From Alphaproteobacteria bacterium (GTDB lineage Bacteria; Pseudomonadota; Alphaproteobacteria; Micropepsales; Micropepsaceae): 64,000 nucleotides of DNA. Each line of letters starts with the position of its first letter. Position 1 is the first letter of the stretch. Location of the stretch: contig CANJIS010000012.1 in assembly GCA_947474565.1 (NCBI GenBank), positions 1 to 64,000 of the forward strand, in the 5' to 3' direction. The notes beneath the pieces are model-generated. The model was not told the DNA's origin, made no database searches, and was given only the letters and a program-made list of their open reading frames with translations. This document shows positions 1 through 64,000 of the stretch, piece after piece. The translations under genes and the position numbers were made by a program.

Positions 1-87
1 ACCGTCAGGCCGCACTCGTCGCTCCGCTACCGTCCGCCAGCACCAGAAGCAATCTGCTGGCCGCCGGGGCAGTCCGCAGACGGCCAG

Positions 88-1034
88 CTACCGCAAACGC
101 CGCTCATAAACTAACATTGCAACTGGACCACTCATTGGGGGCCGGTCAACACTGCCGGCATCGAGCATCTCGCGCATATGCCGCCAGTCCATGCAGATAT
201 AGTGGATAGACCCTTCCTGGCTGTTGGCGATCAGAAGCAAAAACACCTTGCGAAGGAACTCAGCGAACTGCTCTGGCGACATCTCGCCCGAAGCCATCGC
301 GAACTCCCGGTGTTTGGTCTTGCCCGAACCACCCACATGGCCGTCGATCCGCACGTTGTAGGGTGGGTCCGTGAACACCGCCGTAGCGGCAGCTCCACCC
401 ATCAGCCGGGTATAGGTGTCAGGGAGCGTGGCGTCGCCGCAGACCAGCTTATGGACACCTAGCTGCCAGACATCCCCCAAACGGGACTTTGGGGGCCCAT
501 CCATGGGCGGCGGTAACTTGTCCTCGGCTGGGTCCCCGGGTTCCTGGGGGGCCAAGCCTTCAATAAGGCTGTCGATCTCAGGGATCGAAAACCCGATAAC
601 GCCCAGGTCAAACCCTAGGTCGGCCTGCATGAGGCCCTGGAGCTCCAGGGCCAGAAGGCCCTCGTCCCACCCGGCATTCAGAGCCAGCTTGTTGTCAGCC
701 AAGATGTAGGCCCGCTTCCTAGGCTCTGTCAGGCCGGTCAGGCGGATGCAGGGTTGGATTCAAGCCCGAGATCTATAGCCGCCAGGACACGCCCGTGGCC
801 CGCCAGGATATTGCCCCGCTCGTCGGTCAGAACCGGGCTTGTGAACCCGAACACCCTGATGCTGCCGGCAAGCTGTTTGACCTGCTTCTTGGAATGGGTC
901 CGGGCATTGCCCGGCCAAGGTCTCAAGGACGTGGGTGCAAGGTGTTCAATATGGTTTGGTGTGTCTGCCTTGGCCGGCAAGGCCGAGGCAGAATTTAGAA
1001 CTGAAGACGTAGTAACTTTGGTGATTGCCGTCAT
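88..1034 (-). pseudogene. ParB-domain DNA adenine methyltransferase, frameshifted and 3'-truncated
   Basis: Remnant of a fused ParB-like nuclease/DNA N6-adenine methyltransferase of the kind common in alphaproteobacterial prophages. The first part (738-1034) encodes a ParB-like fold with the GHGRVLAA motif and has a strong AGGAGG ribosome-binding site seven bases before its ATG. The reading then stops at 738, but another frame continues straight on with CIRLTGLTEPRKRAYILADN and then the methylase with the DPPYNV catalytic motif, so a single missing base near 749-757 splits the gene. Family similarity ends after MREMLDAG (about position 154); the last 20 or so codons to the stop at 88 look unrelated, and roughly 200 residues of the usual C-terminus are absent. 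The gene is therefore doubly broken. I could not identify the sequence at 1-150 that replaced its end. Confidence 0.75.
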
Positions 1035-1358
1035 GGGCCAATCCTCCTGATAGCCACGAGCAGGCGCAGATTGCGCCTAGCCAATGGCAGGTTGAAGATT
1101 GTCACCCAATCCCTCATCGTGGGGCCGGCAACTTGTTCTCATGTCTTGCTTGGAAGCAAACCGCTCATCGTGGCGGCCATGAGTTTGAATATAATATACA
1201 CGAGACGGTAATAAGATTCAAATGGAGATATATTTCCCCAATTACCCTAGATTAAAATAATAGCCCGATTAATTGAATATATTGACGGGATTAATTATCC
1301 CGGGATGACGATCCAAACGCGCGCGATGCATTAAATGTGAATTACAACGCAAAACCTG

Positions 1359-1510
1359 TTCCCTGATACACGTGGGAAAATTCCCTGTTCCGCACTATCA
1401 GGGAACTACACCGCAAGCCCCTGACCTTGCGCCGGTTTTAGGAGCCCAAAAGCGGAAAAAGGGCCAAGATTTACTCAGGATTCCCTGATAACCGCCGATA
1501 ACAGGGAATT
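1359..1510. repeat. Cluster of five TTCCCTG/CAGGGAA motifs
   Basis: The heptamer TTCCCTG or its complement occurs at 1359, 1381, 1399 (as CAGGGAA), 1481 and 1502 (as CAGGGAA), in both orientations within 152 bases. Copies 1-2 and 2-3 lie about 20 bases apart, as do copies 4-5. No coding frame explains this spacing. It could be a degenerate repeat element or protein-binding array; function unknown. Confidence 0.45.
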
Positions 1511-1605
1511 AGCGGCTTTTTTGCGTAATTCCATAGGCAAGCTGAATTAGGATACCACTGCCTACACAACCAGCCAGTTTTTCTTGGTGAGCGTAACGAA
1601 CTTAG

Positions 1606-1645
1606 AAAAACGGCTGTCCCCGGCGAGGCCGGGCCCTGCCCGGCC
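1606..1645 (-). terminator. Candidate terminator after the sox/nosR-like operon
   Basis: Read on the minus strand, a 7-bp GC stem (GGCCGGG/CCCGGCC, 5-base loop, 1645-1627) overlaps an alternative CCCGGC-CTC-GCCGGG stem, and a run of five T follows at 1610-1606. It lies 37 bases after the stop of the last gene of the operon. The spacing between stem and T run is longer than ideal. Confidence 0.4.
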
Positions 1646-1681
1646 GAGGGAGGGGAACCCATCTTTCTCTTAAGAAACGAA

Positions 1682-1963
1682 TTAACCCGAAGATTCCCGC
1701 AACGAGTCCATGCAGGCATCGAGAACATCGAATTCGACGATGTCCACGATGGGCTTGTTGATGACGATTTTCTTCTGAGGCCCGTCCTGGCTCATCACCA
1801 TGATCACGGTATGGATGTTCGGACAGGTTGGCTTGCCGCAGTTGAACTCGCTGACCGATATGATCTGGTCCGGCGCAAGCGTAAGAACTTGACCGGCCAG
1901 GGACTGGATGGCCGCGGTTCTTTCGGGAAGACCAATGCTTTCGGAATCGACCGCGGCGCTCAT
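1682..1963 (-). CDS. Small cysteine-motif protein of unknown function
   Basis: Encodes 93 residues. The start is chosen at the ATG at 1963, which has a good GAGGAAA ribosome-binding site; the long upstream extension in this frame is a shadow of the neighbouring genes. No signal peptide or membrane segment. The centre carries the motif CGKPTCPNIHTVI (Cys42 and Cys47), followed by a hydrophobic and charged C-terminal half. The two cysteines and the position as last gene of a redox operon suggest a metal- or thiol-linked accessory role, but I do not recognise the family with certainty and assign no function. It follows the YkgJ-like gene by 65 bases. Confidence 0.7.
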   Translation of the reverse strand: MSAAVDSESIGLPERTAAIQSLAGQVLTLAPDQIISVSEFNCGKPTCPNIHTVIMVMSQDGPQKKIVINKPIVDIVEFDVLDACMDSLRESSG

Positions 1964-2028
1964 GCGACTTTCCTCTAACGATAAGCCTTTATAGGCCGAA
2001 CCGGCCGAACCGGCAAAGGGCGCAAGCG

Positions 2029-2553
2029 TCAGACGATACGGGGATCGTTCGCCTTCAGTTTCACCGCGCCGAGCCTTCCGGTTCCCGGCTCTTTCTGGAT
2101 GGCAACCGCCTCGTCCTCCGCCACGACACCCAAATCCACTTCCCGGTCCGGGAAGACCGCGATCATTCTGCGCCCGATCTGCACGAATATCGTGGCGCCC
2201 ATCTTCGGGCCGTTGGCGGCCATGTTGCGAATTTCCGAATAATAGGGCTCGGCCCGCCAGGCATTGGGCACATCGGGATCGACGTGAATGACGACTTCCT
2301 TGCCATCCGGCTTGAAGGCAATGATCAGCTTGCTGCGGGACGGCCGCCAATGTTCCTCGAGCGCCGGCGATAGAATATAGCCGCACTGAAAGGCCCGGCA
2401 CACATCCGGACGGATGGCGTGAATGGCGCACCCCTTGGCCTTGACACAATGCGGACACCACACGCCCGTCGGATTGCCGAATTCCGGCACGGTCAATATT
2501 TTGCAACAGAGCGTGCAGGTGCCGCATTGTCTCTGCAGGCCGGCCTCTGTCAT
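2029..2553 (-). CDS. YkgJ-like cysteine cluster protein
   Basis: 174-residue cytoplasmic protein with an N-terminal cysteine cluster: CGTCTLCC, then CPHC, CAIH and CRAFQCG within the first 60 residues. This is the pattern of the YkgJ/zinc- or iron-binding cysteine cluster family, whose members are thought to bind a metal or Fe-S centre; the biochemical role is not established. The start at 2553 overlaps the apbE stop by four bases (ATGA), so translation is probably coupled to apbE; a longer open frame upstream is rejected for this reason. Its place after NosR-like and ApbE genes suggests a part in maturing or repairing their cofactors. Confidence 0.8.
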   Translation of the reverse strand: MTEAGLQRQCGTCTLCCKILTVPEFGNPTGVWCPHCVKAKGCAIHAIRPDVCRAFQCGYILSPALEEHWRPSRSKLIIAFKPDGKEVVIHVDPDVPNAWRAEPYYSEIRNMAANGPKMGATIFVQIGRRMIAVFPDREVDLGVVAEDEAVAIQKEPGTGRLGAVKLKANDPRIV

Positions 2554-3611
2554 GCAGAAAACGCCGCAAAGCTGCCATCGGCCTGAGACGCCAGCCATTC
2601 ACCGCCCTCTGTCGTGATGACGGCCTTGGCGCCGGAATGGGCGCCAAGAATTTTTGCCGCCTGTTCGCGCCCTGCAACATAGATCGACGTCGCCAACCCG
2701 TTGGCGATCATTGCGCGGGGCGCTGTGACGGCGATGGCTGTCATCTTGGCGGCGGACAGCCCCGTGCGCGGATCGAAAATGTGATGATAGCGCCCGGTCT
2801 CCTCAAATTGCGTACCGCAGCCGCCGGACACGGCCAGGCCGATATCCTCAAGGTCGAGCATGCGGCCGAAACGGGCCGGATCCTTCGGGTCGCGCAAGCC
2901 GATGCGCCACGGCCTGCCATCGGGATGATCGCCGACCAGCCTGGTCTCGCCGAGATCGGCATAGACATGTTGGAATCCCTGTTCGCCCAGCATGCCGGCG
3001 ATGCGGTCCGCGACAAAACCCTGACCAATGGAATTCAGGGTAACGCCCATGCCCGGCCGCCCGAATTTTATCCGACGCGAACCAATGTCGATCAGGCGAT
3101 AATCGACCAGCCGCTCTGCCAGACGCCGTGCGTCGGCATCGATGTCGGTTGATTTGTTGGCGCCACTCTTCCCAGGGTCAGGCCAAAAATGCGCCGCGTA
3201 AAGCTGCCAGAGCGGCTGCACCGAAATATCGAAGGCGCCGCTGCTCAGCTCACTGAACCGGCGGCCCACGCCCAGCACATCGCGCAATTCCCATGAGGGA
3301 TTGTCGAGAAATCCGTCGCGATTGAGCCGCGAAATCTCGCTGTCGTCACGCGTGAGGCTGAATATCCCGTTGAGACGCGCGACTTCGGCACGGACTTGCC
3401 CAATCGCGCGGCCGGCGACTGCGGGATCCTCGTGCCACAGCGCCAGTTCCGATACCGCGCCCATCACGTCAAGCTGCCCATCATACAGCTTGCCCCGGGG
3501 GCCAAGCGCGCGGACACCGGCGGCAAGCGCGGGCACGACAGCGGCAGCGGCGGCGATCTTGAGGAAACCGCGCCGCGATTTTTCCGGCAAAATGTTCGGA
3601 AGCATTCTCAT
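2550..3611 (-). CDS. apbE: FAD:protein FMN transferase (ApbE/NosX type), Tat-exported
   Basis: 353 residues. Transfers FMN from FAD onto a threonine of an exported target protein. A twin-arginine signal (KSRRGFLKIA, residues 11-20, then an Ala-rich hydrophobic stretch to about 32) sends it to the periplasm. Family landmarks: LNSIGQGFVADRI at 192-204, SGGCGTQFE at 262-270 and HIFDPRTG at 277-284. The usual metal-binding ADxLxT motif reads ANGLAT at 303-308, so the expected Asp is Asn304. The start overlaps the stop of the upstream NosR-like gene by four bases (ATGA), and that protein carries a matching flavinylation site, which makes it the obvious substrate. Confidence 0.9.
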   Translation of the reverse strand: MRMLPNILPEKSRRGFLKIAAAAAVVPALAAGVRALGPRGKLYDGQLDVMGAVSELALWHEDPAVAGRAIGQVRAEVARLNGIFSLTRDDSEISRLNRDGFLDNPSWELRDVLGVGRRFSELSSGAFDISVQPLWQLYAAHFWPDPGKSGANKSTDIDADARRLAERLVDYRLIDIGSRRIKFGRPGMGVTLNSIGQGFVADRIAGMLGEQGFQHVYADLGETRLVGDHPDGRPWRIGLRDPKDPARFGRMLDLEDIGLAVSGGCGTQFEETGRYHHIFDPRTGLSAAKMTAIAVTAPRAMIANGLATSIYVAGREQAAKILGAHSGAKAVITTEGGEWLASQADGSFAAFSA

Positions 3612-5665
3612 GTCACGACCGCGCGTTTGCGGATGGCAGCAAGCGGCGGACAACGCTGATCGTCGTAATATTCCACCTGGCAGTCCAGGCACTGAAAACA
3701 TTCGGTCATGTTGATTTTTCCGGTCACCGAAATCGCCTTCACCGGACAGGAATTCTCGCACAGATGACACGGACTGCCGCATTGGGGCCGCCGTTTCAGA
3801 AGGTCGACAAGATGCAACCGGCCAGCCAGCGCCAGCACCCCGCCCAGCGGACAGAGAAAGCGGCAATAGGCGCGCTCGGTGAAGAGGCCGATCATCAGCA
3901 GGGCGCAGGCGTAAATGACATAAGGCCAGGCGCGGGTGAAGTGCGAGGTGATGGCGGTGTTGAAGGGTTCTATTTCCGCGGCTCTGGACCAGGCATCGAT
4001 CGAGAAGGCGGCAAGGCCGAGGATCAGCGCCGCCGAAACATATTTTCCCAGCCATAGATATTTTTGGACCCGTTCCGGCGGATTCCACTGGGGCAGACCG
4101 ATGGCGCGCGCGAACTGTGCCAGCAATTCCTGCAGGGCGCCGAAGGGGCAAAGCCAGCCGCAAAATACGCCGCGGCCCAGGATCAGGAGCGAGAAGACCG
4201 TATAGATGACGATCATCACCATCAGCGGTTCCGCCAGATAGGAGCCCCAGCCATAATGGTGGAACGGCGCTTCCATATAATTGACGACATTCAGGATGGA
4301 GAGCTGGGCGCCGGCGATCCAGCCTCCCCAGATCAGGACAAAAAGCAGAAACGCGTTGCGGATGATCCGGTAGGGGCGTCCCAACTGCACAAGTCTGGTT
4401 TGAAACGCGAGGATCAAGGTCAACAGCGTGAGCAGCGCGGCCATGATGGCGACATTGACCCGGGAATCGCTCCAGGCCTGGATCCAGAGCGGAGCCCGAG
4501 GAGGAGGAGGCTGTAAGATGTGGGCGCCAGGAAGCTGGTAGTCCACTGGAAAGGCCAGCGACATGGGCGCGCCGGCGGCCGTCCGGCCGCTCACCAGCAG
4601 TTCCAGCCGCCAAGGCTTCAAGGGATCGAACTTGTTACCGGGCGGCAGGGCGAAAATCGCAGCATGATCGAGGGCTCTTATGCCTTCGCGTCCGTTGGTC
4701 GCGATGCCCTGGTACCGGTTGACGGTGAATTGGTATGCCGCATTCCCTTGAACCACGCGAAGGCGGCCGAACCGGTTTGCGCCGGTCTCATCGACAAAAT
4801 CATAAGGGCCTTTTGAGGCGACAAAGATCTTCCAGTTGGTGAAGGCACCTCTTCTGGCGCGCGGACCGAAGTAAGCCGTGTAGTCGCGCCCAAGAACATT
4901 CTTGGCGATGCCGGCCGGTGTCGCCAGGCCGGTATAGATATCAACATAGGTGTCATTGGGGCCGGAGGGCGGAACATCCAGCTTGCCGCCCGCAGCATTG
5001 GCTTTGGCGAGCGCAGCCGTGACGTCCTTGCCAGTGATCACCTTATGGGTGATCGAGCCCTTGGACAGCAGCTCGTCCCATGACATCTGCTTGAACCCGT
5101 CCATATCGACAATGGGCGCCGTTTGCTTCTCAGCCATCCAGCCACGGCTGATCAGAACACGCTGGGCGGAATCGAAAATCGCATCGCGCATATACAGTGC
5201 GCTGACCGTGGCGCCATCGACATAGTCAGGATGCAGCGCGCCGGGATTCTTGCCTTCCGCCGCCAGCCCCGACATGCGCGCCAGATAGGTATGAAGCTGA
5301 ACCTGCCGGCTGGGCTCTTCAAAGACGTGCGGTTCGCGATGAAAGATGACCTTGGCGCCGCTGATCTTGCCGGTCAGATCAACACCCGCGATCACATCGA
5401 AGGGAATGCCGGAAAAACCGGGGGCATGAACGATGTCGAGTGTAGAAAAAACATAGCCGGCAAGTTTGCCGCCGCGATAGACGGCGATGGCCGGCGGCGC
5501 GCCCTCTTCCGGGCCGAGCCTTTCGGCGCCCGGCCACACCGCCGCCATAACCTGGGGCGTCAGACGGTCCTGGAGATGCCCGGCTTCGGCGCCTGCCTGC
5601 GCAACGCCAAGGAGCGAAAAGAGAAGGAAGGTAAAGAGGCGCAACACAGCCTTAGACACATGCAT
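3608..5665 (-). CDS. NosR/NirI-like membrane flavoprotein with Fe-S clusters
   Basis: 685 residues from the ATG at 5665; the longer frame upstream overlaps the previous gene and precedes the signal peptide, so it is rejected. Order: signal peptide (1-27), periplasmic FMN-binding domain with the flavinylation motif DGATVS (Thr153), a long periplasmic region, about five to six membrane helices from about residue 400, two CxxxCP motifs (CGWLCP and CRFLCP) facing the cytoplasm, and a C-terminal ferredoxin-like part with CGSPCHLCENSCP and CFQCLDC. NosR proteins pass electrons between the quinol pool and periplasmic partners. No nosZ is present; the neighbours are SoxCD-like, so the partner is probably the sulfite dehydrogenase or its cytochrome rather than N2O reductase. 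Confidence 0.88.
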   Translation of the reverse strand: MHVSKAVLRLFTFLLFSLLGVAQAGAEAGHLQDRLTPQVMAAVWPGAERLGPEEGAPPAIAVYRGGKLAGYVFSTLDIVHAPGFSGIPFDVIAGVDLTGKISGAKVIFHREPHVFEEPSRQVQLHTYLARMSGLAAEGKNPGALHPDYVDGATVSALYMRDAIFDSAQRVLISRGWMAEKQTAPIVDMDGFKQMSWDELLSKGSITHKVITGKDVTAALAKANAAGGKLDVPPSGPNDTYVDIYTGLATPAGIAKNVLGRDYTAYFGPRARRGAFTNWKIFVASKGPYDFVDETGANRFGRLRVVQGNAAYQFTVNRYQGIATNGREGIRALDHAAIFALPPGNKFDPLKPWRLELLVSGRTAAGAPMSLAFPVDYQLPGAHILQPPPPRAPLWIQAWSDSRVNVAIMAALLTLLTLILAFQTRLVQLGRPYRIIRNAFLLFVLIWGGWIAGAQLSILNVVNYMEAPFHHYGWGSYLAEPLMVMIVIYTVFSLLILGRGVFCGWLCPFGALQELLAQFARAIGLPQWNPPERVQKYLWLGKYVSAALILGLAAFSIDAWSRAAEIEPFNTAITSHFTRAWPYVIYACALLMIGLFTERAYCRFLCPLGGVLALAGRLHLVDLLKRRPQCGSPCHLCENSCPVKAISVTGKINMTECFQCLDCQVEYYDDQRCPPLAAIRKRAVVT

Positions 5666-5693
5666 GCCGAAATGAGCCCCACCCACTATAGCT

Positions 5694-6218
5694 TCAGTGT
5701 GCTCCAGCCGGTTTGAGGACGCTATATTGAACATAGCAACCCGACCCCTCGAGCACGGTGTATTTTACATTATTTTTGTTTTTCAGGTCGCGCCAAGTCT
5801 CGATGCTATACAGCATGTGAGCCGCGCCGCCGCCTTGCCGTTTGCCATAGGATTTCTTCACGCCCACCCCAAGATCGTGGCAGAGCCCGCGGCTTCTATT
5901 CATCTGCATACCCGGCATGTCCGGGCCGACGGCCTGCGCAGACGCATCATTCAGGACGAGCGTTACGGATGAAAGCTTGTCCGCCTTGTCAAAGGCGAAC
6001 TGAGCCTCAAACGGAAATTTGCCCATCGGATATGGCGTGACCAGCTTGGTGACGTTGCCGTCGCTGTCCGGATGGAGATCCGTGCTTTTCTTGGTCTGAT
6101 TGTTCGAGGCGGCGGCCACCTGAGCGGGGGTCATGCCCCATTTGGTGAATTTCCAGTCCGCTTTTGCTGTGCCGGCGGCGCAGCAGAAAAGGACCAGCAC
6201 AATTCCCAAATGCTTCAT
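5694..6218 (-). CDS. Secreted protein of unknown function in the sox/nosR-like operon
   Basis: 174 residues from the ATG at 6218, preceded by an AAGGGCGG ribosome-binding site. An N-terminal signal peptide (MKHLGIVLVLFCCAAGTAKA) predicts a periplasmic protein that begins DWKFTKWGMTPAQV, resembling other small exported proteins with a WGM start. The mature part holds two cysteines (GLCHDL and GSGCYV) that could form a disulfide. It sits between the cytochrome and the NosR-like gene, 28 bases before the latter, and is preceded by a strong hairpin. No function can be assigned. Confidence 0.75.
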   Translation of the reverse strand: MKHLGIVLVLFCCAAGTAKADWKFTKWGMTPAQVAAASNNQTKKSTDLHPDSDGNVTKLVTPYPMGKFPFEAQFAFDKADKLSSVTLVLNDASAQAVGPDMPGMQMNRSRGLCHDLGVGVKKSYGKRQGGGAAHMLYSIETWRDLKNKNNVKYTVLEGSGCYVQYSVLKPAGAH

Positions 6219-6232
6219 GGAGCCGCCCTTCC

Positions 6233-6266
6233 GGACCATGTGTGGCGCACTGCGCCACACATGTCC
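6233..6266 (-). promoter_or_regulatory. Strong intergenic hairpin between soxD-like and the next gene
   Basis: Arms 6238-6249 and 6251-6262 are perfect 12-base complements around base 6250; as RNA this gives an 11-bp stem with a 3-base loop, extended by GGAC/GTCC with one bulged base. It begins 11 bases after the cytochrome stop and ends at the ribosome-binding site of the next gene. No T run follows, so it is more likely an mRNA-stabilising or processing element that sets unequal expression of the upstream and downstream genes. Confidence 0.6.
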
Positions 6267-6276
6267 GTTCAACACC

Positions 6277-6849
6277 CTATTTCGGCATCTTCAGAAGAGA
6301 CGCCGGAATTCTGGGCGAGTTGGGCTTCCAATCCGGCGCCCGCTTCCAGTCATCACCGATCGGCATCTTGACCTTCGCCAGATTGTTTTGATCGAGGGTC
6401 TGGTTCTCCGGGATGATCTTGTTGGCGGCAAGCAAATAGGCCGTCAAGGCATAGACCTCATTGGGGGCCAGCGTGCCTTCATTCCCCAGCGGCATGCCGC
6501 GATGGATGAAATCCCACAGGATGGTTGCAACCGGCGACCGTACGGCGATGCCGCCGCGAGCCCAGGCGTCACCCTCTGTTGGGCCTTTCTTCGCTACCAG
6601 ACCGGGCGCCGCCGTCGCGCCACCGGCAGCATTTTCGCCGTGACAGCCTTCACAGCCCTTCTCGACATAGAGCACTTTGCCTTCAGCGGCGTTGCCATGA
6701 CCCACCGGAAGGTTCGCGCCCGTGGGGCTGATGGTGATGTCCTGGGCGAGTTCCGCCTGGGACGCAGCGTGCCCAATGCCATAGCTCTGCGCGAAGGCCG
6801 AACCGGCCAGAAGAACAACAAATACCGGAACGAGTTTAAGCGAGGCCAT
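6277..6849 (-). CDS. soxD: SoxD-like monohaem cytochrome c
   Basis: 190 residues. Electron acceptor for the molybdenum dehydrogenase encoded just upstream. Signal peptide to about residue 21 (ending SAFAQS), then a class I cytochrome domain with haem site CEGCH (66-70) and a probable axial Met119 in HRGMPLG. The segment around YGIGHAAS and the DEVYALTAYLL-like stretch (here NEVYALTAYLL) match the N-terminal half of SoxD. Classical SoxD has a second haem domain; none is present here, so this is a short, one-haem version. The start at 6849 overlaps the end of soxC by 14 bases, implying coupled translation. Confidence 0.85.
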   Translation of the reverse strand: MASLKLVPVFVVLLAGSAFAQSYGIGHAASQAELAQDITISPTGANLPVGHGNAAEGKVLYVEKGCEGCHGENAAGGATAAPGLVAKKGPTEGDAWARGGIAVRSPVATILWDFIHRGMPLGNEGTLAPNEVYALTAYLLAANKIIPENQTLDQNNLAKVKMPIGDDWKRAPDWKPNSPRIPASLLKMPK

Positions 6850-8134
6850 TGGTAACGCTCCCATCGGCGTTGATCTTCCATTTCATGATGGTGTTGTTAT
6901 TGCCCGGTGGCCGCCATGCCGGCGTCACGGGCACGCCCAACGCCTTGGCAAGTTCATCGCGGCCCGGTTGCACCTGCCCGATCGCATCGGTGGTACGCGA
7001 AAGAATGAGGTGTTCACCGCCCTGCCAGTTGAACATGGTGCCGAACCGGACATGCGCCATGGGATGCGCCGTGCCTTTCAGCTCAGCGAGTTTCCACGTC
7101 TTGCCGTTGTCGGTGGACACCTCCACCTTTTTAACGGCGGCCTGTCCGGACCAGGCCAGGCCCGTGATTTCGTACCATCCCTTATCGGGCAGTTTCTGCC
7201 CGCCGGACGGGAAGGTGATGATCGACTTGGGTCCTATCTGGTAGATCATCGCCGCGCCGAGCGTCGACCGGTTCAAATGCCCATAGTCGTCCATGTTGAG
7301 CTGATACTGGTCGACGGCCTTGATGTGGCGCAGCCACTTGGTGTTGAAGATGCCCTCGAAGCCGGGAACGATCAGGCGCACCGGAAAACCCTGTTGCGGA
7401 CGCAGGGGCTCGCCATTCATGCCATAGGCGACCATGACGTCGGCCATCGCCTTGCTCATGGGCATGGTAGAGGCGCCTTTAATCTCTTCGGCGCCTTCCG
7501 CGACGAACCAATTTGCTTCCTTTTTAACGCCGACCTCTTTGAACAGAGTCGAAAGAAGCACGCCGGTCCATTCGGCGTTGCTGGTCAGCCCGTGCGATGA
7601 CTGTACGTTCTTGTCCGTCGCGCTATGGCTGTTGGAATTACACTCGATAAAATGAAACCGGCTGACGGACGGAAAGCGTTTCAAGTCCGCCATGGTGAAG
7701 ACCCGGGGCTTGTCCACCAACCCGTTGATCATCAGCGTGTGCTTCGCCGGATCGATGTCCGGAATAAAGGCGCCCTTGGTCGTCGCCGTATAGTGGAGCG
7801 ACGAGGCCTGGATCGAACCGTAGGAATCCTGCAACGGCGTGGCGATGTGGAAGGTCAGGCCAAATTCGTCGGGTGACGAGCGCGAATAGCCGTTCATGAT
7901 GGCCGGCACGCGCTTGGAGGTCACATAATGCGAACGTGTGCCGTAGGCGACCAGATCGTCGTCGGTCGCGATCATCGGCGCTTCGTTCTCGGCGTATGTC
8001 GGGAGGCCCGAACCCGCTACCGCGACTTTCGTTTGCGCCAGCGCGGCTGTGCCGACTGCACCTGCAGCTACCGCCCCCACGGCCGCTGCACCACCTTTTA
8101 AGAGCTCTCTTCGGCTCTTAGATTTCGGATCCAT
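6836..8134 (-). CDS. soxC: SoxC-family sulfite/sulfane dehydrogenase, molybdenum subunit
   Basis: 432 residues from the ATG at 8134 with a GGGAG ribosome-binding site. A twin-arginine signal (KSRRELLKGG, then an Ala/Gly-rich stretch to about 33) sends the folded, cofactor-loaded enzyme to the periplasm. The sulfite-oxidase fold is clear: PDIDPAKHTLMINGLVDKP, then FHFIEC with the molybdenum-ligating Cys165, SHGLTSNAEWTGV, GFPVRLIVPGFEG, and a C-terminal dimerisation domain with KKVEVSTDNGKTW. It oxidises sulfite or protein-bound sulfane sulfur and passes electrons to the cytochrome downstream. The rest of a sox set (soxXYZAB) is not in the window. It heads a seven-gene minus-strand operon. Confidence 0.9.
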   Translation of the reverse strand: MDPKSKSRRELLKGGAAAVGAVAAGAVGTAALAQTKVAVAGSGLPTYAENEAPMIATDDDLVAYGTRSHYVTSKRVPAIMNGYSRSSPDEFGLTFHIATPLQDSYGSIQASSLHYTATTKGAFIPDIDPAKHTLMINGLVDKPRVFTMADLKRFPSVSRFHFIECNSNSHSATDKNVQSSHGLTSNAEWTGVLLSTLFKEVGVKKEANWFVAEGAEEIKGASTMPMSKAMADVMVAYGMNGEPLRPQQGFPVRLIVPGFEGIFNTKWLRHIKAVDQYQLNMDDYGHLNRSTLGAAMIYQIGPKSIITFPSGGQKLPDKGWYEITGLAWSGQAAVKKVEVSTDNGKTWKLAELKGTAHPMAHVRFGTMFNWQGGEHLILSRTTDAIGQVQPGRDELAKALGVPVTPAWRPPGNNNTIMKWKINADGSVTNGLA

Positions 8135-8182
8135 TATGCGCTCCCTGAACGTGCCCCGAAAATATTCTTTCATGTTACCAAT

Positions 8183-8210
8183 AATGTACAACCCTTGCGA
8201 GAAGCGTCAA
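8183..8210 (-). promoter_or_regulatory. Candidate sigma70-type promoter of the soxC operon
   Basis: On the minus strand TTGACG (8210-8205) is separated by 16 bases from TACATT (8188-8183), 49 bases before the soxC ATG. Good fit to the housekeeping consensus at -35 and a fair one at -10. Assigned by pattern only. Confidence 0.45.
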
Positions 8211-8632
8211 CATTTTGTCAGTTCGGCTAAAAACTCGCTTTTGAGCCGATGCAGCGCCGAGCGCGGGTGCATGACGGCGCTGTAACCTAAGGGTTTTTTG
8301 GTCTGTACCGGATCGGCAGGCTGAACCCGGAGCGCCGCTGGTCTGGTCCACCCGGGGGCTGGCGGAGTCCGCCAGTCCGATTCGAATTCTGGTCCGCCAG
8401 CCAACCTCGTCATCCGCTTCGAACAAATGACTGACGCCGGGCCGCATGCAGACCCGGTACTACGATTTGAAATCTTGCGTGGTGCAAATCATTCAGAGTG
8501 AAGGCACGCTGGGTACGTCTTCGCGGCCCAATGCATGTCGACGGCGGGAAACAGCCAGCTGGACCTGGCCGCTCGTCATGTTTTTCTACATGACCGCGCT
8601 TGCCCATGTCGCATCGCGTCTGGAATAGGAAT
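8211..8632. other. Intergenic region with palindrome and tRNA-like 3' end
   Basis: No gene is supported here; small frames lack ribosome-binding sites. The stretch 8359-8375 is an odd palindrome (CTGGCGGA-G-TCCGCCAG). Right after it, 8376-8403 reads like the 3' end of a tRNA: a T-arm with loop TTCGAAT, a seven-base strand TCCGCCA, one base and CCA. No matching 5' half is found. It may be the scar of an element that once integrated at a tRNA gene, or chance. Confidence 0.4.
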
Positions 8633-8857
8633 CTAGATTTGCTTTTTCCGGCTGCGAAAACGTCCCCAGGCAACCGATGTCCGCCTTACGATGCGCCGGG
8701 CCAGCGGAAAATCTGCTGAAAGCACCACCAGGCCCACAGGTATCATCCAGAATCCCAGGATCGGCAGGAATCCGAAAATTCCCAATAGGATAAGTAGAAA
8801 CCCCGCTGCGATGCGCAGGGGGCGGGATTTCGGCAAGGGCAGATCGGAAGCTTTCAT
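8633..8857 (-). CDS. Small membrane protein, PGPGW-like
   Basis: 74 residues from the ATG at 8857, which has GGGG five bases upstream; a start at 8884 is possible but lacks a ribosome-binding site. One hydrophobic hairpin, about residues 16-48 (RIAAGFLLILLGIFGFLP then FWMIPVGLVVLS), is followed by a basic tail ending SRKKQI. Size and layout resemble the small PGPGW-type transmembrane proteins, although the PGPGW motif itself is replaced by PILGFW. Inner-membrane location, function unknown. Confidence 0.65.
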   Translation of the reverse strand: MKASDLPLPKSRPLRIAAGFLLILLGIFGFLPILGFWMIPVGLVVLSADFPLARRIVRRTSVAWGRFRSRKKQI

Positions 8858-8938
8858 CACCCCAATATACAGTGAGCCAGCCAAAGATCATGGCGGCAAA
8901 CTTCCCGGCATTTGCGGGAACTGATATGCAGATCTTCC

Positions 8939-9553
8939 ATGCCGATTGTTCAATATTTTACCTTGGCCGGTGTCGCGGTATTCGCGGCGAGCGGCGCCAT
9001 TGCCGCGGCGCGGCGCTCGCTTGACCCCATTGGCGTGCTGGTGCTGGCGTTGGTGACCGCCACAGGCGGAGGCACGCTCAGGGATGTGTTGATGGACCGG
9101 CATCCGATTTTCTGGATCGCCGATCCTTCCTATATCGGCGCTTCGGCGCTGGCGGCAGTGATAACCTGGATATGGATTGGCCGCTTTCCGCCGCCGGAAC
9201 GCGCTCTGCAATATGCCGACGCCATTGGCCTGGCTTTCTTCAGCATCACGGGCGCGCGGATAGCACAGGGCGCGGGGCTCAATCCCTTCATCGCCACCAT
9301 CATGGGCGCTATTACCGGATGCGCCGGCGGCCTGCTGCGCGATGTGCTGGTGGCAGAGATTCCCCTCGTCCTGCGGCAATCGGAATTGTATGTGACAGCC
9401 TGTATCGCCGGCATCGCTCTTTATTTTGGGCTGGCGGCGCTGGGGCTGCCAGCGGAGTGGGCCAGCCTGGCGGGCATCGCCGCGATTGCGCTGATCCGCA
9501 TCGCCTCGATTCTCTGGAACATCACGCTGCCGGTGTTGAAGCTGCCGTCCTGA
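8939..9553 (+). CDS. TRIC/UPF0126 family membrane channel protein
   Basis: 204 residues, about seven membrane helices. The two halves are an internal repeat, each with the family signature: GGGTLRDVLMDRHP near residue 40 and GGLLRDVLVAEIP near 125. Bacterial members of this trimeric intracellular cation channel family form potassium-permeable channels; in bacteria they are also annotated YicG/YadS. The ATG at 8939 is preferred to an upstream TTG at 8912 because the first helix starts right after it. Faces the small membrane protein gene divergently, with about 80 bases between the starts. Confidence 0.85.
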   Translation: MPIVQYFTLAGVAVFAASGAIAAARRSLDPIGVLVLALVTATGGGTLRDVLMDRHPIFWIADPSYIGASALAAVITWIWIGRFPPPERALQYADAIGLAFFSITGARIAQGAGLNPFIATIMGAITGCAGGLLRDVLVAEIPLVLRQSELYVTACIAGIALYFGLAALGLPAEWASLAGIAAIALIRIASILWNITLPVLKLPS

Positions 9554-9649
9554 CGGGTTTTTCCCAACGGAATCAGAGGCCGCCCTTGCATTGGCGGATG
9601 CCCTGAAAGCCTCTAGTCTTGGCCGCAATAACGCGAGGGAGAAAGAACC

Positions 9650-10732
9650 GTGAAATCCAAATGGATGCTTTTGGGTGCTGCCGCGTTGATGGCTGTGCCG
9701 GCGATTGTCTGGGCTCAACAATATCCGATCCAAGTCGTGCCGGTGGGCAAAGGGCCATACACATTCCCGCCCGGCTTCCGCACCGATTTCAGCAAGGTGC
9801 AGATTCTGGTGACGGAAAAGCTGTCGTCCAATCTCTACATCCTGCACGGCAATGCCGGCGTGGACACGGCGCATCCCGACGCTTCGGGCGGCCGCATGGC
9901 GGTGCTGTTCGGGCCTGACGGCGTCTTCCTGGTGGATTCCGAGAACAAGCCGGTGGCTGCCAAAAGCCTGGCGGCGATCCGCACCTTCACCCAGGCCCCG
10001 ATCAAGATGATGGTCAACAGCCACGCCCATAGCGATCATACCGGCGGCAATGGCTTCTTCGCCCGTCAGGGCGCTGTGATCATGGCGCAGGAAAATCTGC
10101 GCTACGAAATGATGCCAAATCCCAATGCGCCGCCGCGGCCCGCAGGCGCGCCGCCCTTGCCGGCTTTCGATCCGATGGACCTTCCCACCGTCACTTATAA
10201 GTATGAGGCGGCGACCGAGGGCAAACCCGCCATGGTCATTCACATGAATGGCGAGACGGTGGACCTTATTCCCATGATGCCGTCGCATATGGGCGGCGAC
10301 ACGGTGGTCAAGTTTGAAAAAGCCAACACGATCTACATCCAGGATTTCTATCGCAACTTTGGTTATCCCTTTGCCGACCAGGCCAATGGCGGTTCGATCA
10401 AGGGCATGCTGAAGGCGGTGGACTTGCTGATGAACCTGTCCGACGACAAGACCGTACTGGTGCCGGGCCATGGCACCTTCATCCACAAGCAGGATTTGCT
10501 GCCCTACCGCGCCATGATCGTGGACCTGCTGGCCAAGGTGGGTGAATTGCGCAAATCGGGCCGGTCGCTGAAGGACATTCTGGCGATGAACATCACCCAG
10601 AAATACGACGCGACCACCCTGGGCGATACCCAGGACAGCAAGGACCGCTTTGTCACCGAGCTTTACAACGAAGCGGTGGGCGAGTTGCCGCCGATCGTGA
10701 ATGGCCGGCGCAACATGCCGCGGAACAACTGA
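9650..10732 (+). CDS. Exported metallo-beta-lactamase-fold hydrolase
   Basis: 360 residues. Starts at a GTG with GAGGGAG eight bases upstream. Signal peptide ends AIVWAQ (about 23). The zinc-binding motif HAHSDH follows in NSHAHSDHTGGN (about 124-135), with further candidate ligands in MPSHMGGD and the C-terminal VPGHGTFIH. The sequence is not of the antibiotic-degrading B1-B3 classes but of a broad periplasmic MBL-fold hydrolase group; the substrate is unknown. It is convergent with the B3-type gene and ends six bases from it. Confidence 0.8.
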   Translation: MKSKWMLLGAAALMAVPAIVWAQQYPIQVVPVGKGPYTFPPGFRTDFSKVQILVTEKLSSNLYILHGNAGVDTAHPDASGGRMAVLFGPDGVFLVDSENKPVAAKSLAAIRTFTQAPIKMMVNSHAHSDHTGGNGFFARQGAVIMAQENLRYEMMPNPNAPPRPAGAPPLPAFDPMDLPTVTYKYEAATEGKPAMVIHMNGETVDLIPMMPSHMGGDTVVKFEKANTIYIQDFYRNFGYPFADQANGGSIKGMLKAVDLLMNLSDDKTVLVPGHGTFIHKQDLLPYRAMIVDLLAKVGELRKSGRSLKDILAMNITQKYDATTLGDTQDSKDRFVTELYNEAVGELPPIVNGRRNMPRNN

Positions 10733-10738
10733 TCGGCG

Positions 10739-11654
10739 TTACGGTTTTGCTGCCGCCTGCTCGGCCATGATGGCGTGGTACATGGCTTCTTCCATGTCCG
10801 CCTCACGCGTACAGGTCGCCTTGTCGATATAAGGGTTGGGCGCGCCCGGCTTCAGCTTGGGATATTTCCCCAGCAGGTCGAATTCCGAACCATGGTCTCC
10901 CAGCAGCACATCGCAGGGGAAGGTGCGCACGATGGCGAAGGATTTATCGAACCCCTTTGCCACGTCGGCGCTGACGAAATTGCCCGCGCGCAACGAGCAG
11001 CCGAACACCACATTATAAGTCTGGCCGTTCTCGCTGGCGGTGGTGGTCCAGGTGGTGCAGCCATGGGTATGGCCCGGTGTGAGATGGGCCGTGAGCGTGA
11101 CGCCGCCCAGGCTTACCGTGTCGCCGTCAACAAACACCCGGTCAATCGGATGCACTTTGCCGCCGGGCCGGATATGGGCCAGGGCCGGAATATCCTCGGC
11201 CATCGCCATCACCTGGGCGCCTGTCATCTGCTTGGCCAGGGCATCGCCTTCCATGTGATCGCCATGGGCGTGGTTGCCCAAAATGATCTTGGTGTCGGTG
11301 AATTTGAAACCCAACTGATCCACTGACTTGGCGATGGTGGGGACGTTCTTCTCATAGGTGGTGTCGATGAGAATGTTGCCTGCCGGGGTGACGATCAGAT
11401 AGGTGGCCAGGGTTTTGACCCCGACATAATAGATGTTGCCAATAATCTTATGGGGCGGAAATTGTTCGGCCTGATCGGCCGCCGTGCCCATGTTGCGGCC
11501 CAGAATGGCGGCCGGGGGTCTGGCCCTGAAACTGGATGCTGGGATGGTTCGGCGGCCCGCCGCCCTGGCCCCAAGCCGCCGGTATGAAGTCCATTGCGAT
11601 CAAGCCCGGCGCAGCCAGCGCCATCGCGGTCCATAATAAAGTGCGTTTGCCCAT
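10739..11654 (-). pseudogene. Subclass B3-like metallo-beta-lactamase, interrupted by a +1 frameshift
   Basis: The mature enzyme frame is intact: HAHGDH zinc motif in NHAHGDHMEGD, the third-site TPGHTHGC and the last ligand in LGDHGSEF, all typical of B3 metallo-beta-lactamases. Its signal peptide (MGKRTLLWTAMALAAPG) lies in another frame starting at the ATG at 11654, which has an AAGGGGG ribosome-binding site. Removing one base from the G5 run at 11514-11518 joins them as QTPAAILGRNMGTAADQ, giving a 304-residue exported protein of normal length. As sequenced, no signal peptide can reach the enzyme. This may be a real mutation, phase variation or a base-calling error in the homopolymer. Whether it attacks beta-lactams cannot be told. 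Confidence 0.75.
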
Positions 11655-11794
11655 GGCCGATCCCCCTTGGTCTTTGGACGAATGCTATCACGCGCCCAAA
11701 GAAGCGCCATCGCAAACAAAGCTGAAAAATTGAGCAATCCTTGCCGCTTCCCTGGGCGTGACGCTATGCTCGGCAAAAGCGATTGGGGGAAAGC

Positions 11795-12997
11795 GTGGCA
11801 AAAAAGGGTTCCGAATTCGACGCCTTTGTCGCGAAGCAAAAGCTGACGCCGGAAGAGAAACAATTCCTGCGCCGCGGTTTGAAATCGCGCGCGGTGCGTG
11901 AGTTTTTCGAGGCTGGGGCGAAAGAGCCGACCTACACCCGCACCTCGGCCGCGCCGGGCAACACCAGCGAGGCGCTGGAAAACCGCGCCCGCAAAAACGG
12001 GCTGGTCAAACAAACCGGCAAGAACAGTTTTACCGTCAAGTCCGGCCCCGAGACTGTGCACTGGGGTTATCTGTGGAGTGCCGCCGAGCCGGTGCTTCGG
12101 ATCAAGCCGGGCGACACCGTCACCATCGACACCGTTTCACATGAAGGGTTGTTGGAGGACCAGGGCGATCCGGTCTCTTTCTTCAAACGCTTCGGCATTC
12201 CCAAGCAGGAGGTTCTGGCCGACGCCGTGGCGATCTATGCCAAGGTGCAGCATTCCGGCACCGGACCGCATGTGGTGAGTTCGCCCATTCACATCGAAGG
12301 CGCCGAGCCGGGCGATGTCCTGGCGGTGCATGTGCTGAAGGCGACGCCGCGCGTGCCGTATGGCGTCAACAGCGCCCGCTGCGGCAAGGGCACGCTGCCG
12401 CACGACTTTCCTCATAACCGCAGCATCGTCACGCCCTTCGACCTCAAGAAAGGCATCATCCATTTTGCGCCGGGGATCGAGATTCCGCTACGGCCCTTCT
12501 TCGGACTGATGGCAACCGGGCCGCCGCTGACCATGGGCAAGATCAATTCGGCGCCGCCGGGTGTTTATGGCGGCAATATCGACCTGAAGGATCTCATAGC
12601 AGGTTCGGTCTTGTATCTGCCGGTGCATGTGCCGGGCGCGCTGTTCATGACCGGCGACGGTCATGCCGCCCAGGGCGATGGCGAAGTCAATCTCACCGCC
12701 ATCGAAACCTCGCTCACCGGAACTTTCCGTTTCGAGCTGATCAAGGGCAAGTTCCTCACTCTGCCCCGCGCCGAAACCCCGGATCATTGGATCACCATCG
12801 GGTTGCACGAATCGCTGGATGAAGCGATGCGCATCTGTGTGCGGGAAACGGTGAAATTCCTGGTGGAACGCCACGGGTTGGACGCGGCGGACGCCTATGC
12901 CCTGGCCTCGGTGGCGGTCGATTTCGAAGTCACCCAGAATGTGGACGGCGTAAAAGGCATCCACGCCATGATCCCGAAGGCCATTTTTACGGCCTGA
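11795..12997 (+). CDS. Acetamidase/formamidase family protein
   Basis: 400 residues from the GTG at 11795, which directly follows GGGGGAAAGC; a TTG twelve bases upstream is less likely because it lies inside the ribosome-binding site. Family members hydrolyse formamide, acetamide or other short amides to ammonia and the acid. Recognisable parts: VHWGYLWSAAEPVLRIKPGDTV near residue 85, the acidic-His segment IHIEGAEPGDVLAV near 163, and GDGHAAQGDGE near 285, a conserved metal/active-site region. No signal peptide, so cytoplasmic. It is divergent from the B3-type gene across 140 bases. Confidence 0.85.
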   Translation: MAKKGSEFDAFVAKQKLTPEEKQFLRRGLKSRAVREFFEAGAKEPTYTRTSAAPGNTSEALENRARKNGLVKQTGKNSFTVKSGPETVHWGYLWSAAEPVLRIKPGDTVTIDTVSHEGLLEDQGDPVSFFKRFGIPKQEVLADAVAIYAKVQHSGTGPHVVSSPIHIEGAEPGDVLAVHVLKATPRVPYGVNSARCGKGTLPHDFPHNRSIVTPFDLKKGIIHFAPGIEIPLRPFFGLMATGPPLTMGKINSAPPGVYGGNIDLKDLIAGSVLYLPVHVPGALFMTGDGHAAQGDGEVNLTAIETSLTGTFRFELIKGKFLTLPRAETPDHWITIGLHESLDEAMRICVRETVKFLVERHGLDAADAYALASVAVDFEVTQNVDGVKGIHAMIPKAIFTA

Positions 12998-13097
12998 TTA
13001 CAGCCCGGCCATGTAGCCAGTGCCTGGAGCCATGTTGCCACAGCTAATCCCTTCTGATTAGATTGGGGAAATAAGGGCTGGGGAGCCCCAACACATA

Positions 13098-15224
13098 ATG
13101 AATAAAAACAATCCGGGCCGGCGCACAAGGGAGCGCCGCCTTCTCCTGTCTTTTTTGCTCGCATGCACATGCGTGTCGCTTCCCATCAAGGCATCCGCGC
13201 AGCAGGGGGCTCCCGCGCCGCCGCCCGCCAACGCGCCGACGCTAGGCGCCGCCACGTCGGGGCAGATTCAAACTTTCCAACCGGCCTATTTTTCCGGCAA
13301 CCAGCCCGCCACCGCGGCGGACATGGTGGCGCTGTTGCCGGGCTTTCGCTTGCAGAATGGCGATACCGGACTGCGCGGTTATTCCGGGGCCGTGCCCAAC
13401 ATCCTGATTGACGGCCAACTGCCCACCAGCAAGGACGTCACCAGCAGCGATCTCCTCGCCCGCATTCCAGCCGGCGCCGTTGACCATATCGAGCTGATCC
13501 GCGGCGCTGGCGACATGCATGGCTACTCCATCCTGGCCAATGTGGTGCGCAAGCGCACCGTCGCCCGCATTACTGGGCGTGTGCAGGTGCAGGGTGGCGT
13601 CACCCATTACGGCACCAGCGAACAAAGAATTTTGGTGAGCTTCGTGCGCCAAAGCGGCGACACCACCCTAGAAGTGGGCGGCAGTTACGGCCGCGATATC
13701 GGCTCCCAGAACCAGAATGGTTTCGGCAGCCGCCGGCGCTACACACCCAGCGGCACGCCGGTGTTCACGTCGACCTACAACTATCCGCGCCTAACCAATA
13801 TCGCGGACGCCACCATCAATTACCGCACGCCTTTGCTGGGCGGCAATCTGGTTGCCGGCGGAAACTACAGACGCCAGCGCCCCCACTCCGACATTGTTGA
13901 AAACATCACCTTTCCGGCGATCTTGGTCGCGACCGGCCTGGAAAACACGCTGACGGAGAGTGGCGAAGGCCGCCTGGATTACCGGCACAGCTTGGGCCGT
14001 TTCGGAAATCTGCAGATGTTCGGCCAGCATCGCATCACGGCGCAGGAAGTCTCCAACCAGACCAACAATGGCGTACGGATCGATCAGTCCCGAAGCAACT
14101 TCAACACGCACGAGGATACCGGCCGGCTGTTCTGGAATTATACGGGCCGGGTGAAGCTGGAAGCGGGGGTGGAAGCCTCTCTGAATGTGATGACCAGCAA
14201 AAGCTCCCTGACCCAGGGGGGCGTGCCGCAGGTGCTTCCTGCAGCCAATATCCGCCTCCAGGAAAACCGCATGGAGCAATACGCGGTGGCCACCTGGCGC
14301 TTCGACTCCACGTTGGGGATGGAACTGGGCGCACGTTATGAAACCGTGCACCTGACCCAGACCGGCGACAGCAATCTGGTCAAGGATTTCGCCTTCTTCA
14401 AACCGCGCTGGCTGACCACCTGGAATCCGAACAGCCGCAATGAATTCCGCTTCATGGTGCAGCGCCTGGCCGGGCAATTGGTGTTCCGCGATTTTGCCGC
14501 CTCAACCTCGCTCAACACCAACCTGGTCACCGCCGGCAACAAGAATCTGGAGCCGGCGCGCGCCTGGGAAATTTCCGCGATCTGGCAAGCCCAGATCCTG
14601 GGCAAGGGCACGCTGGTGCTCGAAGCCCGGCGGGAAATGATTTCCCATGTGGTGGACAATGTACCGGTTTTCGCCGGCGCCCGCGTGTTCACCGCCACGG
14701 GCAATATCGGGTACGGCTATCGTGACGGCATCAACGCCAATTTCATCGGCACGATGGAGGCCATCGGCCTGCCGCATCTGACCCTGAATCTCATGGCCGA
14801 GTACCGCCGCAGCCGGGTGCATGACCCCTTGACCGGGGTGGTACGCGTGATGAATGGCGGCCAGACCGGCAACATCCAGGTCTTCCAGTTCCAGACCCAG
14901 GACACGATCACCTACGACTTCCCAGAACAGAATTTGCGCCTGGGCATGGATTTCCACAATCATGGCAACAGCCAGGAGCGTGACTTCCGGGTGGACGAAG
15001 TTGACGACAACAACCACGGTTTCAAGCTGGGCTTCTTCGCGCAATTCAAGCCCACGCCGCAATGGACGATCCGGGTGTTCGATCGTGACGCGTTCCAGAC
15101 TTCCGGCCTCCGCGACCGTGAAGTTTATTCCGGCCCGCGCAACACGTCGCCGATCAGCTTCCTGGAACGCCGCCTGTTGAGCAATGGCGCGGTGTACGGA
15201 CTGGACGTCCAGTACACGTTCTAG
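13098..15224 (+). CDS. TonB-dependent outer-membrane receptor
   Basis: 708 residues. Signal peptide ends ASAQQ (about 35); a Pro/Ala linker leads into a plug domain (about 60-155: ADMVALLPGFRLQNGD, NILIDGQLPTSK, GAGDMHGYSILANVVRK) and a 22-strand-type barrel ending in YTF, the usual terminal Phe. The plug resembles receptors annotated in Sphingomonas and Caulobacter relatives for unknown ligands; no substrate can be assigned. The 100-base leader carries two short stem-loops (CTAATC/GATTAG near 13052, GGGCT/AGCCC near 13075), the second placing the GGGGAG ribosome-binding sequence in and beside its loop. No TonB or sigma/anti-sigma genes are adjacent. Confidence 0.85.
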   Translation: MNKNNPGRRTRERRLLLSFLLACTCVSLPIKASAQQGAPAPPPANAPTLGAATSGQIQTFQPAYFSGNQPATAADMVALLPGFRLQNGDTGLRGYSGAVPNILIDGQLPTSKDVTSSDLLARIPAGAVDHIELIRGAGDMHGYSILANVVRKRTVARITGRVQVQGGVTHYGTSEQRILVSFVRQSGDTTLEVGGSYGRDIGSQNQNGFGSRRRYTPSGTPVFTSTYNYPRLTNIADATINYRTPLLGGNLVAGGNYRRQRPHSDIVENITFPAILVATGLENTLTESGEGRLDYRHSLGRFGNLQMFGQHRITAQEVSNQTNNGVRIDQSRSNFNTHEDTGRLFWNYTGRVKLEAGVEASLNVMTSKSSLTQGGVPQVLPAANIRLQENRMEQYAVATWRFDSTLGMELGARYETVHLTQTGDSNLVKDFAFFKPRWLTTWNPNSRNEFRFMVQRLAGQLVFRDFAASTSLNTNLVTAGNKNLEPARAWEISAIWQAQILGKGTLVLEARREMISHVVDNVPVFAGARVFTATGNIGYGYRDGINANFIGTMEAIGLPHLTLNLMAEYRRSRVHDPLTGVVRVMNGGQTGNIQVFQFQTQDTITYDFPEQNLRLGMDFHNHGNSQERDFRVDEVDDNNHGFKLGFFAQFKPTPQWTIRVFDRDAFQTSGLRDREVYSGPRNTSPISFLERRLLSNGAVYGLDVQYTF

Positions 15225-15227
15225 AGG

Positions 15228-16311
15228 CTATCTGGCGGCCAGCTTGAAGTCCTGGTCCTGCTGGCGCCAGCCACCGCCCAGCGCGTGATACAGCGCGACG
15301 TCGGCCTGAAGCCGCCACAGCTTGGATTGAATCAAGGCCTGGTCGGCCTGGAACAGAAGCTGCCGGGATTGCAGCACCGAAAGAATTTCCACGGTGCCGG
15401 CGCGATATTGAACATCGGAAATACGGAAGGCTTCCGCCGCCGCCCGCTGCTGGCGTATGGCAGCATTGAGCTGATCCTGGGCGGCCACCACCGAGCCCAG
15501 CGCGGTTTCAACATCGGAGAAAGCGCTGAACACGGTTGCGGTACTGGGCCAGTATTTCAGCCTGCACGCCCTTGGCGATGTCCAACCCGGACCACAGCTT
15601 GCCGCCATCGAAGATGGTTTGAATCAGCGAAGCGCCGATGCTCCAACCCAGGCTGGCCGGATCGAGCAGTGTGGTCAGGCCGGCGCTGGAATAAGCGCCG
15701 CTGCCGGTGAGACCGATCTGCGGGAAGAGGGCGGCGCGGGCCGCATCCACATTGGCGTGAGACGCGGCGAGGATGGCCTCGGCCTGCGCAATATCAGGAC
15801 GGCGTGCGAGCAGTTCTGACGGCAAGCCCGGCGCCACCAGCGGCGACGCAATACCGTTCAGATTCTGGGCGGCGAGATCGAAGCCTTCCGGCGGACGGCC
15901 AAGCAGCAGCGCCAGTGCATAACGCGCTTCTCTTTCTGCTTGCTGGAGCTGCGGCAGGCTTTCTTCCTGCGCCGCCAGAGTCGCTTCTTCCTGGGAGAGC
16001 GCCAGATTGGACATCACGCCGGCATCGACCTTGGCGCGGGTGATTTCCAGAATCTCGCGGGCGGCGGCGGTATTGCGCCGTGTGGCGGCAATGCGTTCGC
16101 GCAACGCCAGGGCGGTGAAATATTCGACGGCGACATTTGCGGAAACGGTCAGACCCACCACCGACTCGGCATAGTGCGCCGCGCGGGCGCTTTCGCGTGC
16201 CTGGCGCAGCCGATCACGTTGCAGGCCCCAGAAATCAAGCTGATAGCTGGCCTGGAAACCCAAGCTGAATTTGCTGAAGGCGGCACCGGAGCCGGGGCCA
16301 TCGGGAGCGGG
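15228..16311 (-). pseudogene. NodT-family outer-membrane efflux lipoprotein, 5'-truncated and frameshifted
   Basis: Two frames together encode the last roughly 360 residues of an RND-type outer-membrane factor. The first (to about 15540) holds FSLGFQASYQLDFWG, ELLARRPDIAQAEA and ALFPQIGLTGSGAYSS; the second continues TVFSAFSDVETALGSV to the normal end. One surplus A near 15531-15540 would explain the shift (QYR then TVF). The N-terminal 100-130 residues, including the lipoprotein signal, are missing: similarity stops near 16300, where the sequence turns into an FG-GAP gene on the opposite strand. No RND pump or adaptor gene accompanies it. Confidence 0.8.
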
Positions 16312-16921
16312 CATGCCGTTGTGGAACAACGCCACCAAGACGGCTGAGATTGCCGTCCTGAACGTCAATCCCGGCGAAACGGTCGGCACGGTGAGCACGA
16401 TCACCACCGTCACCGGCGGCCCCACCGGCGGCAGCTGGGCCCCGGTCGCGAGCGGTGATTTCAACGGCGACGGGAAGAGCGACATTCTCTGGCAGAATGG
16501 CATTGGCGGCGCGGTGAAAGTCAGCCTGATGAACGGCGCCACCGTCGCCAACACCGACAGCGTGGCTCTGAATACCGGGCCGGGCTACAATGCCGTCGCC
16601 ACCGGCGACTTCAACAATGACGGCAAGAGCGACATCGCCGTCGGCGGCACCGCCGAAATCTGGAACATGAATGGCGACTCCATGACCAACTCCAACACCT
16701 ATCTGGCGCCGACATCCGGCGCCAGCGGTCCGGGCACCTTCACCCTGAAGGGCGCGGAAGACGTCAACGGCGACGGCTTCAGCGACCTGTTGTGGCAGAA
16801 CGCGGCCAATGGCGATGTGGTGGCCACCCAGTTGACGACCGGCAACGCCATCCTCAGCACCGTCAACCTGACAGCGCCGGCCAGCAACTTCGGTTTGATC
16901 GCCTCCACGGGCGGCGGCTGA
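16311..16921 (+). pseudogene. FG-GAP/VCBS repeat protein, C-terminal fragment
   Basis: About 203 residues with calcium-binding FG-GAP repeats: GDFNGDGKSDILWQN, GDFNNDGKSDIAV and EDVNGDGFSDLLWQN, each with the DxNxDGxxD loop. Such repeats form beta-propeller blades in secreted adhesins and surface proteins. There is no ribosome-binding site or signal peptide; the frame runs back only into the truncated NodT gene, so the real 5' part is gone. The 3' end is intact and followed by a strong terminator. Probably left over from the rearrangement that also cut the NodT gene. Confidence 0.7.
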
Positions 16922-16942
16922 GGCCGGCGTCCCAAACAAGAC

Positions 16943-16974
16943 AAAAGGCCCCCGCGCAAACGGGGGCCTTTTTT
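16943..16974 (+). terminator. Rho-independent terminator
   Basis: A 12-bp stem (AAAAGGCCCCCG 16943-16954 with CGGGGGCCTTTT 16961-16972) around the loop CGCAAA, followed by a T run to 16974. It lies 22 bases after the FG-GAP fragment stop. The A-rich left arm would also let it work in the other direction. Confidence 0.9.
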
Positions 16975-17017
16975 GTTTCCAGGCATCGCGTGATACACAG
17001 GCCCAAGGAGAAAACCC

Positions 17018-18745
17018 TTGGTTCTTCTTGCCCTTGCCTATCTCGGCGGCGTGCTGACCATCCTCAGCCCCTGCATCCTGCCGGTGCTGCCGTTCGTGTT
17101 CGCCCGTGCCGATCAGCCCTTCATCCGCTCCGGCCTGACGCTGTTGCTGGGCATGGCGATCACCTTCGCCCTGGTAGCGACCCTGGCCACGGTGGGCGGA
17201 AGCTGGGCGGTGCATGCCAATCAATATGGCCGCATCGCCGCCTTGGCTCTGCTGGTCCTGTTCGGCCTGACCCTGATTTTCAGCAGCCTGGCGGAACGGC
17301 TGACCCGGCCGCTGGTGGCGCTGGGTGATCGCCTGTCCGCACACACAGCAGGACAGCAAGGCCATGCCGGGGCGTCGCTGCTGCTGGGAATGGCGACGGG
17401 GTTGCTGTGGGCGCCCTGCGCCGGGCCGATCCTGGGGCTGATCCTGACCGGAGCGGCGATCAATGGCGCCAGCGCCAACACGACCTTCCTGCTGCTGGCC
17501 TACGCTGCCGGCGCGGCGACATCACTGGCGGCGGCGCTGCTGATCGGCGGTAAATTGTTTGCGGCGATGAAGCGGTCGCTGGGCGCGGGTGAATGGATAC
17601 GGCGCGGATTGGGTGTGTTGGTGCTGGCCGGTGTGGTGGCTATCGCCCTGGGACTGGATACCGGTTTTCTCACCCGCCTGTCGCTGGCCAGAACCGCCGG
17701 GCTTGAGCAGATGCTGGTGAACAATACGGCGCTGCGCCGCCCGACCCAGACCATTCCGGTGGCGGGCAGCAGCTTGCCGGTGGAAGGCAATTTTCCGCCT
17801 TTGACCGGCGCGACGCTGTGGCTGAACGCGCCGCCCCTGACCCCGGCGCAATTGCGCGGCAAGGTCGTGCTGGTGGATTTCTGGACCTATTCCTGCATCA
17901 ACTGTTTGCGCGCCCTGCCCTACGTCAATGCCTGGGCGGCCAAATACAAAGATCATGGACTGGTGGTGATCGGGGTGCATGCGCCAGAATTCGCTTTTGA
18001 AAAAGACGAAGCCAATGTGCGCCGGGCGATAAAAGACCTGTCCATTCCCTATGCCGTGGCGATGGATAACGATCTGAAAATCTGGCAGGCCTTCAACAAC
18101 CAATACTGGCCGGCGGATTATTTCATCGACGCCCAGGGCCGCATTCGCGGTCACGCTTTCGGCGAAGGCGACTACGACAAGTCGGAGCGGGTCATTCAGC
18201 AGCTTCTGGCCGAAGCCGGGTTTCAGAATGTGCCGGGCGGGCTTGTTGATCCCAAGGCGAACGGTGCCCAGGCCGCGCCCGACATGGGCGATGTCCAGTC
18301 ACCCGAAACCTATGTCGGCTATAGCCGGGCGGAGAATTTCAAAGGCCAGAGCTACCCCGATCAGCCGCATGCGTATGGCACACCGCCGCCCTATGACCGC
18401 AATCAATGGGCTCTGGCCGGCACCTGGACCATCGGCGATGAAAAAGCGATTTTGAACAAGGCGGCCGGCCGGATCGTTTTCCGCTTCCATGCCCGCGACC
18501 TGCATCTGGTGCTGGGCCTTGATGATAAGTCGAGGGGCGATAAACCCGTGCGCTTCCGCGTCACGCTGGATGGCGCGGCCCCCGGCGCGGCGCATGGCGC
18601 CGACACCGATGCGGACGGCAACGGCACAGTGACCAGCCAGCGGCTTTATCAACTGGTGCGGCAGCAAGGCCAGGTGGAAGACCGCACCTTCGTGATCGAG
18701 TTTCTCGACCCCGGGGTGCAGGCCTTCGCTTTCACCTTTGGCTAG
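17018..18745 (+). CDS. dipZ: DipZ-like protein: CcdA domain fused to thioredoxin-like domain
   Basis: 575 residues from a TTG with AAGGAG seven bases upstream. Residues 1-220 form a CcdA/DsbD-type membrane domain with its paired cysteines in LSPCILP (Cys19) and WAPCAGP (Cys134). After a linker, residues 260-400 form a periplasmic thioredoxin-like domain with CINC (Cys293, Cys296). The last 170 residues match the C-terminal beta domain of DipZ proteins. It moves reducing power from the cytoplasm to periplasmic thiols, which could serve cytochrome maturation or disulfide repair. Convergent with hpf, ten bases away. Confidence 0.88.
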   Translation: MVLLALAYLGGVLTILSPCILPVLPFVFARADQPFIRSGLTLLLGMAITFALVATLATVGGSWAVHANQYGRIAALALLVLFGLTLIFSSLAERLTRPLVALGDRLSAHTAGQQGHAGASLLLGMATGLLWAPCAGPILGLILTGAAINGASANTTFLLLAYAAGAATSLAAALLIGGKLFAAMKRSLGAGEWIRRGLGVLVLAGVVAIALGLDTGFLTRLSLARTAGLEQMLVNNTALRRPTQTIPVAGSSLPVEGNFPPLTGATLWLNAPPLTPAQLRGKVVLVDFWTYSCINCLRALPYVNAWAAKYKDHGLVVIGVHAPEFAFEKDEANVRRAIKDLSIPYAVAMDNDLKIWQAFNNQYWPADYFIDAQGRIRGHAFGEGDYDKSERVIQQLLAEAGFQNVPGGLVDPKANGAQAAPDMGDVQSPETYVGYSRAENFKGQSYPDQPHAYGTPPPYDRNQWALAGTWTIGDEKAILNKAAGRIVFRFHARDLHLVLGLDDKSRGDKPVRFRVTLDGAAPGAAHGADTDADGNGTVTSQRLYQLVRQQGQVEDRTFVIEFLDPGVQAFAFTFG

Positions 18746-18755
18746 AACGCAGCAG

Positions 18756-19130
18756 CTATAAAGCGGCGGCGCCACGCTCGCTGTTCTTGGATTTCACTTC
18801 GCCCCGGCGCAAGCGGCGATAATTCTTGAGCTGCTGCTGGGCCGCTGCAAAGGTTTCCTTGATCACGGCATAGGCATTGGTGGCGGGTTTTTCACCGCGC
18901 GCCAATTCCCGGCTGACGACAATTTCCCGTCCCGGCACACGCAGCACGACATGAACGTCCGGCGCATTGCTGCCGGCGCGATGGCTTTTATGCGGCATCT
19001 CAATCACCACACGGCATCCGATGATGTGATCGAAAAACCGCTCAAGCCGCGCCACTTCGCGTTTGACGGATTGGGTCAAACCATCCGACGGCGCCACGTT
19101 GTGAAAAGCCAGTTCCAGGGGAATATCCAT
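18756..19130 (-). CDS. hpf: HPF/RaiA-family ribosome-associated protein
   Basis: 124 residues; start with AAGGTGAGCC ribosome-binding site. Beta-alpha-beta fold of the hibernation-promoting family: MDIPLELAFHNVAPSDGL, then LERFFDHIIGCRVVIEMP and PDVHVVLRVPGREIVV. It binds the 30S decoding centre and stalls ribosomes in stationary phase. It lacks the C-terminal dimerisation domain of long HPF; its tail (about 95-124) is instead basic and Ala-rich (YRRLRRGEVKSK). That and the YAVIKETFAAAQQQL helix differ from the typical short HPF, so it may be a divergent paralogue. Confidence 0.8.
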   Translation of the reverse strand: MDIPLELAFHNVAPSDGLTQSVKREVARLERFFDHIIGCRVVIEMPHKSHRAGSNAPDVHVVLRVPGREIVVSRELARGEKPATNAYAVIKETFAAAQQQLKNYRRLRRGEVKSKNSERGAAAL

Positions 19131-19295
19131 GGCTCACCTTTTCTATACTCAGGTGAAATCATAGCCCTCTCGCCTGCGGCGCCTAGCGATTTATTCGCGA
19201 GGATCTTGGGAACGCGATCGAGGTCGCGTGCAGTTGAACCGCTGCGAAGGAAAAATTCGCGGCGGAACCTTTCGCCGCTCATCGTATGCCCGGTT

Positions 19296-19736
19296 TTACG
19301 CGATATCAATCAGCGCCAAGCCCAGCTCCGGCTTCTTTTTGCGTACCAGATGGGCCGGGGTTTCCGTCAGCGTCACCTCCAGGGTGGGCCGGACATAGCC
19401 TGCGATCAGGTGGCCGCCGCGAGTCGAACCATCTGACAAGCCCAGCACGGTATGGGCATGCAGGCTGGGCGCGCATTTTTCATCTACGGCGATATCGCCG
19501 ACCAGCGTGATCACTTCGACCTGGGAATTGATCGGAATGGGCATGTATTTTTTCTTTTCCCAGTCGAAATAACCGATCACGGCACGGGAAAAAGCGCCCA
19601 GCGCCACAAAGGAAGCGGCGCGGATTTTTTCCGTTTTTGCGAACTCGGTAATCGTCTCCTTGGCTTCCTCATGAGGCGCCAGGACAAGAACCCACACGCG
19701 CTGGTCCTTATGGTTCACAACCTGTTTGCTTTGCAT
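19296..19736 (-). CDS. PPC (DUF296) domain protein
   Basis: 146 residues, a single PPC domain, with GAGGG six bases before the ATG. Landmarks: ALGAFSRAVIGYFDWEKKKY (about 47-66), LHAHTVLGLSDGSTRGGHLI (about 92-111) and PTLEVTLTE. In plants this domain accompanies AT-hooks; stand-alone bacterial members form trimers and their role is unknown. The conserved histidines in the HAH and GGHL segments could bind a metal or ligand. No partner gene is obvious. Confidence 0.8.
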   Translation of the reverse strand: MQSKQVVNHKDQRVWVLVLAPHEEAKETITEFAKTEKIRAASFVALGAFSRAVIGYFDWEKKKYMPIPINSQVEVITLVGDIAVDEKCAPSLHAHTVLGLSDGSTRGGHLIAGYVRPTLEVTLTETPAHLVRKKKPELGLALIDIA

Positions 19737-19830
19737 GGCAAGCCCTCAAAAGCGCGGCTGCACCGCGCCGAATGAGAACAGTTTCCCGCACGCTTCGTTC
19801 CCGTTTTACTGTTCCGGGAACTTTTAGGGG

Positions 19831-20988
19831 CTACAGCACCCGGCCGAACCAGGCGACCGACAGGCCGGCTGCCGTCAGCATCAACAGAGCCGCGATCGCC
19901 GAGAAGAGGGAGGTAATTTCCATCTCCTTGGTTTCCATGATCAGTTGCTTGGACAGCACGCCATAGACCGCTTTGAGGTCTTCAGCGCTGGAAGCATGGA
20001 AATAACGGGCGCGGGTCATGTCCGCGATTTTCTTGAGCGAGTCCTCGTCAATCTGGGCCCGCATGGAATAGCCGCCAAAACCGACAATGGCGCCCCGGGT
20101 GGTGCCGAAGGCCACGGTGTAGACCTTGACGCCATAGTTGGAAGCAATGCGCGCCGCCTCAACCGGATTGTAGCCCGCATTGGTGGCGCCGTCGGTGAGC
20201 AGGATCACCACCGCATTTTTGTAGGAGCCGGGCTCGACCGGGACATGCTCTTTCTTGGGCGGACCGGCGCGACGGTCACCGAGGGCACGCCCGCCGCCGA
20301 GGCGGCCGCGATCAAGATTGCCCAAGCCGCCTTGGCCGCCACGGGCCGAGGAGAAATTGTTGATCGGAAATTCTTCCTGCGGGAACAGGGTCTGGAGAGA
20401 CACCAGGATGCCGCTGCCCACCGCAGTGCCGCGCTGCAGTTCGAACCGGTCAATTGCGGAATCAAGGCTGACGTGGTCGGTGGTCGGGTTTTGCACCAGC
20501 ATGGCGCTGCCGGCGAAGGCGACAATGCCGATCTGCACATCCTTGGGCTGGTCTTTGATATAGGCCTTGGCGGCGGTCTGGGCCGCCTCAATGCGCGACG
20601 GCGTGACGTCGGACGAGCGCATGCTGCCCGAAACGTCTATCGCCAGAATGACGGTGGCGCGGTTGGACGGCAGCGTGACCTCGGCGGTGGGGCGGGCCAT
20701 CGCTGCCAACAGCAGCGCCAGCGCGCCCAGCATCAAAGCCGGCGGCACGTGACGGCGCCAGTTGTTGACGGCCATCGCCTGCTTGACCAGCGCCATGGCG
20801 CCGTAAAGCATCGCGCCCTGTTTGCGCCGGCGCAGCAGCAGCACATAGGCCACCACGGCAATCGGGATCAGGAGCAGGCCCCAGAGAAAGCTCGGCCACA
20901 TGAAGCCGACATGGGGCACCAGTTCACCGGCCTTGCCAAACAGCGCCGTGAAGGCCTTCCAACTGGGGTGGGTAAAAAACTCGTTCAT
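19831..20988 (-). CDS. VWA-domain membrane protein (BatA-like)
   Basis: 385 residues. Two N-terminal membrane helices (about 32-52 and 83-98), a periplasmic von Willebrand A domain with the metal-binding site DVSGS (118-122), and a C-terminal helix (about 360-380), the BatA layout. Inside the VWA domain residues 213-248 form a Gly/Arg-rich, probably disordered insert. The start overlaps the DUF58 stop by four bases (ATGA). With MoxR and DUF58 it forms the usual chaperone-like module linked to envelope stress or enzyme maturation; the BatB, BatD and BatE genes often found beside it are absent. Confidence 0.85.
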   Translation of the reverse strand: MNEFFTHPSWKAFTALFGKAGELVPHVGFMWPSFLWGLLLIPIAVVAYVLLLRRRKQGAMLYGAMALVKQAMAVNNWRRHVPPALMLGALALLLAAMARPTAEVTLPSNRATVILAIDVSGSMRSSDVTPSRIEAAQTAAKAYIKDQPKDVQIGIVAFAGSAMLVQNPTTDHVSLDSAIDRFELQRGTAVGSGILVSLQTLFPQEEFPINNFSSARGGQGGLGNLDRGRLGGGRALGDRRAGPPKKEHVPVEPGSYKNAVVILLTDGATNAGYNPVEAARIASNYGVKVYTVAFGTTRGAIVGFGGYSMRAQIDEDSLKKIADMTRARYFHASSAEDLKAVYGVLSKQLIMETKEMEITSLFSAIAALLMLTAAGLSVAWFGRVL

Positions 20989-21893
20989 CCGGTCACCAGG
21001 GGCGCGCGGAAGCGCTGCTTGCGCATATCGGCGAAACGCAGCACCGCGTCCGTGATATCGTCTTCGGTTGATAATTCCAGCGTGTCCACGCCGGCCCGTT
21101 CAAAGGCGGCGCGCAGCTGCTCTTCGCGCTGCTCGGCCACGGCGGCGAAGCGGCGGCGGAAGCCAGGATCATGGGTGTCCACGAAGACCTGCTCGCCGCT
21201 TTCGGAATCCTGGAAGGTGAGCAGACCCAAATCCGGCAGCCGCATCTCCAGCGGATCGGACAGGCGCACCGCGATCACGTCATGGCGGTCAGCAAGCTGC
21301 GACACCGGCTTTTCCCAGCCGGGCGCGGTGATAAAATCGGACAGAATGAAGATCAGCGAGCGGCGCTTGATCAGGCCGGCAGCATCGGCCAGCACGCGCT
21401 TGAGATCGGTGGTGCGCTTGATGCCATGGGCGTCGCGATAACGGGTCAGCGCATCCATCAATATCAAAAGCTGCTGGCGGCCGCCGCGGGCGGGAATGAA
21501 CTTCTCCACCTCGCCGGAGAACAGGATGGCGCCGGTGCGATTGCCCTTGCTGGCCAGAAGGCGGCAGACCAGGGCGGTGAATTCTACCATCACGGCGCGC
21601 TTGGAGACGCTGACGGACTCGAATTCCAGCGACGGACTCATATCGAGCAGGAACCAAGCGGTGATTTCCCGGTCTTCCAGGAATTCGCGGACATGCGGAA
21701 CATCCGTTCGCGCCGTGACGTTCCAATCCATGTGACGAACATCGTCATGGAATTGGTATTCGCGCAGGTCCGCGAAGTCCAAGCCATGGCCCCGGAACGA
21801 ACTGCGATGATCGCCCTGCAGCAGGCCCTCCAGCCGCCGCGCGACCTTCAGGTCAAGACGGTGCAGGATGTTCTCAGGCGTTTGCAGCGACAC
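20985..21893 (-). CDS. DUF58 domain protein
   Basis: 302 residues from the GTG at 21893 (GGAAGG upstream), overlapping moxR by 20 bases; the upstream extension of the frame is a shadow of moxR. The core signature RGHGLDFADLREYQFHDD (about 35-52) and MDWNVTARTD are typical of DUF58, and the middle part (EITAWFLLDMSPSLEF) resembles a VWA fold with an incomplete metal site. Works with the neighbouring MoxR ATPase and VWA protein; the exact client is unknown. Confidence 0.85.
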   Translation of the reverse strand: MSLQTPENILHRLDLKVARRLEGLLQGDHRSSFRGHGLDFADLREYQFHDDVRHMDWNVTARTDVPHVREFLEDREITAWFLLDMSPSLEFESVSVSKRAVMVEFTALVCRLLASKGNRTGAILFSGEVEKFIPARGGRQQLLILMDALTRYRDAHGIKRTTDLKRVLADAAGLIKRRSLIFILSDFITAPGWEKPVSQLADRHDVIAVRLSDPLEMRLPDLGLLTFQDSESGEQVFVDTHDPGFRRRFAAVAEQREEQLRAAFERAGVDTLELSTEDDITDAVLRFADMRKQRFRAPLVTG

Positions 21894-22866
21894 GGCCTTC
21901 CAGCACTTTCTCAGGCGCAGGGACGCCGCGCATAATGTCGGCCACCAGCTTGTCGGCGGTAATGCCTTCGGACAGCGCCTCATAGGACGGCACCACACGG
22001 TGGCGCAGCACGTCGGTGGCAATGTCTGTCACATCGGCGGGCAGCACGTAATCGCGGCCACGCAAGAAGGCCAACGCCCTGCCCGCCTCGATCAGGCCGA
22101 TCGTGGCGCGGGGGCTCGCCCCGTACAGAATAAAGCGGCCATGATTGTGCAGACCGGCCTTGCGCGGGTCGCGGGTGGCGGCCACCAGCTTGACGGCATA
22201 GGTGACCAGCGAAGGATCAACATAAACCTTGCGGCAAGCCTTCTGCATTTCCAGCAACGCTTCGGTGCTGGTGGCGGCGCCGATATCGATGGGATCGCCA
22301 GTAACGCGCTGGACGATGACAAACTCTTCGTCTTCGGTGGGATAACCGACCAGCACCTTCATCATAAAGCGGTCAACCTGCGCTTCAGGCAGGGCATAGG
22401 TGCCTTCGGTTTCGATGGGGTTCTGGGTCGCCATCACGACAAAGGGCTTGGGCACCTTGTGGCTTTCGCCTGCGATGGTGACCTGGCGCTCCTGCATCAC
22501 TTCCAGCAGCGCGCTCTGCACCTTGGCGGGGGCGCGGTTGATTTCGTCGGCCAGCACCAGATTGGCGAACACCGGGCCCAGCACGGTGGAAAAATCACCG
22601 GTCTTCTGGCTGTAGATGCGGGTGCCGATCAGGTCCGCCGGCACCAGGTCCGGCGTGAACTGAATGCGCTTGAAGCTGCCGTGCATGGCGCGCGCCAGGG
22701 TGGACACGGTGAGGGTCTTGGCGAGGCCGGGCACGCCTTCCACCAGCAAATGTCCGCCGGCCAGAAGCGCGATCAGAACGCGCTCCAGGAAGTGGTCTTG
22801 GCCGACCACGATTCTTTTCACTTCGTAGAGAAGATGCTCCACCCCCTCATGCGCGCCCGTCGCCAT
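21874..22866 (-). CDS. MoxR-family AAA+ ATPase
   Basis: 330 residues. Walker A GVPGLAKT (44-51), Walker B VLADEI (104-109), sensor region VMATQNPIETEGTYALPEAQ, and the C-terminal lid with SPRATIGLIEAGRA. MoxR ATPases act as chaperones that help assemble or activate protein complexes, often through VWA partners like the one encoded downstream. Ribosome-binding site AAGGGG eight bases before the ATG. Follows the protease gene by 23 bases, so the four genes 23975-19831 look like one transcript. Confidence 0.9.
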   Translation of the reverse strand: MATGAHEGVEHLLYEVKRIVVGQDHFLERVLIALLAGGHLLVEGVPGLAKTLTVSTLARAMHGSFKRIQFTPDLVPADLIGTRIYSQKTGDFSTVLGPVFANLVLADEINRAPAKVQSALLEVMQERQVTIAGESHKVPKPFVVMATQNPIETEGTYALPEAQVDRFMMKVLVGYPTEDEEFVIVQRVTGDPIDIGAATSTEALLEMQKACRKVYVDPSLVTYAVKLVAATRDPRKAGLHNHGRFILYGASPRATIGLIEAGRALAFLRGRDYVLPADVTDIATDVLRHRVVPSYEALSEGITADKLVADIMRGVPAPEKVLEGRVAANA

Positions 22867-22889
22867 GTCGTATTACCCCTTGATGATTA

Positions 22890-23975
22890 TTATAACGGAT
22901 TTTCGCCTGCCGCCGCGGCGGCATTCTCAATCGGCACGGCAAAGGACATGCCGGCAAAAACATGCTGGCCGGTCGGATTGTAGATCGCAGTCACGATCCC
23001 GACCACTTCACCATCGCGGTTGACCAGCGGCCCGCCGGAATTGCCCGGATTCACCGCTCCGTCAAACTGGATCAGGTTGGTCAGCTTGGGCTTGGTCTTG
23101 TCGGTGGGATCGATAAAGGATCGCTTCAGGCCCGACACCACGCCGGCCGAAACCGAAGGGCCGATGCCGAACGGAAAGCCGGTCGCCACCACCATGTCGC
23201 CCGGATTGAGATCGCGGGTTGATGCCATGGTGGCAGGCTTCATGTCGTCGGGCAAAACCTTGGTCTTGATGACCGCCAGATCATTCTGCGGCTGGGTATT
23301 GACCAGCGTCGCCTCGGACTTGCTGCCATCGGCGAAGGTCACCACCCAGCGATCCGTCGAGGAAATGACGTGAAGATTGGTAAGGATGGCGCCCTTGTCG
23401 TCGACCACCACGCCACTGCCGGTGGAGTCGGGATGTTCGTCATCGGTCTTGCCATCGGGCGTCTTGGTGGAATTGTCTTTCGCGTTCTTGGCGGTCTTGT
23501 CTTTGTCCTGACCGTGATTCAATTCGGACGGCAGCTTGATGCCGCGCTTGCGCGCTTCTGCCTGCTCCCCCTTTTCAATCTGGGCGGCATGTTCGGGAGA
23601 CAGATAACCGTCCACGCGCACCACGGCGGGCGCCACGATGGCGGCCGCCATGGTGGAATCGGCCGGCGGCGGCGGGGTGTGCGCCAAGGTGTATTTCACC
23701 GCATTATCGATGTCCCACTGGGTCAGCGCTTTGGGCGACGGAAAGACCAGCTGCCAGCCGCCGATCAGAGCCAAGGTCACCAGAACAGCCGCAGCGGCAG
23801 GAACGGCACGATCATGACGGGCCGCGAACGTCTTGGCCTTGCCCCAAAGAACAACAGCCAGGCGCGGACCCTGTTGTTCCGGTTCCCAGAAATTCGCCTG
23901 ATCTGCCCGGGAGATCGACTCTTCCGAGAGCTGACGGCGCCGCGTGGCGCGGCTGTAAATCGCTTTGCGCTTCAA
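22890..23975 (-). CDS. Membrane-anchored S1C (DegP-like) serine protease without PDZ domain
   Basis: 361 residues from a TTG at 23975 preceded by AGGATAGG. One membrane helix (59-78) follows a basic cytoplasmic tail; the periplasmic part has a charged Lys/Asp-rich linker (154-184) and a trypsin-like domain with the triad His202 (LTNLHV), Asp232 (NDLAVI) and Ser313 (GNSGGP). DegP and DegS carry PDZ domains after the protease domain; here the protein stops, so substrate control must differ. First gene of the MoxR-DUF58-VWA operon, which suggests a joint role in envelope quality control. Its leader can form a stem that covers the ribosome-binding site. Confidence 0.85.
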   Translation of the reverse strand: MKRKAIYSRATRRRQLSEESISRADQANFWEPEQQGPRLAVVLWGKAKTFAARHDRAVPAAAAVLVTLALIGGWQLVFPSPKALTQWDIDNAVKYTLAHTPPPPADSTMAAAIVAPAVVRVDGYLSPEHAAQIEKGEQAEARKRGIKLPSELNHGQDKDKTAKNAKDNSTKTPDGKTDDEHPDSTGSGVVVDDKGAILTNLHVISSTDRWVVTFADGSKSEATLVNTQPQNDLAVIKTKVLPDDMKPATMASTRDLNPGDMVVATGFPFGIGPSVSAGVVSGLKRSFIDPTDKTKPKLTNLIQFDGAVNPGNSGGPLVNRDGEVVGIVTAIYNPTGQHVFAGMSFAVPIENAAAAAGENPL

Positions 23976-23976
23976 G

Positions 23977-24033
23977 GCCTATCCTGCCGATAAAAAGAGC
24001 AGCCAAAGCCTACGACAGCTTTGCGGGATAGGC
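23977..24033 (-). promoter_or_regulatory. Leader stem-loop that sequesters the protease ribosome-binding site
   Basis: In the minus-strand mRNA, GCCTATCCCGC (24033-24023) pairs with GCAGGATAGGC (23987-23977): eight contiguous pairs, one C-A mismatch and two more pairs. The second arm is the Shine-Dalgarno sequence AGGATAGG itself, ending one base before the TTG start. The 35-base loop contains a second small hairpin, CAAAGC/GCTTTG. This is the layout of a translational switch or RNA thermometer. Confidence 0.6.
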
Positions 24034-24213
24034 AAAAGCGGTACGTGCCCGGTTAGTCCGGTTTTTTTTGAGCTTTTCGGTCCCGCCGGTAATTAGCCAT
24101 ACCTGGGCTTTCCAAATTCCGGCAGGCCCGATGCGGGGCCCGTTTTCCGATCCAAACGGCTTGTCCCGGCCCCTTCCCTGTGGCACTTCGGAGGCTATTG
24201 TGCAGTTGCGAGC

Positions 24214-26901
24214 ATGGCCGAGATGGGTATCAAACAGAAAACAGCCAGCGAAGACCGCGCCTTCATCCGCCTTCTGGGGCGGCTGCTGGGTGAGGTCATC
24301 CGCGAGCAGCATGGCCAGATCGCCTACGACCTGGTCGAGGATATCCGCCGCCAATCGGTGGGCGAGTACCGCGCCGGCCAGGGCGAGATGTCGCTCGACC
24401 GGTTTCTGGTGGGCCTCTCCCAGCCGGACATGCTGCTTCTGATCAGAGCCTTTTCAATTTTCTCGCAGCTCGCCAACACCGCGGACGACCATATCCTGCG
24501 CCGCCAGATCAAGGCCGAAGGAACCGGCGCGGCGCGGCGGCTGGAACTGTCCGCCAGCATGGGCACCAAGAAAGTGCGCGACTTTTTGAAAGACGCACTG
24601 TTCGTGCCCGTGATCACCGCCCATCCCACCGAAGTGCGGCGCAAATCCATCCTGGACCGCGAGAATGAAATCGGCGAATTGCTGGAACGGCGCGAACGCG
24701 CCAGTTCGCAGACCACCGAGCAGGTGGAGATCGACGCCCAGCTCAAGCGCGCCATCCGCATTCTGTGGCAGACCCGCATGCTGCGCGACACCCGCATCCG
24801 GGTCAGCGATGAGATCGACAACAATCTCTCCATCTTCTCCACCACCTTCCTGACGGAAGTGCCGGCGGTGAAGCGGCATCTCAGCCAGCTGTTCCAGCTG
24901 AACGGGGAGATCCTGCCCTATCTCAAACCCGGCTCCTGGGTCGGCGGCGACCGCGATGGCAATCCCAACGTCTCGCCCGAAACGCTGGAATATGCCGTGC
25001 GGCATCAGTCGCAACTGGTGTTGGATCATTATCTGAGTGAAATTCATGCCCTGGGCGCGGAACTGTCGCTGTCGGATTCACTGGTCGGCACCAGCACGGC
25101 GCTGAAGAAACTGACGCCGCCGGCGGATCGCATTCCCATCCATCAGGGCGATGAACCGTATCGCGTGGCGCTGGTCAGTTGTTACGCCCGCATGGCCGCG
25201 ACCCACACTTCGTTGCTGGGGGATGGCCCGGCCCGGCCGGCACGCTACAAAGCCGAGCCTTACGCCACGCCGGAAGATTTTGCCGCCGATCTGGATGTGA
25301 TCGCGACCTCACTGAAAGAGAATGGCGGCGGCGACCTGGCGGATGGCCGGCTGCAGAATCTGCGCGAGGCCGTGGCGGCGTTCGGCTTCCATCTTGCCAC
25401 CATGGATGTGCGCCAGAATTCCGATGTTCATGAACGCGCCGTGGCCGAGCTTCTGTCGGTGGCGGGCGTGGGCGCGGATTATCTCAAGCTGGACGAAAAG
25501 GCGCGCAGCAAATTGCTGCTCGATGAACTGTCCCATGCCCGGCCCTTGCGCTCGCCCTATGCGCGCTATTCGGACGAGACCATGCGCGAGATCGCCATCG
25601 CCGATCAGGCCAAGGCCATGAAAACCCGCTTCGGCGACGGCGCCGTGGCCAATTATGTGATCTCCAAGGCTTCTACGCCGTCCGACATGCTGGAAACCGC
25701 CATCATCATGAAAGAGGCAGGCCTGTTCCTGCCCGGCATCGAGCCCAAGGCGTCGTTGCGCATTGTGCCGCTGTTTGAAACCATCGACGATTTGCGCCAC
25801 AGCGCCGATGTCATGGCGGAGTATTTCGACCAGCCGCTGGTGCGCGCCATGATCGCTGCTCAGGACAATCTGCAAGAAGTCATGATCGGCTATTCCGACA
25901 GCAACAAGGATGGCGGTTACGTCACCTCCAACTGGGAAATCCGCGCCGGTATTGACGGGCTGGTGGCGCTGGGCCGCACGCGCGGCATCCGCATGCGCTT
26001 CTTCCATGGCCGCGGCGGCGCCGTCGGCCGTGGCGGCGGGTCGAGCTTTGATGCCATTCGCGCACTGCCGCTGGGCGCCTCGCATAACGGCATTCGCATC
26101 ACCGAACAGGGTGAAGTGGTGGCCTCCAAATACGGCGATCCGGAAATCGGCCGCGCCAGTCTGGAAACCATTGTCGCCGCGACGTTGCTGGCCGAATTGT
26201 CCTCCGATGCGGACTCCGCCGATGGCGAAGCCCAGGCCTTGCTGCATGCCTTCAGCGGTGCGGCCTATAAGGCCTATCGCGGGCTGGTGTATGAGTCTCC
26301 CGGCTTCGAAATCTATTTCCGCGAAGCCACGCCGCTTCTGGAAATCGCTGATTTGAAGATCGGCAGCCGCCCCGCTTCGCGCAAGCAATCGGGCCGCATT
26401 GAAGATCTGCGCGCCATTCCGTGGGTGTTTTCCTGGTCGCAGGCGCGGGTGATGTTGCCCGGCTGGTATGGCTTCGGTACTGCCGCCGCCAAGGTTGGTG
26501 TGGAAAAATTGACGCCGATCTACAAAAGTTCGGCCTCGTTCCGCACCACCATCTCCAATATGGAAATGGTGCTGGTCAAATCCTCCATGCCCATCGCAAG
26601 GCGCTATGCCGACCTGGTGTTGGACCGCGATTTGGCGAAAAAGATCACCGCCCGCATCGAAGAAGAATGGCAGGCGACGGTGGATGTGGTGCTTCGGATC
26701 AGCGGGCAGAAGAGCCTGTTGGAAGCCGATCCGCGATTGAAGGCTTCGATCCAGAGCCGCCTGCCTTATGTGGACGCGCTCAATCATCTGCAGGTGGACC
26801 TGCTGCGCCGCCGCCGTGCCGGCGAAGACGACGCCGATATCCATCGCGGCATTCACATGTCGATCAATGGCGTGTCGGCGGGCCTGCGTAACTCGGGCTG
26901 A
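24214..26901 (+). CDS. ppc: Phosphoenolpyruvate carboxylase
   Basis: 895 residues, normal family length. Carboxylates PEP with bicarbonate to oxaloacetate, refilling the TCA cycle. Active-site landmarks: VITAHPTEVRRKS with His137, the GSWVGGDRDGNPNV loop near 245, SDSNKDGGYVTSNW near 570 and FHGRGGAVGRGGG near 600; it ends in NSG, the conserved C-terminus (usually NTG). The ATG at 24214 is taken as start although its ribosome-binding site is weak; an ATG nine bases later is an alternative. Convergent with the mocR gene, which ends one base away. Confidence 0.95.
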   Translation: MAEMGIKQKTASEDRAFIRLLGRLLGEVIREQHGQIAYDLVEDIRRQSVGEYRAGQGEMSLDRFLVGLSQPDMLLLIRAFSIFSQLANTADDHILRRQIKAEGTGAARRLELSASMGTKKVRDFLKDALFVPVITAHPTEVRRKSILDRENEIGELLERRERASSQTTEQVEIDAQLKRAIRILWQTRMLRDTRIRVSDEIDNNLSIFSTTFLTEVPAVKRHLSQLFQLNGEILPYLKPGSWVGGDRDGNPNVSPETLEYAVRHQSQLVLDHYLSEIHALGAELSLSDSLVGTSTALKKLTPPADRIPIHQGDEPYRVALVSCYARMAATHTSLLGDGPARPARYKAEPYATPEDFAADLDVIATSLKENGGGDLADGRLQNLREAVAAFGFHLATMDVRQNSDVHERAVAELLSVAGVGADYLKLDEKARSKLLLDELSHARPLRSPYARYSDETMREIAIADQAKAMKTRFGDGAVANYVISKASTPSDMLETAIIMKEAGLFLPGIEPKASLRIVPLFETIDDLRHSADVMAEYFDQPLVRAMIAAQDNLQEVMIGYSDSNKDGGYVTSNWEIRAGIDGLVALGRTRGIRMRFFHGRGGAVGRGGGSSFDAIRALPLGASHNGIRITEQGEVVASKYGDPEIGRASLETIVAATLLAELSSDADSADGEAQALLHAFSGAAYKAYRGLVYESPGFEIYFREATPLLEIADLKIGSRPASRKQSGRIEDLRAIPWVFSWSQARVMLPGWYGFGTAAAKVGVEKLTPIYKSSASFRTTISNMEMVLVKSSMPIARRYADLVLDRDLAKKITARIEEEWQATVDVVLRISGQKSLLEADPRLKASIQSRLPYVDALNHLQVDLLRRRRAGEDDADIHRGIHMSINGVSAGLRNSG

Positions 26902-26902
26902 T

Positions 26903-28297
26903 TCAGACCACGTGAGACGATAGTGCCGGTGGCTCGGCCAGAAGGTCGGCGATCACCGCCAGCCCATGCGCCAATTCATCCTGTGTCTGCGGCGCGCCCA
27001 ACCCCAGGCGCAGCGCTTCTGGCGGCGCCATCAAGGCAAATGCATCACTGGCCACCGCGCCGATACCCAGCGGCGTCAGGCGGGTGAGAAATTCGCCGCG
27101 CGTCCACGGCGCGGGCAGTGTCAGCCACATATGAAAGCCATCGCCGCCCCGGACCAGCGCCGGTGGCAAAAGCCGAGCCGCCAGGGCGCGGCGCGCGGCG
27201 CTTTCCTTGCGGATAGCGGACAGCAATTGGGTCGCGGTGCCATTTTCAATCCAGTTGCGGGCAATCGCGGCGGTGAGCGGCGACGCCATTGCCGCGGTGG
27301 CGCGGATAGAAGCCGACAGGCGCGACGCGGCGCGGGCGTCGGGCACCACGCAATAGGCCAGCCGCAACGATGGCGACAGGCATTTGGCGAGGCCCGCAAT
27401 GTGCCAGGTGATGTCGGGCGCCAGCATGGCCAAGGGCGGTGGCGCGCTTGCGGCCAGCATGCCGTAGGCATCGTCTTCGATCAGAACGAGGTTATGCCGC
27501 CGCGCCACCGCAATCACAGCCTGCCGCCGCGCCAGCGACATGGTCGCGGTGGTAGGATTGTGGAGCGTGGGTGTGAGATAAAGCGCTTTGGGCTTTTGCT
27601 TCGCGCATACGCTTTCCAGCGCATCGGGCAGCAGCCCTTCGCTGTCCATCGCCACCGGCGCCAGCGTCAGGCGAGCCTGTGCTGCCAGCGCGCGAAAACC
27701 AGGATAGCAAAGTGCCTCGGCGGCGATGATGTCGCCGGGCGCGGCCAGCAAACCGGCGATGGCGAACAACGCACTTTGCGCGCCGGGCGCAATGATCAGG
27801 CGATCAACGCCAAGGTCCGGCAACCGCGAAGCCAGCCACTGCACCCCGGCTTGCCGGTCCGCCAGTGCGCCCCCCGGCGCCTGATATTGCAGCAGCAGGT
27901 CGAGGCCTTCTTCTTCCAGCGCGCCGATATCGCGCCATAGGCGGCCGACCAGCGCGGCATCGGAAAACCGCGGCGGCAGATTCATCGACAGATCAACACG
28001 GCCTTCGGCCGGAAGGCTGGTGCGCGGCACGGTCCGTCCGCCGCGCACGAATGTCCCCTGCCCCACCTTGCCGGTCAGCAGCCCCCGGCCGCGCGCTTCG
28101 GCATAGGCGCGGGTGACAGTGGTGAAATCGATCCCCAGGCTTTCTGCCAGGGCCCGCTGGGGCGGCAGCCGGGTGCCGGGTGGCAGCTTGCCGCTGGCGA
28201 TATCGGCTTCCAGCGCGTCGGCAATCGCCAGGTAAACCGGGCCTGAGCCGGGTTTTAGCCGGGGTGTCCATATCGCCGCAGTCAGCGTCTTCGTCAT
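26903..28297 (-). CDS. MocR-type regulator (GntR HTH fused to aminotransferase fold)
   Basis: 464 residues. An N-terminal GntR winged helix (about 18-85: LPPGTRLPPQRALAESLGIDFTTVTRAY) is followed by a class I aminotransferase-like domain that should bind PLP through the lysine in HIAGLAKCLSPSLRLAY. MocR proteins sense PLP or amino compounds, commonly regulating themselves and a neighbour. The divergent DUF983 gene, 63 bases away, is the natural candidate target. Its own ligand cannot be predicted. Confidence 0.88.
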   Translation of the reverse strand: MTKTLTAAIWTPRLKPGSGPVYLAIADALEADIASGKLPPGTRLPPQRALAESLGIDFTTVTRAYAEARGRGLLTGKVGQGTFVRGGRTVPRTSLPAEGRVDLSMNLPPRFSDAALVGRLWRDIGALEEEGLDLLLQYQAPGGALADRQAGVQWLASRLPDLGVDRLIIAPGAQSALFAIAGLLAAPGDIIAAEALCYPGFRALAAQARLTLAPVAMDSEGLLPDALESVCAKQKPKALYLTPTLHNPTTATMSLARRQAVIAVARRHNLVLIEDDAYGMLAASAPPPLAMLAPDITWHIAGLAKCLSPSLRLAYCVVPDARAASRLSASIRATAAMASPLTAAIARNWIENGTATQLLSAIRKESAARRALAARLLPPALVRGGDGFHMWLTLPAPWTRGEFLTRLTPLGIGAVASDAFALMAPPEALRLGLGAPQTQDELAHGLAVIADLLAEPPALSSHVV

Positions 28298-28349
28298 TGT
28301 CTGGAAAGCCTCTTGGTAGTATATGGATATTGTATGTACTGAATGTATG
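28298..28349. promoter_or_regulatory. Candidate MocR operator between divergent genes
   Basis: A short AT-rich spacer between a MocR gene and a DUF983 gene. TGTATG occurs twice as a direct repeat, at 28331-28336 and 28344-28349 (13 bases apart), next to GTATATGGATAT. Direct repeats in the divergent promoter are the usual MocR binding arrangement. Assigned by position and pattern. Confidence 0.35.
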
Positions 28350-28360
28350 CAAGGCTTATG

Positions 28361-28744
28361 GAGATGCCGATACGCCAGGATATTTCACTGAAGCTCGCCG
28401 CCCGCCGCGCTGTGCTGGGCCGCTGCCCCTGTTGCGGCGAAGGCAAGCTGTTTCGCGCCTATCTGAAGCAGGTCGAGAATTGCGCCGCTTGCGGCGAACG
28501 CTTCGGCCATATCCGCGCCGATGACGCCGCCCCCTGGCTGACCCTGATCCTGGTCGGCCATGTGTTTGTCCCGCTGATGCTGATCTTTGTGGCCACCAGC
28601 ACCTTGGGGACCTGGACGCAGGCGGCGATGTGGTCGGCGATTTTCGCCGCCCTGTGCCTGGCAATCCTGCCGCGCGCCAAAGCCTTCTTCATCGCCTTGC
28701 TGTGGCTGACCGGCGCTGGCGAAGGCCGCCAGAAGATCGCCTAA
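28361..28744 (+). CDS. DUF983 family membrane protein
   Basis: 127 residues from the ATG at 28361, with AAGG four bases upstream; an ATG at 28343 falls inside the likely operator and is less favoured. An N-terminal zinc-ribbon-like part (CPCCGEG then CAACGE, about 22-50) precedes two membrane helices (about 63-84 and 88-110), the DUF983 layout. Function unknown; often near cytochrome oxidase or Nudix genes in other Alphaproteobacteria. Convergent with the ligase gene, overlapping it by four bases. Confidence 0.8.
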   Translation, partial: EMPIRQDISLKLAARRAVLGRCPCCGEGKLFRAYLKQVENCAACGERFGHIRADDAAPWLTLILVGHVFVPLMLIFVATSTLGTWTQAAMWSAIFAALCLAILPRAKAFFIALLWLTGAGEGRQKIA

Positions 28745-30387
28745 AGTGGCGTTTCCGGTTTCGGCCCTCGCCCGGCCAATTCCTTGTCGAGAATTTTTTC
28801 CAGCGTAACCAGTTCATCCGCTTCGCGCGACGGCTTGTCCCAGCGGATGCGGTGAACGCGCGGAAAGCGCATCGCCACCCCGGATTTGTGGCGTGCCGAA
28901 CGCAGCAAGCCTTCGAAGGCGATTTCCAGCACCAGTCCGAAATCCTGATCGGCCCGCACCGAGCGCACCGGACCGAAGCGCTCCACCGTGTTGTCGCGCA
29001 CGAATTTGTCCAGCCGCGTCAGTTCTTCATCGGTGAAGCCGAAATAGGCCTTGCCCACCGGGGTCAGGCTGCGGCTGCCGTCCTTTTCGTCACGCCATAC
29101 GCCGAACGTGTAATCGGAATAGAAGCCGGAGCGTTTGCCGTGGCCGCGCTGGGCATACATCAGCACCGCATCCACCAGATGCGGATCGCGCTTCCATTTG
29201 AACCAGGGACCTTTGGGACGCCCCGCTTCATAGATCGAATCCCGGCGCTTCAGCATCAACCCTTCCGCCTTTTGCGCATCACCCTCGGGCGGGTGGGCGC
29301 GAAGCGCCGTCAATTCCTCCCAGCTTTCGAAAGATTGAAGCGGCGACAGATCGATCCGGGGGTTGTTCAGCCGCGCAATAAACGCTTCCAGCCTTTGGCG
29401 GCGGTCAGTGAACGGCAGGCGGCGCAAATCCTGATCACCCTCCAGCAGCAGATCATAGGCGCGAATGCCGACGGGGAATTTGCGCATCAATGCGGCATCG
29501 GTGGTTTTGCGGTTCAAGCGCTGCTGCAGGTCGCCGAAGCTGGCAATGCTTCCGGTTTGTAGCACCAGCAATTCGCCGTCCAGCACGCCTTCAAAATTCA
29601 GCGCCTCCAGCACATCGGGAAAGGACTTGCCGATATCGTCGCCGGTGCGGCTGTAGAGCCGTTTTTCGCCGCCTTCATTCACCGCCTGGACCCGGATGCC
29701 ATCCCACTTCCATTCGGCGGCATATTCGGCGGCGTTCAGCTTGGAAAAATCGCCCGGCGCGTCCAGCGCCTGGGCCAGCATCACGGGACGAAAACGGGCG
29801 GGTGCGTCTGCGCTTGGTTTTTCGCCCCGGCCCGACAGCCAGGCGAACAAATCCTCGTAGGGCGGGGTCTGGCCGTGCCACAGATCTTCTATGTCGGCGA
29901 GCGGCACATTGCCCAATTGCGCCAGCGCCTGCTTGGCCAGACGCGCCGAAACGCCCACACGCAAACCGCCCGACAAAAGCTTGAGCAGCGCCCAGCGGCC
30001 ATCGGCGTCGAGTGCATCAAGCCAGCGTTCCAGCAGCTGCGGCACTTCACGGCGGGAGGCAGCGCGCAGCGTATCCACCACTTCCGGCAATTGCGGCTCG
30101 GCATTGGCGCCGGGTTTGGGATCCCAGATCAGCGCCACGGTCTCGGCCAGGTCGCCGACGAAATCATAGGACAGCGAAAACAGTTGCGGATCGACGCGCG
30201 CTTCCACGGCCTTGCGGATCATGGCGGGCTTGGCGGCATCGAGTGACAGATCGCCCGTCAGGCTGGCCATCGCCCAGCCCCGTTCGGGATCGGGCACGTG
30301 GGCGAGATAATCGGTCAGCAGAACAAGCTTGGCGTTGCGCCCGGGCGTGAAGGACAGACGATCCAGAAGATGTGCGAAGGCCCGCAT
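28741..30387 (-). CDS. ATP-dependent DNA ligase of the ligase/exonuclease repair cassette
   Basis: 548 residues. N-terminal DNA-binding domain (1-200), adenylation domain with the catalytic lysine in EWKWDGIR (Lys227), motif III-like FEGVLDGELLV, motif IV EGLMLKRRDS, and an OB-fold domain with FKWKRDPHLVDAV. This is the bacterial ATP-ligase type that travels with an MBL-fold exonuclease, and often with an Lhr helicase and a PdeM-like phosphoesterase, in a DNA-damage cassette. Start and exonuclease stop share one base (TGATG). Lhr and PdeM are not in the window. Confidence 0.9.
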   Translation of the reverse strand: MRAFAHLLDRLSFTPGRNAKLVLLTDYLAHVPDPERGWAMASLTGDLSLDAAKPAMIRKAVEARVDPQLFSLSYDFVGDLAETVALIWDPKPGANAEPQLPEVVDTLRAASRREVPQLLERWLDALDADGRWALLKLLSGGLRVGVSARLAKQALAQLGNVPLADIEDLWHGQTPPYEDLFAWLSGRGEKPSADAPARFRPVMLAQALDAPGDFSKLNAAEYAAEWKWDGIRVQAVNEGGEKRLYSRTGDDIGKSFPDVLEALNFEGVLDGELLVLQTGSIASFGDLQQRLNRKTTDAALMRKFPVGIRAYDLLLEGDQDLRRLPFTDRRQRLEAFIARLNNPRIDLSPLQSFESWEELTALRAHPPEGDAQKAEGLMLKRRDSIYEAGRPKGPWFKWKRDPHLVDAVLMYAQRGHGKRSGFYSDYTFGVWRDEKDGSRSLTPVGKAYFGFTDEELTRLDKFVRDNTVERFGPVRSVRADQDFGLVLEIAFEGLLRSARHKSGVAMRFPRVHRIRWDKPSREADELVTLEKILDKELAGRGPKPETPL

Positions 30388-31418
30388 CAGGCCTCCTCAT
30401 CCTCATAGCCCACCAGCTTCAGCGCCTTTGCTTCGATGCCGTTTAATTGCGCCCAGCGCAGCAGGGCATCCTCGTTGCCATGGGTGACCCATAATTCCTG
30501 CGGTCGGATGCCGGAGATGGTGGTGGTGAGCTCCTCCCAATCGCCATGGTCGGACAGGATCAAGGGCAATTCGATCCCACGCTGACGGGCGCGGGCTCGC
30601 ACCCGCATCCAGCCGGAGGCGAAAACGGGCAGCGGGTCGGCGAAACGCCGGGCCCAGCGGTCGGCGATGGCCGATGGCGGGGCGATCACGATCTTGCCCG
30701 GAAGCTTGTCGCCACTGTCGGAGGTGCCAGACGCCAGCGGTCCCAGCGCCACGCCGAAACTTTCATACAGCGCATTGAGATTGGTCATCGCGCCATGGAC
30801 GTAGATGGTCTCGCCGTAACCGGCCTCGCGCAGCAGCACGATCAGGCGCTGCGCCTTGCCCAGCGCGTATGCGCCTACCAGATGGGTGCGTTCGGGAAAT
30901 TGCCGCAGTGAGATCAGCAGCTTTTCCACTTCTTCATTGTCCGGCGGATGGCGGAAGACCGGCAGGCCGAACGTGGCCTCACTGACAAACACATCGCACG
31001 CCACTTGTTCAAACTGCCGGCAGGTGGGATCGCGGCGGCGCTTGTAATCGCCCGACACCACAATGCTCATGCCCTTCCAGGTAAGGGCGCATTGCGCCGA
31101 ACCCAATATGTGCCCGGCCGGCCGCAGCGTGACCGAGACCCCATCGCGCATCACCGGCGCGCCATACGGCGCCGCCTCCTGCGTGGCTGCGAAATCGGCG
31201 CCATACCGGGTTGCCATGATCGCCAGCGTCTCTGCCGTCGCCAGCACCGTGCCATGGCCGCTGCGGGCGTGATCGCCATGCCCATGCGTAATGACGGCGC
31301 GCGCCACCGGCGTCACCGGATCGATATAGAAATCCCCGGGCGGGCAATAAAGCCCGGCCTCGGCGGGACGGAGAAGGTCGGAGAATTTCAAAGCGGACCG
31401 CGACCATGGAAAGGGCAT
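30387..31418 (-). CDS. Ligase-associated MBL-fold DNA exonuclease
   Basis: 343 residues. Beta-CASP/metallo-beta-lactamase nuclease with the zinc motif HGHGDH (45-50) in AVITHGHGDHARSGHG, a second site in ILSDHGDW, and VTHGNEDALLRWAQLNG at the C-terminus. Family members resect DNA ends before the partner ligase acts. The opening LKFSDLLRPAEAGLYCPPGDFYIDP (read from residue 10) is the family N-terminus. Translationally coupled to the ligase downstream. The ATG at 31418 has no strong ribosome-binding site. Confidence 0.88.
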   Translation of the reverse strand: MPFPWSRSALKFSDLLRPAEAGLYCPPGDFYIDPVTPVARAVITHGHGDHARSGHGTVLATAETLAIMATRYGADFAATQEAAPYGAPVMRDGVSVTLRPAGHILGSAQCALTWKGMSIVVSGDYKRRRDPTCRQFEQVACDVFVSEATFGLPVFRHPPDNEEVEKLLISLRQFPERTHLVGAYALGKAQRLIVLLREAGYGETIYVHGAMTNLNALYESFGVALGPLASGTSDSGDKLPGKIVIAPPSAIADRWARRFADPLPVFASGWMRVRARARQRGIELPLILSDHGDWEELTTTISGIRPQELWVTHGNEDALLRWAQLNGIEAKALKLVGYEDEEA

Positions 31419-31513
31419 GGTGTTAAGTCAGCCTGAACCGGGCGGTTCCCGGCAGCCGCGAAACTTGCTACAAGCGCCCACGTTACGGCCTTCCAATCGA
31501 AAGAACGCGCGCC

Positions 31514-32194
31514 TTGTTTCTCGAACAACGAGATTTTCTGACGCCCCCGGAAGTGGCCCGCCTCACCGCGCTGGGCCGGGAATTGCGCTTTGTGGATGGG
31601 CGGCTGTCCAACCCCCACAACATCACCAAGTCCAATCTTCAGGCCGACATGACCGATCCGCGCTATGGCGAAAGCGCCCAGATCGTCATGGACGCGTTTA
31701 CCCGTTCGCGGCCGTTCCAGGATTTCGCCATGCCCACGAAAATCGCGCCGCCGCTGATGGCGCGTTATGAGCCGGGCATGAAATACGGCGCGCATGCCGA
31801 TGTCGCGTTCATGAAAATCATCCAGGCCGGCGGCGAGACGATCAATCTGCGGTCGGATATTTCCTGCACTGTGTTTCTCAGCGACCCCGCCAGCTATACG
31901 GGCGGCGAGCTGGTGCTGCATATCGGCACCAAGCCGGTGGTGATCAAGGGCGTGCCGGGCGAGGCCTTTGTCTATCCATCCACCCTGCTCCATGAAGTAC
32001 GGCCGGTGACCCATGGCCAGCGCCTGGTCGCCATCACCTTCATCGAAAGCCTGGTGCCCGACGAGCGCGAGCGCAACGCCCTGTTTGAATTGAAGGACGT
32101 TCTGTCGCTCGAAGGGTTGAAAATGGACTGGGTCAGCCGCGTCCGCATGGAAGTGGCGCTGAACAACCTGACAAGGCTCTGGTCCAAGCCTTAA
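31514..32194 (+). CDS. PKHD-type Fe(II)/2-oxoglutarate hydroxylase (PiuC/YbiX)
   Basis: 226 residues from a TTG at 31514, chosen because members start with M-F-L followed by a short helix. Double-stranded beta-helix with iron ligands His94 and Asp96 (YGAHADVAF) and His160 (STLLHEV), and the 2-oxoglutarate-binding Arg170 in HGQRLVAITF. Members are often linked to TonB-dependent iron uptake; no siderophore gene is adjacent here. Divergent from the exonuclease gene. Confidence 0.88.
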   Translation: MFLEQRDFLTPPEVARLTALGRELRFVDGRLSNPHNITKSNLQADMTDPRYGESAQIVMDAFTRSRPFQDFAMPTKIAPPLMARYEPGMKYGAHADVAFMKIIQAGGETINLRSDISCTVFLSDPASYTGGELVLHIGTKPVVIKGVPGEAFVYPSTLLHEVRPVTHGQRLVAITFIESLVPDERERNALFELKDVLSLEGLKMDWVSRVRMEVALNNLTRLWSKP

Positions 32195-32273
32195 TAGGCT
32201 CAAGTGGGGCCGGTCTTGCGCTTCGCCCGGAACGGTGAGACGAGTAAGGTTCAACCGGTTCCGGACTCCCACC

Positions 32274-34544
32274 ATGGACGACAGTTTCCGCAAGGCAGCC
32301 CTGGATTATCACCGGCTTCCCAGGCCGGGAAAGCTGGCGGTTCAACCCACCAAACGCATGGCGACTCAGCGCGACCTGGCGCTGGCTTATTCGCCCGGTG
32401 TCGCCGCCGCCTGTGACGCCATTGTTGCCGACCCTGCAGCCGCCCGCGACCTGACTGCCCGCGCCAATCTTGTGGCGGTGATCACCAACGGCACCGCCGT
32501 TCTGGGCCTGGGCAATATCGGCCCTCTTGCCGCCAAGCCGGTGATGGAAGGCAAGGCGGTGCTGTTCAAAAAATTCGCCGGCATCGACGTCTTCGATCTG
32601 GAAGTGGACGCCACGGATATCGATCGCTTCTGCGATGTGGTGCTGGCGCTGGAGCCCACCTTCGGCGGCATCAATCTGGAAGATATCAAGGCCCCGGAAT
32701 GCTTCATCATCGAGCAGCGTCTGCGCGCGAAGATGAAGATTCCCGTTTTCCACGACGACCAGCATGGCACCGCCATCGTCTGCGCCGCCGCCATCACCAA
32801 TGGCTTGTTGCTGCAGGGCAAGAACCTCAAGGAGATCAAGCTGGTGACTTCCGGCGCAGGCGCAGCAGCGCTCGCCTGTGTTGATCTGCTGGTGGAAATG
32901 GGCCTGCCGGTGGACAATGTCACCCTCACTGACATCAAGGGCGTTGTCTATCAGGGCCGTGACAAGGATATGCCGCCCAACATGGCGCGCTACGCCCGCA
33001 AGACCGATGCCCGCACCCTGGGCGAAGTGCTGGCGGGAGCTGATGTGTTTCTGGGTCTGTCGGCGCCGAATGTGCTGAAGAAGGAATGGCTGCCGCAAAT
33101 GGCGGACAAGCCGCTGATCCTGGCGCTGGCCAATCCCGATCCGGAGATCTTGCCCGAGCTCGCCAAGGAAGCGCGGCCCGATGCCATCGTCGCCACCGGC
33201 CGTTCCGATCATCCCAATCAGGTCAACAATGTCCTGTGCTTTCCCTTTGTGTTCCGGGGCGCGCTGGACGTGGATGCGATGACCATCAATGAACCCATGA
33301 AGGTGGCGGCCGCGCTGGCCATCGCCGAGCTGGCCCGCGCCGAAGGCAGCGATGTCGCCGCGGAAGCCTATGGCGGCGCCCAGACCGGTTTCGGCAAGGA
33401 TTACATCATCCCCCGGCCGTTCGATCCGCGCCTGATCCTGCATATTGCGCCCGCCGTGGCGAAAGCCGCGATGGATTCCGGCGTGGCGCGCCGGCCGATC
33501 ACCGATTTCGAAGCCTATGAGCGCGAGCTGCAGACCTTCGTCTATCGCTCCGGTCAGTTGATGCGGCCGGTGTTTGAGATCGCGCGCCGCACCCAACGCA
33601 AGGTGGTTTACGCCGAAGGCGAAGAAGAGCGCATTCTGCGCGCCGTGCAGACGGTGGTGGACGAAAAAATCGCCCGCCCCGTGTTGATCGGCCGCAAGGC
33701 GATCATCCTGGAACGGGCCCGCCAATTGGGCCTGCGCATTGATTTCGAAAAACAGGCCACCATCCTGGACCCGGACGGCGACGAGGAGATTTTCGCGCCG
33801 CTGCGCCGCCGCTATTCCAAGATCGTGGAGCGAAGGGGCGTCACTCCGGACGCCGCCGCCCGCTGGATGCGCACCCGCAGAGCCATCACCGCCGCTCTTG
33901 TGCTGGAAGCGGGGTTGGCCGACGCGGCGCTATGCGGCGGGCTGGGCGACTGGATCCGCCAATACAAGCAGATCGCCCCCATCATTCCCCACACCGGGGT
34001 CAGCCGTACCTATTCTCTGTCGGCGCTGATCCTGCCCAACGGTGTGCTGTTCTTCTGCGATACCCATCTGACCATGGACCCCACCGCCGAACAGGTGGCC
34101 GAGATGACCATTTTGGCATCGCGGGCGGTGCGCCGCTTCGGCGTAAAGCCCAAAGCCGCGTTGCTTTCTCATTCGACGTTCGGCGCTTCCGCCCACCCTT
34201 CCGCACGCAAAATGCGCGAAGCGCTGGCGATGATTCACGCCCGCGCGCCGGACCTGGAAGTGGACGGCGAAATGCATGCCGATGCAGCGCTGTCGGAAGC
34301 GTTGCGCGAAAGGCTGGTTTCTTCCAGCCCGCTCAAAGGCTCGGCCAATCTGCTGATCATGCCGACCCTGGACGCCGCCAATATCGCGCTGACGTTGCTC
34401 ACGTCATCGACCGGCGGCTTGCTGGTCGGGCCCATGCTGCTGGGCATGTCCAAGCCCATCCATGTGATGGTGCCGTCGGTCACCGCCCGCGGTATCGTCA
34501 ACATGACGGCACTGGCCTGCGCCCAGGTTGGGCAGACAGAATAA
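32274..34544 (+). CDS. maeB: NADP-dependent malic enzyme with phosphotransacetylase-like domain
   Basis: 756 residues from the ATG at 32274; the GTG 39 bases upstream is not needed by the family. Residues 1-430 form the malic enzyme (malate to pyruvate and CO2, NADPH made): ALAYSPGVAAACDAI, FHDDQHGTAIVCAAAITNG, SGAGAAALACVDLL. Residues 430-756 match phosphate acetyltransferase but in this hybrid class usually act in acetyl-CoA sensing rather than catalysis. With ppc nearby it gives both directions of the C3-C4 exchange. A hairpin 70 bases downstream may end the transcript. Confidence 0.93.
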   Translation: MDDSFRKAALDYHRLPRPGKLAVQPTKRMATQRDLALAYSPGVAAACDAIVADPAAARDLTARANLVAVITNGTAVLGLGNIGPLAAKPVMEGKAVLFKKFAGIDVFDLEVDATDIDRFCDVVLALEPTFGGINLEDIKAPECFIIEQRLRAKMKIPVFHDDQHGTAIVCAAAITNGLLLQGKNLKEIKLVTSGAGAAALACVDLLVEMGLPVDNVTLTDIKGVVYQGRDKDMPPNMARYARKTDARTLGEVLAGADVFLGLSAPNVLKKEWLPQMADKPLILALANPDPEILPELAKEARPDAIVATGRSDHPNQVNNVLCFPFVFRGALDVDAMTINEPMKVAAALAIAELARAEGSDVAAEAYGGAQTGFGKDYIIPRPFDPRLILHIAPAVAKAAMDSGVARRPITDFEAYERELQTFVYRSGQLMRPVFEIARRTQRKVVYAEGEEERILRAVQTVVDEKIARPVLIGRKAIILERARQLGLRIDFEKQATILDPDGDEEIFAPLRRRYSKIVERRGVTPDAAARWMRTRRAITAALVLEAGLADAALCGGLGDWIRQYKQIAPIIPHTGVSRTYSLSALILPNGVLFFCDTHLTMDPTAEQVAEMTILASRAVRRFGVKPKAALLSHSTFGASAHPSARKMREALAMIHARAPDLEVDGEMHADAALSEALRERLVSSSPLKGSANLLIMPTLDAANIALTLLTSSTGGLLVGPMLLGMSKPIHVMVPSVTARGIVNMTALACAQVGQTE

Positions 34545-34614
34545 TAAACCCCCTCTGCCTTCGCTGGCTGTCGGGCGCGCGGTCGTAGCCCGCGCCCTCG
34601 GCCAGCTACGGCAT

Positions 34615-34649
34615 CTCCCCCTTCCAGGCGCTGCGCGCCGAAGGGGGAG
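34615..34649. terminator. Inverted repeat between convergent maeB and quinoprotein genes
   Basis: Perfect 10-base arms CTCCCCCTTC (34615-34624) and GAAGGGGGAG (34640-34649) around a GC-rich 15-base loop, in a 116-base gap between convergent genes. A second nested palindrome (GGGCGCG/CGCGCCC with GCTGGC/GCCAGC outside) lies just before it. There is no T run. It could be a bidirectional terminator or a REP-like repeat. Confidence 0.5.
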
Positions 34650-34660
34650 TTGGGTCCGTG

Positions 34661-36739
34661 TTAAGCTCTGGGAAGTCTGAAAGCGATCATCTCTTCCGTA
34701 ACGTTGCCGCCGCCGCACGCCACCACGATGTATTGGCGGCCACCCAGCATATAGGTCATGGGCGCGCCGGCCGTTCCCGCCGGCATATAGACCGCGCCCT
34801 TTTCCTCACCCGTGGCTTTGTCGTAGGCGCGCAGCATGGCGCCGCGCCGCCCATCGGGGCCGGTGCTGAAGCCGGTATCGCCGCATATCACCAACGTCTT
34901 GGTGGTGGTTGGGCCCACCATGCCGACCTGTCCGGTGCGCGGAATTTTGAGGCCCTTGAGCGCGGGATGGTTCTTGATCGCGTCCGGCGTTTCGCCATGG
35001 GCGACCTGCCAGACCAGCGTACCCTTGCTGATATCCAGCGCCGACAGGCTGCCATAGGGCGGCTTGAGCAACGGCAGACCTTGTACCGTGCCGTTGGGGC
35101 CCGCAGCGGGAGCAGCAGCGGCTGGCGTAGCAGCAGCAGCGGGACGCGCCGGAGCCGGAGTGGCAGGCGCGGCGGCGACCGCGCCAAGAGCCCGCGTGAC
35201 ACGGGTGGTCTGGCCCGGCTGGCCTTGAACATATTCATAGTCCGAGACGTCGAGATTCTGGTTCTTGACGATGCCCAAGGTTGCGGCCGTGCGCTGCGAA
35301 TAGACATAGACCATATGGGTATCGGGATCGTAGGAGCCGCCCGCCCAATCAGTGCCGCCATTGGAGCCCGGCGTATGCAAGGTGCCGCGATTGCCGCCTG
35401 CCACCGCCATGGTCGGCGGCGTGAACAGCGGACCAATAGTATATTGGCTGTCGACGATCCGGATCGCCTCGGCGCGCAGTTCAGGCGTGAAGTTGATCAG
35501 ATCGTCATGGCTGACGCCTTGAATGTCATAGGCCGGCGGCTTGGATGGATGCGGCTGGGTTGGGGCATACCATTCCTCCGGCACGTTGCCGGCAGGCACG
35601 GGCTTTTCCTCGATCGGCCAGACCGGCTCGCCGGTTTCGCGATTGAGCACATAGAGCCAGCATTGCTTGCTGGGCTGGGCCAGCGCCTTGACGATTTTGC
35701 CATCCACCGGGATGTCTGCAAGAATCGGCGCGCAGGGAATATCCATGTCCCATAAACCGTGATGCACGAATTGATAGTGCCAGCGGCGCTTGCCGGTTTC
35801 GGCATCCACTGCAACCAGGCTTTCCCCGAACAAAGCGTTGCCGTGGCGATATTGGCCGTTGTAATCGCCGCCCGGCAATTCGACCGGCAGATAGACCAGA
35901 CCCAGATCCGGATCGGCCGACATCTGCGCCCACACGCCGGTATTGCCCACATCTTCGGCCTGGCCCGGCTTGATCCAGCTTTCATAGCCGAATTCACCCT
36001 TGCGCGGGATGGTGTGGAAAATCCATTTGCGCTTGCCGGTGCGGGCATCGAAGCCGCGGACATAGCCTTTGACATTCTTGTGGTGCGGCGGCGCGCCGCC
36101 GGTCAGATGCGCAGCGCCGACGACGACGGTGTTCTTGACCACCAGCGGCGTGGAGTGAAGGCCGATCTCGCCCGTAACCAGATCAATGGTCTGATCGTCA
36201 TTCTGTTTGAGGTCCACAACCCCGTCCACGCCGAAGCCCTTGACCGGAATGCCGGTGCGGGCATCCAGCGCGATCATCTGATAGCCGGGGGTGACATAGA
36301 TGATGCGTTCTTCCTTGCCGTCGGTCCAATAGGACACGCCATGGCCGGAATATTGCCGCGGCGCATTGCGGCCGCGCTCACCTTCATCCTTCCGGAACAA
36401 CCAGAGAATTTCACCATTGGTGGCGTCCAGCGCCACCACATCGCGGCGTGAGCCGCAGGTGGTGTAGAGCTTGCCCTTGATCACCAGCGGCGTGGATTCA
36501 AAAACAAATTCCGGGCGCGCGCCCATTGCGTCGGGCTTGAAGCGCCAGGCGACTTCCAACTGGTTGAAGTTGGAGGCATTGACCTGATCCAGCGGCACAT
36601 AGCGGGTGCTGGCGATGTCACCGCCATAATAGCGCCATTCCGTGTCAGCCGCTTGTGCCTGAACTGTGCTGCCAAGCTTGGTCAGCATCGCGCCAGCCAG
36701 CGGCAAAGACAAAGCCATCCGTCGCGTGAAATCGCGCAT
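34661..36739 (-). CDS. PQQ-type quinoprotein dehydrogenase (beta-propeller)
   Basis: 692 residues. Signal sequence with paired arginines (DFTRRMALSLPLAG) to about residue 30, then an eight-blade propeller with repeated tryptophan-docking motifs (GEILWLFRKD, GKRKWIFHTI, GKRRWHYQFVHHGLWDMD, GTLVWQVAHGE). It resembles membrane-type glucose dehydrogenases and other PQQ enzymes without the membrane domain, so it is periplasmic. An Ala/Pro-rich linker of about 30 residues near 520-550 splits the propeller. Substrate and PQQ supply cannot be read here; no pqq genes are in the window. Monocistronic by position. Confidence 0.88.
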   Translation of the reverse strand: MRDFTRRMALSLPLAGAMLTKLGSTVQAQAADTEWRYYGGDIASTRYVPLDQVNASNFNQLEVAWRFKPDAMGARPEFVFESTPLVIKGKLYTTCGSRRDVVALDATNGEILWLFRKDEGERGRNAPRQYSGHGVSYWTDGKEERIIYVTPGYQMIALDARTGIPVKGFGVDGVVDLKQNDDQTIDLVTGEIGLHSTPLVVKNTVVVGAAHLTGGAPPHHKNVKGYVRGFDARTGKRKWIFHTIPRKGEFGYESWIKPGQAEDVGNTGVWAQMSADPDLGLVYLPVELPGGDYNGQYRHGNALFGESLVAVDAETGKRRWHYQFVHHGLWDMDIPCAPILADIPVDGKIVKALAQPSKQCWLYVLNRETGEPVWPIEEKPVPAGNVPEEWYAPTQPHPSKPPAYDIQGVSHDDLINFTPELRAEAIRIVDSQYTIGPLFTPPTMAVAGGNRGTLHTPGSNGGTDWAGGSYDPDTHMVYVYSQRTAATLGIVKNQNLDVSDYEYVQGQPGQTTRVTRALGAVAAAPATPAPARPAAAATPAAAAPAAGPNGTVQGLPLLKPPYGSLSALDISKGTLVWQVAHGETPDAIKNHPALKGLKIPRTGQVGMVGPTTTKTLVICGDTGFSTGPDGRRGAMLRAYDKATGEEKGAVYMPAGTAGAPMTYMLGGRQYIVVACGGGNVTEEMIAFRLPRA

Positions 36740-36794
36740 ATCCTAAGCCCCTATAGTTTTTTCCCGGGGCGCACTGCCCGGAACCGACTATATT

Positions 36795-39389
36795 TCAGTC
36801 TGGGGAAAGCGCGAATGAATTCGGCGCGTCACCACGCCGCGCCGCTTCCATGACACGGCTGTAAGCCGCCTCAATCGCCTTGCAGAAAGCCGCAGCGTCG
36901 AATAGGGACTTGGAGCCCCGATTCTTGGCCAGCTTGGCCTTCAGGGCCTTAAGCTTCTTGGGATCTTTCGCAATCGCAACCGCGCCTTCTTCGTAGGCAG
37001 TAAGACTCTTGGCGATCAGTTCGGAAAGCCCGATGGCGGTGTTGAGGCTGGCGGCCACCCGGGCGGCAAAGCTTTGTCCCGCCACCGTCAGAACCGGCAC
37101 GCCGCACCACAGCGCGTCGCTGGCGGTGGTGTGGGCGTTATAGGGCAGCGTATCGAGCACCAGATCGGCCAGGCCGAGGCGGCCCAGATGATCGGCATGC
37201 GGCAGGCGCGGCGCGAAGATCAGCCGCTTGGGATCAATCCCCTCCGCTTGCGCGGCGCGCGCCAGAGCAGCGTCGGCGCTGTCGGACAGCAGCCACAGCA
37301 CGCTGTCCGGTACGGCTTTCAGAATCCGCATCCAGCTTTCGAACACCGGCTTGGTGATCTTCCAGTGATTGTTGAAGCAGCAGAAGACAAAGCCATCCGC
37401 CGGCAATCCGGCTTCGGTCCGTGAGGGCGCCGCGCCAATGGCCCGCTTGGGATCGTTGGGCTGATAGCTGCCCGGCAGATGTACGATCTGCTCGGAATAG
37501 AAATCCTGCTGATCCATCGGCAGGACTTGCGCGTCGGCGAACACATAATGCATGAACTCGCCGCCGACGGTGCCGGGATAGCCAAGATAATTCACCGTCG
37601 CCGGCGCAGGGCCGTGGGCAAAGATGCCGGGCCGCGCGCCACCGGTGTAACCCTTAAGATCGATGGCGATATCGATCTCAAGCCGCCGCATAAGATCGGC
37701 CACTTCCGCGTCCGACATGTCGCGCACATCATGGAATTGATCGAAAGACTTGAGAAGCCGGTCACGGACGTCGCTGGCTTCGTCGGGACCGAAGGAAATC
37801 GCGATCACTTCGAATTTTTTGCTGTCATGCCGCTCGAACAGATCGGCCATCAGCCGCGCGGTGGCGTGGGCATAGAAATCGTTGGAGACATAACCCAGGC
37901 GGATACGGTCATGAGCGGCCGGCTTGGGTGCTTTCACGGCCGGCCCGCTGCCCACCGCTTCGGCGAGATAATGCTTTGCCGCCGCCTGATGGAGAGACGG
38001 ATCGTCGAACGCGCCCATCAACGGCAACGGCGGCACAATCGCCTTGCCGTTGATCACTTCACTCTTGAGCCGCTCTTCTATGTCTTCCAGCGTCTGCCAA
38101 TCGCACAGCGACATGGCCGAAACCAGCAAGCCGGACAGCAGGTAAGAATGCTCCGGCGCCACCAGTTCCAGGCGGCGGAATTCGCGTGCCGCTTCTTCGA
38201 AACGTTTGGCAGCCTGCAAGAACGCGCCATGATTGGCGAGGCTGTCGGCATGACGGGGGTCAATTCCCAGGGCACGGCGGAAACTCTCCAGCGCTTCATC
38301 CAGCCTGCCGAAATCACGCAACACCACACCGCGATTGTTCCAGGCATCAGCGAAATCGGGCTTGAGCGCCACCGCCTGATCGTAGGCCGCCAGCGCTTCC
38401 TGGCCACGGCCCAGGCCGCGCAAGGTCACACCGCGGTTGTACCAGCTTTGCGCGTCGGGCGCGGCGGTCAGCGCCTGATCGTAGGCCGCCAGCGCTTCAT
38501 CGAAGCGGCGCTGATCGGTGAGGATGGCGCCGCGATTGCTCAGCGCCTGCGCATGCGAAGGATCAGCCTGGAGCGCGCGGTCAAAACTCACCAGTGCGTC
38601 ATCCTCGCGGCCGGCCTTGCGCAGAAGCGCGCCGCGATTGTTCCAGGCATCGGGAAAATCGGGCGATAGCTGCACCGCCCGCTCATAGGATTCCAGCGCC
38701 TCGTCCGCGCGATTCAGATTTTCGAGCGCGATGCCGCGATTGTACCAGACGTCGCCCCGCTCGGGCGCTATGGCGCTGGCCTTGTCATAACATTCCAGCG
38801 CTTCCTGGCTTTGGCCCTGGTCGCTCAGCAGAACGCCGCGATGCATCCAGCCGTCGAAATAATCCGGATTGACGGTGAGCGCGGATTCATAGTCGGCCAT
38901 GGCGCCGACGATGTCGCCGCTGTCGCGCAGCAGATCGCCGCGATGCAGCAGCGCTGGATATTCGCTGCCGCGCATGGCGATGAAATGATTGAAAGCGACC
39001 AGCGCCTTGTCGGGACGGCCGGCATTCTTCTGGGTCACGCCCAGGCAGAACACCGCGTCGGAATAATCGGGCTTGAGATTCAGGGCATGCTCATAAGCGG
39101 TCACCGCTTCATCGGCGCGGCCCTGATGCTGCAGCGACATGCCGTAATGCAGCCAGACTTCGGGATTGGTGGGGCTCAAATCCAGCGCCGCCTGAAGCAG
39201 ACGCCGCGCTTCCTCCAGCCGGCCGGTCATGATCGCCACAAGCCCGAGATGATGAATAGCGTCGAAATCCGACGGCGACATCTCCAGGATGTTGCGATAG
39301 GCGTTTGCGGCTTCGTCCAGCCGGCCGGCTTTGAAAAGCTGGCTGGCATGGTCGCGGATGCGATCTAGGGGTGAGCCGTAGGCGCTCAT
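36795..39389 (-). CDS. TPR protein with SPY/OGT-type glycosyltransferase domain (GT41)
   Basis: 864 residues. About eleven 34-residue tetratricopeptide repeats (roughly 5-400, each with the GRxDEALxxxxxAL pattern) are followed by a GT41 catalytic region from about 485 (RIRLGYVSNDFYAHATARLM) through IDLKGYTGGARPGIFAHGPAP, VNYLGYPGTVG, FCCFNNHWKITKP and ADLVLDTLPYNAHTTASDAL. Eukaryotic relatives add GlcNAc or fucose to Ser/Thr of proteins; bacterial targets are mostly unknown, flagellin being one candidate elsewhere. The start overlaps leuB by four bases (ATGA), so it is translated with the leucine genes. GlmU/GlmS products would supply a UDP-GlcNAc donor. Confidence 0.88.
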   Translation of the reverse strand: MSAYGSPLDRIRDHASQLFKAGRLDEAANAYRNILEMSPSDFDAIHHLGLVAIMTGRLEEARRLLQAALDLSPTNPEVWLHYGMSLQHQGRADEAVTAYEHALNLKPDYSDAVFCLGVTQKNAGRPDKALVAFNHFIAMRGSEYPALLHRGDLLRDSGDIVGAMADYESALTVNPDYFDGWMHRGVLLSDQGQSQEALECYDKASAIAPERGDVWYNRGIALENLNRADEALESYERAVQLSPDFPDAWNNRGALLRKAGREDDALVSFDRALQADPSHAQALSNRGAILTDQRRFDEALAAYDQALTAAPDAQSWYNRGVTLRGLGRGQEALAAYDQAVALKPDFADAWNNRGVVLRDFGRLDEALESFRRALGIDPRHADSLANHGAFLQAAKRFEEAAREFRRLELVAPEHSYLLSGLLVSAMSLCDWQTLEDIEERLKSEVINGKAIVPPLPLMGAFDDPSLHQAAAKHYLAEAVGSGPAVKAPKPAAHDRIRLGYVSNDFYAHATARLMADLFERHDSKKFEVIAISFGPDEASDVRDRLLKSFDQFHDVRDMSDAEVADLMRRLEIDIAIDLKGYTGGARPGIFAHGPAPATVNYLGYPGTVGGEFMHYVFADAQVLPMDQQDFYSEQIVHLPGSYQPNDPKRAIGAAPSRTEAGLPADGFVFCCFNNHWKITKPVFESWMRILKAVPDSVLWLLSDSADAALARAAQAEGIDPKRLIFAPRLPHADHLGRLGLADLVLDTLPYNAHTTASDALWCGVPVLTVAGQSFAARVAASLNTAIGLSELIAKSLTAYEEGAVAIAKDPKKLKALKAKLAKNRGSKSLFDAAAFCKAIEAAYSRVMEAARRGDAPNSFALSPD

Positions 39390-40486
39390 CCGGCCACTTT
39401 ATCCAGCGCCTTGAGAATCGCATCGGTCATGCCGGCGGTGCCGACCTGATTCATGCCTTTTTGCATGATGTCGCCGGTGCGGAAGCCTTCCGCCAGCACG
39501 GTGTCGACCGCCTTTTCCAGCAACAGGGCATCTTCGCCGCGGTTGAAGGAATAGCGGAAAGCCATGGCCAGCGAGAGAATGGACGCGATGGGGTTCGCCA
39601 GGCCCTTGCCGGCGATGTCAGGCGCGCTGCCATGAATGGGTTCATACAAGGCCCATTGCTTGCCGTCGGCGCGCTTGGCCCCCAGCGAGGCCGAAGGCAA
39701 CATGCCGATGGAGCCGGTAAGCTGGGCGGCTTCGTCCGACAGAACGTCGCCGAACAGATTGTCGGTCACCATCACGTCGAACTGCTTGGGATTGCGCACC
39801 AGCTGCATGGCGGCGTTGTCCGCCAGAATATGGGTGAGCGCCACGTCCGGATAATCCTTGGCGACTTCGGTGACCACCTGGCGCCAGAGTACGCCGGTCA
39901 CCATGACGTTGGATTTTTCCGCCGACGCCAGCTTCTTGCCGCGCAACCGCGCCAGATCGAAAGCGACGCGGCAAATGCGGTCAATTTCGCTGGTGGTGTA
40001 GACTTGGGTGTCCACCGCCCGCTTCTGCCCATCCGGCAGGGTGGTGGTTTCCTTCGGTTCGCCGAAATAAACGCCGCCGGTCAGCTCGCGCACGATCAGG
40101 ATATCGAGCCCCGACACGATTTCGGGCTTGAGGCTGGAAGCATCCTTCAGCGCATCAAAGCACAGAGCCGGACGCAGATTGGCGAAAAGCTCCAGATCCT
40201 TGCGCAGGCGCAAAAGCCCACGTTCCGGCTTCTGATGGAACGGCAGATTATCCCACTGGGGACCGCCCACCGCGCCGAACAGGATGGCGTCGGCCTTTTT
40301 GGCCTTGGCGATGGTGTCATCGGGATCGGAACGCCCGACCTTTTCAAAGGCGGTGCCGCCGATCAGGGCTTCTTCCGCCTGGAATTCGAATTTGCGGTTC
40401 TTCTGGTACCAGCCCAGCACGCGGCTTGTGGCGTCCATCACTTCGGGCCCGATGCCGTCACCGGGAGTCAAAAGAATATTATGCAT
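39386..40486 (-). CDS. leuB: 3-isopropylmalate dehydrogenase
   Basis: 366 residues from the ATG at 40486; upstream codons in the same frame belong to leuD in another frame. Oxidises and decarboxylates 3-isopropylmalate in leucine synthesis with NAD. Motifs: [13 protein letters not shown] at the start, [26 protein letters not shown], and the metal-binding [20 protein letters not shown]. It begins two bases after the leuD stop and is followed by the coupled GT41 gene. Confidence 0.95.
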
Positions 40487-40488
40487 GG

Positions 40489-41094
40489 TCAAATCCAGGG
40501 CGCCTGTACTTTGTGATCTTTTTCGTAAGCGGAGATCTTGTCTTCGCTCTGCAGCGTCAGGCCGATATCGTCCCAGCCATTGAGCAGGCATTGCTTGCGG
40601 AAGGCATCGATCTCGAACTTGATCGTGCCGCCATCGGGGCCGCTGATTTCCTGCTTCTCAAGGTCGATGCTGACGCGGGCATTGGCGCCACGTTCGGCGT
40701 CGTCCATCAGCTTGTCCACGTCGGACTGCGGCAACTTGATCGGCAGAATGCCGTTCTTGAAGCAGTTGTTGTAGAAAATGTCCGCGAAGCTGGGAGCGAT
40801 GACGCAGCGGATGCCGAAATCCAGCAGCGCCCAGGGCGCGTGCTCACGCGACGAGCCGCAGCCGAAATTATCGCCCGCCACCAAAATCTGCGCCTTGCGA
40901 TATTGCGGCTTGTTGAGCACGAAGTCCGGCTTCTCGCTGCCGTCCATATTGTAACGCATCTCGTCGAACAGGGCCTTGCCCAGTCCGGTGCGGTGGATGG
41001 TCTTCAGGAATTGTTTCGGGATGATCATGTCGGTGTCGACATTGATCATGTTCAGGGGGGCGGCGATGCCGTCGAGGGTTTTGAAAGCTTCCAT
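40489..41094 (-). CDS. leuD: 3-isopropylmalate dehydratase small subunit
   Basis: 201 residues. Aconitase-type swivel subunit that with LeuC (not in the window) isomerises isopropylmalate. Recognised by [18 protein letters not shown] (16-33) and [18 protein letters not shown] (about 74-91). The ATG at 41094 is chosen because family members start right before the [KE]FxxLxGxAxPL segment; an ATG twelve bases earlier is possible. leuC being elsewhere means the usual leuCD pair is split here. Confidence 0.93.
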
Positions 41095-41132
41095 AGCGGG
41101 CCGGACCATAATGGACCGGGCAAGCGTGTGCC

Positions 41133-41161
41133 ACCCCGTTTTTTGGCTCAAAAACCGGGGT
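41133..41161 (-). terminator. Hairpin between selO and leuD
   Basis: The minus-strand sequence can fold as ACCCCGGTTTTT pairing with AAAAAACGGGGT around a short loop (one bulge), directly after the selO stop. Read on the minus strand no T run follows, so it may attenuate rather than fully end transcription into leuD. Confidence 0.4.
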
Positions 41162-42610
41162 TTATGAGGAACAGGAGACGCAAAGGCCGCCATATTCGGG
41201 GGCGGGAGGCTGGCTGAAGGCTTCCTCGCCCGGATGGGCATCATAAGGGCTCTGCATCAGGCGCAAAATGCGGTCCAGGGGTCCGATATCACCCTCGTCC
41301 TCGACGGCCCGGATCGCCACTTCGGCCACCCAATTGCGCAGGACAAAGCGAGGGTTCACGGCATTCATGGCAGTGGCGCGATCACCCTCGCCTGCCATGC
41401 GAGCGCGATACTTTCCGAGCCAAGTGGTCGCCTCGGCCTGCACTGGGGCGAACAGGGTCAGCCAGGCTTCGCCCGGATCAGAGAGCCCGCGAAAGGTCAG
41501 TGTGTAATCCGCTCCGGCCTTGGTCATCAGAGTAAGGAGTTCGGCAATCATCTGGTCATCCGCCCTGCCCGCATCATGGGTGAACCCCAGCTTGGCGCGC
41601 ATCATGGCGCGATAGCGGTTGCGGAACAGGGCCTCATACGTGTCCAGCGCCATCACCAGCATTTCCGTTGGAATCAGGCTGGAGAGCGCCAGCGCCAGCG
41701 CGCGCAGATTCCAATGCGCGATGGCGGGCTGCATGTCGAAAGCGTAACGGCCGGTCTCATCGGTATGATTGCAGATGAAGCCGGGATCATAGGCATCGAG
41801 AAATCCGAACGGGCCGTAGTCGAGTGTCAGGCCCAGGATGGACATGTTGTCGGTATTCATCACGCCATGAGCGAAACCGGCGGCCTGCCACTGCGCCATC
41901 AGATGCGCGGTGCGTTTGACCACTTCGCCAAACCAGGCAGCATGATCTTCGGAAAACTCCGGCATATATTCTTCGATCACATGATCGGCCAGGGCGCGGA
42001 CCAGTTCCGGCTTACCGTTGTGATGGAAATGTTCGAAATGGCCGAAACGGGTGTGAGACCGCGCCAGGCGCGCCAGCACCGCGCCCGGCTCCGCCGTTTC
42101 GCGATGCACCTGTTCATTGGTGGCGATGATGCAAAGCGCGCGCGTGGTGTGGATACTTAAGCCGGCCATCGCTTCGCTGCAGAGATATTCCCGGATGGTG
42201 GACCGCATCACGGCGCGGCCATCGCCGAAACGGGAATACGGCGTCTTGCCCGCGCCTTTGAGCTGCACGTCCCACAATTCGCCTTCACGGTTTCGTACCT
42301 GCGCCAATAAAAGCGCACGGCCATCGCCAAGCTGTCCGGCCCAGGCGCCGAACTGATGGCCGGAATAAACCATCGCCAGCGGTTCGCCGCCGGGAAACGG
42401 CCGGTGGCCGGAAAAAATCTCAATGAAGGCCGGATCGGTAAAAGACTTGGCGTCGAGGCCGATCAGCGCCGCCGCTTTGGCATTGGCATGAATCAGGCGC
42501 GGGCGAACGCCCACCGCTTCCGGCGGCATCTTTGTGTAAAAATCGCCAGGCAGCCGCGCGAACAGATTGTCGGCGCTGGCGGTTAAGGCTTGGGCTGGAA
42601 CGTCAAGCAT
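41162..42610 (-). CDS. selO: Protein adenylyltransferase SelO (YdiU/UPF0061)
   Basis: 482 residues. Pseudokinase that transfers AMP to Ser/Thr/Tyr of target proteins, linked to oxidative stress. Conserved segments: [18 protein letters not shown] (82-99), [19 protein letters not shown] (115-133), [22 protein letters not shown] (about 244-265, with the catalytic Asp/Asn pair). It ends in CVSCSS, where the C-terminal Cys pair occupies the place of selenocysteine in eukaryotic SelO. Four bases after the YaiI-family gene, so probably cotranscribed. Confidence 0.93.
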
Positions 42611-42614
42611 AGGT

Positions 42615-43070
42615 CTAGACTGCGCGTTTGAGCTTCATGATGCAATTTTCCAGCTCGCCCAGAAAGCGAGAACGGTCCTGTTTGTTGAACCCCGCATGAC
42701 GGCTCTGTCCGCCTGGTGTCAGTTCACGCAGATGCCGGCTCAACTCCCGCATGCCCAGCGCCATGCCGATGCCTTCCGGTGTGAAGGGCTTGCCATTGGG
42801 GCCAAGCACCTTGGCACCCTTGTCCAGGCAGCGCGACGCCAGCGGAATATCGGCGGTAATGGCAATATCGCCCGCGTTTATGTGTTCGACAATCCAGTCA
42901 TCGGCGGCGTCAGCACCTTCGGCAACCGTGACATGCCGGAGCATGGGATTGGCCGATGGGCGCAAACCGCCGTTGGAAACGATGGTGACGGCGAGGCCAT
43001 GCCGCGCCGCCACCTTCTCGACTTCCGCTTTTACGGGACAGGCATCGCCGTCGACAAAGATGCTGACCAT
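42615..43070 (-). CDS. UPF0178 (YaiI/YqxD) family protein
   Basis: 151 residues. PIN-like fold signature FVDGDACPVKAEV at the N-terminus and ITADIPLASRCLDKGAKVLGPNG (starting near residue 72) are typical of this family. The acidic residues resemble those of PIN nucleases but no activity has been established. Basic C-terminal tail (FNKQDRSRFLGELENCIMKL). Lies between rhlE and selO on the same strand. Confidence 0.88.
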   Translation of the reverse strand: MVSIFVDGDACPVKAEVEKVAARHGLAVTIVSNGGLRPSANPMLRHVTVAEGADAADDWIVEHINAGDIAITADIPLASRCLDKGAKVLGPNGKPFTPEGIGMALGMRELSRHLRELTPGGQSRHAGFNKQDRSRFLGELENCIMKLKRAV

Positions 43071-43145
43071 TGCCGCCTACACCGTAAAGCCGCAGCGCCC
43101 ATACGCTTTCGCTATGCGCGCCGGGCCGATGCTCCACATGCTCTG

Positions 43146-44465
43146 TTATGCGGCCGCGCCGCGCTTCTTGTTATTATTATCGCGATCGCGCGCCCAATGC
43201 GGACGCGAACCGTTCTTCTTCTTCGGCGCGTGCGGGTTGTGACCGCCGCCCTTGTTCTGATGGCCGCCATGGCGATGGCCATGGGCGGGACGGGGTTCGT
43301 TCATCTGCTTGATCTGCTCGGGGGTCAGATCCGGCAATTCGTGCGGCACGACCTCGATCTTCATGCGCGTCAGCTTTTCGATATCGCGCAGATAGTTCTT
43401 TTCCGAACCATCGCAGAAGCTGATCGCCGCGCCGCCGGCGCCGGCGCGCGCGGTGCGGCCGATGCGGTGGACATAGCTTTCCGGTTCATTGGGCAGTTCG
43501 AAATTCACCACATGGGTGATGTCGTCAATGTCGATGCCGCGCGCGGCGATATCGGTGGCGACCAGCACCCGCAGCTTGCCGGAGCGGAAGCTGTCCAACG
43601 CCCGCTGCCGGGCATTCTGGGACTTGTTGCCATGGATAGCGTCGGCCTGGACGCCGCTCTTGTTGAGATGCTCGGCCACCTTGTTGGCGCCATGCTTGGT
43701 GCGCGTGAAGACAATGACGCGATACATCTGAAGGTCTTTGAGCAACTCGATCAGAAGCTGGCGCTTCTGCATCGCGGGCACAAAATACAGCACCTGGGAA
43801 ACGCGGTCGGCGGTACGGCCCTGCGGCGCCACTTCGATGCGTTCGGGCTGGCGCAACATATCGCCCACCAGCTTGACGACATCGTCGGGCATGGTGGCGG
43901 AGAACAGCATGGATTGGCGGTCCTTCGGCAACATCGCCACGATTTTGCGCACGTCGCGAATGAAGCCCATGTCGAGCATGCGGTCTGCTTCGTCCACGAT
44001 AAAGGTCGAAACCGTGTCCAGCCGGATATGACGCTGGTTCACCAGGTCCAGCAGCCGGCCCGGTGTCGCCACCAGGATATCGACGCCATTCTTGGTGGCG
44101 TTGATCTGGGAATTCTGGCTGACGCCGCCCAGGATCACCGCAATACGCAGATTGAGAAAGCGGCCATAGGTTTTGAGGCTGTCGGCGATCTGCACCGCCA
44201 GCTCGCGGGTCGGCGCCAGGATCAAACTTTTGGCTTCGCGGGGCTTAGGCGGCACATGGCCGATAGAAAGTTTCTGCAGCAGCGGCAGACCGAACGCAGC
44301 GGTCTTGCCGGTGCCGGTCTGGGCGATACCCAGAAGGTCACGCCCGCCCAGCAGCGCCGGGACGGCGCGGGTCTGGATGGGGGTGGGGATGGTGTAATTC
44401 TCTTCCGCGAGGGCGCGAAGGATCGGCTCGGCAACGCCAAGCCCAGAAAAAGTAAGGTCAGTCAC
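43146..44465 (-). CDS. rhlE: DEAD-box RNA helicase, RhlE type
   Basis: 439 residues from a GTG at 44465 with AAGGAC five bases upstream; the longer frame upstream is rejected. Q motif YTIPTPIQ, Walker A AQTGTGKT, DEAD in VDEADRMLDMGF, SAT in LFSATMP, and helicase-C motifs VATDIAARGIDI and YVHRIGRTARAG. The C-terminal 60 residues are His-, Lys- and Asn-rich (HGHRHGGHQNKGGGHN), a flexible RNA-binding tail. Unwinds structured RNA, typically in ribosome assembly and at low temperature. Divergent from the cold-shock gene; its 5' leader appears to be about 140 bases. Confidence 0.93.
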   Translation of the reverse strand: MTDLTFSGLGVAEPILRALAEENYTIPTPIQTRAVPALLGGRDLLGIAQTGTGKTAAFGLPLLQKLSIGHVPPKPREAKSLILAPTRELAVQIADSLKTYGRFLNLRIAVILGGVSQNSQINATKNGVDILVATPGRLLDLVNQRHIRLDTVSTFIVDEADRMLDMGFIRDVRKIVAMLPKDRQSMLFSATMPDDVVKLVGDMLRQPERIEVAPQGRTADRVSQVLYFVPAMQKRQLLIELLKDLQMYRVIVFTRTKHGANKVAEHLNKSGVQADAIHGNKSQNARQRALDSFRSGKLRVLVATDIAARGIDIDDITHVVNFELPNEPESYVHRIGRTARAGAGGAAISFCDGSEKNYLRDIEKLTRMKIEVVPHELPDLTPEQIKQMNEPRPAHGHRHGGHQNKGGGHNPHAPKKKNGSRPHWARDRDNNNKKRGAAA

Positions 44466-44804
44466 AATAGTCCTTAAAACCGGAAGAGCGCACAAAAGGC
44501 GCACGACAACGGCTGTTGCCGTCTTCCACGCACACTGGAGGGAACGGAGGTTTTCTAAAAAAATCCGGCGATGACAGCCATTTGGCCATTCGTGCGGTCG
44601 CAACGGATGGACGGAGTATGAGGGTATTGGGCGGGTAAGTCAACCGTTTTGTTGCGCTGCAACAGGGGTTTTTGAAGAATTCCAAGGAAACCGCACCCCG
44701 TTGCGAGTCCCCATTTTCTGTAGTCATCATTAAGGCAAGCGCCCGCATGCAGCCGGGACGTGGGGCGCTCGGGGTAGAAGCCGGCTTGGGTGTGGCGTCG
44801 GTTC
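44466..44804. other. Divergent rhlE/cold-shock intergenic region with long leaders
   Basis: 339 bases without a gene. On the minus side a promoter candidate at 44643-44615 would give rhlE a 5' leader of about 143 bases. On the plus side the region before the cold-shock gene contains a perfect TGTTGC-GCT-GCAACA stem-loop (44650-44664). Long structured leaders are the usual way cold-shock mRNAs are controlled. The ribosome-binding site of the cold-shock gene is not evident. Confidence 0.5.
44615..44643 (-). promoter_or_regulatory. Candidate promoter of rhlE
   Basis: TTGACT (44643-44638), 17 bases, then CATACT (44620-44615) on the minus strand, 150 bases before the rhlE GTG. Near-consensus -35 and acceptable -10. 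Assigned by pattern only. Confidence 0.45.
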
Positions 44805-45383
44805 ATGGGACATTTTGACGGGGATAAGACCCTGACGCAGGCTTCTGCGCGGGGAAAAATCAAATGGTTTAACGGCACCAAGGGGTACGGCTTCGTAACC
44901 CTGGATAATGGCGGCGATGCGTTCTGCCATGCCTCGGTGCTGCAATCAGCGGGACATCAAGAATTGCCGCCGGGCGCCAGCATCGTCTGCGATCTGGCGG
45001 ATTCCCAACGCGGCATGCAGGTGGTGGCGATCCACAATGTGGATCTTTCCACCGCGGAAGAGCCGGCGCCGCGTGGACCGCGGCGCGATAGCTTTGGTGG
45101 CGGTGGTGGCCGCGGCGGGTTTGGCGGCGGTGGCGGCTATGGCGGCGGCGGCGGTTACAACAGCGCGCCTTCCGGCCCGATGACCGAAGGCAAGATCAAG
45201 TTCTTCAACGACCAGAAAGGCTTCGGCTTCGTCATGCCCGACAGCGGCAATGGCGACATCTATCTGCATGCCAGCGCGCTTCGGCGTTCGGGCGTACAGC
45301 AGGTGGAGCCGGAGCAGCGGATTCGCTTCTCGACGCGCCAAGGAAACAAGGGTGTCGAAGTGGATCGGGTCGAGTTGATCTAA
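44805..45383 (+). CDS. Cold-shock protein with two CSD domains
   Basis: 192 residues, the double-domain type found in Alphaproteobacteria. CSD1 (about 15-81) holds GKIKWFNGTKGYGFVTLD with the RNP1 motif; CSD2 (about 127-192) holds GKIKFFNDQKGFGFVMPD and DIYLHASAL. Between them lies a Gly-rich linker (98-118) of FGGGGGRGG type. Binds single-stranded RNA and melts secondary structure. The ATG at 44805 is preferred to a GTG 15 bases upstream. Convergent with the ABC exporter, overlapping by four bases, with no terminator between them. Confidence 0.92.
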   Translation: MGHFDGDKTLTQASARGKIKWFNGTKGYGFVTLDNGGDAFCHASVLQSAGHQELPPGASIVCDLADSQRGMQVVAIHNVDLSTAEEPAPRGPRRDSFGGGGGRGGFGGGGGYGGGGGYNSAPSGPMTEGKIKFFNDQKGFGFVMPDSGNGDIYLHASALRRSGVQQVEPEQRIRFSTRQGNKGVEVDRVELI

Positions 45384-47239
45384 GTCGCGCGCGCGATACC
45401 GGGTACAACATCCGGATCGGCCTCAACCTCTTTGAGCTTCTCGCGGGCGGCGGCGGCTTCGCGCTGCTTGTTCCACATCGACGCATAGTGACCGTTCAGC
45501 GCGATAAGTTCGCCATGACGGCCGCGTTCTATGATCTGGCCATGATCCAGAACCAGGATCTCGTCGGCGTCGATCACCGTGGACAGGCGATGGGCGATCA
45601 CCAGCGTGGTGCGGCCCTGGGATACCTGGTTGAGCGCGCCCTGGATTTCCCGTTCGGTGCCGGTGTCCAGCGCACTGGTCGCCTCATCCAGCATCAGGAT
45701 GGGCGGGTTTTTGAGGATGGTGCGGGCGATGGCAACGCGCTGCTTTTCGCCGCCCGATAATTTCAAGCCGCGCTCACCCACCATGGAGTCATAGCCCATC
45801 GGCAGCAGGGTGATGAATTTATCGATCTGGGCCAGCTGCGCCGCATCCTTGATATCGGCGTCGCTGGCGCCGATCCGGCCATAGGCGATGTTGTATTTGA
45901 CGGTGTCGTTGAACAGCACCGTGTCCTGCGGAACGATGCCGATGGCGGCGCGCAAGGATGTCTGGGTGACATCGCGGATATCCTGGCCGTCAATCGTCAC
46001 ACTGCCGCTTTTGATGTCATAGAAGCGGTAGAGAATGCGGCTGATGGTGGATTTTCCGGCGCCTGACGGCCCCACCACCGCTACCGTCTTGCCCGCCGGC
46101 ACGGTAAAACTGATGCCCTTGAGCACAGTCCGCTCGGGATCGTAGGCGAAAATCACATTGTCGAATTTGATATCGCCGCCACGCACGGCAAGCGGAAGCG
46201 CATCCGCTTTGTCTTTGACTTCCTGCGGCTGGCGCAGCAGGCGGAACATGGCGTCCATGTCCACCAGCGACTGGGTGATTTCGCGGTAGACGGTGCCCAG
46301 AAGATTGAGCGGCTGATAAAGCTGCATCAGGATGGCGTTGGCCATCACGAAGTCGCCCACCGTGAAGCGGCCGTCTCGGATACCGATGGCGGTCAGCACC
46401 ATCACCACGCCCATACCCACCGCCATGATCGCGGCCTGGCCGGTATTGAGGATGGAAAGCGAAATCTGCGACTGGATCGAGGCGGCGGAGTATTTCTCCA
46501 TCGAACGGTCAAAGCGACGCGTTTCATGAGCTTCGTTGTTGAAATATTTCACGGTTTCGAAATTGAGCAGACTGTCCACCGCCTTGGTGTTGGCGTCGGT
46601 GTCGGACTGGTTCATCTCGCGCCGGAATGCGACGCGCCAGCGGGTGACGGCGAACGTGAACCAGGTATAGACCGCCACCATCGCCAAGGTGGTCATCGCG
46701 ATCCACCAATCCAGCTTCACCACCATGATCGCGGTGAAGAGCAGAAGCTGAAAGATGGTGGGAAAGATGCTGAACAAGGCGAACGACAAAAGCGTGTCGA
46801 TGCCTTTGATGCCGCGGTCGATCACCCGCGAAAGCCCGCCCGTCTTGCGCTCGAGATGAAAGCGCAGCGATAGAGCGTGAATATGTGCGAAGGTCTGCAC
46901 CGCCACTTCGCGCATGGCGTGATAGAGAACCTTGGCGAAAATGCCGTCGCGCAACTGGCCGAAAGCCTGCATCAGAATGCGGGCGGCGACATAAGCACCA
47001 ACCAGGCCCAGCGTTGTGCCGATCACCAGCGCTGAGGCCGGCTTGACCGCCAGCCGGTTGGTGACCTCTCCCATCAGCAACGGGAAATAGGCGGTGGCCG
47101 CAATGCCCAGCACCATACAGAACAGGGAAATAAACACCCGCGTGCGAAGACCGGCATTTTTGGGCCAGAGATACGGCATCAAGGCCCAGAGCGGCCTCAA
47201 GGAGGGTGTGCCCTCGCCTTCTTCAACGGGATGCGCCAC
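45380..47239 (-). CDS. Atm1/HMT1-type ABC exporter
   Basis: 619 residues starting at GTG. Six membrane helices (about 35-330), then an ATPase with Walker A GPSGAGKST, signature LSGGEKQRVAIA and Walker B ILMLDEATSALD. The membrane domain matches the Atm1 family (FNNEAHETRRFD, the YFNNE segment), which exports glutathione-linked compounds connected with iron-sulfur assembly and heavy-metal tolerance. The gor gene for glutathione recycling lies 12 kb away. Its GTG follows immediately after the TGA of a 30-codon membrane peptide gene, so translation is probably coupled. Confidence 0.92.
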   Translation of the reverse strand: MAHPVEEGEGTPSLRPLWALMPYLWPKNAGLRTRVFISLFCMVLGIAATAYFPLLMGEVTNRLAVKPASALVIGTTLGLVGAYVAARILMQAFGQLRDGIFAKVLYHAMREVAVQTFAHIHALSLRFHLERKTGGLSRVIDRGIKGIDTLLSFALFSIFPTIFQLLLFTAIMVVKLDWWIAMTTLAMVAVYTWFTFAVTRWRVAFRREMNQSDTDANTKAVDSLLNFETVKYFNNEAHETRRFDRSMEKYSAASIQSQISLSILNTGQAAIMAVGMGVVMVLTAIGIRDGRFTVGDFVMANAILMQLYQPLNLLGTVYREITQSLVDMDAMFRLLRQPQEVKDKADALPLAVRGGDIKFDNVIFAYDPERTVLKGISFTVPAGKTVAVVGPSGAGKSTISRILYRFYDIKSGSVTIDGQDIRDVTQTSLRAAIGIVPQDTVLFNDTVKYNIAYGRIGASDADIKDAAQLAQIDKFITLLPMGYDSMVGERGLKLSGGEKQRVAIARTILKNPPILMLDEATSALDTGTEREIQGALNQVSQGRTTLVIAHRLSTVIDADEILVLDHGQIIERGRHGELIALNGHYASMWNKQREAAAAREKLKEVEADPDVVPGIARAT

Positions 47240-47332
47240 TCACTGCCCCATGTCGGCGCCGCCGAAGGTCAGGAAACCGGCCACCAGCGCGATCAAGGCA
47301 ATGACGATGAAAGCGACAAGCCAGCGGCGCAC
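47240..47332 (-). CDS. 30-residue single-pass membrane peptide upstream of the Atm1-like gene
   Basis: A very short frame starting at GTG 47332 with AAAGGGGAAA a few bases upstream. It encodes a basic start (VRRW, initiator read as Met), a continuous hydrophobic helix LVAFIVIALIALVAGFL and a short tail ending in GADMGQ. The stop TGA abuts the GTG of the ABC exporter. The clear ribosome-binding site, positive-inside rule and junction support a real gene. It may be a small subunit or regulator of the exporter; I know of no family match. Confidence 0.6.
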   Translation of the reverse strand: MRRWLVAFIVIALIALVAGFLTFGGADMGQ

Positions 47333-47404
47333 CGATTTCCCCTTTGGAATAATGAGCGAACCTGTTTAGGAAGACCCTGCAATCCACGCAACCCCATTGG
47401 CGCC

Positions 47405-47980
47405 ATGGACAAGAAGAAGCCCGCCATCTGTGTCTTTTGCGGATCGTCTTTCGGCACCAATCCCCGCTTCCGCGATGAAGCGCGCATCATGGGCGAAGGC
47501 ATTGCAAAACTGGGCTTTTCGCTGGTGTTCGGCGGCGGCGGCCCGGGATTAATGGGCGTTGTGGCCCTGGCGGCGCAGCAGGCCGGCGCACAGGTGCAAG
47601 GCATCATTCCAGCCTTTCTCAAGGATCTGGAGCCACCGGTCAGCGCCGAAGAAAAACTGATCGTCACGCCGCATCTTCAGGAGCGCAAGGCGCTAATGCT
47701 GCAAATGTCGGATGCCTTTGTGGTGCTGCCGGGCGGCCTGGGCACCTTCGACGAGTTCTTCGAAGTGGCGACCGAGGCGCAGTTGGGTGTGCACAAAAAG
47801 CCCATCATCGTGGTCAATGTGGACGGCTTTTACGATCCCCTGGACAAGATGCTGCGCGAAATCATCAATCACGGTTTCGCCAAGGAGATGGTGCTGGAGC
47901 TGTACCATCTGGCCGACGGCGCGCAGGCGGCGCTCAAGATGCTGGAAGGCCGCCTAAGCTCTAATTCCATCCCGATATAA
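47405..47980 (+). CDS. LOG-family phosphoribohydrolase (TIGR00730, Rossmann fold)
   Basis: 191 residues from the ATG at 47405. The two family signatures are complete: GGGGPGLMGVVA (about 45-56) and PGGLGTFDEFFE (about 107-118). Members release adenine or cytokinin bases from nucleoside 5'-monophosphates; many bacterial ones are annotated as lysine decarboxylase by mistake. Divergent from the exporter region; its 3' end overlaps the 3' end of cimA by 27 bases on the opposite strand. Confidence 0.9.
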   Translation: MDKKKPAICVFCGSSFGTNPRFRDEARIMGEGIAKLGFSLVFGGGGPGLMGVVALAAQQAGAQVQGIIPAFLKDLEPPVSAEEKLIVTPHLQERKALMLQMSDAFVVLPGGLGTFDEFFEVATEAQLGVHKKPIIVVNVDGFYDPLDKMLREIINHGFAKEMVLELYHLADGAQAALKMLEGRLSSNSIPI

Positions 47981-49552
47981 TTTGTAGATGATCGAGTCGG
48001 TGAGGGCTTCGAACGAAGCGTCCACGATATTGGCCGACACGCCCACCGTGGACCAGCGATTGCCCTTGCCGTCGGCGCTTTCCACCATGACGCGGGTCAC
48101 CGCTTCGGTGCCGCTGGTGAGAATGCGCACTTTGTAGTCCACCAGCTTGAGGTCCGCGAGCGCCGCGGAATATTTGCCCAGGTCCTGGCGCAGCGCCGCA
48201 TCCAGCGCATTCACTGGACCATTGCCGGTGCCGACATTGTGCAGGCTTTCCCCGGCCACTTTCAAATCCACCACGCCTTCCGAGACGGTGACGAATTCGC
48301 CGCTTTCATTCTTTTTCCGTTCCACCGTGACGCGGAAACTTTGGATGTCGAAATACTCGGGCACCTGGCCCAGCGCCCGGCGTGCCAGCAGTTCAAACGA
48401 CGCTTCCGCACCGTCATAAGCATAGCCCAGATATTCGCGCTGCTTGACGTCTTCCAGCAGGCGGGAAATCCGCGCGTCCTTGGCGTCTACGTCAATGCCC
48501 GCCTCGATCAGGCGCGCCATCAGATTGGAACGGCCAGACTGATCGGACACCGGGATGACGCGCTTGTTGCCCACCGATTCCGGCGTGACATGCTCATAGG
48601 TCTTCGGGTCTTTCAGCACCGCCGAAGAATGCAGCCCGCCCTTATGCGCGAAGGCCGAAGGTCCGACATACGGCGCATGCCGGTTGGGTGCGCGGTTGAG
48701 GATTTCATCCAGCAAGCGCGAAAGCTGGGTGATACGGCCTAGGTTTTCTTTGGTGACGCCGATCTCGAATGTGCTGGCATAAGGCTCTTTCAGCATCAGA
48801 TTGGGGATAAGGGAACAAAGATTGGCGTTGCCACAGCGTTCGCCCAGCCCGTTCAGGGTGCCCTGGATCTGGCGCACCCCGCCATTGACCGCCGCCAGGC
48901 TCACCGCCACCGCCTGTTCGGTATCGTTATGGGCATGGATGCCCAGCGCCGCCTTGGGCAGCTTCGCCTTCACGTCCGAGACGATGCGATAGACTTCATC
49001 CGGCATGGTGCCGCCATTGGTGTCGCACAGCACCACCCAGCGCGCGCCCGCTTCATGCGCCGCGCGGATGCAGGAGAAGGCGTAATCGGGATTGGCCTTG
49101 TAGCCGTCGAAGAAATGTTCAGCATCGAACAGCGGCTCGCGTTTTTTCGCCACCACCGCTTCGATGGAGCGGGCGATATTGTCGATATTCTCTTCCAGCG
49201 GAATTTCCAGAGCGGTCCGCACCTGATAGTCGGAGGTCTTGCCCACCAGGCAGATGGCTTCGGCCGTGGAATCCATCACCATGGCCAGGGCCGGATCGTT
49301 GCCGGCGCTGCGGCCCGAGCGCTTGGTCATGCCGAACGCCGTGAAACGTGCCGTCTTCAGCGGCGGCCGTTCGCTGAAAAATTCCGTGTCGGTGGGATTG
49401 GCGCCGGGCCAGCCGCCTTCGATGTAATCCAGCCCCATGCCGTCCAGGGCCAGGGCGATCTGGCGCTTGTCTTCAACCGAGAAATCCACGCCTGTCGTCT
49501 GCGCGCCGTCGCGCAGGGTGGTGTCGAATAGATAAAGCCGTTCCTTGCTCAT
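47954..49552 (-). CDS. cimA: (R)-citramalate synthase
   Basis: 532 residues. Joins pyruvate and acetyl-CoA to citramalate for the threonine-independent route to isoleucine. HMGL-like barrel with [20 protein letters not shown] (9-28), metal-binding [11 protein letters not shown] (about 203-213), and [11 protein letters not shown]; the C-terminal 120 residues form the LeuA-type regulatory domain (about 410-532). The length and the DGAQTTG variant fit CimA rather than LeuA. Its start overlaps cysS by four bases (ATGA). Confidence 0.92.
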
Positions 49553-50859
49553 CGTTTTACTTCCCAGGTGGTGCCGTTCGGCCCGTCCTTCAAAACAATG
49601 CCCTGCGCCAGCAATTGGTCGCGGATGCGGTCGCTTTCGGCGAAATTCTTTTCCACCCGCGCCTGTTTGCGCGCGGCAATCGCCTGAGCGATAGCCGCCT
49701 CGTCCACCTTGGTCTTGGCGGCGATCTTCAACTGCACATTGGAAAAACCCAGAAAGCCAAGTCCGCCCGCCAGCGCCAACTCATCGGCCTGATACAGGCT
49801 GGCAATGGCGGCCGGCGTGTTGAGATCACCTTCCAGCGCCGCGAAAAACGCGGCGTCGGGCGCAGGATCGGCCAGCGGTTCGGTCACGCCATACCAGCGT
49901 TCCAACTGCTTCCAGCTTTCCGTGAGGCCAGCCAATGTGAAATCAATCGGCTGGCGGTAATGGGTGCGCAGCATGTTGAAACGCAGCACTTCGCCCGGCC
50001 AATCGGCCAGAAGGTCGCGGATGGTGAAGAAGTTGCCCGTGCTTTTGGACATTTTCTCGCCTTCGACCTGCAGGAAGCCGTTATGCATCCACAGATTGGC
50101 GATGGGCGCGCCGTGATGGGCGCACTCGCTTTGGGCGATTTCGTTTTCGTGATGGGGAAAAACCAGATCGATGCCGCCACCATGAATGTCGAAAGTCTGG
50201 CCGAGATATTTGCCCGCCATCGCCGAGCATTCGATATGCCAGCCCGGACGGCCCCGGCCCCAGGGTGAATCCCAGCCCGGCAGTTCGGGCGATGATGGTT
50301 TCCACAGCACAAAATCCATGGCGCTTTTTTTGTATGGCGCGACTTCTACCCGCGCGCCCGCCACCATTTCATCCAGGGAACGGCGCGACAGCTTGCCGTA
50401 GTCCGGCTTGCTGGCAACGTCGAACAGCACATGACCTTCCGCCGGGTAGGCGTTACCCGAGGAAATCAGGCTTTGGATCATCGCCACCATCTCGGCGATA
50501 TGCTCGGTGGCGCGCGGCGTGATGCTTGGGGGAATGCAATTCAGCGCCGCAACATCTTCGTTGTAGATGCGCGCCGTCTCTTCGGTCAGCTCGCGGATGG
50601 AGATCCCACGCTCGGCGGCGCGGGCATTAATTTTGTCGTCCACATCGGTGATGTTGCGGGCATAGGTGACATGGGCGTCGCCATAGACATGACGCAGCAG
50701 CCGGAACAACACATCGAACACGATGACGGGCCGCGCGTTGCCGATATGGGCAAAGTCATAAACGGTGGGGCCGCAGACATACATCCGCACGTTTTTCGGA
50801 TCGATGGGCGCGAAAGCGTCCTTCGCTTTGGTGAGGCTGTTGAACAGGCGCAGAGACAT
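49549..50859 (-). CDS. cysS: Cysteinyl-tRNA synthetase
   Basis: 436 residues. Charges tRNA-Cys. Class I synthetase with the zinc-site start [10 protein letters not shown] (about 26-35), HIGN in [33 protein letters not shown] and KMSKS in [12 protein letters not shown] (about 264-275). It is somewhat shorter than the E. coli enzyme (461). Separated from gltX by 133 bases which contain a GCGCG-CTA-CGCGC palindrome near 50941-50953. Confidence 0.95.
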
Positions 50860-50992
50860 AGCGGCTTACCGGATCGCGGTGGGGAAGGTGGCAAATTGTG
50901 AGGACGAGCAGAAGGGGTTTTGCAGCGGCTTTGTTTAACGGCGCGCTACGCGCGCGGGGTGCAAATCGTAATTCGAATGACCAACATCTGCG

Positions 50993-52333
50993 TCACGCGG
51001 TTTTGCCTTCCAATCGGGCCAAAGCCTTGGTTCGTCCGATCAGGGGTAGCAGCTTTTTGAGTTCCGGTCCATCGCCCCGCCCGGTCAGAGCCAGCCTTAA
51101 GGGATGGAACAGCCCCCTGCCCTTGGCACCCGTTTGGGCCGCAACCGCAGCGGTCCAGGCACCCCAGGTGGTTTCATCCCAGGGTTCAGGCGGCAGCAGC
51201 GCGGCAGCCTTGGCGGCCAGCCCGGCATCTTCGATCACCGGCGTCACAGGACCGGTCACCAGCTGCGCCAGTATGGCGGCATCGCCGATGCGGCTGAGAT
51301 TGGGACGGATCGCCTGCCACAGCGATTCCGAAATGCCCAGCGGCTGAAGGCGGGCGGCGTCATACGGCAGAAGATGCAGGGTGCGGGCGTTGAGCATGTT
51401 CAATTCCTCAGAATCGAAATGCGCCGGCGCCCGGCCGATCTTGGCGAAGTCGAATTCCCGCGCCAGCTCATCCAGAGTGAGGCGCGGCTCAATAGCGTCG
51501 GAGGTACCGATCTTGGCGAGATAGGCCGCCACCGCCATCGGCTCGATGCCGTCCTGGCGCAAAGATTCCAGCGACAGCGATCCCAGACGCTTGGACAACG
51601 CCTCACCGCCCGAACCCACCAGCAGCGGATGATGCGCGAACTGCGGCGGCTTTGCGCCCAAGGCTTCGAAGATTTCAATTTGGGCGGCGGTGTTGGTGAC
51701 ATGGTCTTCGCCGCGGATGATGTGGCTGATGGCGAAATCCACATCATCGGCCACCGATGGCAGGGTATAAAGAAAGGCGCCATCCTCGCGCACCAGCACC
51801 GGATCGGACATGGTGGCGGTATCAATCTCCACCGGGCCGCGGATCAAGTCGTTCCAGCGCACTTTCTGGCGTGACAGCTTGAACCGCCAATGCGGGGCGC
51901 GGCCTTCGCTTTCATATTGCGTCCGCTGTGCGTCGGTCAGTTTCAACGCGCTGCGGTCATAGATGGGCGGCTTTTTCATCGCCCGCGCCAGGGAGCGCTG
52001 GCGTTCCAGTTCGGCTTCGTTTTCAAAGCAGGGATACATCCGGCCCGCCGCCTGCAACTGATAGAAAGCGGTGCTGTAGACCTTCAGCCGGTTCATCTGC
52101 CGGTCGGAGAGGTCGTGCTTCACGCCCAGCCACTCAAGGTCGCGAAAGATCCCCTCTTCAAAAGCCTTGGTCGAGCGCGCCGCGTCGGTATCGTCAATGC
52201 GCAGCAGGAATCGCCCGCCCATCTTGCGCGCGAACAGGGCGTTGACGATGGCGGTGCGGGCATTGCCGACATGCAGCAAGCCGGTGGGCGATGGCGCAAA
52301 ACGGACAGTTATTTTATTAGAGGGGACGTTCAT
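50993..52333 (-). CDS. gltX: Glutamyl-tRNA synthetase
   Basis: 446 residues. Class I synthetase with the HIGH-type motif in FAPSPTGLLHVGNARTAIVN (11-30) and the KMSKS-type motif in GEALSKRLGSLS (about 250-261). Many Alphaproteobacteria have two GluRS genes, one charging tRNA-Gln as well as tRNA-Glu for the amidotransferase route; which one this is cannot be decided here. Start overlaps nadE by four bases (ATGA). Confidence 0.93.
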   Translation of the reverse strand: MNVPSNKITVRFAPSPTGLLHVGNARTAIVNALFARKMGGRFLLRIDDTDAARSTKAFEEGIFRDLEWLGVKHDLSDRQMNRLKVYSTAFYQLQAAGRMYPCFENEAELERQRSLARAMKKPPIYDRSALKLTDAQRTQYESEGRAPHWRFKLSRQKVRWNDLIRGPVEIDTATMSDPVLVREDGAFLYTLPSVADDVDFAISHIIRGEDHVTNTAAQIEIFEALGAKPPQFAHHPLLVGSGGEALSKRLGSLSLESLRQDGIEPMAVAAYLAKIGTSDAIEPRLTLDELAREFDFAKIGRAPAHFDSEELNMLNARTLHLLPYDAARLQPLGISESLWQAIRPNLSRIGDAAILAQLVTGPVTPVIEDAGLAAKAAALLPPEPWDETTWGAWTAAVAAQTGAKGRGLFHPLRLALTGRGDGPELKKLLPLIGRTKALARLEGKTA

Positions 52334-53985
52334 CTTGCGTCCCGGAAAGCATTGGTGATGGGATAGCGCCGGTCGCGGCCGAAGTTGCGGGACGAGATTT
52401 TCACCCCCGGCGGCGCCTGGCGGCGCTTATATTCAGAGACATACAGCAACTGTTCGACTCGCTTGACCGTGGCAGGGTCATAACCCTTCGCCACCGTCTC
52501 GGCAAAACTCATTTCATTTTCCACCAGACATTCCAGGATACCGTCCAATATCTCATAGGGCGGCAGGGAGTCCTGATCGGTCTGGTTGGGACGCAGCTCG
52601 GCGCTGGGCGGCTTTTCGATGATACGCTCCGGGATCACCCGTCCGCGCGGCCCCAGCGCGTCTTCCGGAGAATACTGATTGCGCCACCGTGTCAGGGCGA
52701 AGACTTCGGTCTTGTAGATATCCTTGAGCACATTATAGCCGCCGCACATATCGCCATAGAGCGTGGCGTAGCCCACACTCATTTCGCTCTTGTTTCCCGT
52801 GGTCAGCACCATAGGACCGAATTTGTTGGAGATCGCCATCAGGATCAGCCCGCGCAGCCGCGACTGGATATTTTCTTCGGATGTATCGGCTTCGGTTCCG
52901 GCAAACACCGGCGACAGGGTTTGCCCCATCGCCGCCACGGCGCGCTCGATCTCGATGGTTTCATATGGCGTGCCCAGCAACCGCGCACAGGCATCGGCAT
53001 CTTCCAGACTTTCGCGGCTGGTATAGCGCGAGGGCAGCATCACACAGCGCACGCGCTCGGCGCCCAGTGCATCCACCGCCACGGCGGCGGACAGCGCCGA
53101 ATCCACGCCGCCGGAAAGGCCCAGCACCACGCCCGGGAAGCGGTTCTTGTTCACATAGTCGCGCAGCCCCAGCATCATGGCGTGATAGATCTGGCTGGCT
53201 CGCTCTTCCTCTCCAACCTGTTCGCCGGTCTGGCAAACCCATTTGCCCGAGGCATCGCGCGCCCAATCGGTGACGACCAGCTTTTCGCGCCAGCCCGGCA
53301 GCGACCAGGCGAGCGCGCCATCCGCATTCACGACAAAACTGGCGCCGTCGAACACCAGTTCATCCTGCCCGCCCACCTGATTGAGATAGATAAGCGGCAG
53401 CCCGGTTTCCTTCACCCGGCTTTTGGCAAGAAGCAGCCTGCGTTTTTCCTTGCCGGCTTCGAAGGGTGAGCCGTTCGGCACCGCCAGGATTTCCGCGCCG
53501 GCATCCTTCAGGCACGTTGTGATCGTGCCCGTCCAGATATCTTCGCACACCGGCACGCCGATCTTGATGCCGCGAAAATTGAATGGCTTTGGCGACGGCC
53601 CCGCGGAAAAAACCCGCTTCTCGTCGAACACGCCGTAATTGGGCAGATCCACCTTGAAGGTCTTGTCCACGATCTTGCCGCCTTCCAGCAGCAGGAAGGC
53701 ATTGTGGAGCTTGTGACCCTCCACCCAGGGCGCACCGATCAGCATGGCGGGGCCGCTGGCGGTATCGGCCGCCAGACTTTCAATCGCCGTGCGGGCGTCT
53801 TCCTGCAGCGCCGGTTTGAGCACCAGGTCTTCCGGCGGATAGCCGATGATGAAGAGTTCGGAAAACAGGATCAGGTCGGCACCCTGCGCCTGCGCCCGCG
53901 CCGCGCGGGCGCGCGCCAGATTGCCGGCGATGTCGCCCATCACGGGATTCAGCTGCGCCAGCGCAATGCGGATGCGATCAGTCAT
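52330..53985 (-). CDS. nadE: Glutamine-dependent NAD+ synthase
   Basis: 551 residues. Amidates nicotinic acid adenine dinucleotide to NAD+. N-terminal nitrilase-like glutaminase (1-265) with the Glu-Lys-Cys triad in LFSELFIIGYPPEDL, KVDLPNYGVFDE and VCEDIW; C-terminal synthetase (270-551) with the PP-loop LSGGVDSALSAAVAV and TGNKSEMSVGYATLYGD. Ends in GRDRRYPITNAFRD as usual. Heads the run nadE-gltX-cysS-cimA. Confidence 0.95.
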   Translation of the reverse strand: MTDRIRIALAQLNPVMGDIAGNLARARAARAQAQGADLILFSELFIIGYPPEDLVLKPALQEDARTAIESLAADTASGPAMLIGAPWVEGHKLHNAFLLLEGGKIVDKTFKVDLPNYGVFDEKRVFSAGPSPKPFNFRGIKIGVPVCEDIWTGTITTCLKDAGAEILAVPNGSPFEAGKEKRRLLLAKSRVKETGLPLIYLNQVGGQDELVFDGASFVVNADGALAWSLPGWREKLVVTDWARDASGKWVCQTGEQVGEEERASQIYHAMMLGLRDYVNKNRFPGVVLGLSGGVDSALSAAVAVDALGAERVRCVMLPSRYTSRESLEDADACARLLGTPYETIEIERAVAAMGQTLSPVFAGTEADTSEENIQSRLRGLILMAISNKFGPMVLTTGNKSEMSVGYATLYGDMCGGYNVLKDIYKTEVFALTRWRNQYSPEDALGPRGRVIPERIIEKPPSAELRPNQTDQDSLPPYEILDGILECLVENEMSFAETVAKGYDPATVKRVEQLLYVSEYKRRQAPPGVKISSRNFGRDRRYPITNAFRDAR

Positions 53986-54020
53986 CGCCGCTGTGTAGCA
54001 TTCTTAAGAAGATTGCGTCT

Positions 54021-55013
54021 CTAGGCGACGGCGCGACCAACCGCGGCCACCACCGGCATCGGCAGACCGGCTTCCACAGCCTCATCGATGCGGACAGCGG
54101 TTTCCAGGGCCTGACGCGCCTGCTCGGCCAGCACCATGGGCTGGGTGCCGTCCTTGGCTGCGGCCACGAAGCTGGCCACGGATTCGCCGAGGGGGTCGCC
54201 CATTTCCAGCGCCGCCAGCGGGCGGGGCGTGGTGTTCTTCACTTCGCGGGTGAGGAAATCGATTTCCACCACGCCATCGGCATAGACCGCGCGCAAACCG
54301 CGCTTGCGGGTTTCGGCGATGCGGCTGGTGTCCAGGCGCGCCACGGTGCCATTGGCGAAGGTGACGGCGGCGGAAACTTCGTCGGCATGCGGGCCGTATT
54401 GGGTGATGCCACGGGCGGTCACATCGACCACCTTGTCGTTCACCAGCGTGTGCACCAGATCCAGGTCATGGATCATCAGATCCAGCACGGCGCTGACGTC
54501 ATCGCCGCGCCCGGTCCAGGGTCCACGGCGCCAGCATTGAATTTCCAGCGGCGTCACGGCCTGATCGAGCAGACCAGTGCGGGCGAACACAAAACGCTCC
54601 TGATGGCCGACGGTCAGCACCAAGCCGGTCTGGGCGGCCAGCGCCACCAGATCGTTGGCTTCTTCGATGGTGGTGGCGATGGGCTTTTCCACCAGCACAT
54701 GGGCGCCGGCATTGAGGAAGGCGCGCACGATTTCGGCATGTGTGACGGCGGGCGAGCAGATGCTGACCAGATCAACCTGACCCAGAAGCTCGCGCCAGTC
54801 GGAAACGGTAAGCACGCCATGCTGGGCGGACATGGTGCGGCGGGTTTCGGCGCTGGGATCGGCGATGGCGAAAAGTTCAACGCCCTGTCCGGCTTCCGAC
54901 AGCGCGCGATACTTGGTGGCGTGGTGGCGGCCAAAAGCTCCTGCGCCGATCACGGCAGCTTTCAGCGGACCATTTTCCGGCACTCGGCGGCGTAAAAACA
55001 CGAGGGAGCCCAT
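54021..55013 (-). CDS. Gfo/Idh/MocA family oxidoreductase
   Basis: 330 residues. N-terminal Rossmann fold with AVIGAGAFGRHHATKY (near 20-35) and the family marker VEKPIATTIEEAN (about 109-121), C-terminal alpha/beta dimerisation domain with DLMIHDLDLVHTLV carrying the catalytic His. Closest in feel to UDP-sugar 3-dehydrogenase-like members, which act on nucleotide sugars; the substrate is not certain. Its start is preceded by few ribosome-binding features; the first ten residues may not be translated. Confidence 0.85.
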   Translation of the reverse strand: MGSLVFLRRRVPENGPLKAAVIGAGAFGRHHATKYRALSEAGQGVELFAIADPSAETRRTMSAQHGVLTVSDWRELLGQVDLVSICSPAVTHAEIVRAFLNAGAHVLVEKPIATTIEEANDLVALAAQTGLVLTVGHQERFVFARTGLLDQAVTPLEIQCWRRGPWTGRGDDVSAVLDLMIHDLDLVHTLVNDKVVDVTARGITQYGPHADEVSAAVTFANGTVARLDTSRIAETRKRGLRAVYADGVVEIDFLTREVKNTTPRPLAALEMGDPLGESVASFVAAAKDGTQPMVLAEQARQALETAVRIDEAVEAGLPMPVVAAVGRAVA

Positions 55014-55112
55014 CCAGCGAATATGCTTCGGGATATGGAACTGCAGTGCAGCAAAGCACCAGTCATAAGATATTTCGGCTTGTTACATTTGCCTTTAACA
55101 GGCTGATATCAC

Positions 55113-55862
55113 TCAATTTTCTGGAGACGCCGCCATCAGGGAGACCAATGCGGACACGATCAGGTAGGCCAGCATGAGGGGAAAAAGCCCTACCAGAAGA
55201 GCGCCGGTAATGTCGGTATAGGCGCTGCAGGCGAACCAGGGATAAGCCGAGCCCACGAACAAAAATTGTATGCCCACCACCGCCGCAACGCCCAGGAGAA
55301 AGGCCCGGAGGATGGGACTGAGGATCTCAGGCCGTTCCGACCGTTCCAGGCGCATCAACCCCGCCACCAGCTTCAGCCGCGAAGCGGCGGAGGCGACGAA
55401 GATGATCGCCAGCAGCCAGGTGAAAGCAGCAGCAAAAACCCGCCCGCCATCCATGTTGCAGAGCGCCAGCTGGTAAACCAGCTCGCGCTGGCTCGGCACC
55501 GCAAAATAGATCGCCGATTCCAGGGCGCCGGTCGCGCCGGAACCCATCGTCTGCGGGGCGAAGAACACCTGGGTGACGAACGCCAGGAGCAGAAAACCCA
55601 TAAACACAATCTCATTGAAGCCGGGCAGCAGATGCGCGGGCCTGATCCGGTCAATCAGTGGTGTGCCGGACGCCGCACCGGCCACGCCGAAGCCGCCGAC
55701 GAACAGCAGTCCCATGGCGGTGAACAGCAAAACACAAATGCCGATATCGAATGCGGAAGATGCCAACGGCAAGCCGGTGGCCAAGGCTATGCGCAACGAA
55801 TGCGCCCCGGCGACAAGGCAAATTACCACCCAGGCTTTTGCCAGCAACCTTGCAATGCCCAT
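55113..55862 (-). CDS. Multi-pass membrane protein of unknown function
   Basis: 249 residues with about six hydrophobic segments: near 8-28, 36-60, 86-106, 143-162, 185-205 and 220-243. Charged loops between them (DRIRPAHLLPG, RLERSERPEILSP) are cytoplasmic-like. No motif ties it to a known transporter family. Lies 15 bases upstream... of nothing in operon order but 15 bases downstream of aroG on the same strand, so it is likely cotranscribed with it; no functional link is apparent. Confidence 0.65.
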   Translation of the reverse strand: MGIARLLAKAWVVICLVAGAHSLRIALATGLPLASSAFDIGICVLLFTAMGLLFVGGFGVAGAASGTPLIDRIRPAHLLPGFNEIVFMGFLLLAFVTQVFFAPQTMGSGATGALESAIYFAVPSQRELVYQLALCNMDGGRVFAAAFTWLLAIIFVASAASRLKLVAGLMRLERSERPEILSPILRAFLLGVAAVVGIQFLFVGSAYPWFACSAYTDITGALLVGLFPLMLAYLIVSALVSLMAASPEN

Positions 55863-55877
55863 GTCAGGCGATGCCCA

Positions 55878-57257
55878 TCAGGCGGATGCCGCGAGGCCCG
55901 CGTCCTTCATGCGTTCGTCACGAATGCCTTGCGCGATCAGGAAGGCCAATTCCAACGCCTGGCTGGCGTTGAGGCGCGGATCGCACGCGGTCTGGTATCG
56001 ATCAGCAAGATCGATTTCCTTCAGGCCCTGGGCGCCGCCCAGACATTCGGTGACGTCCTGGCCGGTCATCTCGAAATGCACGCCGCCGGCATGGGTGCCT
56101 TCGGCGCGATGGATGCTGAAGAAGCTGCGCACTTCTTCCAGCACCCGCTCGACAGGGCGGGTCTTGTAGCCGGACTGCAGCTTGATGGTGTTGCCGTGCA
56201 TGGGATCAGATGACCACACCACGGCTGCGCCCTCGCGCTTCACCGCCCGCACCAGGGCGGGCAGCTTGTCGGCAATCTTGTCGGCGCCGAAGCGCGCGAT
56301 CAGGGTCAGGCGGCCGGGAATGTTCTGCGGATTAAGCGCCGCGATCAGGCGCAAGAGATCATCCGGCTCCAGCGAAGGGCCGCATTTCAGACCAATGGGA
56401 TTCTTGATGCCGCGCATGAACTCGACATGGGCGCCGTCCAACTGGCGGGTGCGATCGCCGATCCAAAGCATGTGGGCGGAGGTGTCGTACCAGTCGCCGC
56501 TGGTGGAATCCACGCGCGTCATCGCCTGTTCGTACGGCAACAGCAGCGCTTCATGGCTGGTATAGAAATCCGTGCCGCGCAACTGCGGCACCGAGGTCGA
56601 GGTAATTCCGATCGCATCCATGAATTCTAGCGTTTCGGAAATACGCTGTGCGAGACCTTTATATTGTTCGCCGGCCGGCGAGTCCGCTATGAAGCCCAAC
56701 ATCCAACGATGGACATTGTGCAGATCGGCATAGCCGCCTTGTGCGAAGGCGCGCAGCAGGTTCAGCGTCGCCGCCGACTGGGCGTTGGCCTGCAGCAGGC
56801 GCTGCGGATCGGGAATGCGCGCTTCCGGCGTGAACTCGCTGCCATTGATGTTATCGCCGCGATAGGACGGCAGCTTGACGCCGTTCTGGATCTCGAAATC
56901 GTCGGAGCGCGGCTTGGCGAACTGACCGGCAATGCGGCCAACCTTCACCACCGGCACGCCGGCGGCAAATGTCAGCACCACCGCCATCTGCAGCAGCACC
57001 CGGAAGGTGTCGCGGATATTGTCGGGATGGAATTCGGCAAAGCTTTCGGCGCAGTCGCCGCCCTGAAGCAGGAAGGCCTTGCCCTGGGCAACCTCGCCCA
57101 GCGACGCCATCAGGCTGCGGGCCTCGCCGGCGAACACCAGCGGCGGGTGGCTTTTCAGACGGCCCAGCACAGCATCCAGCGCCGCCTTGTCCGGATATTC
57201 CGGAACCTGACGGATGGGTTTGTCCTGCCAGCTTTGCGGGGTCCAGGATTGGGCCAC
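55878..57257 (-). CDS. aroG: 3-deoxy-7-phosphoheptulonate (DAHP) synthase, class II
   Basis: 459 residues. First step of aromatic amino acid synthesis: PEP plus erythrose 4-phosphate. Class II (plant/actinobacterial type) shown by [19 protein letters not shown] at the start, [15 protein letters not shown] with the metal-binding Cys, [14 protein letters not shown] and [12 protein letters not shown]. Typical of Alphaproteobacteria. Divergent from the SulP gene, whose reading frame starts 196 bases away. Confidence 0.94.
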
Positions 57258-57453
57258 CGGGTCATTCCTCGTTCTAGGGGCCCCGGATATAGGGGAAGCG
57301 ACCCGCTTTTACCAGAAATCCGTGACCGGACCGCAAAGGGCAGATGCGCCACAAAAGCGCTATGCCGCAAAGGCTTGCACGCAGCGGCTTTTGGCGCTTT
57401 GCCGGCGGCGCGGGACGGGACTATGCAGGTTCGCAATTCTGACGGATTCCGGG

Positions 57454-58734
57454 ATGCCAGACGGCTCCAGAACGGCGGGGCTCTACCGCCCCAAGCTCAT
57501 CACGGCCCTGAGCGAGGGCTATGGGCCGGACAAATTCCGCCGTGACCTGATGGCGGGACTGACGGTGGCGATCATCGCCCTGCCGCTCTCCATGGCGCTG
57601 GCGGTAGCGTCGGGCGTTTCGCCCGAACGCGGGCTCTATACATCCATCATCGGCGGCTTCCTGGTGTCGGCGCTTGGCGGCAGCCGCTTTCAGGTCGGCG
57701 GCCCGGCCGGCGCTTTCATCCTGCTGGTTTCCGCAACGGTGCAGCGCTACGGCCTGGACGGCCTTTTTGCCACCGTGCTGATGTCTGGTGTGCTTCTGGT
57801 CCTGGTGGGCGCCTCGCGACTGGGCGGGCTGATCCGGCACATTCCCCATGCGGTGACGGTCGGATTCACCTGCGGCATCGCCATCACCATCTTCGCCAGC
57901 CAAGTCCATGACCTGGGCGGGCTGACCCCGGCCGGACCGGAGCCGGGCCCGCTGATCCCCAAAATGGCCGCGCTGGGCGGCGCCCTGTCCACGCTCAATC
58001 CCATGGCCCTGGTGCTAGGTGCGGCGGTCGCGGCGCTGATCTTCGGACTTCGGACCTGGCGTCCGTTCTGGCCGGGCATGCTGATCGGCGTGATCCTGGC
58101 GTCCCTGGCGGCCTGGGCGCTGCACCTGCCCGTGGAAACCATCGGCAGCCGGTTCGGGGCGCTGCCGCAAGGCTTGCCGTCGCTGCACTGGCCGCAGATG
58201 ACGCTGGCCAGGCTGGCGCAATTATTTTCCTCCGCCTTGTCCTTCACCCTTCTGGGCGGCGTGGAAAGCCTGCTGTCGGCGAAGGTGGCCGACAGCATGA
58301 CCGCCCGCAAACACCGTTCCAACATGGAGCTCGTGGCGCAGGGCATCGCCAACATCGCCTCGGCGCTGTTCGGCGGCATCGCCGTCACGGGCACCATCGC
58401 CCGCACCGCGGCCAATATCCGCGCCGGTGCCTGCAGCCCGCTTTCGGGCATGATGCATTCGGTGTTTCTGCTGCTGTTCATGCTGGTGGCGGCGCCACTA
58501 ACGGTGTTCGTGCCACTGCCGGCGCTGGCTGGTGTGCTGCTGGTGGTGTGCTGGAACATGGCCGAGAAAGAGGAATTCGCGCGGCTGCTGCATGACCGCC
58601 CCGCCGCGCTGGTTCTGTTCACCACCTTCGGGCTGACTCTGGTGGAAGACCTTACCACCGGCATCGTCGCGGGCTGCGCCGTGGCGGCGCTGCTTGCCCT
58701 TTTCCGCCGCAGGATTGCCGAAGAAGGATCCTAG
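57454..58734 (+). CDS. SulP-family anion transporter lacking the STAS domain
   Basis: 426 residues from the ATG at 57454; the frame extends upstream but the extra codons overlap aroG antisense and add no family sequence. About eleven membrane segments with the SulP start FRRDLMAGLTVAIIALPLSM (from residue 27) and the conserved FQVGGPAGAFILL stretch. Most SulP proteins end in a cytoplasmic STAS domain of about 120 residues; here the protein ends at FRRRIAEEGS right after the last helix. Substrate could be sulfate, bicarbonate or a dicarboxylate. Convergent with gor, overlapping by four bases. Confidence 0.88.
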   Translation: MPDGSRTAGLYRPKLITALSEGYGPDKFRRDLMAGLTVAIIALPLSMALAVASGVSPERGLYTSIIGGFLVSALGGSRFQVGGPAGAFILLVSATVQRYGLDGLFATVLMSGVLLVLVGASRLGGLIRHIPHAVTVGFTCGIAITIFASQVHDLGGLTPAGPEPGPLIPKMAALGGALSTLNPMALVLGAAVAALIFGLRTWRPFWPGMLIGVILASLAAWALHLPVETIGSRFGALPQGLPSLHWPQMTLARLAQLFSSALSFTLLGGVESLLSAKVADSMTARKHRSNMELVAQGIANIASALFGGIAVTGTIARTAANIRAGACSPLSGMMHSVFLLLFMLVAAPLTVFVPLPALAGVLLVVCWNMAEKEEFARLLHDRPAALVLFTTFGLTLVEDLTTGIVAGCAVAALLALFRRRIAEEGS

Positions 58735-60116
58735 GGCGCGCGCGAATAGCTTTTGGTGCGCATGGTTACAAGTTCTTCAGCCGCCGTCGGATGCAGCGCC
58801 ATGGTGCTGTCGAAATCCTTTTTGGTGGCCTTCAGGCGCAAGGTCACGGCCGCGATCTGGATGATCTCGGCAGCATGGTCGCCGAACATGTGGCAACCGA
58901 GGACGCGGTCTGTTTTGGCATCCACCACCAGCTTCATCAGGGTGCGCACTTCCCGTCCGCCCAAGGTATGCAGCAGCGGCCGGAACGAGGCTTTGTAAAC
59001 GTCAACGGTGTGACCCTTGAGCAGCGCCATTTCCTCGCTGAGGCCGACGCTGGCGATCTCAGGCGTTGAGAACACCGCCGTCGGCACATGGGCATGGTCC
59101 GGCCTGGTGGGATTGTTCTTGAAGACGGTCTCCACGAAACACATGGCTTCGTGGATCGCCACCGGCGTTAGCTGTATCCGATCGGTAACGTCGCCGATGG
59201 CGTAGATGTTGGGCGCGCTGGTGCGGAAATACTCATCCACCTTGACCTCGCCTTTCTTGCCCAATTCCACGCCGGCTTTTTCGACATGCAGCGCCATAGT
59301 GTTGGGCGTGCGGCCGATGGCGACCATGATCTGATCGCAATCGACCTTGCCGCCCTTGTTGGTTTCGGCGTGCAGGCAATCGCCACGCTTTTCGATCTTG
59401 GTGAATTCACAGCCCAGCAGCACTTCCAGCCCGCGCTGCTGCATGGAGGCGCAGAGTGCATCACGCACATCATCATCAAAACCGCGCAACGGCTTTTCGC
59501 CGCGATAGACCAGCGACACATGCGAGCCCAGGCCGTGGAAGATATGAGCGAATTCCAGGGCGATGTAGCCGCCGCCCGCGATCAGGATGCGCTTGGGCAA
59601 TTCCTTCAGGTGAAAGGCATCGTCGGAGGTGATGCAAAGCTCCGCCCCGGGAATGACGTGGCTGCCGCCCAGATCGCGGGTGGGGCGATTGCCGGTGGCG
59701 ATCAGAATCTTGTCGGCGGTGACGGTCTTGCCGGAGTTGAGCAGGCGCAGCGTATGCTGATCCTCGAACACCGCGCGGTCCTGGAGGATGATGACGCCGG
59801 CGGCCTGCACATTCTTGGTGTAAAGGCCCTCAAGGCGGGCGATTTCCTTGTCCTTGTTGGCGATGAGAGTCGGCCAGTCGAATTTGGCGTCACCGAAATC
59901 CCAGCCATAGCCGGCGGCGTCTTTGACATTCTCCGAGAACTGGCTGGCATAGACGAAAAGCTTTTTGGGAATGCAGCCGCGGATCACGCAGGTGCCGCCC
60001 ATGCGATATTCCTCGGCCAGCGCCACGCGCGCTCCGGTCTGTGCCGCGATCCGGCTGGCGCGCACCCCGCCGGAGCCGCCGCCGATCACAAACAAATCAT
60101 AATCAAACTTGGTCAT
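58731..60116 (-). CDS. gor: Glutathione-disulfide reductase
   Basis: 461 residues. NADPH-dependent reduction of oxidised glutathione in the cytoplasm. FAD site GGGSGGVRASRIAA, redox disulfide in GGTCVIRGCIPKK (Cys residues four apart), NADPH site in AGGGYIALEFAHIFHGLG, and the C-terminal catalytic His in HPTAAEE. Overlaps the rpiA stop by four bases (ATGA). Supplies glutathione that an Atm1-type exporter would also use. Confidence 0.95.
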   Translation of the reverse strand: MTKFDYDLFVIGGGSGGVRASRIAAQTGARVALAEEYRMGGTCVIRGCIPKKLFVYASQFSENVKDAAGYGWDFGDAKFDWPTLIANKDKEIARLEGLYTKNVQAAGVIILQDRAVFEDQHTLRLLNSGKTVTADKILIATGNRPTRDLGGSHVIPGAELCITSDDAFHLKELPKRILIAGGGYIALEFAHIFHGLGSHVSLVYRGEKPLRGFDDDVRDALCASMQQRGLEVLLGCEFTKIEKRGDCLHAETNKGGKVDCDQIMVAIGRTPNTMALHVEKAGVELGKKGEVKVDEYFRTSAPNIYAIGDVTDRIQLTPVAIHEAMCFVETVFKNNPTRPDHAHVPTAVFSTPEIASVGLSEEMALLKGHTVDVYKASFRPLLHTLGGREVRTLMKLVVDAKTDRVLGCHMFGDHAAEIIQIAAVTLRLKATKKDFDSTMALHPTAAEELVTMRTKSYSRAP

Positions 60117-60814
60117 GGGCGATGGATGACTTCGACCTCGCCGGGGCCCGCGATCAAAAGCGTGGTGGCGATGTTGATGAACAAGCCATGCTCCACGACG
60201 CCGGGCACGGTGGAAACCGCGTCGGCCAGCTTGGGCGCGCTTTGAATGGCGCCGAAAGCGCAGTCATAGATCAGATTGCCGCTGTCGGTCTTGAACGGCA
60301 CGCCGTCCTTCTGGCGCAGGGTGAGCGGGACATTGGCATAGCCCAGGCCGGCGAAGCATTCAGACAAATGCCGGACGGTGCTCTTATGACCAAATTCAAT
60401 CACTTCGATGGGCAGCGGATACTTGCCCAGCCGCGGCACCAGCTTGGTTTCGTCGGCGATGACAATCATTTTCTTCGAGGCGGCAGCGACAATCTTTTCC
60501 CTGAGCAGCATGCCGCCGCCGCCCTTGATCAGGTCGAGATTGCGGTCAGCTTCGTCGGCGCCATCAATGGTCAGGTCCAGCGGCGCCAGATCATCGAGAT
60601 GCGAAAGTGTGAGCCCGAGCTTGCGCGCCAAAGCGGCGGTGCGCTCCGAGGTCGGCACACAGAGAATTTTCTGGCCGGCCCGCACTTTGGGCGCCAGCAA
60701 TTCCACAAAGATTTCGGCGGTCGAGCCCGAGCCCAGGCCCAGCTTCATGCCGTCCTGGACATATTCCAGCGCCTTGCTGGCGACGACGTGTTTGAGGGCG
60801 TTCTGATCGGTCAT
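60113..60814 (-). CDS. rpiA: Ribose-5-phosphate isomerase A
   Basis: 233 residues. Interconverts ribose 5-phosphate and ribulose 5-phosphate in the pentose phosphate pathway. GLGSGSTAEIFVE (27-39), the catalytic region TIDGADEADRNLDLIKGGGG (about 88-107) and REKIVAAASKKMIVIADE. Sits between glmS and gor on the same strand, 35 bases after glmS. Confidence 0.95.
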   Translation of the reverse strand: MTDQNALKHVVASKALEYVQDGMKLGLGSGSTAEIFVELLAPKVRAGQKILCVPTSERTAALARKLGLTLSHLDDLAPLDLTIDGADEADRNLDLIKGGGGMLLREKIVAAASKKMIVIADETKLVPRLGKYPLPIEVIEFGHKSTVRHLSECFAGLGYANVPLTLRQKDGVPFKTDSGNLIYDCAFGAIQSAPKLADAVSTVPGVVEHGLFINIATTLLIAGPGEVEVIHRP

Positions 60815-60849
60815 GGTCCGAACCTTACAGAGGTTCAGTAACGGCGCAA

Positions 60850-62676
60850 CTACTCGACTGTAACGCTTTTCGCCAGATTTCTCGGCTGATCCACGTCGGT
60901 GCCTTTGGCCAAAGCGGCGTGATAGGCGAGCAACTGCACCGGAATGGCATAGAGCAGCGGCGTGATGAAGGGATCGGTGTCGGGCACGGTGATCGAGGCC
61001 CAGACCTTGCCCGCGTCCGCCACGCCGCGCGCATCCGAAATCAGCAGCACCTTGCCGCCCCGCGCCATCACTTCCTGCATGTTGGAAATGGTCTTTTCGT
61101 AAAGCTCGTCATGGGGAGCGATGACAATGATCGGCATCGCTTCGTCAATCAACGCGATGGGGCCGTGCTTCATTTCGCCGGCGGCGTAGCCTTCGGCATG
61201 AATATAGGAAATTTCCTTCAGCTTCAGCGCGCCTTCCAGCGCCAGCGGGAAGGAGGGACCACGGCCCATATAGAGCACGTCGCGAGCATGGGATATTTCC
61301 TCGCTCAGGGTTTTGATCTTGGCTTCCTGCTTGAGAAACTCCGCGATATGGCGCGGCGTTTCCAGCAGCGCGGCGCAGAGCTTCTTTTCATCGGCGGGGG
61401 TCAGCGTGCCCCGCGCTTCGCCCGCGGCGATGGCGAAAGCGGCCAGCGCCGCCAATTGGCAGGTGAACGCCTTGGTTGAGGCGACGCCGATTTCCGGCCC
61501 GGCATAGGTGGGAAGAACGATATCGGCTTCGCGGCCGATGGAGCTTTCCGCGACATTGACGATGGCGATGGTGATCTGGCCCTGCTTTTTGGCTTCACGC
61601 AGCGCCGCCAGCGTGTCGGCGGTTTCGCCGGACTGCGAAACGAACAAAGCCACGCCGTCTTTCGGATAGACCGGATTGCGATAGCGCAGTTCGGAGGCGA
61701 CATCGGATTCCACCGGCATGCGCGCCAGCTTTTCGAACCAGTATTTGCCCACCATGCCGGCGTAATAGGCGGTGCCGCAGGCAGAAATGGTGAGACGGCT
61801 CGCCGCCGCAAGCGCCTCGCGCAGGCCCTTGCCCTCGCGCCGCACCACAGGACCGGCGGGATCAAGATAATGCGCCAAGGTATGACCCACCACTTCCGGC
61901 TGCTCGTGGATTTCCTTGGCCATGAAATGGCTGTGGCCCGCCTTGTCCACCAGCGCGGTGCTGGCGGCGGTGATCTTGATTTCGCGGTTGGCGGGACGGC
62001 CCTCGCTGTCGAAAATGGAAACCTGCGCGTTACGCACCACCGCGACATCGCCCTCTTCCAGATAAGCGACGCGATTGGTGAAAGGCGCCAGGGCGAAGGC
62101 ATCCGATCCCAGATAGGCTTCGCCCTCGGCATAGCCGACCGCCATGGGTGCGCCCTTGCGCGCGCCGATCAGGAGGCCTTCATGGTCCTTGAAGATCATG
62201 GCGATGGAATAGGCGCCGGTGAGGCGGCGCACCGCCGCCTTGGCGGCTTCTTCCGGGCTCATGCCGCGATCCAGATTGTCGCTGATGAGATGGGCGGCGA
62301 CTTCACTGTCGGTCTGGGATTCAAAAATGTGGCCGCGCGCGGCCAACTCATCCTTCAACTCGCGGAAATTCTCGATGATGCCGTTATGGACGATGGCCAC
62401 CCGCGCCGTGGCGTGGGGATGGGCATTGGCTTCAGTGGGCGCACCATGGGTGGCCCAGCGGGTGTGACCGATGCCGGTAAACCCGGAGAGCGGCTCCCTG
62501 GTCAGCACCGCGTCCAGCTTCGCCAATTTCCCCGGCGAACGGCGGCGTTCGATCTTGCCGTTTATCAGCGTGGCGATACCGGCGGAATCATAGCCGCGAT
62601 ATTCCAGCCGCTTCAGCGCTTCCAGGATAAGGGGCGCCGCCTGCTTGGTCCCTGCGATGCCGACAATGCCGCACAT
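60850..62676 (-). CDS. glmS: Glutamine-fructose-6-phosphate aminotransferase
   Basis: 608 residues. Makes glucosamine 6-phosphate, the first step to UDP-GlcNAc. N-terminal glutaminase with the nucleophile Cys2 after the initiator Met (CGIVGIAG), two SIS isomerase domains (about 285-425 and 455-595) and the conserved end DVDQPRNLAKSVTVE. Its ATG shares two bases with the glmU TAA stop (TAATG), so the two pathway steps are made together. Confidence 0.96.
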   Translation of the reverse strand: MCGIVGIAGTKQAAPLILEALKRLEYRGYDSAGIATLINGKIERRRSPGKLAKLDAVLTREPLSGFTGIGHTRWATHGAPTEANAHPHATARVAIVHNGIIENFRELKDELAARGHIFESQTDSEVAAHLISDNLDRGMSPEEAAKAAVRRLTGAYSIAMIFKDHEGLLIGARKGAPMAVGYAEGEAYLGSDAFALAPFTNRVAYLEEGDVAVVRNAQVSIFDSEGRPANREIKITAASTALVDKAGHSHFMAKEIHEQPEVVGHTLAHYLDPAGPVVRREGKGLREALAAASRLTISACGTAYYAGMVGKYWFEKLARMPVESDVASELRYRNPVYPKDGVALFVSQSGETADTLAALREAKKQGQITIAIVNVAESSIGREADIVLPTYAGPEIGVASTKAFTCQLAALAAFAIAAGEARGTLTPADEKKLCAALLETPRHIAEFLKQEAKIKTLSEEISHARDVLYMGRGPSFPLALEGALKLKEISYIHAEGYAAGEMKHGPIALIDEAMPIIVIAPHDELYEKTISNMQEVMARGGKVLLISDARGVADAGKVWASITVPDTDPFITPLLYAIPVQLLAYHAALAKGTDVDQPRNLAKSVTVE

Positions 62677-64000
62677 TATTTCTTTCCCTTACTTATCTCT
62701 TGTTTTTGGGCGCGGAAGGCTTTCGCCCAGCCCGGCTTTTCGGTCTGCACGCCACGCGCAATGGCCAGCGCATCGGGTGCCACATCGTTGGTGATGACGG
62801 AGCCGGCGGCGGTGATGGCGCCCGCGCCCACTTTCACCGGCGCCACCAGCGCGGTGTCGGAGCCGATAAAGGCGCCCTCGCCGATTTCGGTCAGCGCCTT
62901 GGTAAAGCCGTCATAATTGCAGGTGATGGTGCCGGCACCGATATTGGCCCCGGCGCCGACCTTGGCATCGCCCAAATAGGTCAAATGATTGGCCTTGGCG
63001 CCCTTGCCGATCTCGGCATTCTTCACTTCCACGAAATTGCCGATATGGGCGTTTTCGCCGATGCGCGCGCCGGGGCGCAAGCGCGCATAGGGTCCGATGA
63101 TCGCGCCGCTGGAAACGTCCGCACCTTCCAGATGACTGAAGGCGCGGATGCGCGCGCCCGACTTCACCGTCACGCCGGCGCCGAACATCACAAAGGGTTC
63201 AATTTCGACATCGGCTTCCACCACCGTGTCGTGAGAGAAGAATACAGTTTCCGGCGCGGTCATGGTGACGCCGTCCGCCAGCAGGCTCGCGCGTTTGCGG
63301 CCCTGGAATTTGGCTTCTGCCAGCGCCAGTTCAGCGCGGCTGTTGACGCCCAAAACCGAAGCCTCATCGGCCAGGGCGATGGCGCATTTGACGCCATCGG
63401 TGCGGGCGATGGTCGGCACGTCGGTGAGATAGAATTCCTTCTGGGCGTTTTCATTTTTCAGCGCAGCCGCCCAGCGGAAGAATTTCCCGGCATCGGCGGC
63501 ATAGCAGCCGGCATTGCACAGCGTGACCGCCTGTTCCGGTGCGCTGGCATCCTTGAATTCGACAATGCGGTTGAGGAAGCCGTCCGACGTCAACAGCACG
63601 CGGCCATATTGCGCCGGATCGGCCGCCTGAAACGCCAGCATGGAAAGGCCGGTGCGCCCGCTGGCCTTCAAACATTCCTGGATCACGTGCGGCGTCACCA
63701 GCGGCATGTCGCCATTGGCGATCACCAGGGTGCCGTCAAACCCGGCCAGAAGCGTTTCGGCAGCGCGCGCAGCATGGCCGGTGCCAAGCTGGCGATCCTG
63801 CACCACGCTGTCTGCGCCCAGACTCTTGGCATAGGCCCGGACGTCTTCGCCGGATGGCGATGTCACCACCACAATGCGATCCACGCCCGCACCACGCAGG
63901 GCGGCGATGACATGACCGAGCAGCGGCAGGCCCGCCACCTGGTGCAGCACCTTCGGCAACTGGGACTTCATGCGGGTGCCTTGCCCCGCCGCCAGAATGA
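62676..64000 (-). CDS. glmU: GlmU uridylyltransferase/acetyltransferase, 5' end outside window
   Basis: Partial gene: the frame continues past the window edge with ILAAGQGTRM before the first internal Met at 63971, so that Met is not the start; this LAAGxGTRM is the nucleotidyltransferase signature. About 441 residues are present: the uridylyltransferase domain (GHVIAALRG, VIANGDMPLV), then left-handed beta-helix hexapeptide repeats with NFVEVKNAEIGKGAKANHLTY and AGTITCNYDG of the acetyltransferase. Bifunctional enzyme producing UDP-GlcNAc for peptidoglycan and lipopolysaccharide. Confidence 0.95.
   Translation of the reverse strand, partial: ILAAGQGTRMKSQLPKVLHQVAGLPLLGHVIAALRGAGVDRIVVVTSPSGEDVRAYAKSLGADSVVQDRQLGTGHAARAAETLLAGFDGTLVIANGDMPLVTPHVIQECLKASGRTGLSMLAFQAADPAQYGRVLLTSDGFLNRIVEFKDASAPEQAVTLCNAGCYAADAGKFFRWAAALKNENAQKEFYLTDVPTIARTDGVKCAIALADEASVLGVNSRAELALAEAKFQGRKRASLLADGVTMTAPETVFFSHDTVVEADVEIEPFVMFGAGVTVKSGARIRAFSHLEGADVSSGAIIGPYARLRPGARIGENAHIGNFVEVKNAEIGKGAKANHLTYLGDAKVGAGANIGAGTITCNYDGFTKALTEIGEGAFIGSDTALVAPVKVGAGAITAAGSVITNDVAPDALAIARGVQTEKPGWAKAFRAQKQEISKGKK

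Follow-up and report, generated by a model that had tools for sequence, protein, structure and literature searches.

The operon lies on the minus strand of the window, the 64,000-nucleotide stretch of DNA analysed here, where it runs from position 8134 to 1682 in the genome of a soil-type bacterium. All seven genes of the original prediction were present in the order given there: a SoxC-like enzyme, a one-haem cytochrome c, a secreted 174-aa protein, a NosR-like protein, ApbE, a CxxCxxCC-like protein and a small Cys protein. The core of the operon is formed by the SoxC-like Mo enzyme, the one-haem SoxD-like cytochrome, the NosR-like protein and the Tat-exported ApbE. The expected ATGA coupling of apbE to nosR was seen at 3611-3608, a further ATGA overlap joins apbE to the ykgJ-like gene at 2553-2550, and the soxC and cytochrome genes also overlap. 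The secreted protein (5694..6218, minus strand) belongs to no known family and occurs beside NosR only in a congener, genome G451. The small Cys-containing protein (1682..1963, minus strand; about 93 aa) is the end gene of the block that the window shares with this congener. Neither protein matched a Pfam family, and an AlphaFold model of the 174-aa protein (pLDDT 41.1) was too poor for a fold search and was not used. The gene at 2029..2553 (minus strand) encodes a small Cys-cluster protein; its "YkgJ-like" label is based on a sub-threshold match (PF03692, 12 of 23 bits). A promoter and terminator scan of the operon gave results near the chance level.

Several neighbouring genes were also recorded. 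A ParB/DNA-methylase gene (88-1034, minus strand) is interrupted by an apparent frameshift, and a distant relative (49-52%) lies in a single frame on the corresponding flank of the G451 operon (L043:3224-4426), which suggests that this flank is mobile or phage-like. On the other side, an MBL-fold protein encoded at 10739-11491 (minus strand) scored barely above the NCBIfam cut-off for subclass B3 metallo-beta-lactamases (240.9 of 240 bits), and another MBL-fold protein at 9650-10732 (plus strand) weakly resembled the SoxH-related "quinoprotein relay" metallohydrolases (64 of 280 bits).

The SoxC-like gene (6836..8134, minus strand) encodes a 432-aa Mo-cofactor catalytic subunit of the sulfite-oxidase family (PF00174 and PF03404) with a twin-arginine leader, as read from the sequence. 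The protein scored 371 bits with the SoxC model TIGR04555, under the cut-off of 420, and 130 and 128 bits with the SorA (NF052245, cut-off 600) and SorT (NF052247, cut-off 570) models, respectively. Its nearest solved structure is SoxC (PDB 2xts, E 2e-58). The Mo-ligand Cys is kept (HFIEC), and the alignment showed that the canonical FERxH motif is replaced by YTATTKG, with Arg changed to Ala, His changed to Thr and a two-residue insertion. The pattern HY-x-ATT-[K/R] is common to a clade of six sequences, which comprises the window enzyme, a paralogue in the same genome that is 78.5% identical to it and lies at a contig end (G000:C5:137136-138380, L102), and proteins of the genomes G451, G391, G449 and G434; most other SoxCs carry H[FY]ERxH. 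Judging from the alignment and from the spacing to the Mo-ligand Cys, the lost Arg would equate to Arg78 of SorT, which forms a salt bridge with a haem propionate of SorU (PMC4760952). In G391, G449 and G434 the SoxC-like gene has no adjoining NosR gene (a cytochrome was recognised beside two of the three), and profile searches found no NosR anywhere in the G449 and G434 genomes. Because three of the six clade members are without an adjoining NosR, the altered motif tracks the SoxC clade and not NosR. Among the NosR-linked SoxCs aligned from other families, FERSH is retained.

The cytochrome gene (6277..6864, minus strand) probably starts at the ATG at 6849, which overlaps the end of soxC, and its product carries a Sec-type leader, again as read from the sequence. 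As predicted, it is a monohaem SoxD-like protein, with one CxxCH; it matched only the N-terminal (first) haem domain of SoxD (PDB 2xts_B, E 4e-16) and is thus not a two-haem SoxD partner. Furthermore, profile searches showed SoxZ (PF08770) to be absent from both the window genome and G451. The original assignment as a sulfite dehydrogenase, or as SoxCD proper, was not supported in view of the sub-cut-off score, the one-haem partner, the lack of SoxZ and the altered substrate/haem-contact motif. A sulfite dehydrogenase identity is not established for an enzyme that falls below the SoxC cut-off and whose clade has lost the Arg and His of FERxH. The genome has three further genes of the SoxC/sulfite-oxidase family elsewhere (contigs C8, C5 and C16). 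Members of the order are rich in SoxC-family genes (L101, L104, L112, L114 and L119). As soxZ was found in none of the six order members tested, the soxC label in these genomes probably hides several functions.

The fourth gene (3608..5734, minus strand; likely start ATG 5665, 685 aa) encodes a NosR/NapH-like membrane flavo-iron-sulfur protein, which scored 508 bits with NF046105, under the cut-off of 1000, and 66.8 bits with Fer4_5 (PF12801). Its two Cys clusters in the C-terminal part and both CxxxCP[FL]G motifs are retained. A PDB search with this protein returned no solved relative, and its AlphaFold model (pLDDT 48.6, from a 4-row alignment) was too poor for a fold search and was left unused. 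The Thr of DGATVS, the predicted FMN attachment site, is residue 153 counted from Met24 (176 in the longest ORF; codon 5207..5209, minus strand). The site reads D-Y-V-D-G-A-T and deviates at one position from the published ApbE motif, D-x-x-[S/T]-G-A-[S/T] (PMC12052999), so that the earlier wording of a fitting ApbE target was slightly strong. An FMN_bind match lies at the right place with 12.7 bits (cut-off 22). The Asp and Thr of the motif are invariant across the near relatives tested, and the intervening Gly and Ala vary, being altered in L038 and L046 as well; Thr153 is a plausible flavin site. The overlapping gene (2550..3611, minus strand) encodes an ApbE/NosX-like FAD:protein FMN transferase (PF02424, 179 bits against a cut-off of 25.6) with a Tat-type leader, SRRGFLK, for export. 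With a PF12801 membrane protein and an overlapping ApbE, the pair fits the definition of NapH-like flavinylated systems. ApbE was considered as an exclusive marker of the operon and was rejected, as ApbE occurs in 32 of 69 congeners and the window genome encodes a second one.

The NosR-like protein might serve N2O or nitrite respiration, with its enzyme encoded elsewhere or lost and its adjacency to SoxC incidental; the family name and the nosZ-linked NosRs of the congeners G421 and G422 speak for this. However, a profile search of the window genome (2.18 Mb, 99.8% complete) found no nosZ, merely a match to a CuA-type fragment, and lactonase-type (clade-III, L-) NosZ was absent from this genome and from the congener G451. 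A hidden L-NosZ partner was also rejected, since other carriers gave only weak sub-cut-off propeller matches. A PF02613 profile search of the window genome was uninformative. The original prediction had allowed for a nosZ and nos gene set elsewhere that lacks its own NosR; the genome holds no nosZ and no second NosR, and the operon NosR is its sole one. Nor does nirS adjoin the NosR-like gene in the gene order of the window. In a NosR tree of 52 rows, 27 of the 28 rows of the NosR/NirI group adjoin nosZ or nirS, and this group stands apart from the window NosR at 100/100. The window protein groups with proteins from G451, Beijerinckiaceae, Baikal and G391 in a six-member clade supported at 100/100, and the wider set around this clade comprises PQQ-linked, XoxF-linked and SoxC-linked rows; the NosR relatives outside the nosZ/nirS group adjoin SoxC, XoxF or PQQ-alcohol-dehydrogenase genes. 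Together with the recurrence of the SoxC adjacency in four families, described below, these data make a role in N2O or nitrite respiration very improbable, and we strongly disfavour it. In a phylum sample of 398 genomes, 25 of 27 newly labelled strong NosR matches lay beside nosZ or nirS (the other two were on truncated loci), indicating that the window-type NosR group is rare.

A NosR close to that of the window occurred in only 2 of 69 genus genomes, its own and G451, and the NosRs of G421 and G422 are divergent. In G451 the seven genes recur in the same order with 70-85% identity, and the similarity between the two regions is essentially confined to the operon, the only other likeness found being a distant, phage-like methylase gene that lies downstream of the operon in each. 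The SoxC-cytochrome-NosR neighbourhood was also found in three more alphaproteobacterial families with other gene orders, four families in total, and so is not unique to the strain; the genomes were a sample and not an exhaustive set, and the relatives are largely MAGs. A Beijerinckiaceae MAG has nosR-apbE-soxC-cyt at two loci (possibly two strains binned together). In family f125 the order is nosR-nosR'-soxC-cyt in two genera. The second NosR of f125 has lost the GAT motif and the FMN_bind match (in the one copy scanned), and the first copy retains both. These tandem paralogues lie at L174:7383-11649 and L175:876-5386, where the SoxC-proximal copy, without the flavin motif, is probably a natural flavin-free NosR, to judge by its sequence.

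In family f75, soxC is followed by a reading frame in which a homologue of the operon's cytochrome is joined to NapH-like and NosR-like modules. The fusion is about 1222 and 1263 residues long at the two loci measured (L042:9296-12961 and L060:8459-12247), has no internal stop and lies upstream of XoxF/MoxJ-type genes; matching loci were found in two further genomes. The frame has a signal-like stretch before the NosR part and none at the cytochrome-NapH join, and the product may undergo later cleavage, or have an internal start, before the NosR part.

In G391 and G836, NosR-apbE and soxC-cyt are at separate loci. SoxC-cytochrome pairs without NosR are common, also in the order of the window bacterium, and unlinked pairs occur in Methylobacterium, Methylosinus and Paraburkholderia; therefore, NosR is not required by the SoxC enzyme family. 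The NosR-linked SoxCs fall into three or more distinct, supported positions of the SoxC tree, and their NosR partners are closer kin. Because these SoxCs are scattered while the NosRs of the window and the Beijerinckiaceae share a 100/100 clade, the partnership was made or exchanged repeatedly. We estimated the chance of NosR-SoxC adjacency at about 1% per genome (1 NosR and 4 SoxC-family genes in 2.18 Mb). Given this estimate and the recurrence of the pairing in four families with differing gene orders, chance adjacency is implausible.

We conclude that NosR and ApbE serve the SoxC-cytochrome pair as a dedicated electron conduit. The repeated pairing with SoxC, the fusion to a cytochrome and the missing N2O reductase are best explained if the cytochrome and NosR are linked for electron transfer. 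The original interpretation is supported in assigning NosR/ApbE to the SoxC-cytochrome pair instead of N2O reduction, but not in naming a sulfite dehydrogenase as partner. The genes probably encode one periplasm-to-membrane electron-transfer system. The Tat-exported SoxC-like enzyme would pass two electrons to the one-haem cytochrome, which would exchange them with the NosR-like protein at its periplasmic FMN domain, and from there they would pass through the iron-sulfur clusters of this protein to the quinone pool; the exported ApbE would attach the FMN. The flavin attachment, the electron contact and the electron direction are what we infer. Ubiquinone has a potential of about +90 mV. Flow from the enzyme to quinone is favoured because related NosRs adjoin dehydrogenases and because the SorU haem lies near that potential (in SorT/SorU, haem +108 mV and Mo -18/+110 mV; PMC4760952). 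In PMC8238504, a flavinylated NapH-like protein is likewise proposed to drain the alcohol oxidase ExaA.

The same wiring could run in reverse, with quinol or a cytoplasmic donor feeding NosR, the cytochrome and finally the SoxC-like enzyme as a periplasmic reductase. Reductases do exist within its superfamily, namely MsrP and eukaryotic nitrate reductase, and the SoxC clade of the window is without the conserved Arg and His of sulfite-oxidising members. Characterised NosR, NapH and PceC systems also feed reductases, according to PMC8238504 and PMC12052999. Nevertheless, SoxC/SoxD proteins are known as dehydrogenases, XoxF/PQQ dehydrogenases are the neighbours in other lineages and the NosR-linked SoxCs aligned from other families have FERSH, and we regard reversed flow as credible but unlikely. 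The lost FERxH and the absence of SoxZ are also the grounds for proposing a new flavin/iron-sulfur-wired Mo class, with a substrate that is neither sulfite nor SoxYZ-bound sulfane and with NosR leading to quinone or to low-potential transmembrane delivery; this proposal we consider doubtful. NosR/ApbE might instead be a service module that reductively activates the Mo/haem enzyme or gives it redox protection, outside the catalytic electron path. Loss of the ApbE protein NosX abolishes N2O reduction in vivo, while the isolated N2OR was assembled and active in vitro, and an indirect role of NosX in maintaining the N2OR cycle was proposed (PMC7660919). The occurrence of SoxC-cytochrome pairs without NosR agrees with such a service role, but the covalent cytochrome-NapH/NosR fusion of f75 favours a direct path, and we hold this explanation to be improbable.

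With electron transfer from the SoxC-like enzyme through NosR to quinone as the preferred reading, the operon points to an undescribed electron route between cell envelope and membrane, because four bacterial families share the pairing. No published description of NosR with SoxC was found in the literature searched. NosR is usually annotated as N2O reduction and SoxC as sulfur oxidation, and both labels would mislead here because the genome is without nosZ and soxZ. The cytochrome-NosR fusion offers a tractable object for identifying the electron partners of NosR-type proteins.

NosR/NosX serve N2O reduction and NirI/NirX serve cd1 nitrite reductase. The operon resembles both in its periplasmic FMN-type domain, membrane CxxxCP motifs, C-terminal Fe-S clusters and Tat-exported ApbE, whereas its NosR differs in the separate 100/100 branch, the score of 508 of 1000 bits and the lack of nosZ in the genome. 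Paracoccus SoxCD sulfane dehydrogenase (PDB 2xts) is the closest solved homologue of both the enzyme (2e-58) and the cytochrome (4e-16), but the operon cytochrome has a single haem where SoxD has two, SoxZ is absent from the genome, FERxH is lost and the enzyme scores below the SoxC equivalog level. The SorAB and SorT-SorU systems are alike in pairing a Mo subunit of the sulfite-oxidase fold with a small one-haem cytochrome, although the operon enzyme reached merely 130 of 600 bits for SorA and 128 of 570 bits for SorT; we know of no NosR in these systems. Relatives of the operon NosR adjoin ExaA/XoxF PQQ clusters with a NapH-like protein in f75 and f78, for which electron flow from the dehydrogenase to the chain was proposed; unlike them, the operon has no PQQ dehydrogenase gene. 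A PQQ quinoprotein dehydrogenase-like gene lies 26 kb away (34661-36739, minus strand), and the PQQ alcohol dehydrogenase model gave nine matches in the genome. The idea that the operon needs a PQQ dehydrogenase as partner was rejected, as PQQ-type genes were present in 16 of 16 genomes checked, whether or not these carry NosR. Finally, Méheust et al. 2021 (eLife, PMC8238504) report NapH-like flavinylated systems in 2153 genomes, note that most of these systems are still unassigned, and name nosZ, pceA, nirS and exaA as partners; sulfite and molybdopterin enzymes do not come up in their main text. The operon is like these systems in that a PF12801 Fe-S membrane protein stands beside ApbE and serves an extracytoplasmic oxidoreductase. 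The SoxC-type Mo enzyme is a new partner for these known systems, and with its recurrent pairing a molybdenum enzyme family joins the list of those that flavinylated NapH-like proteins work with.
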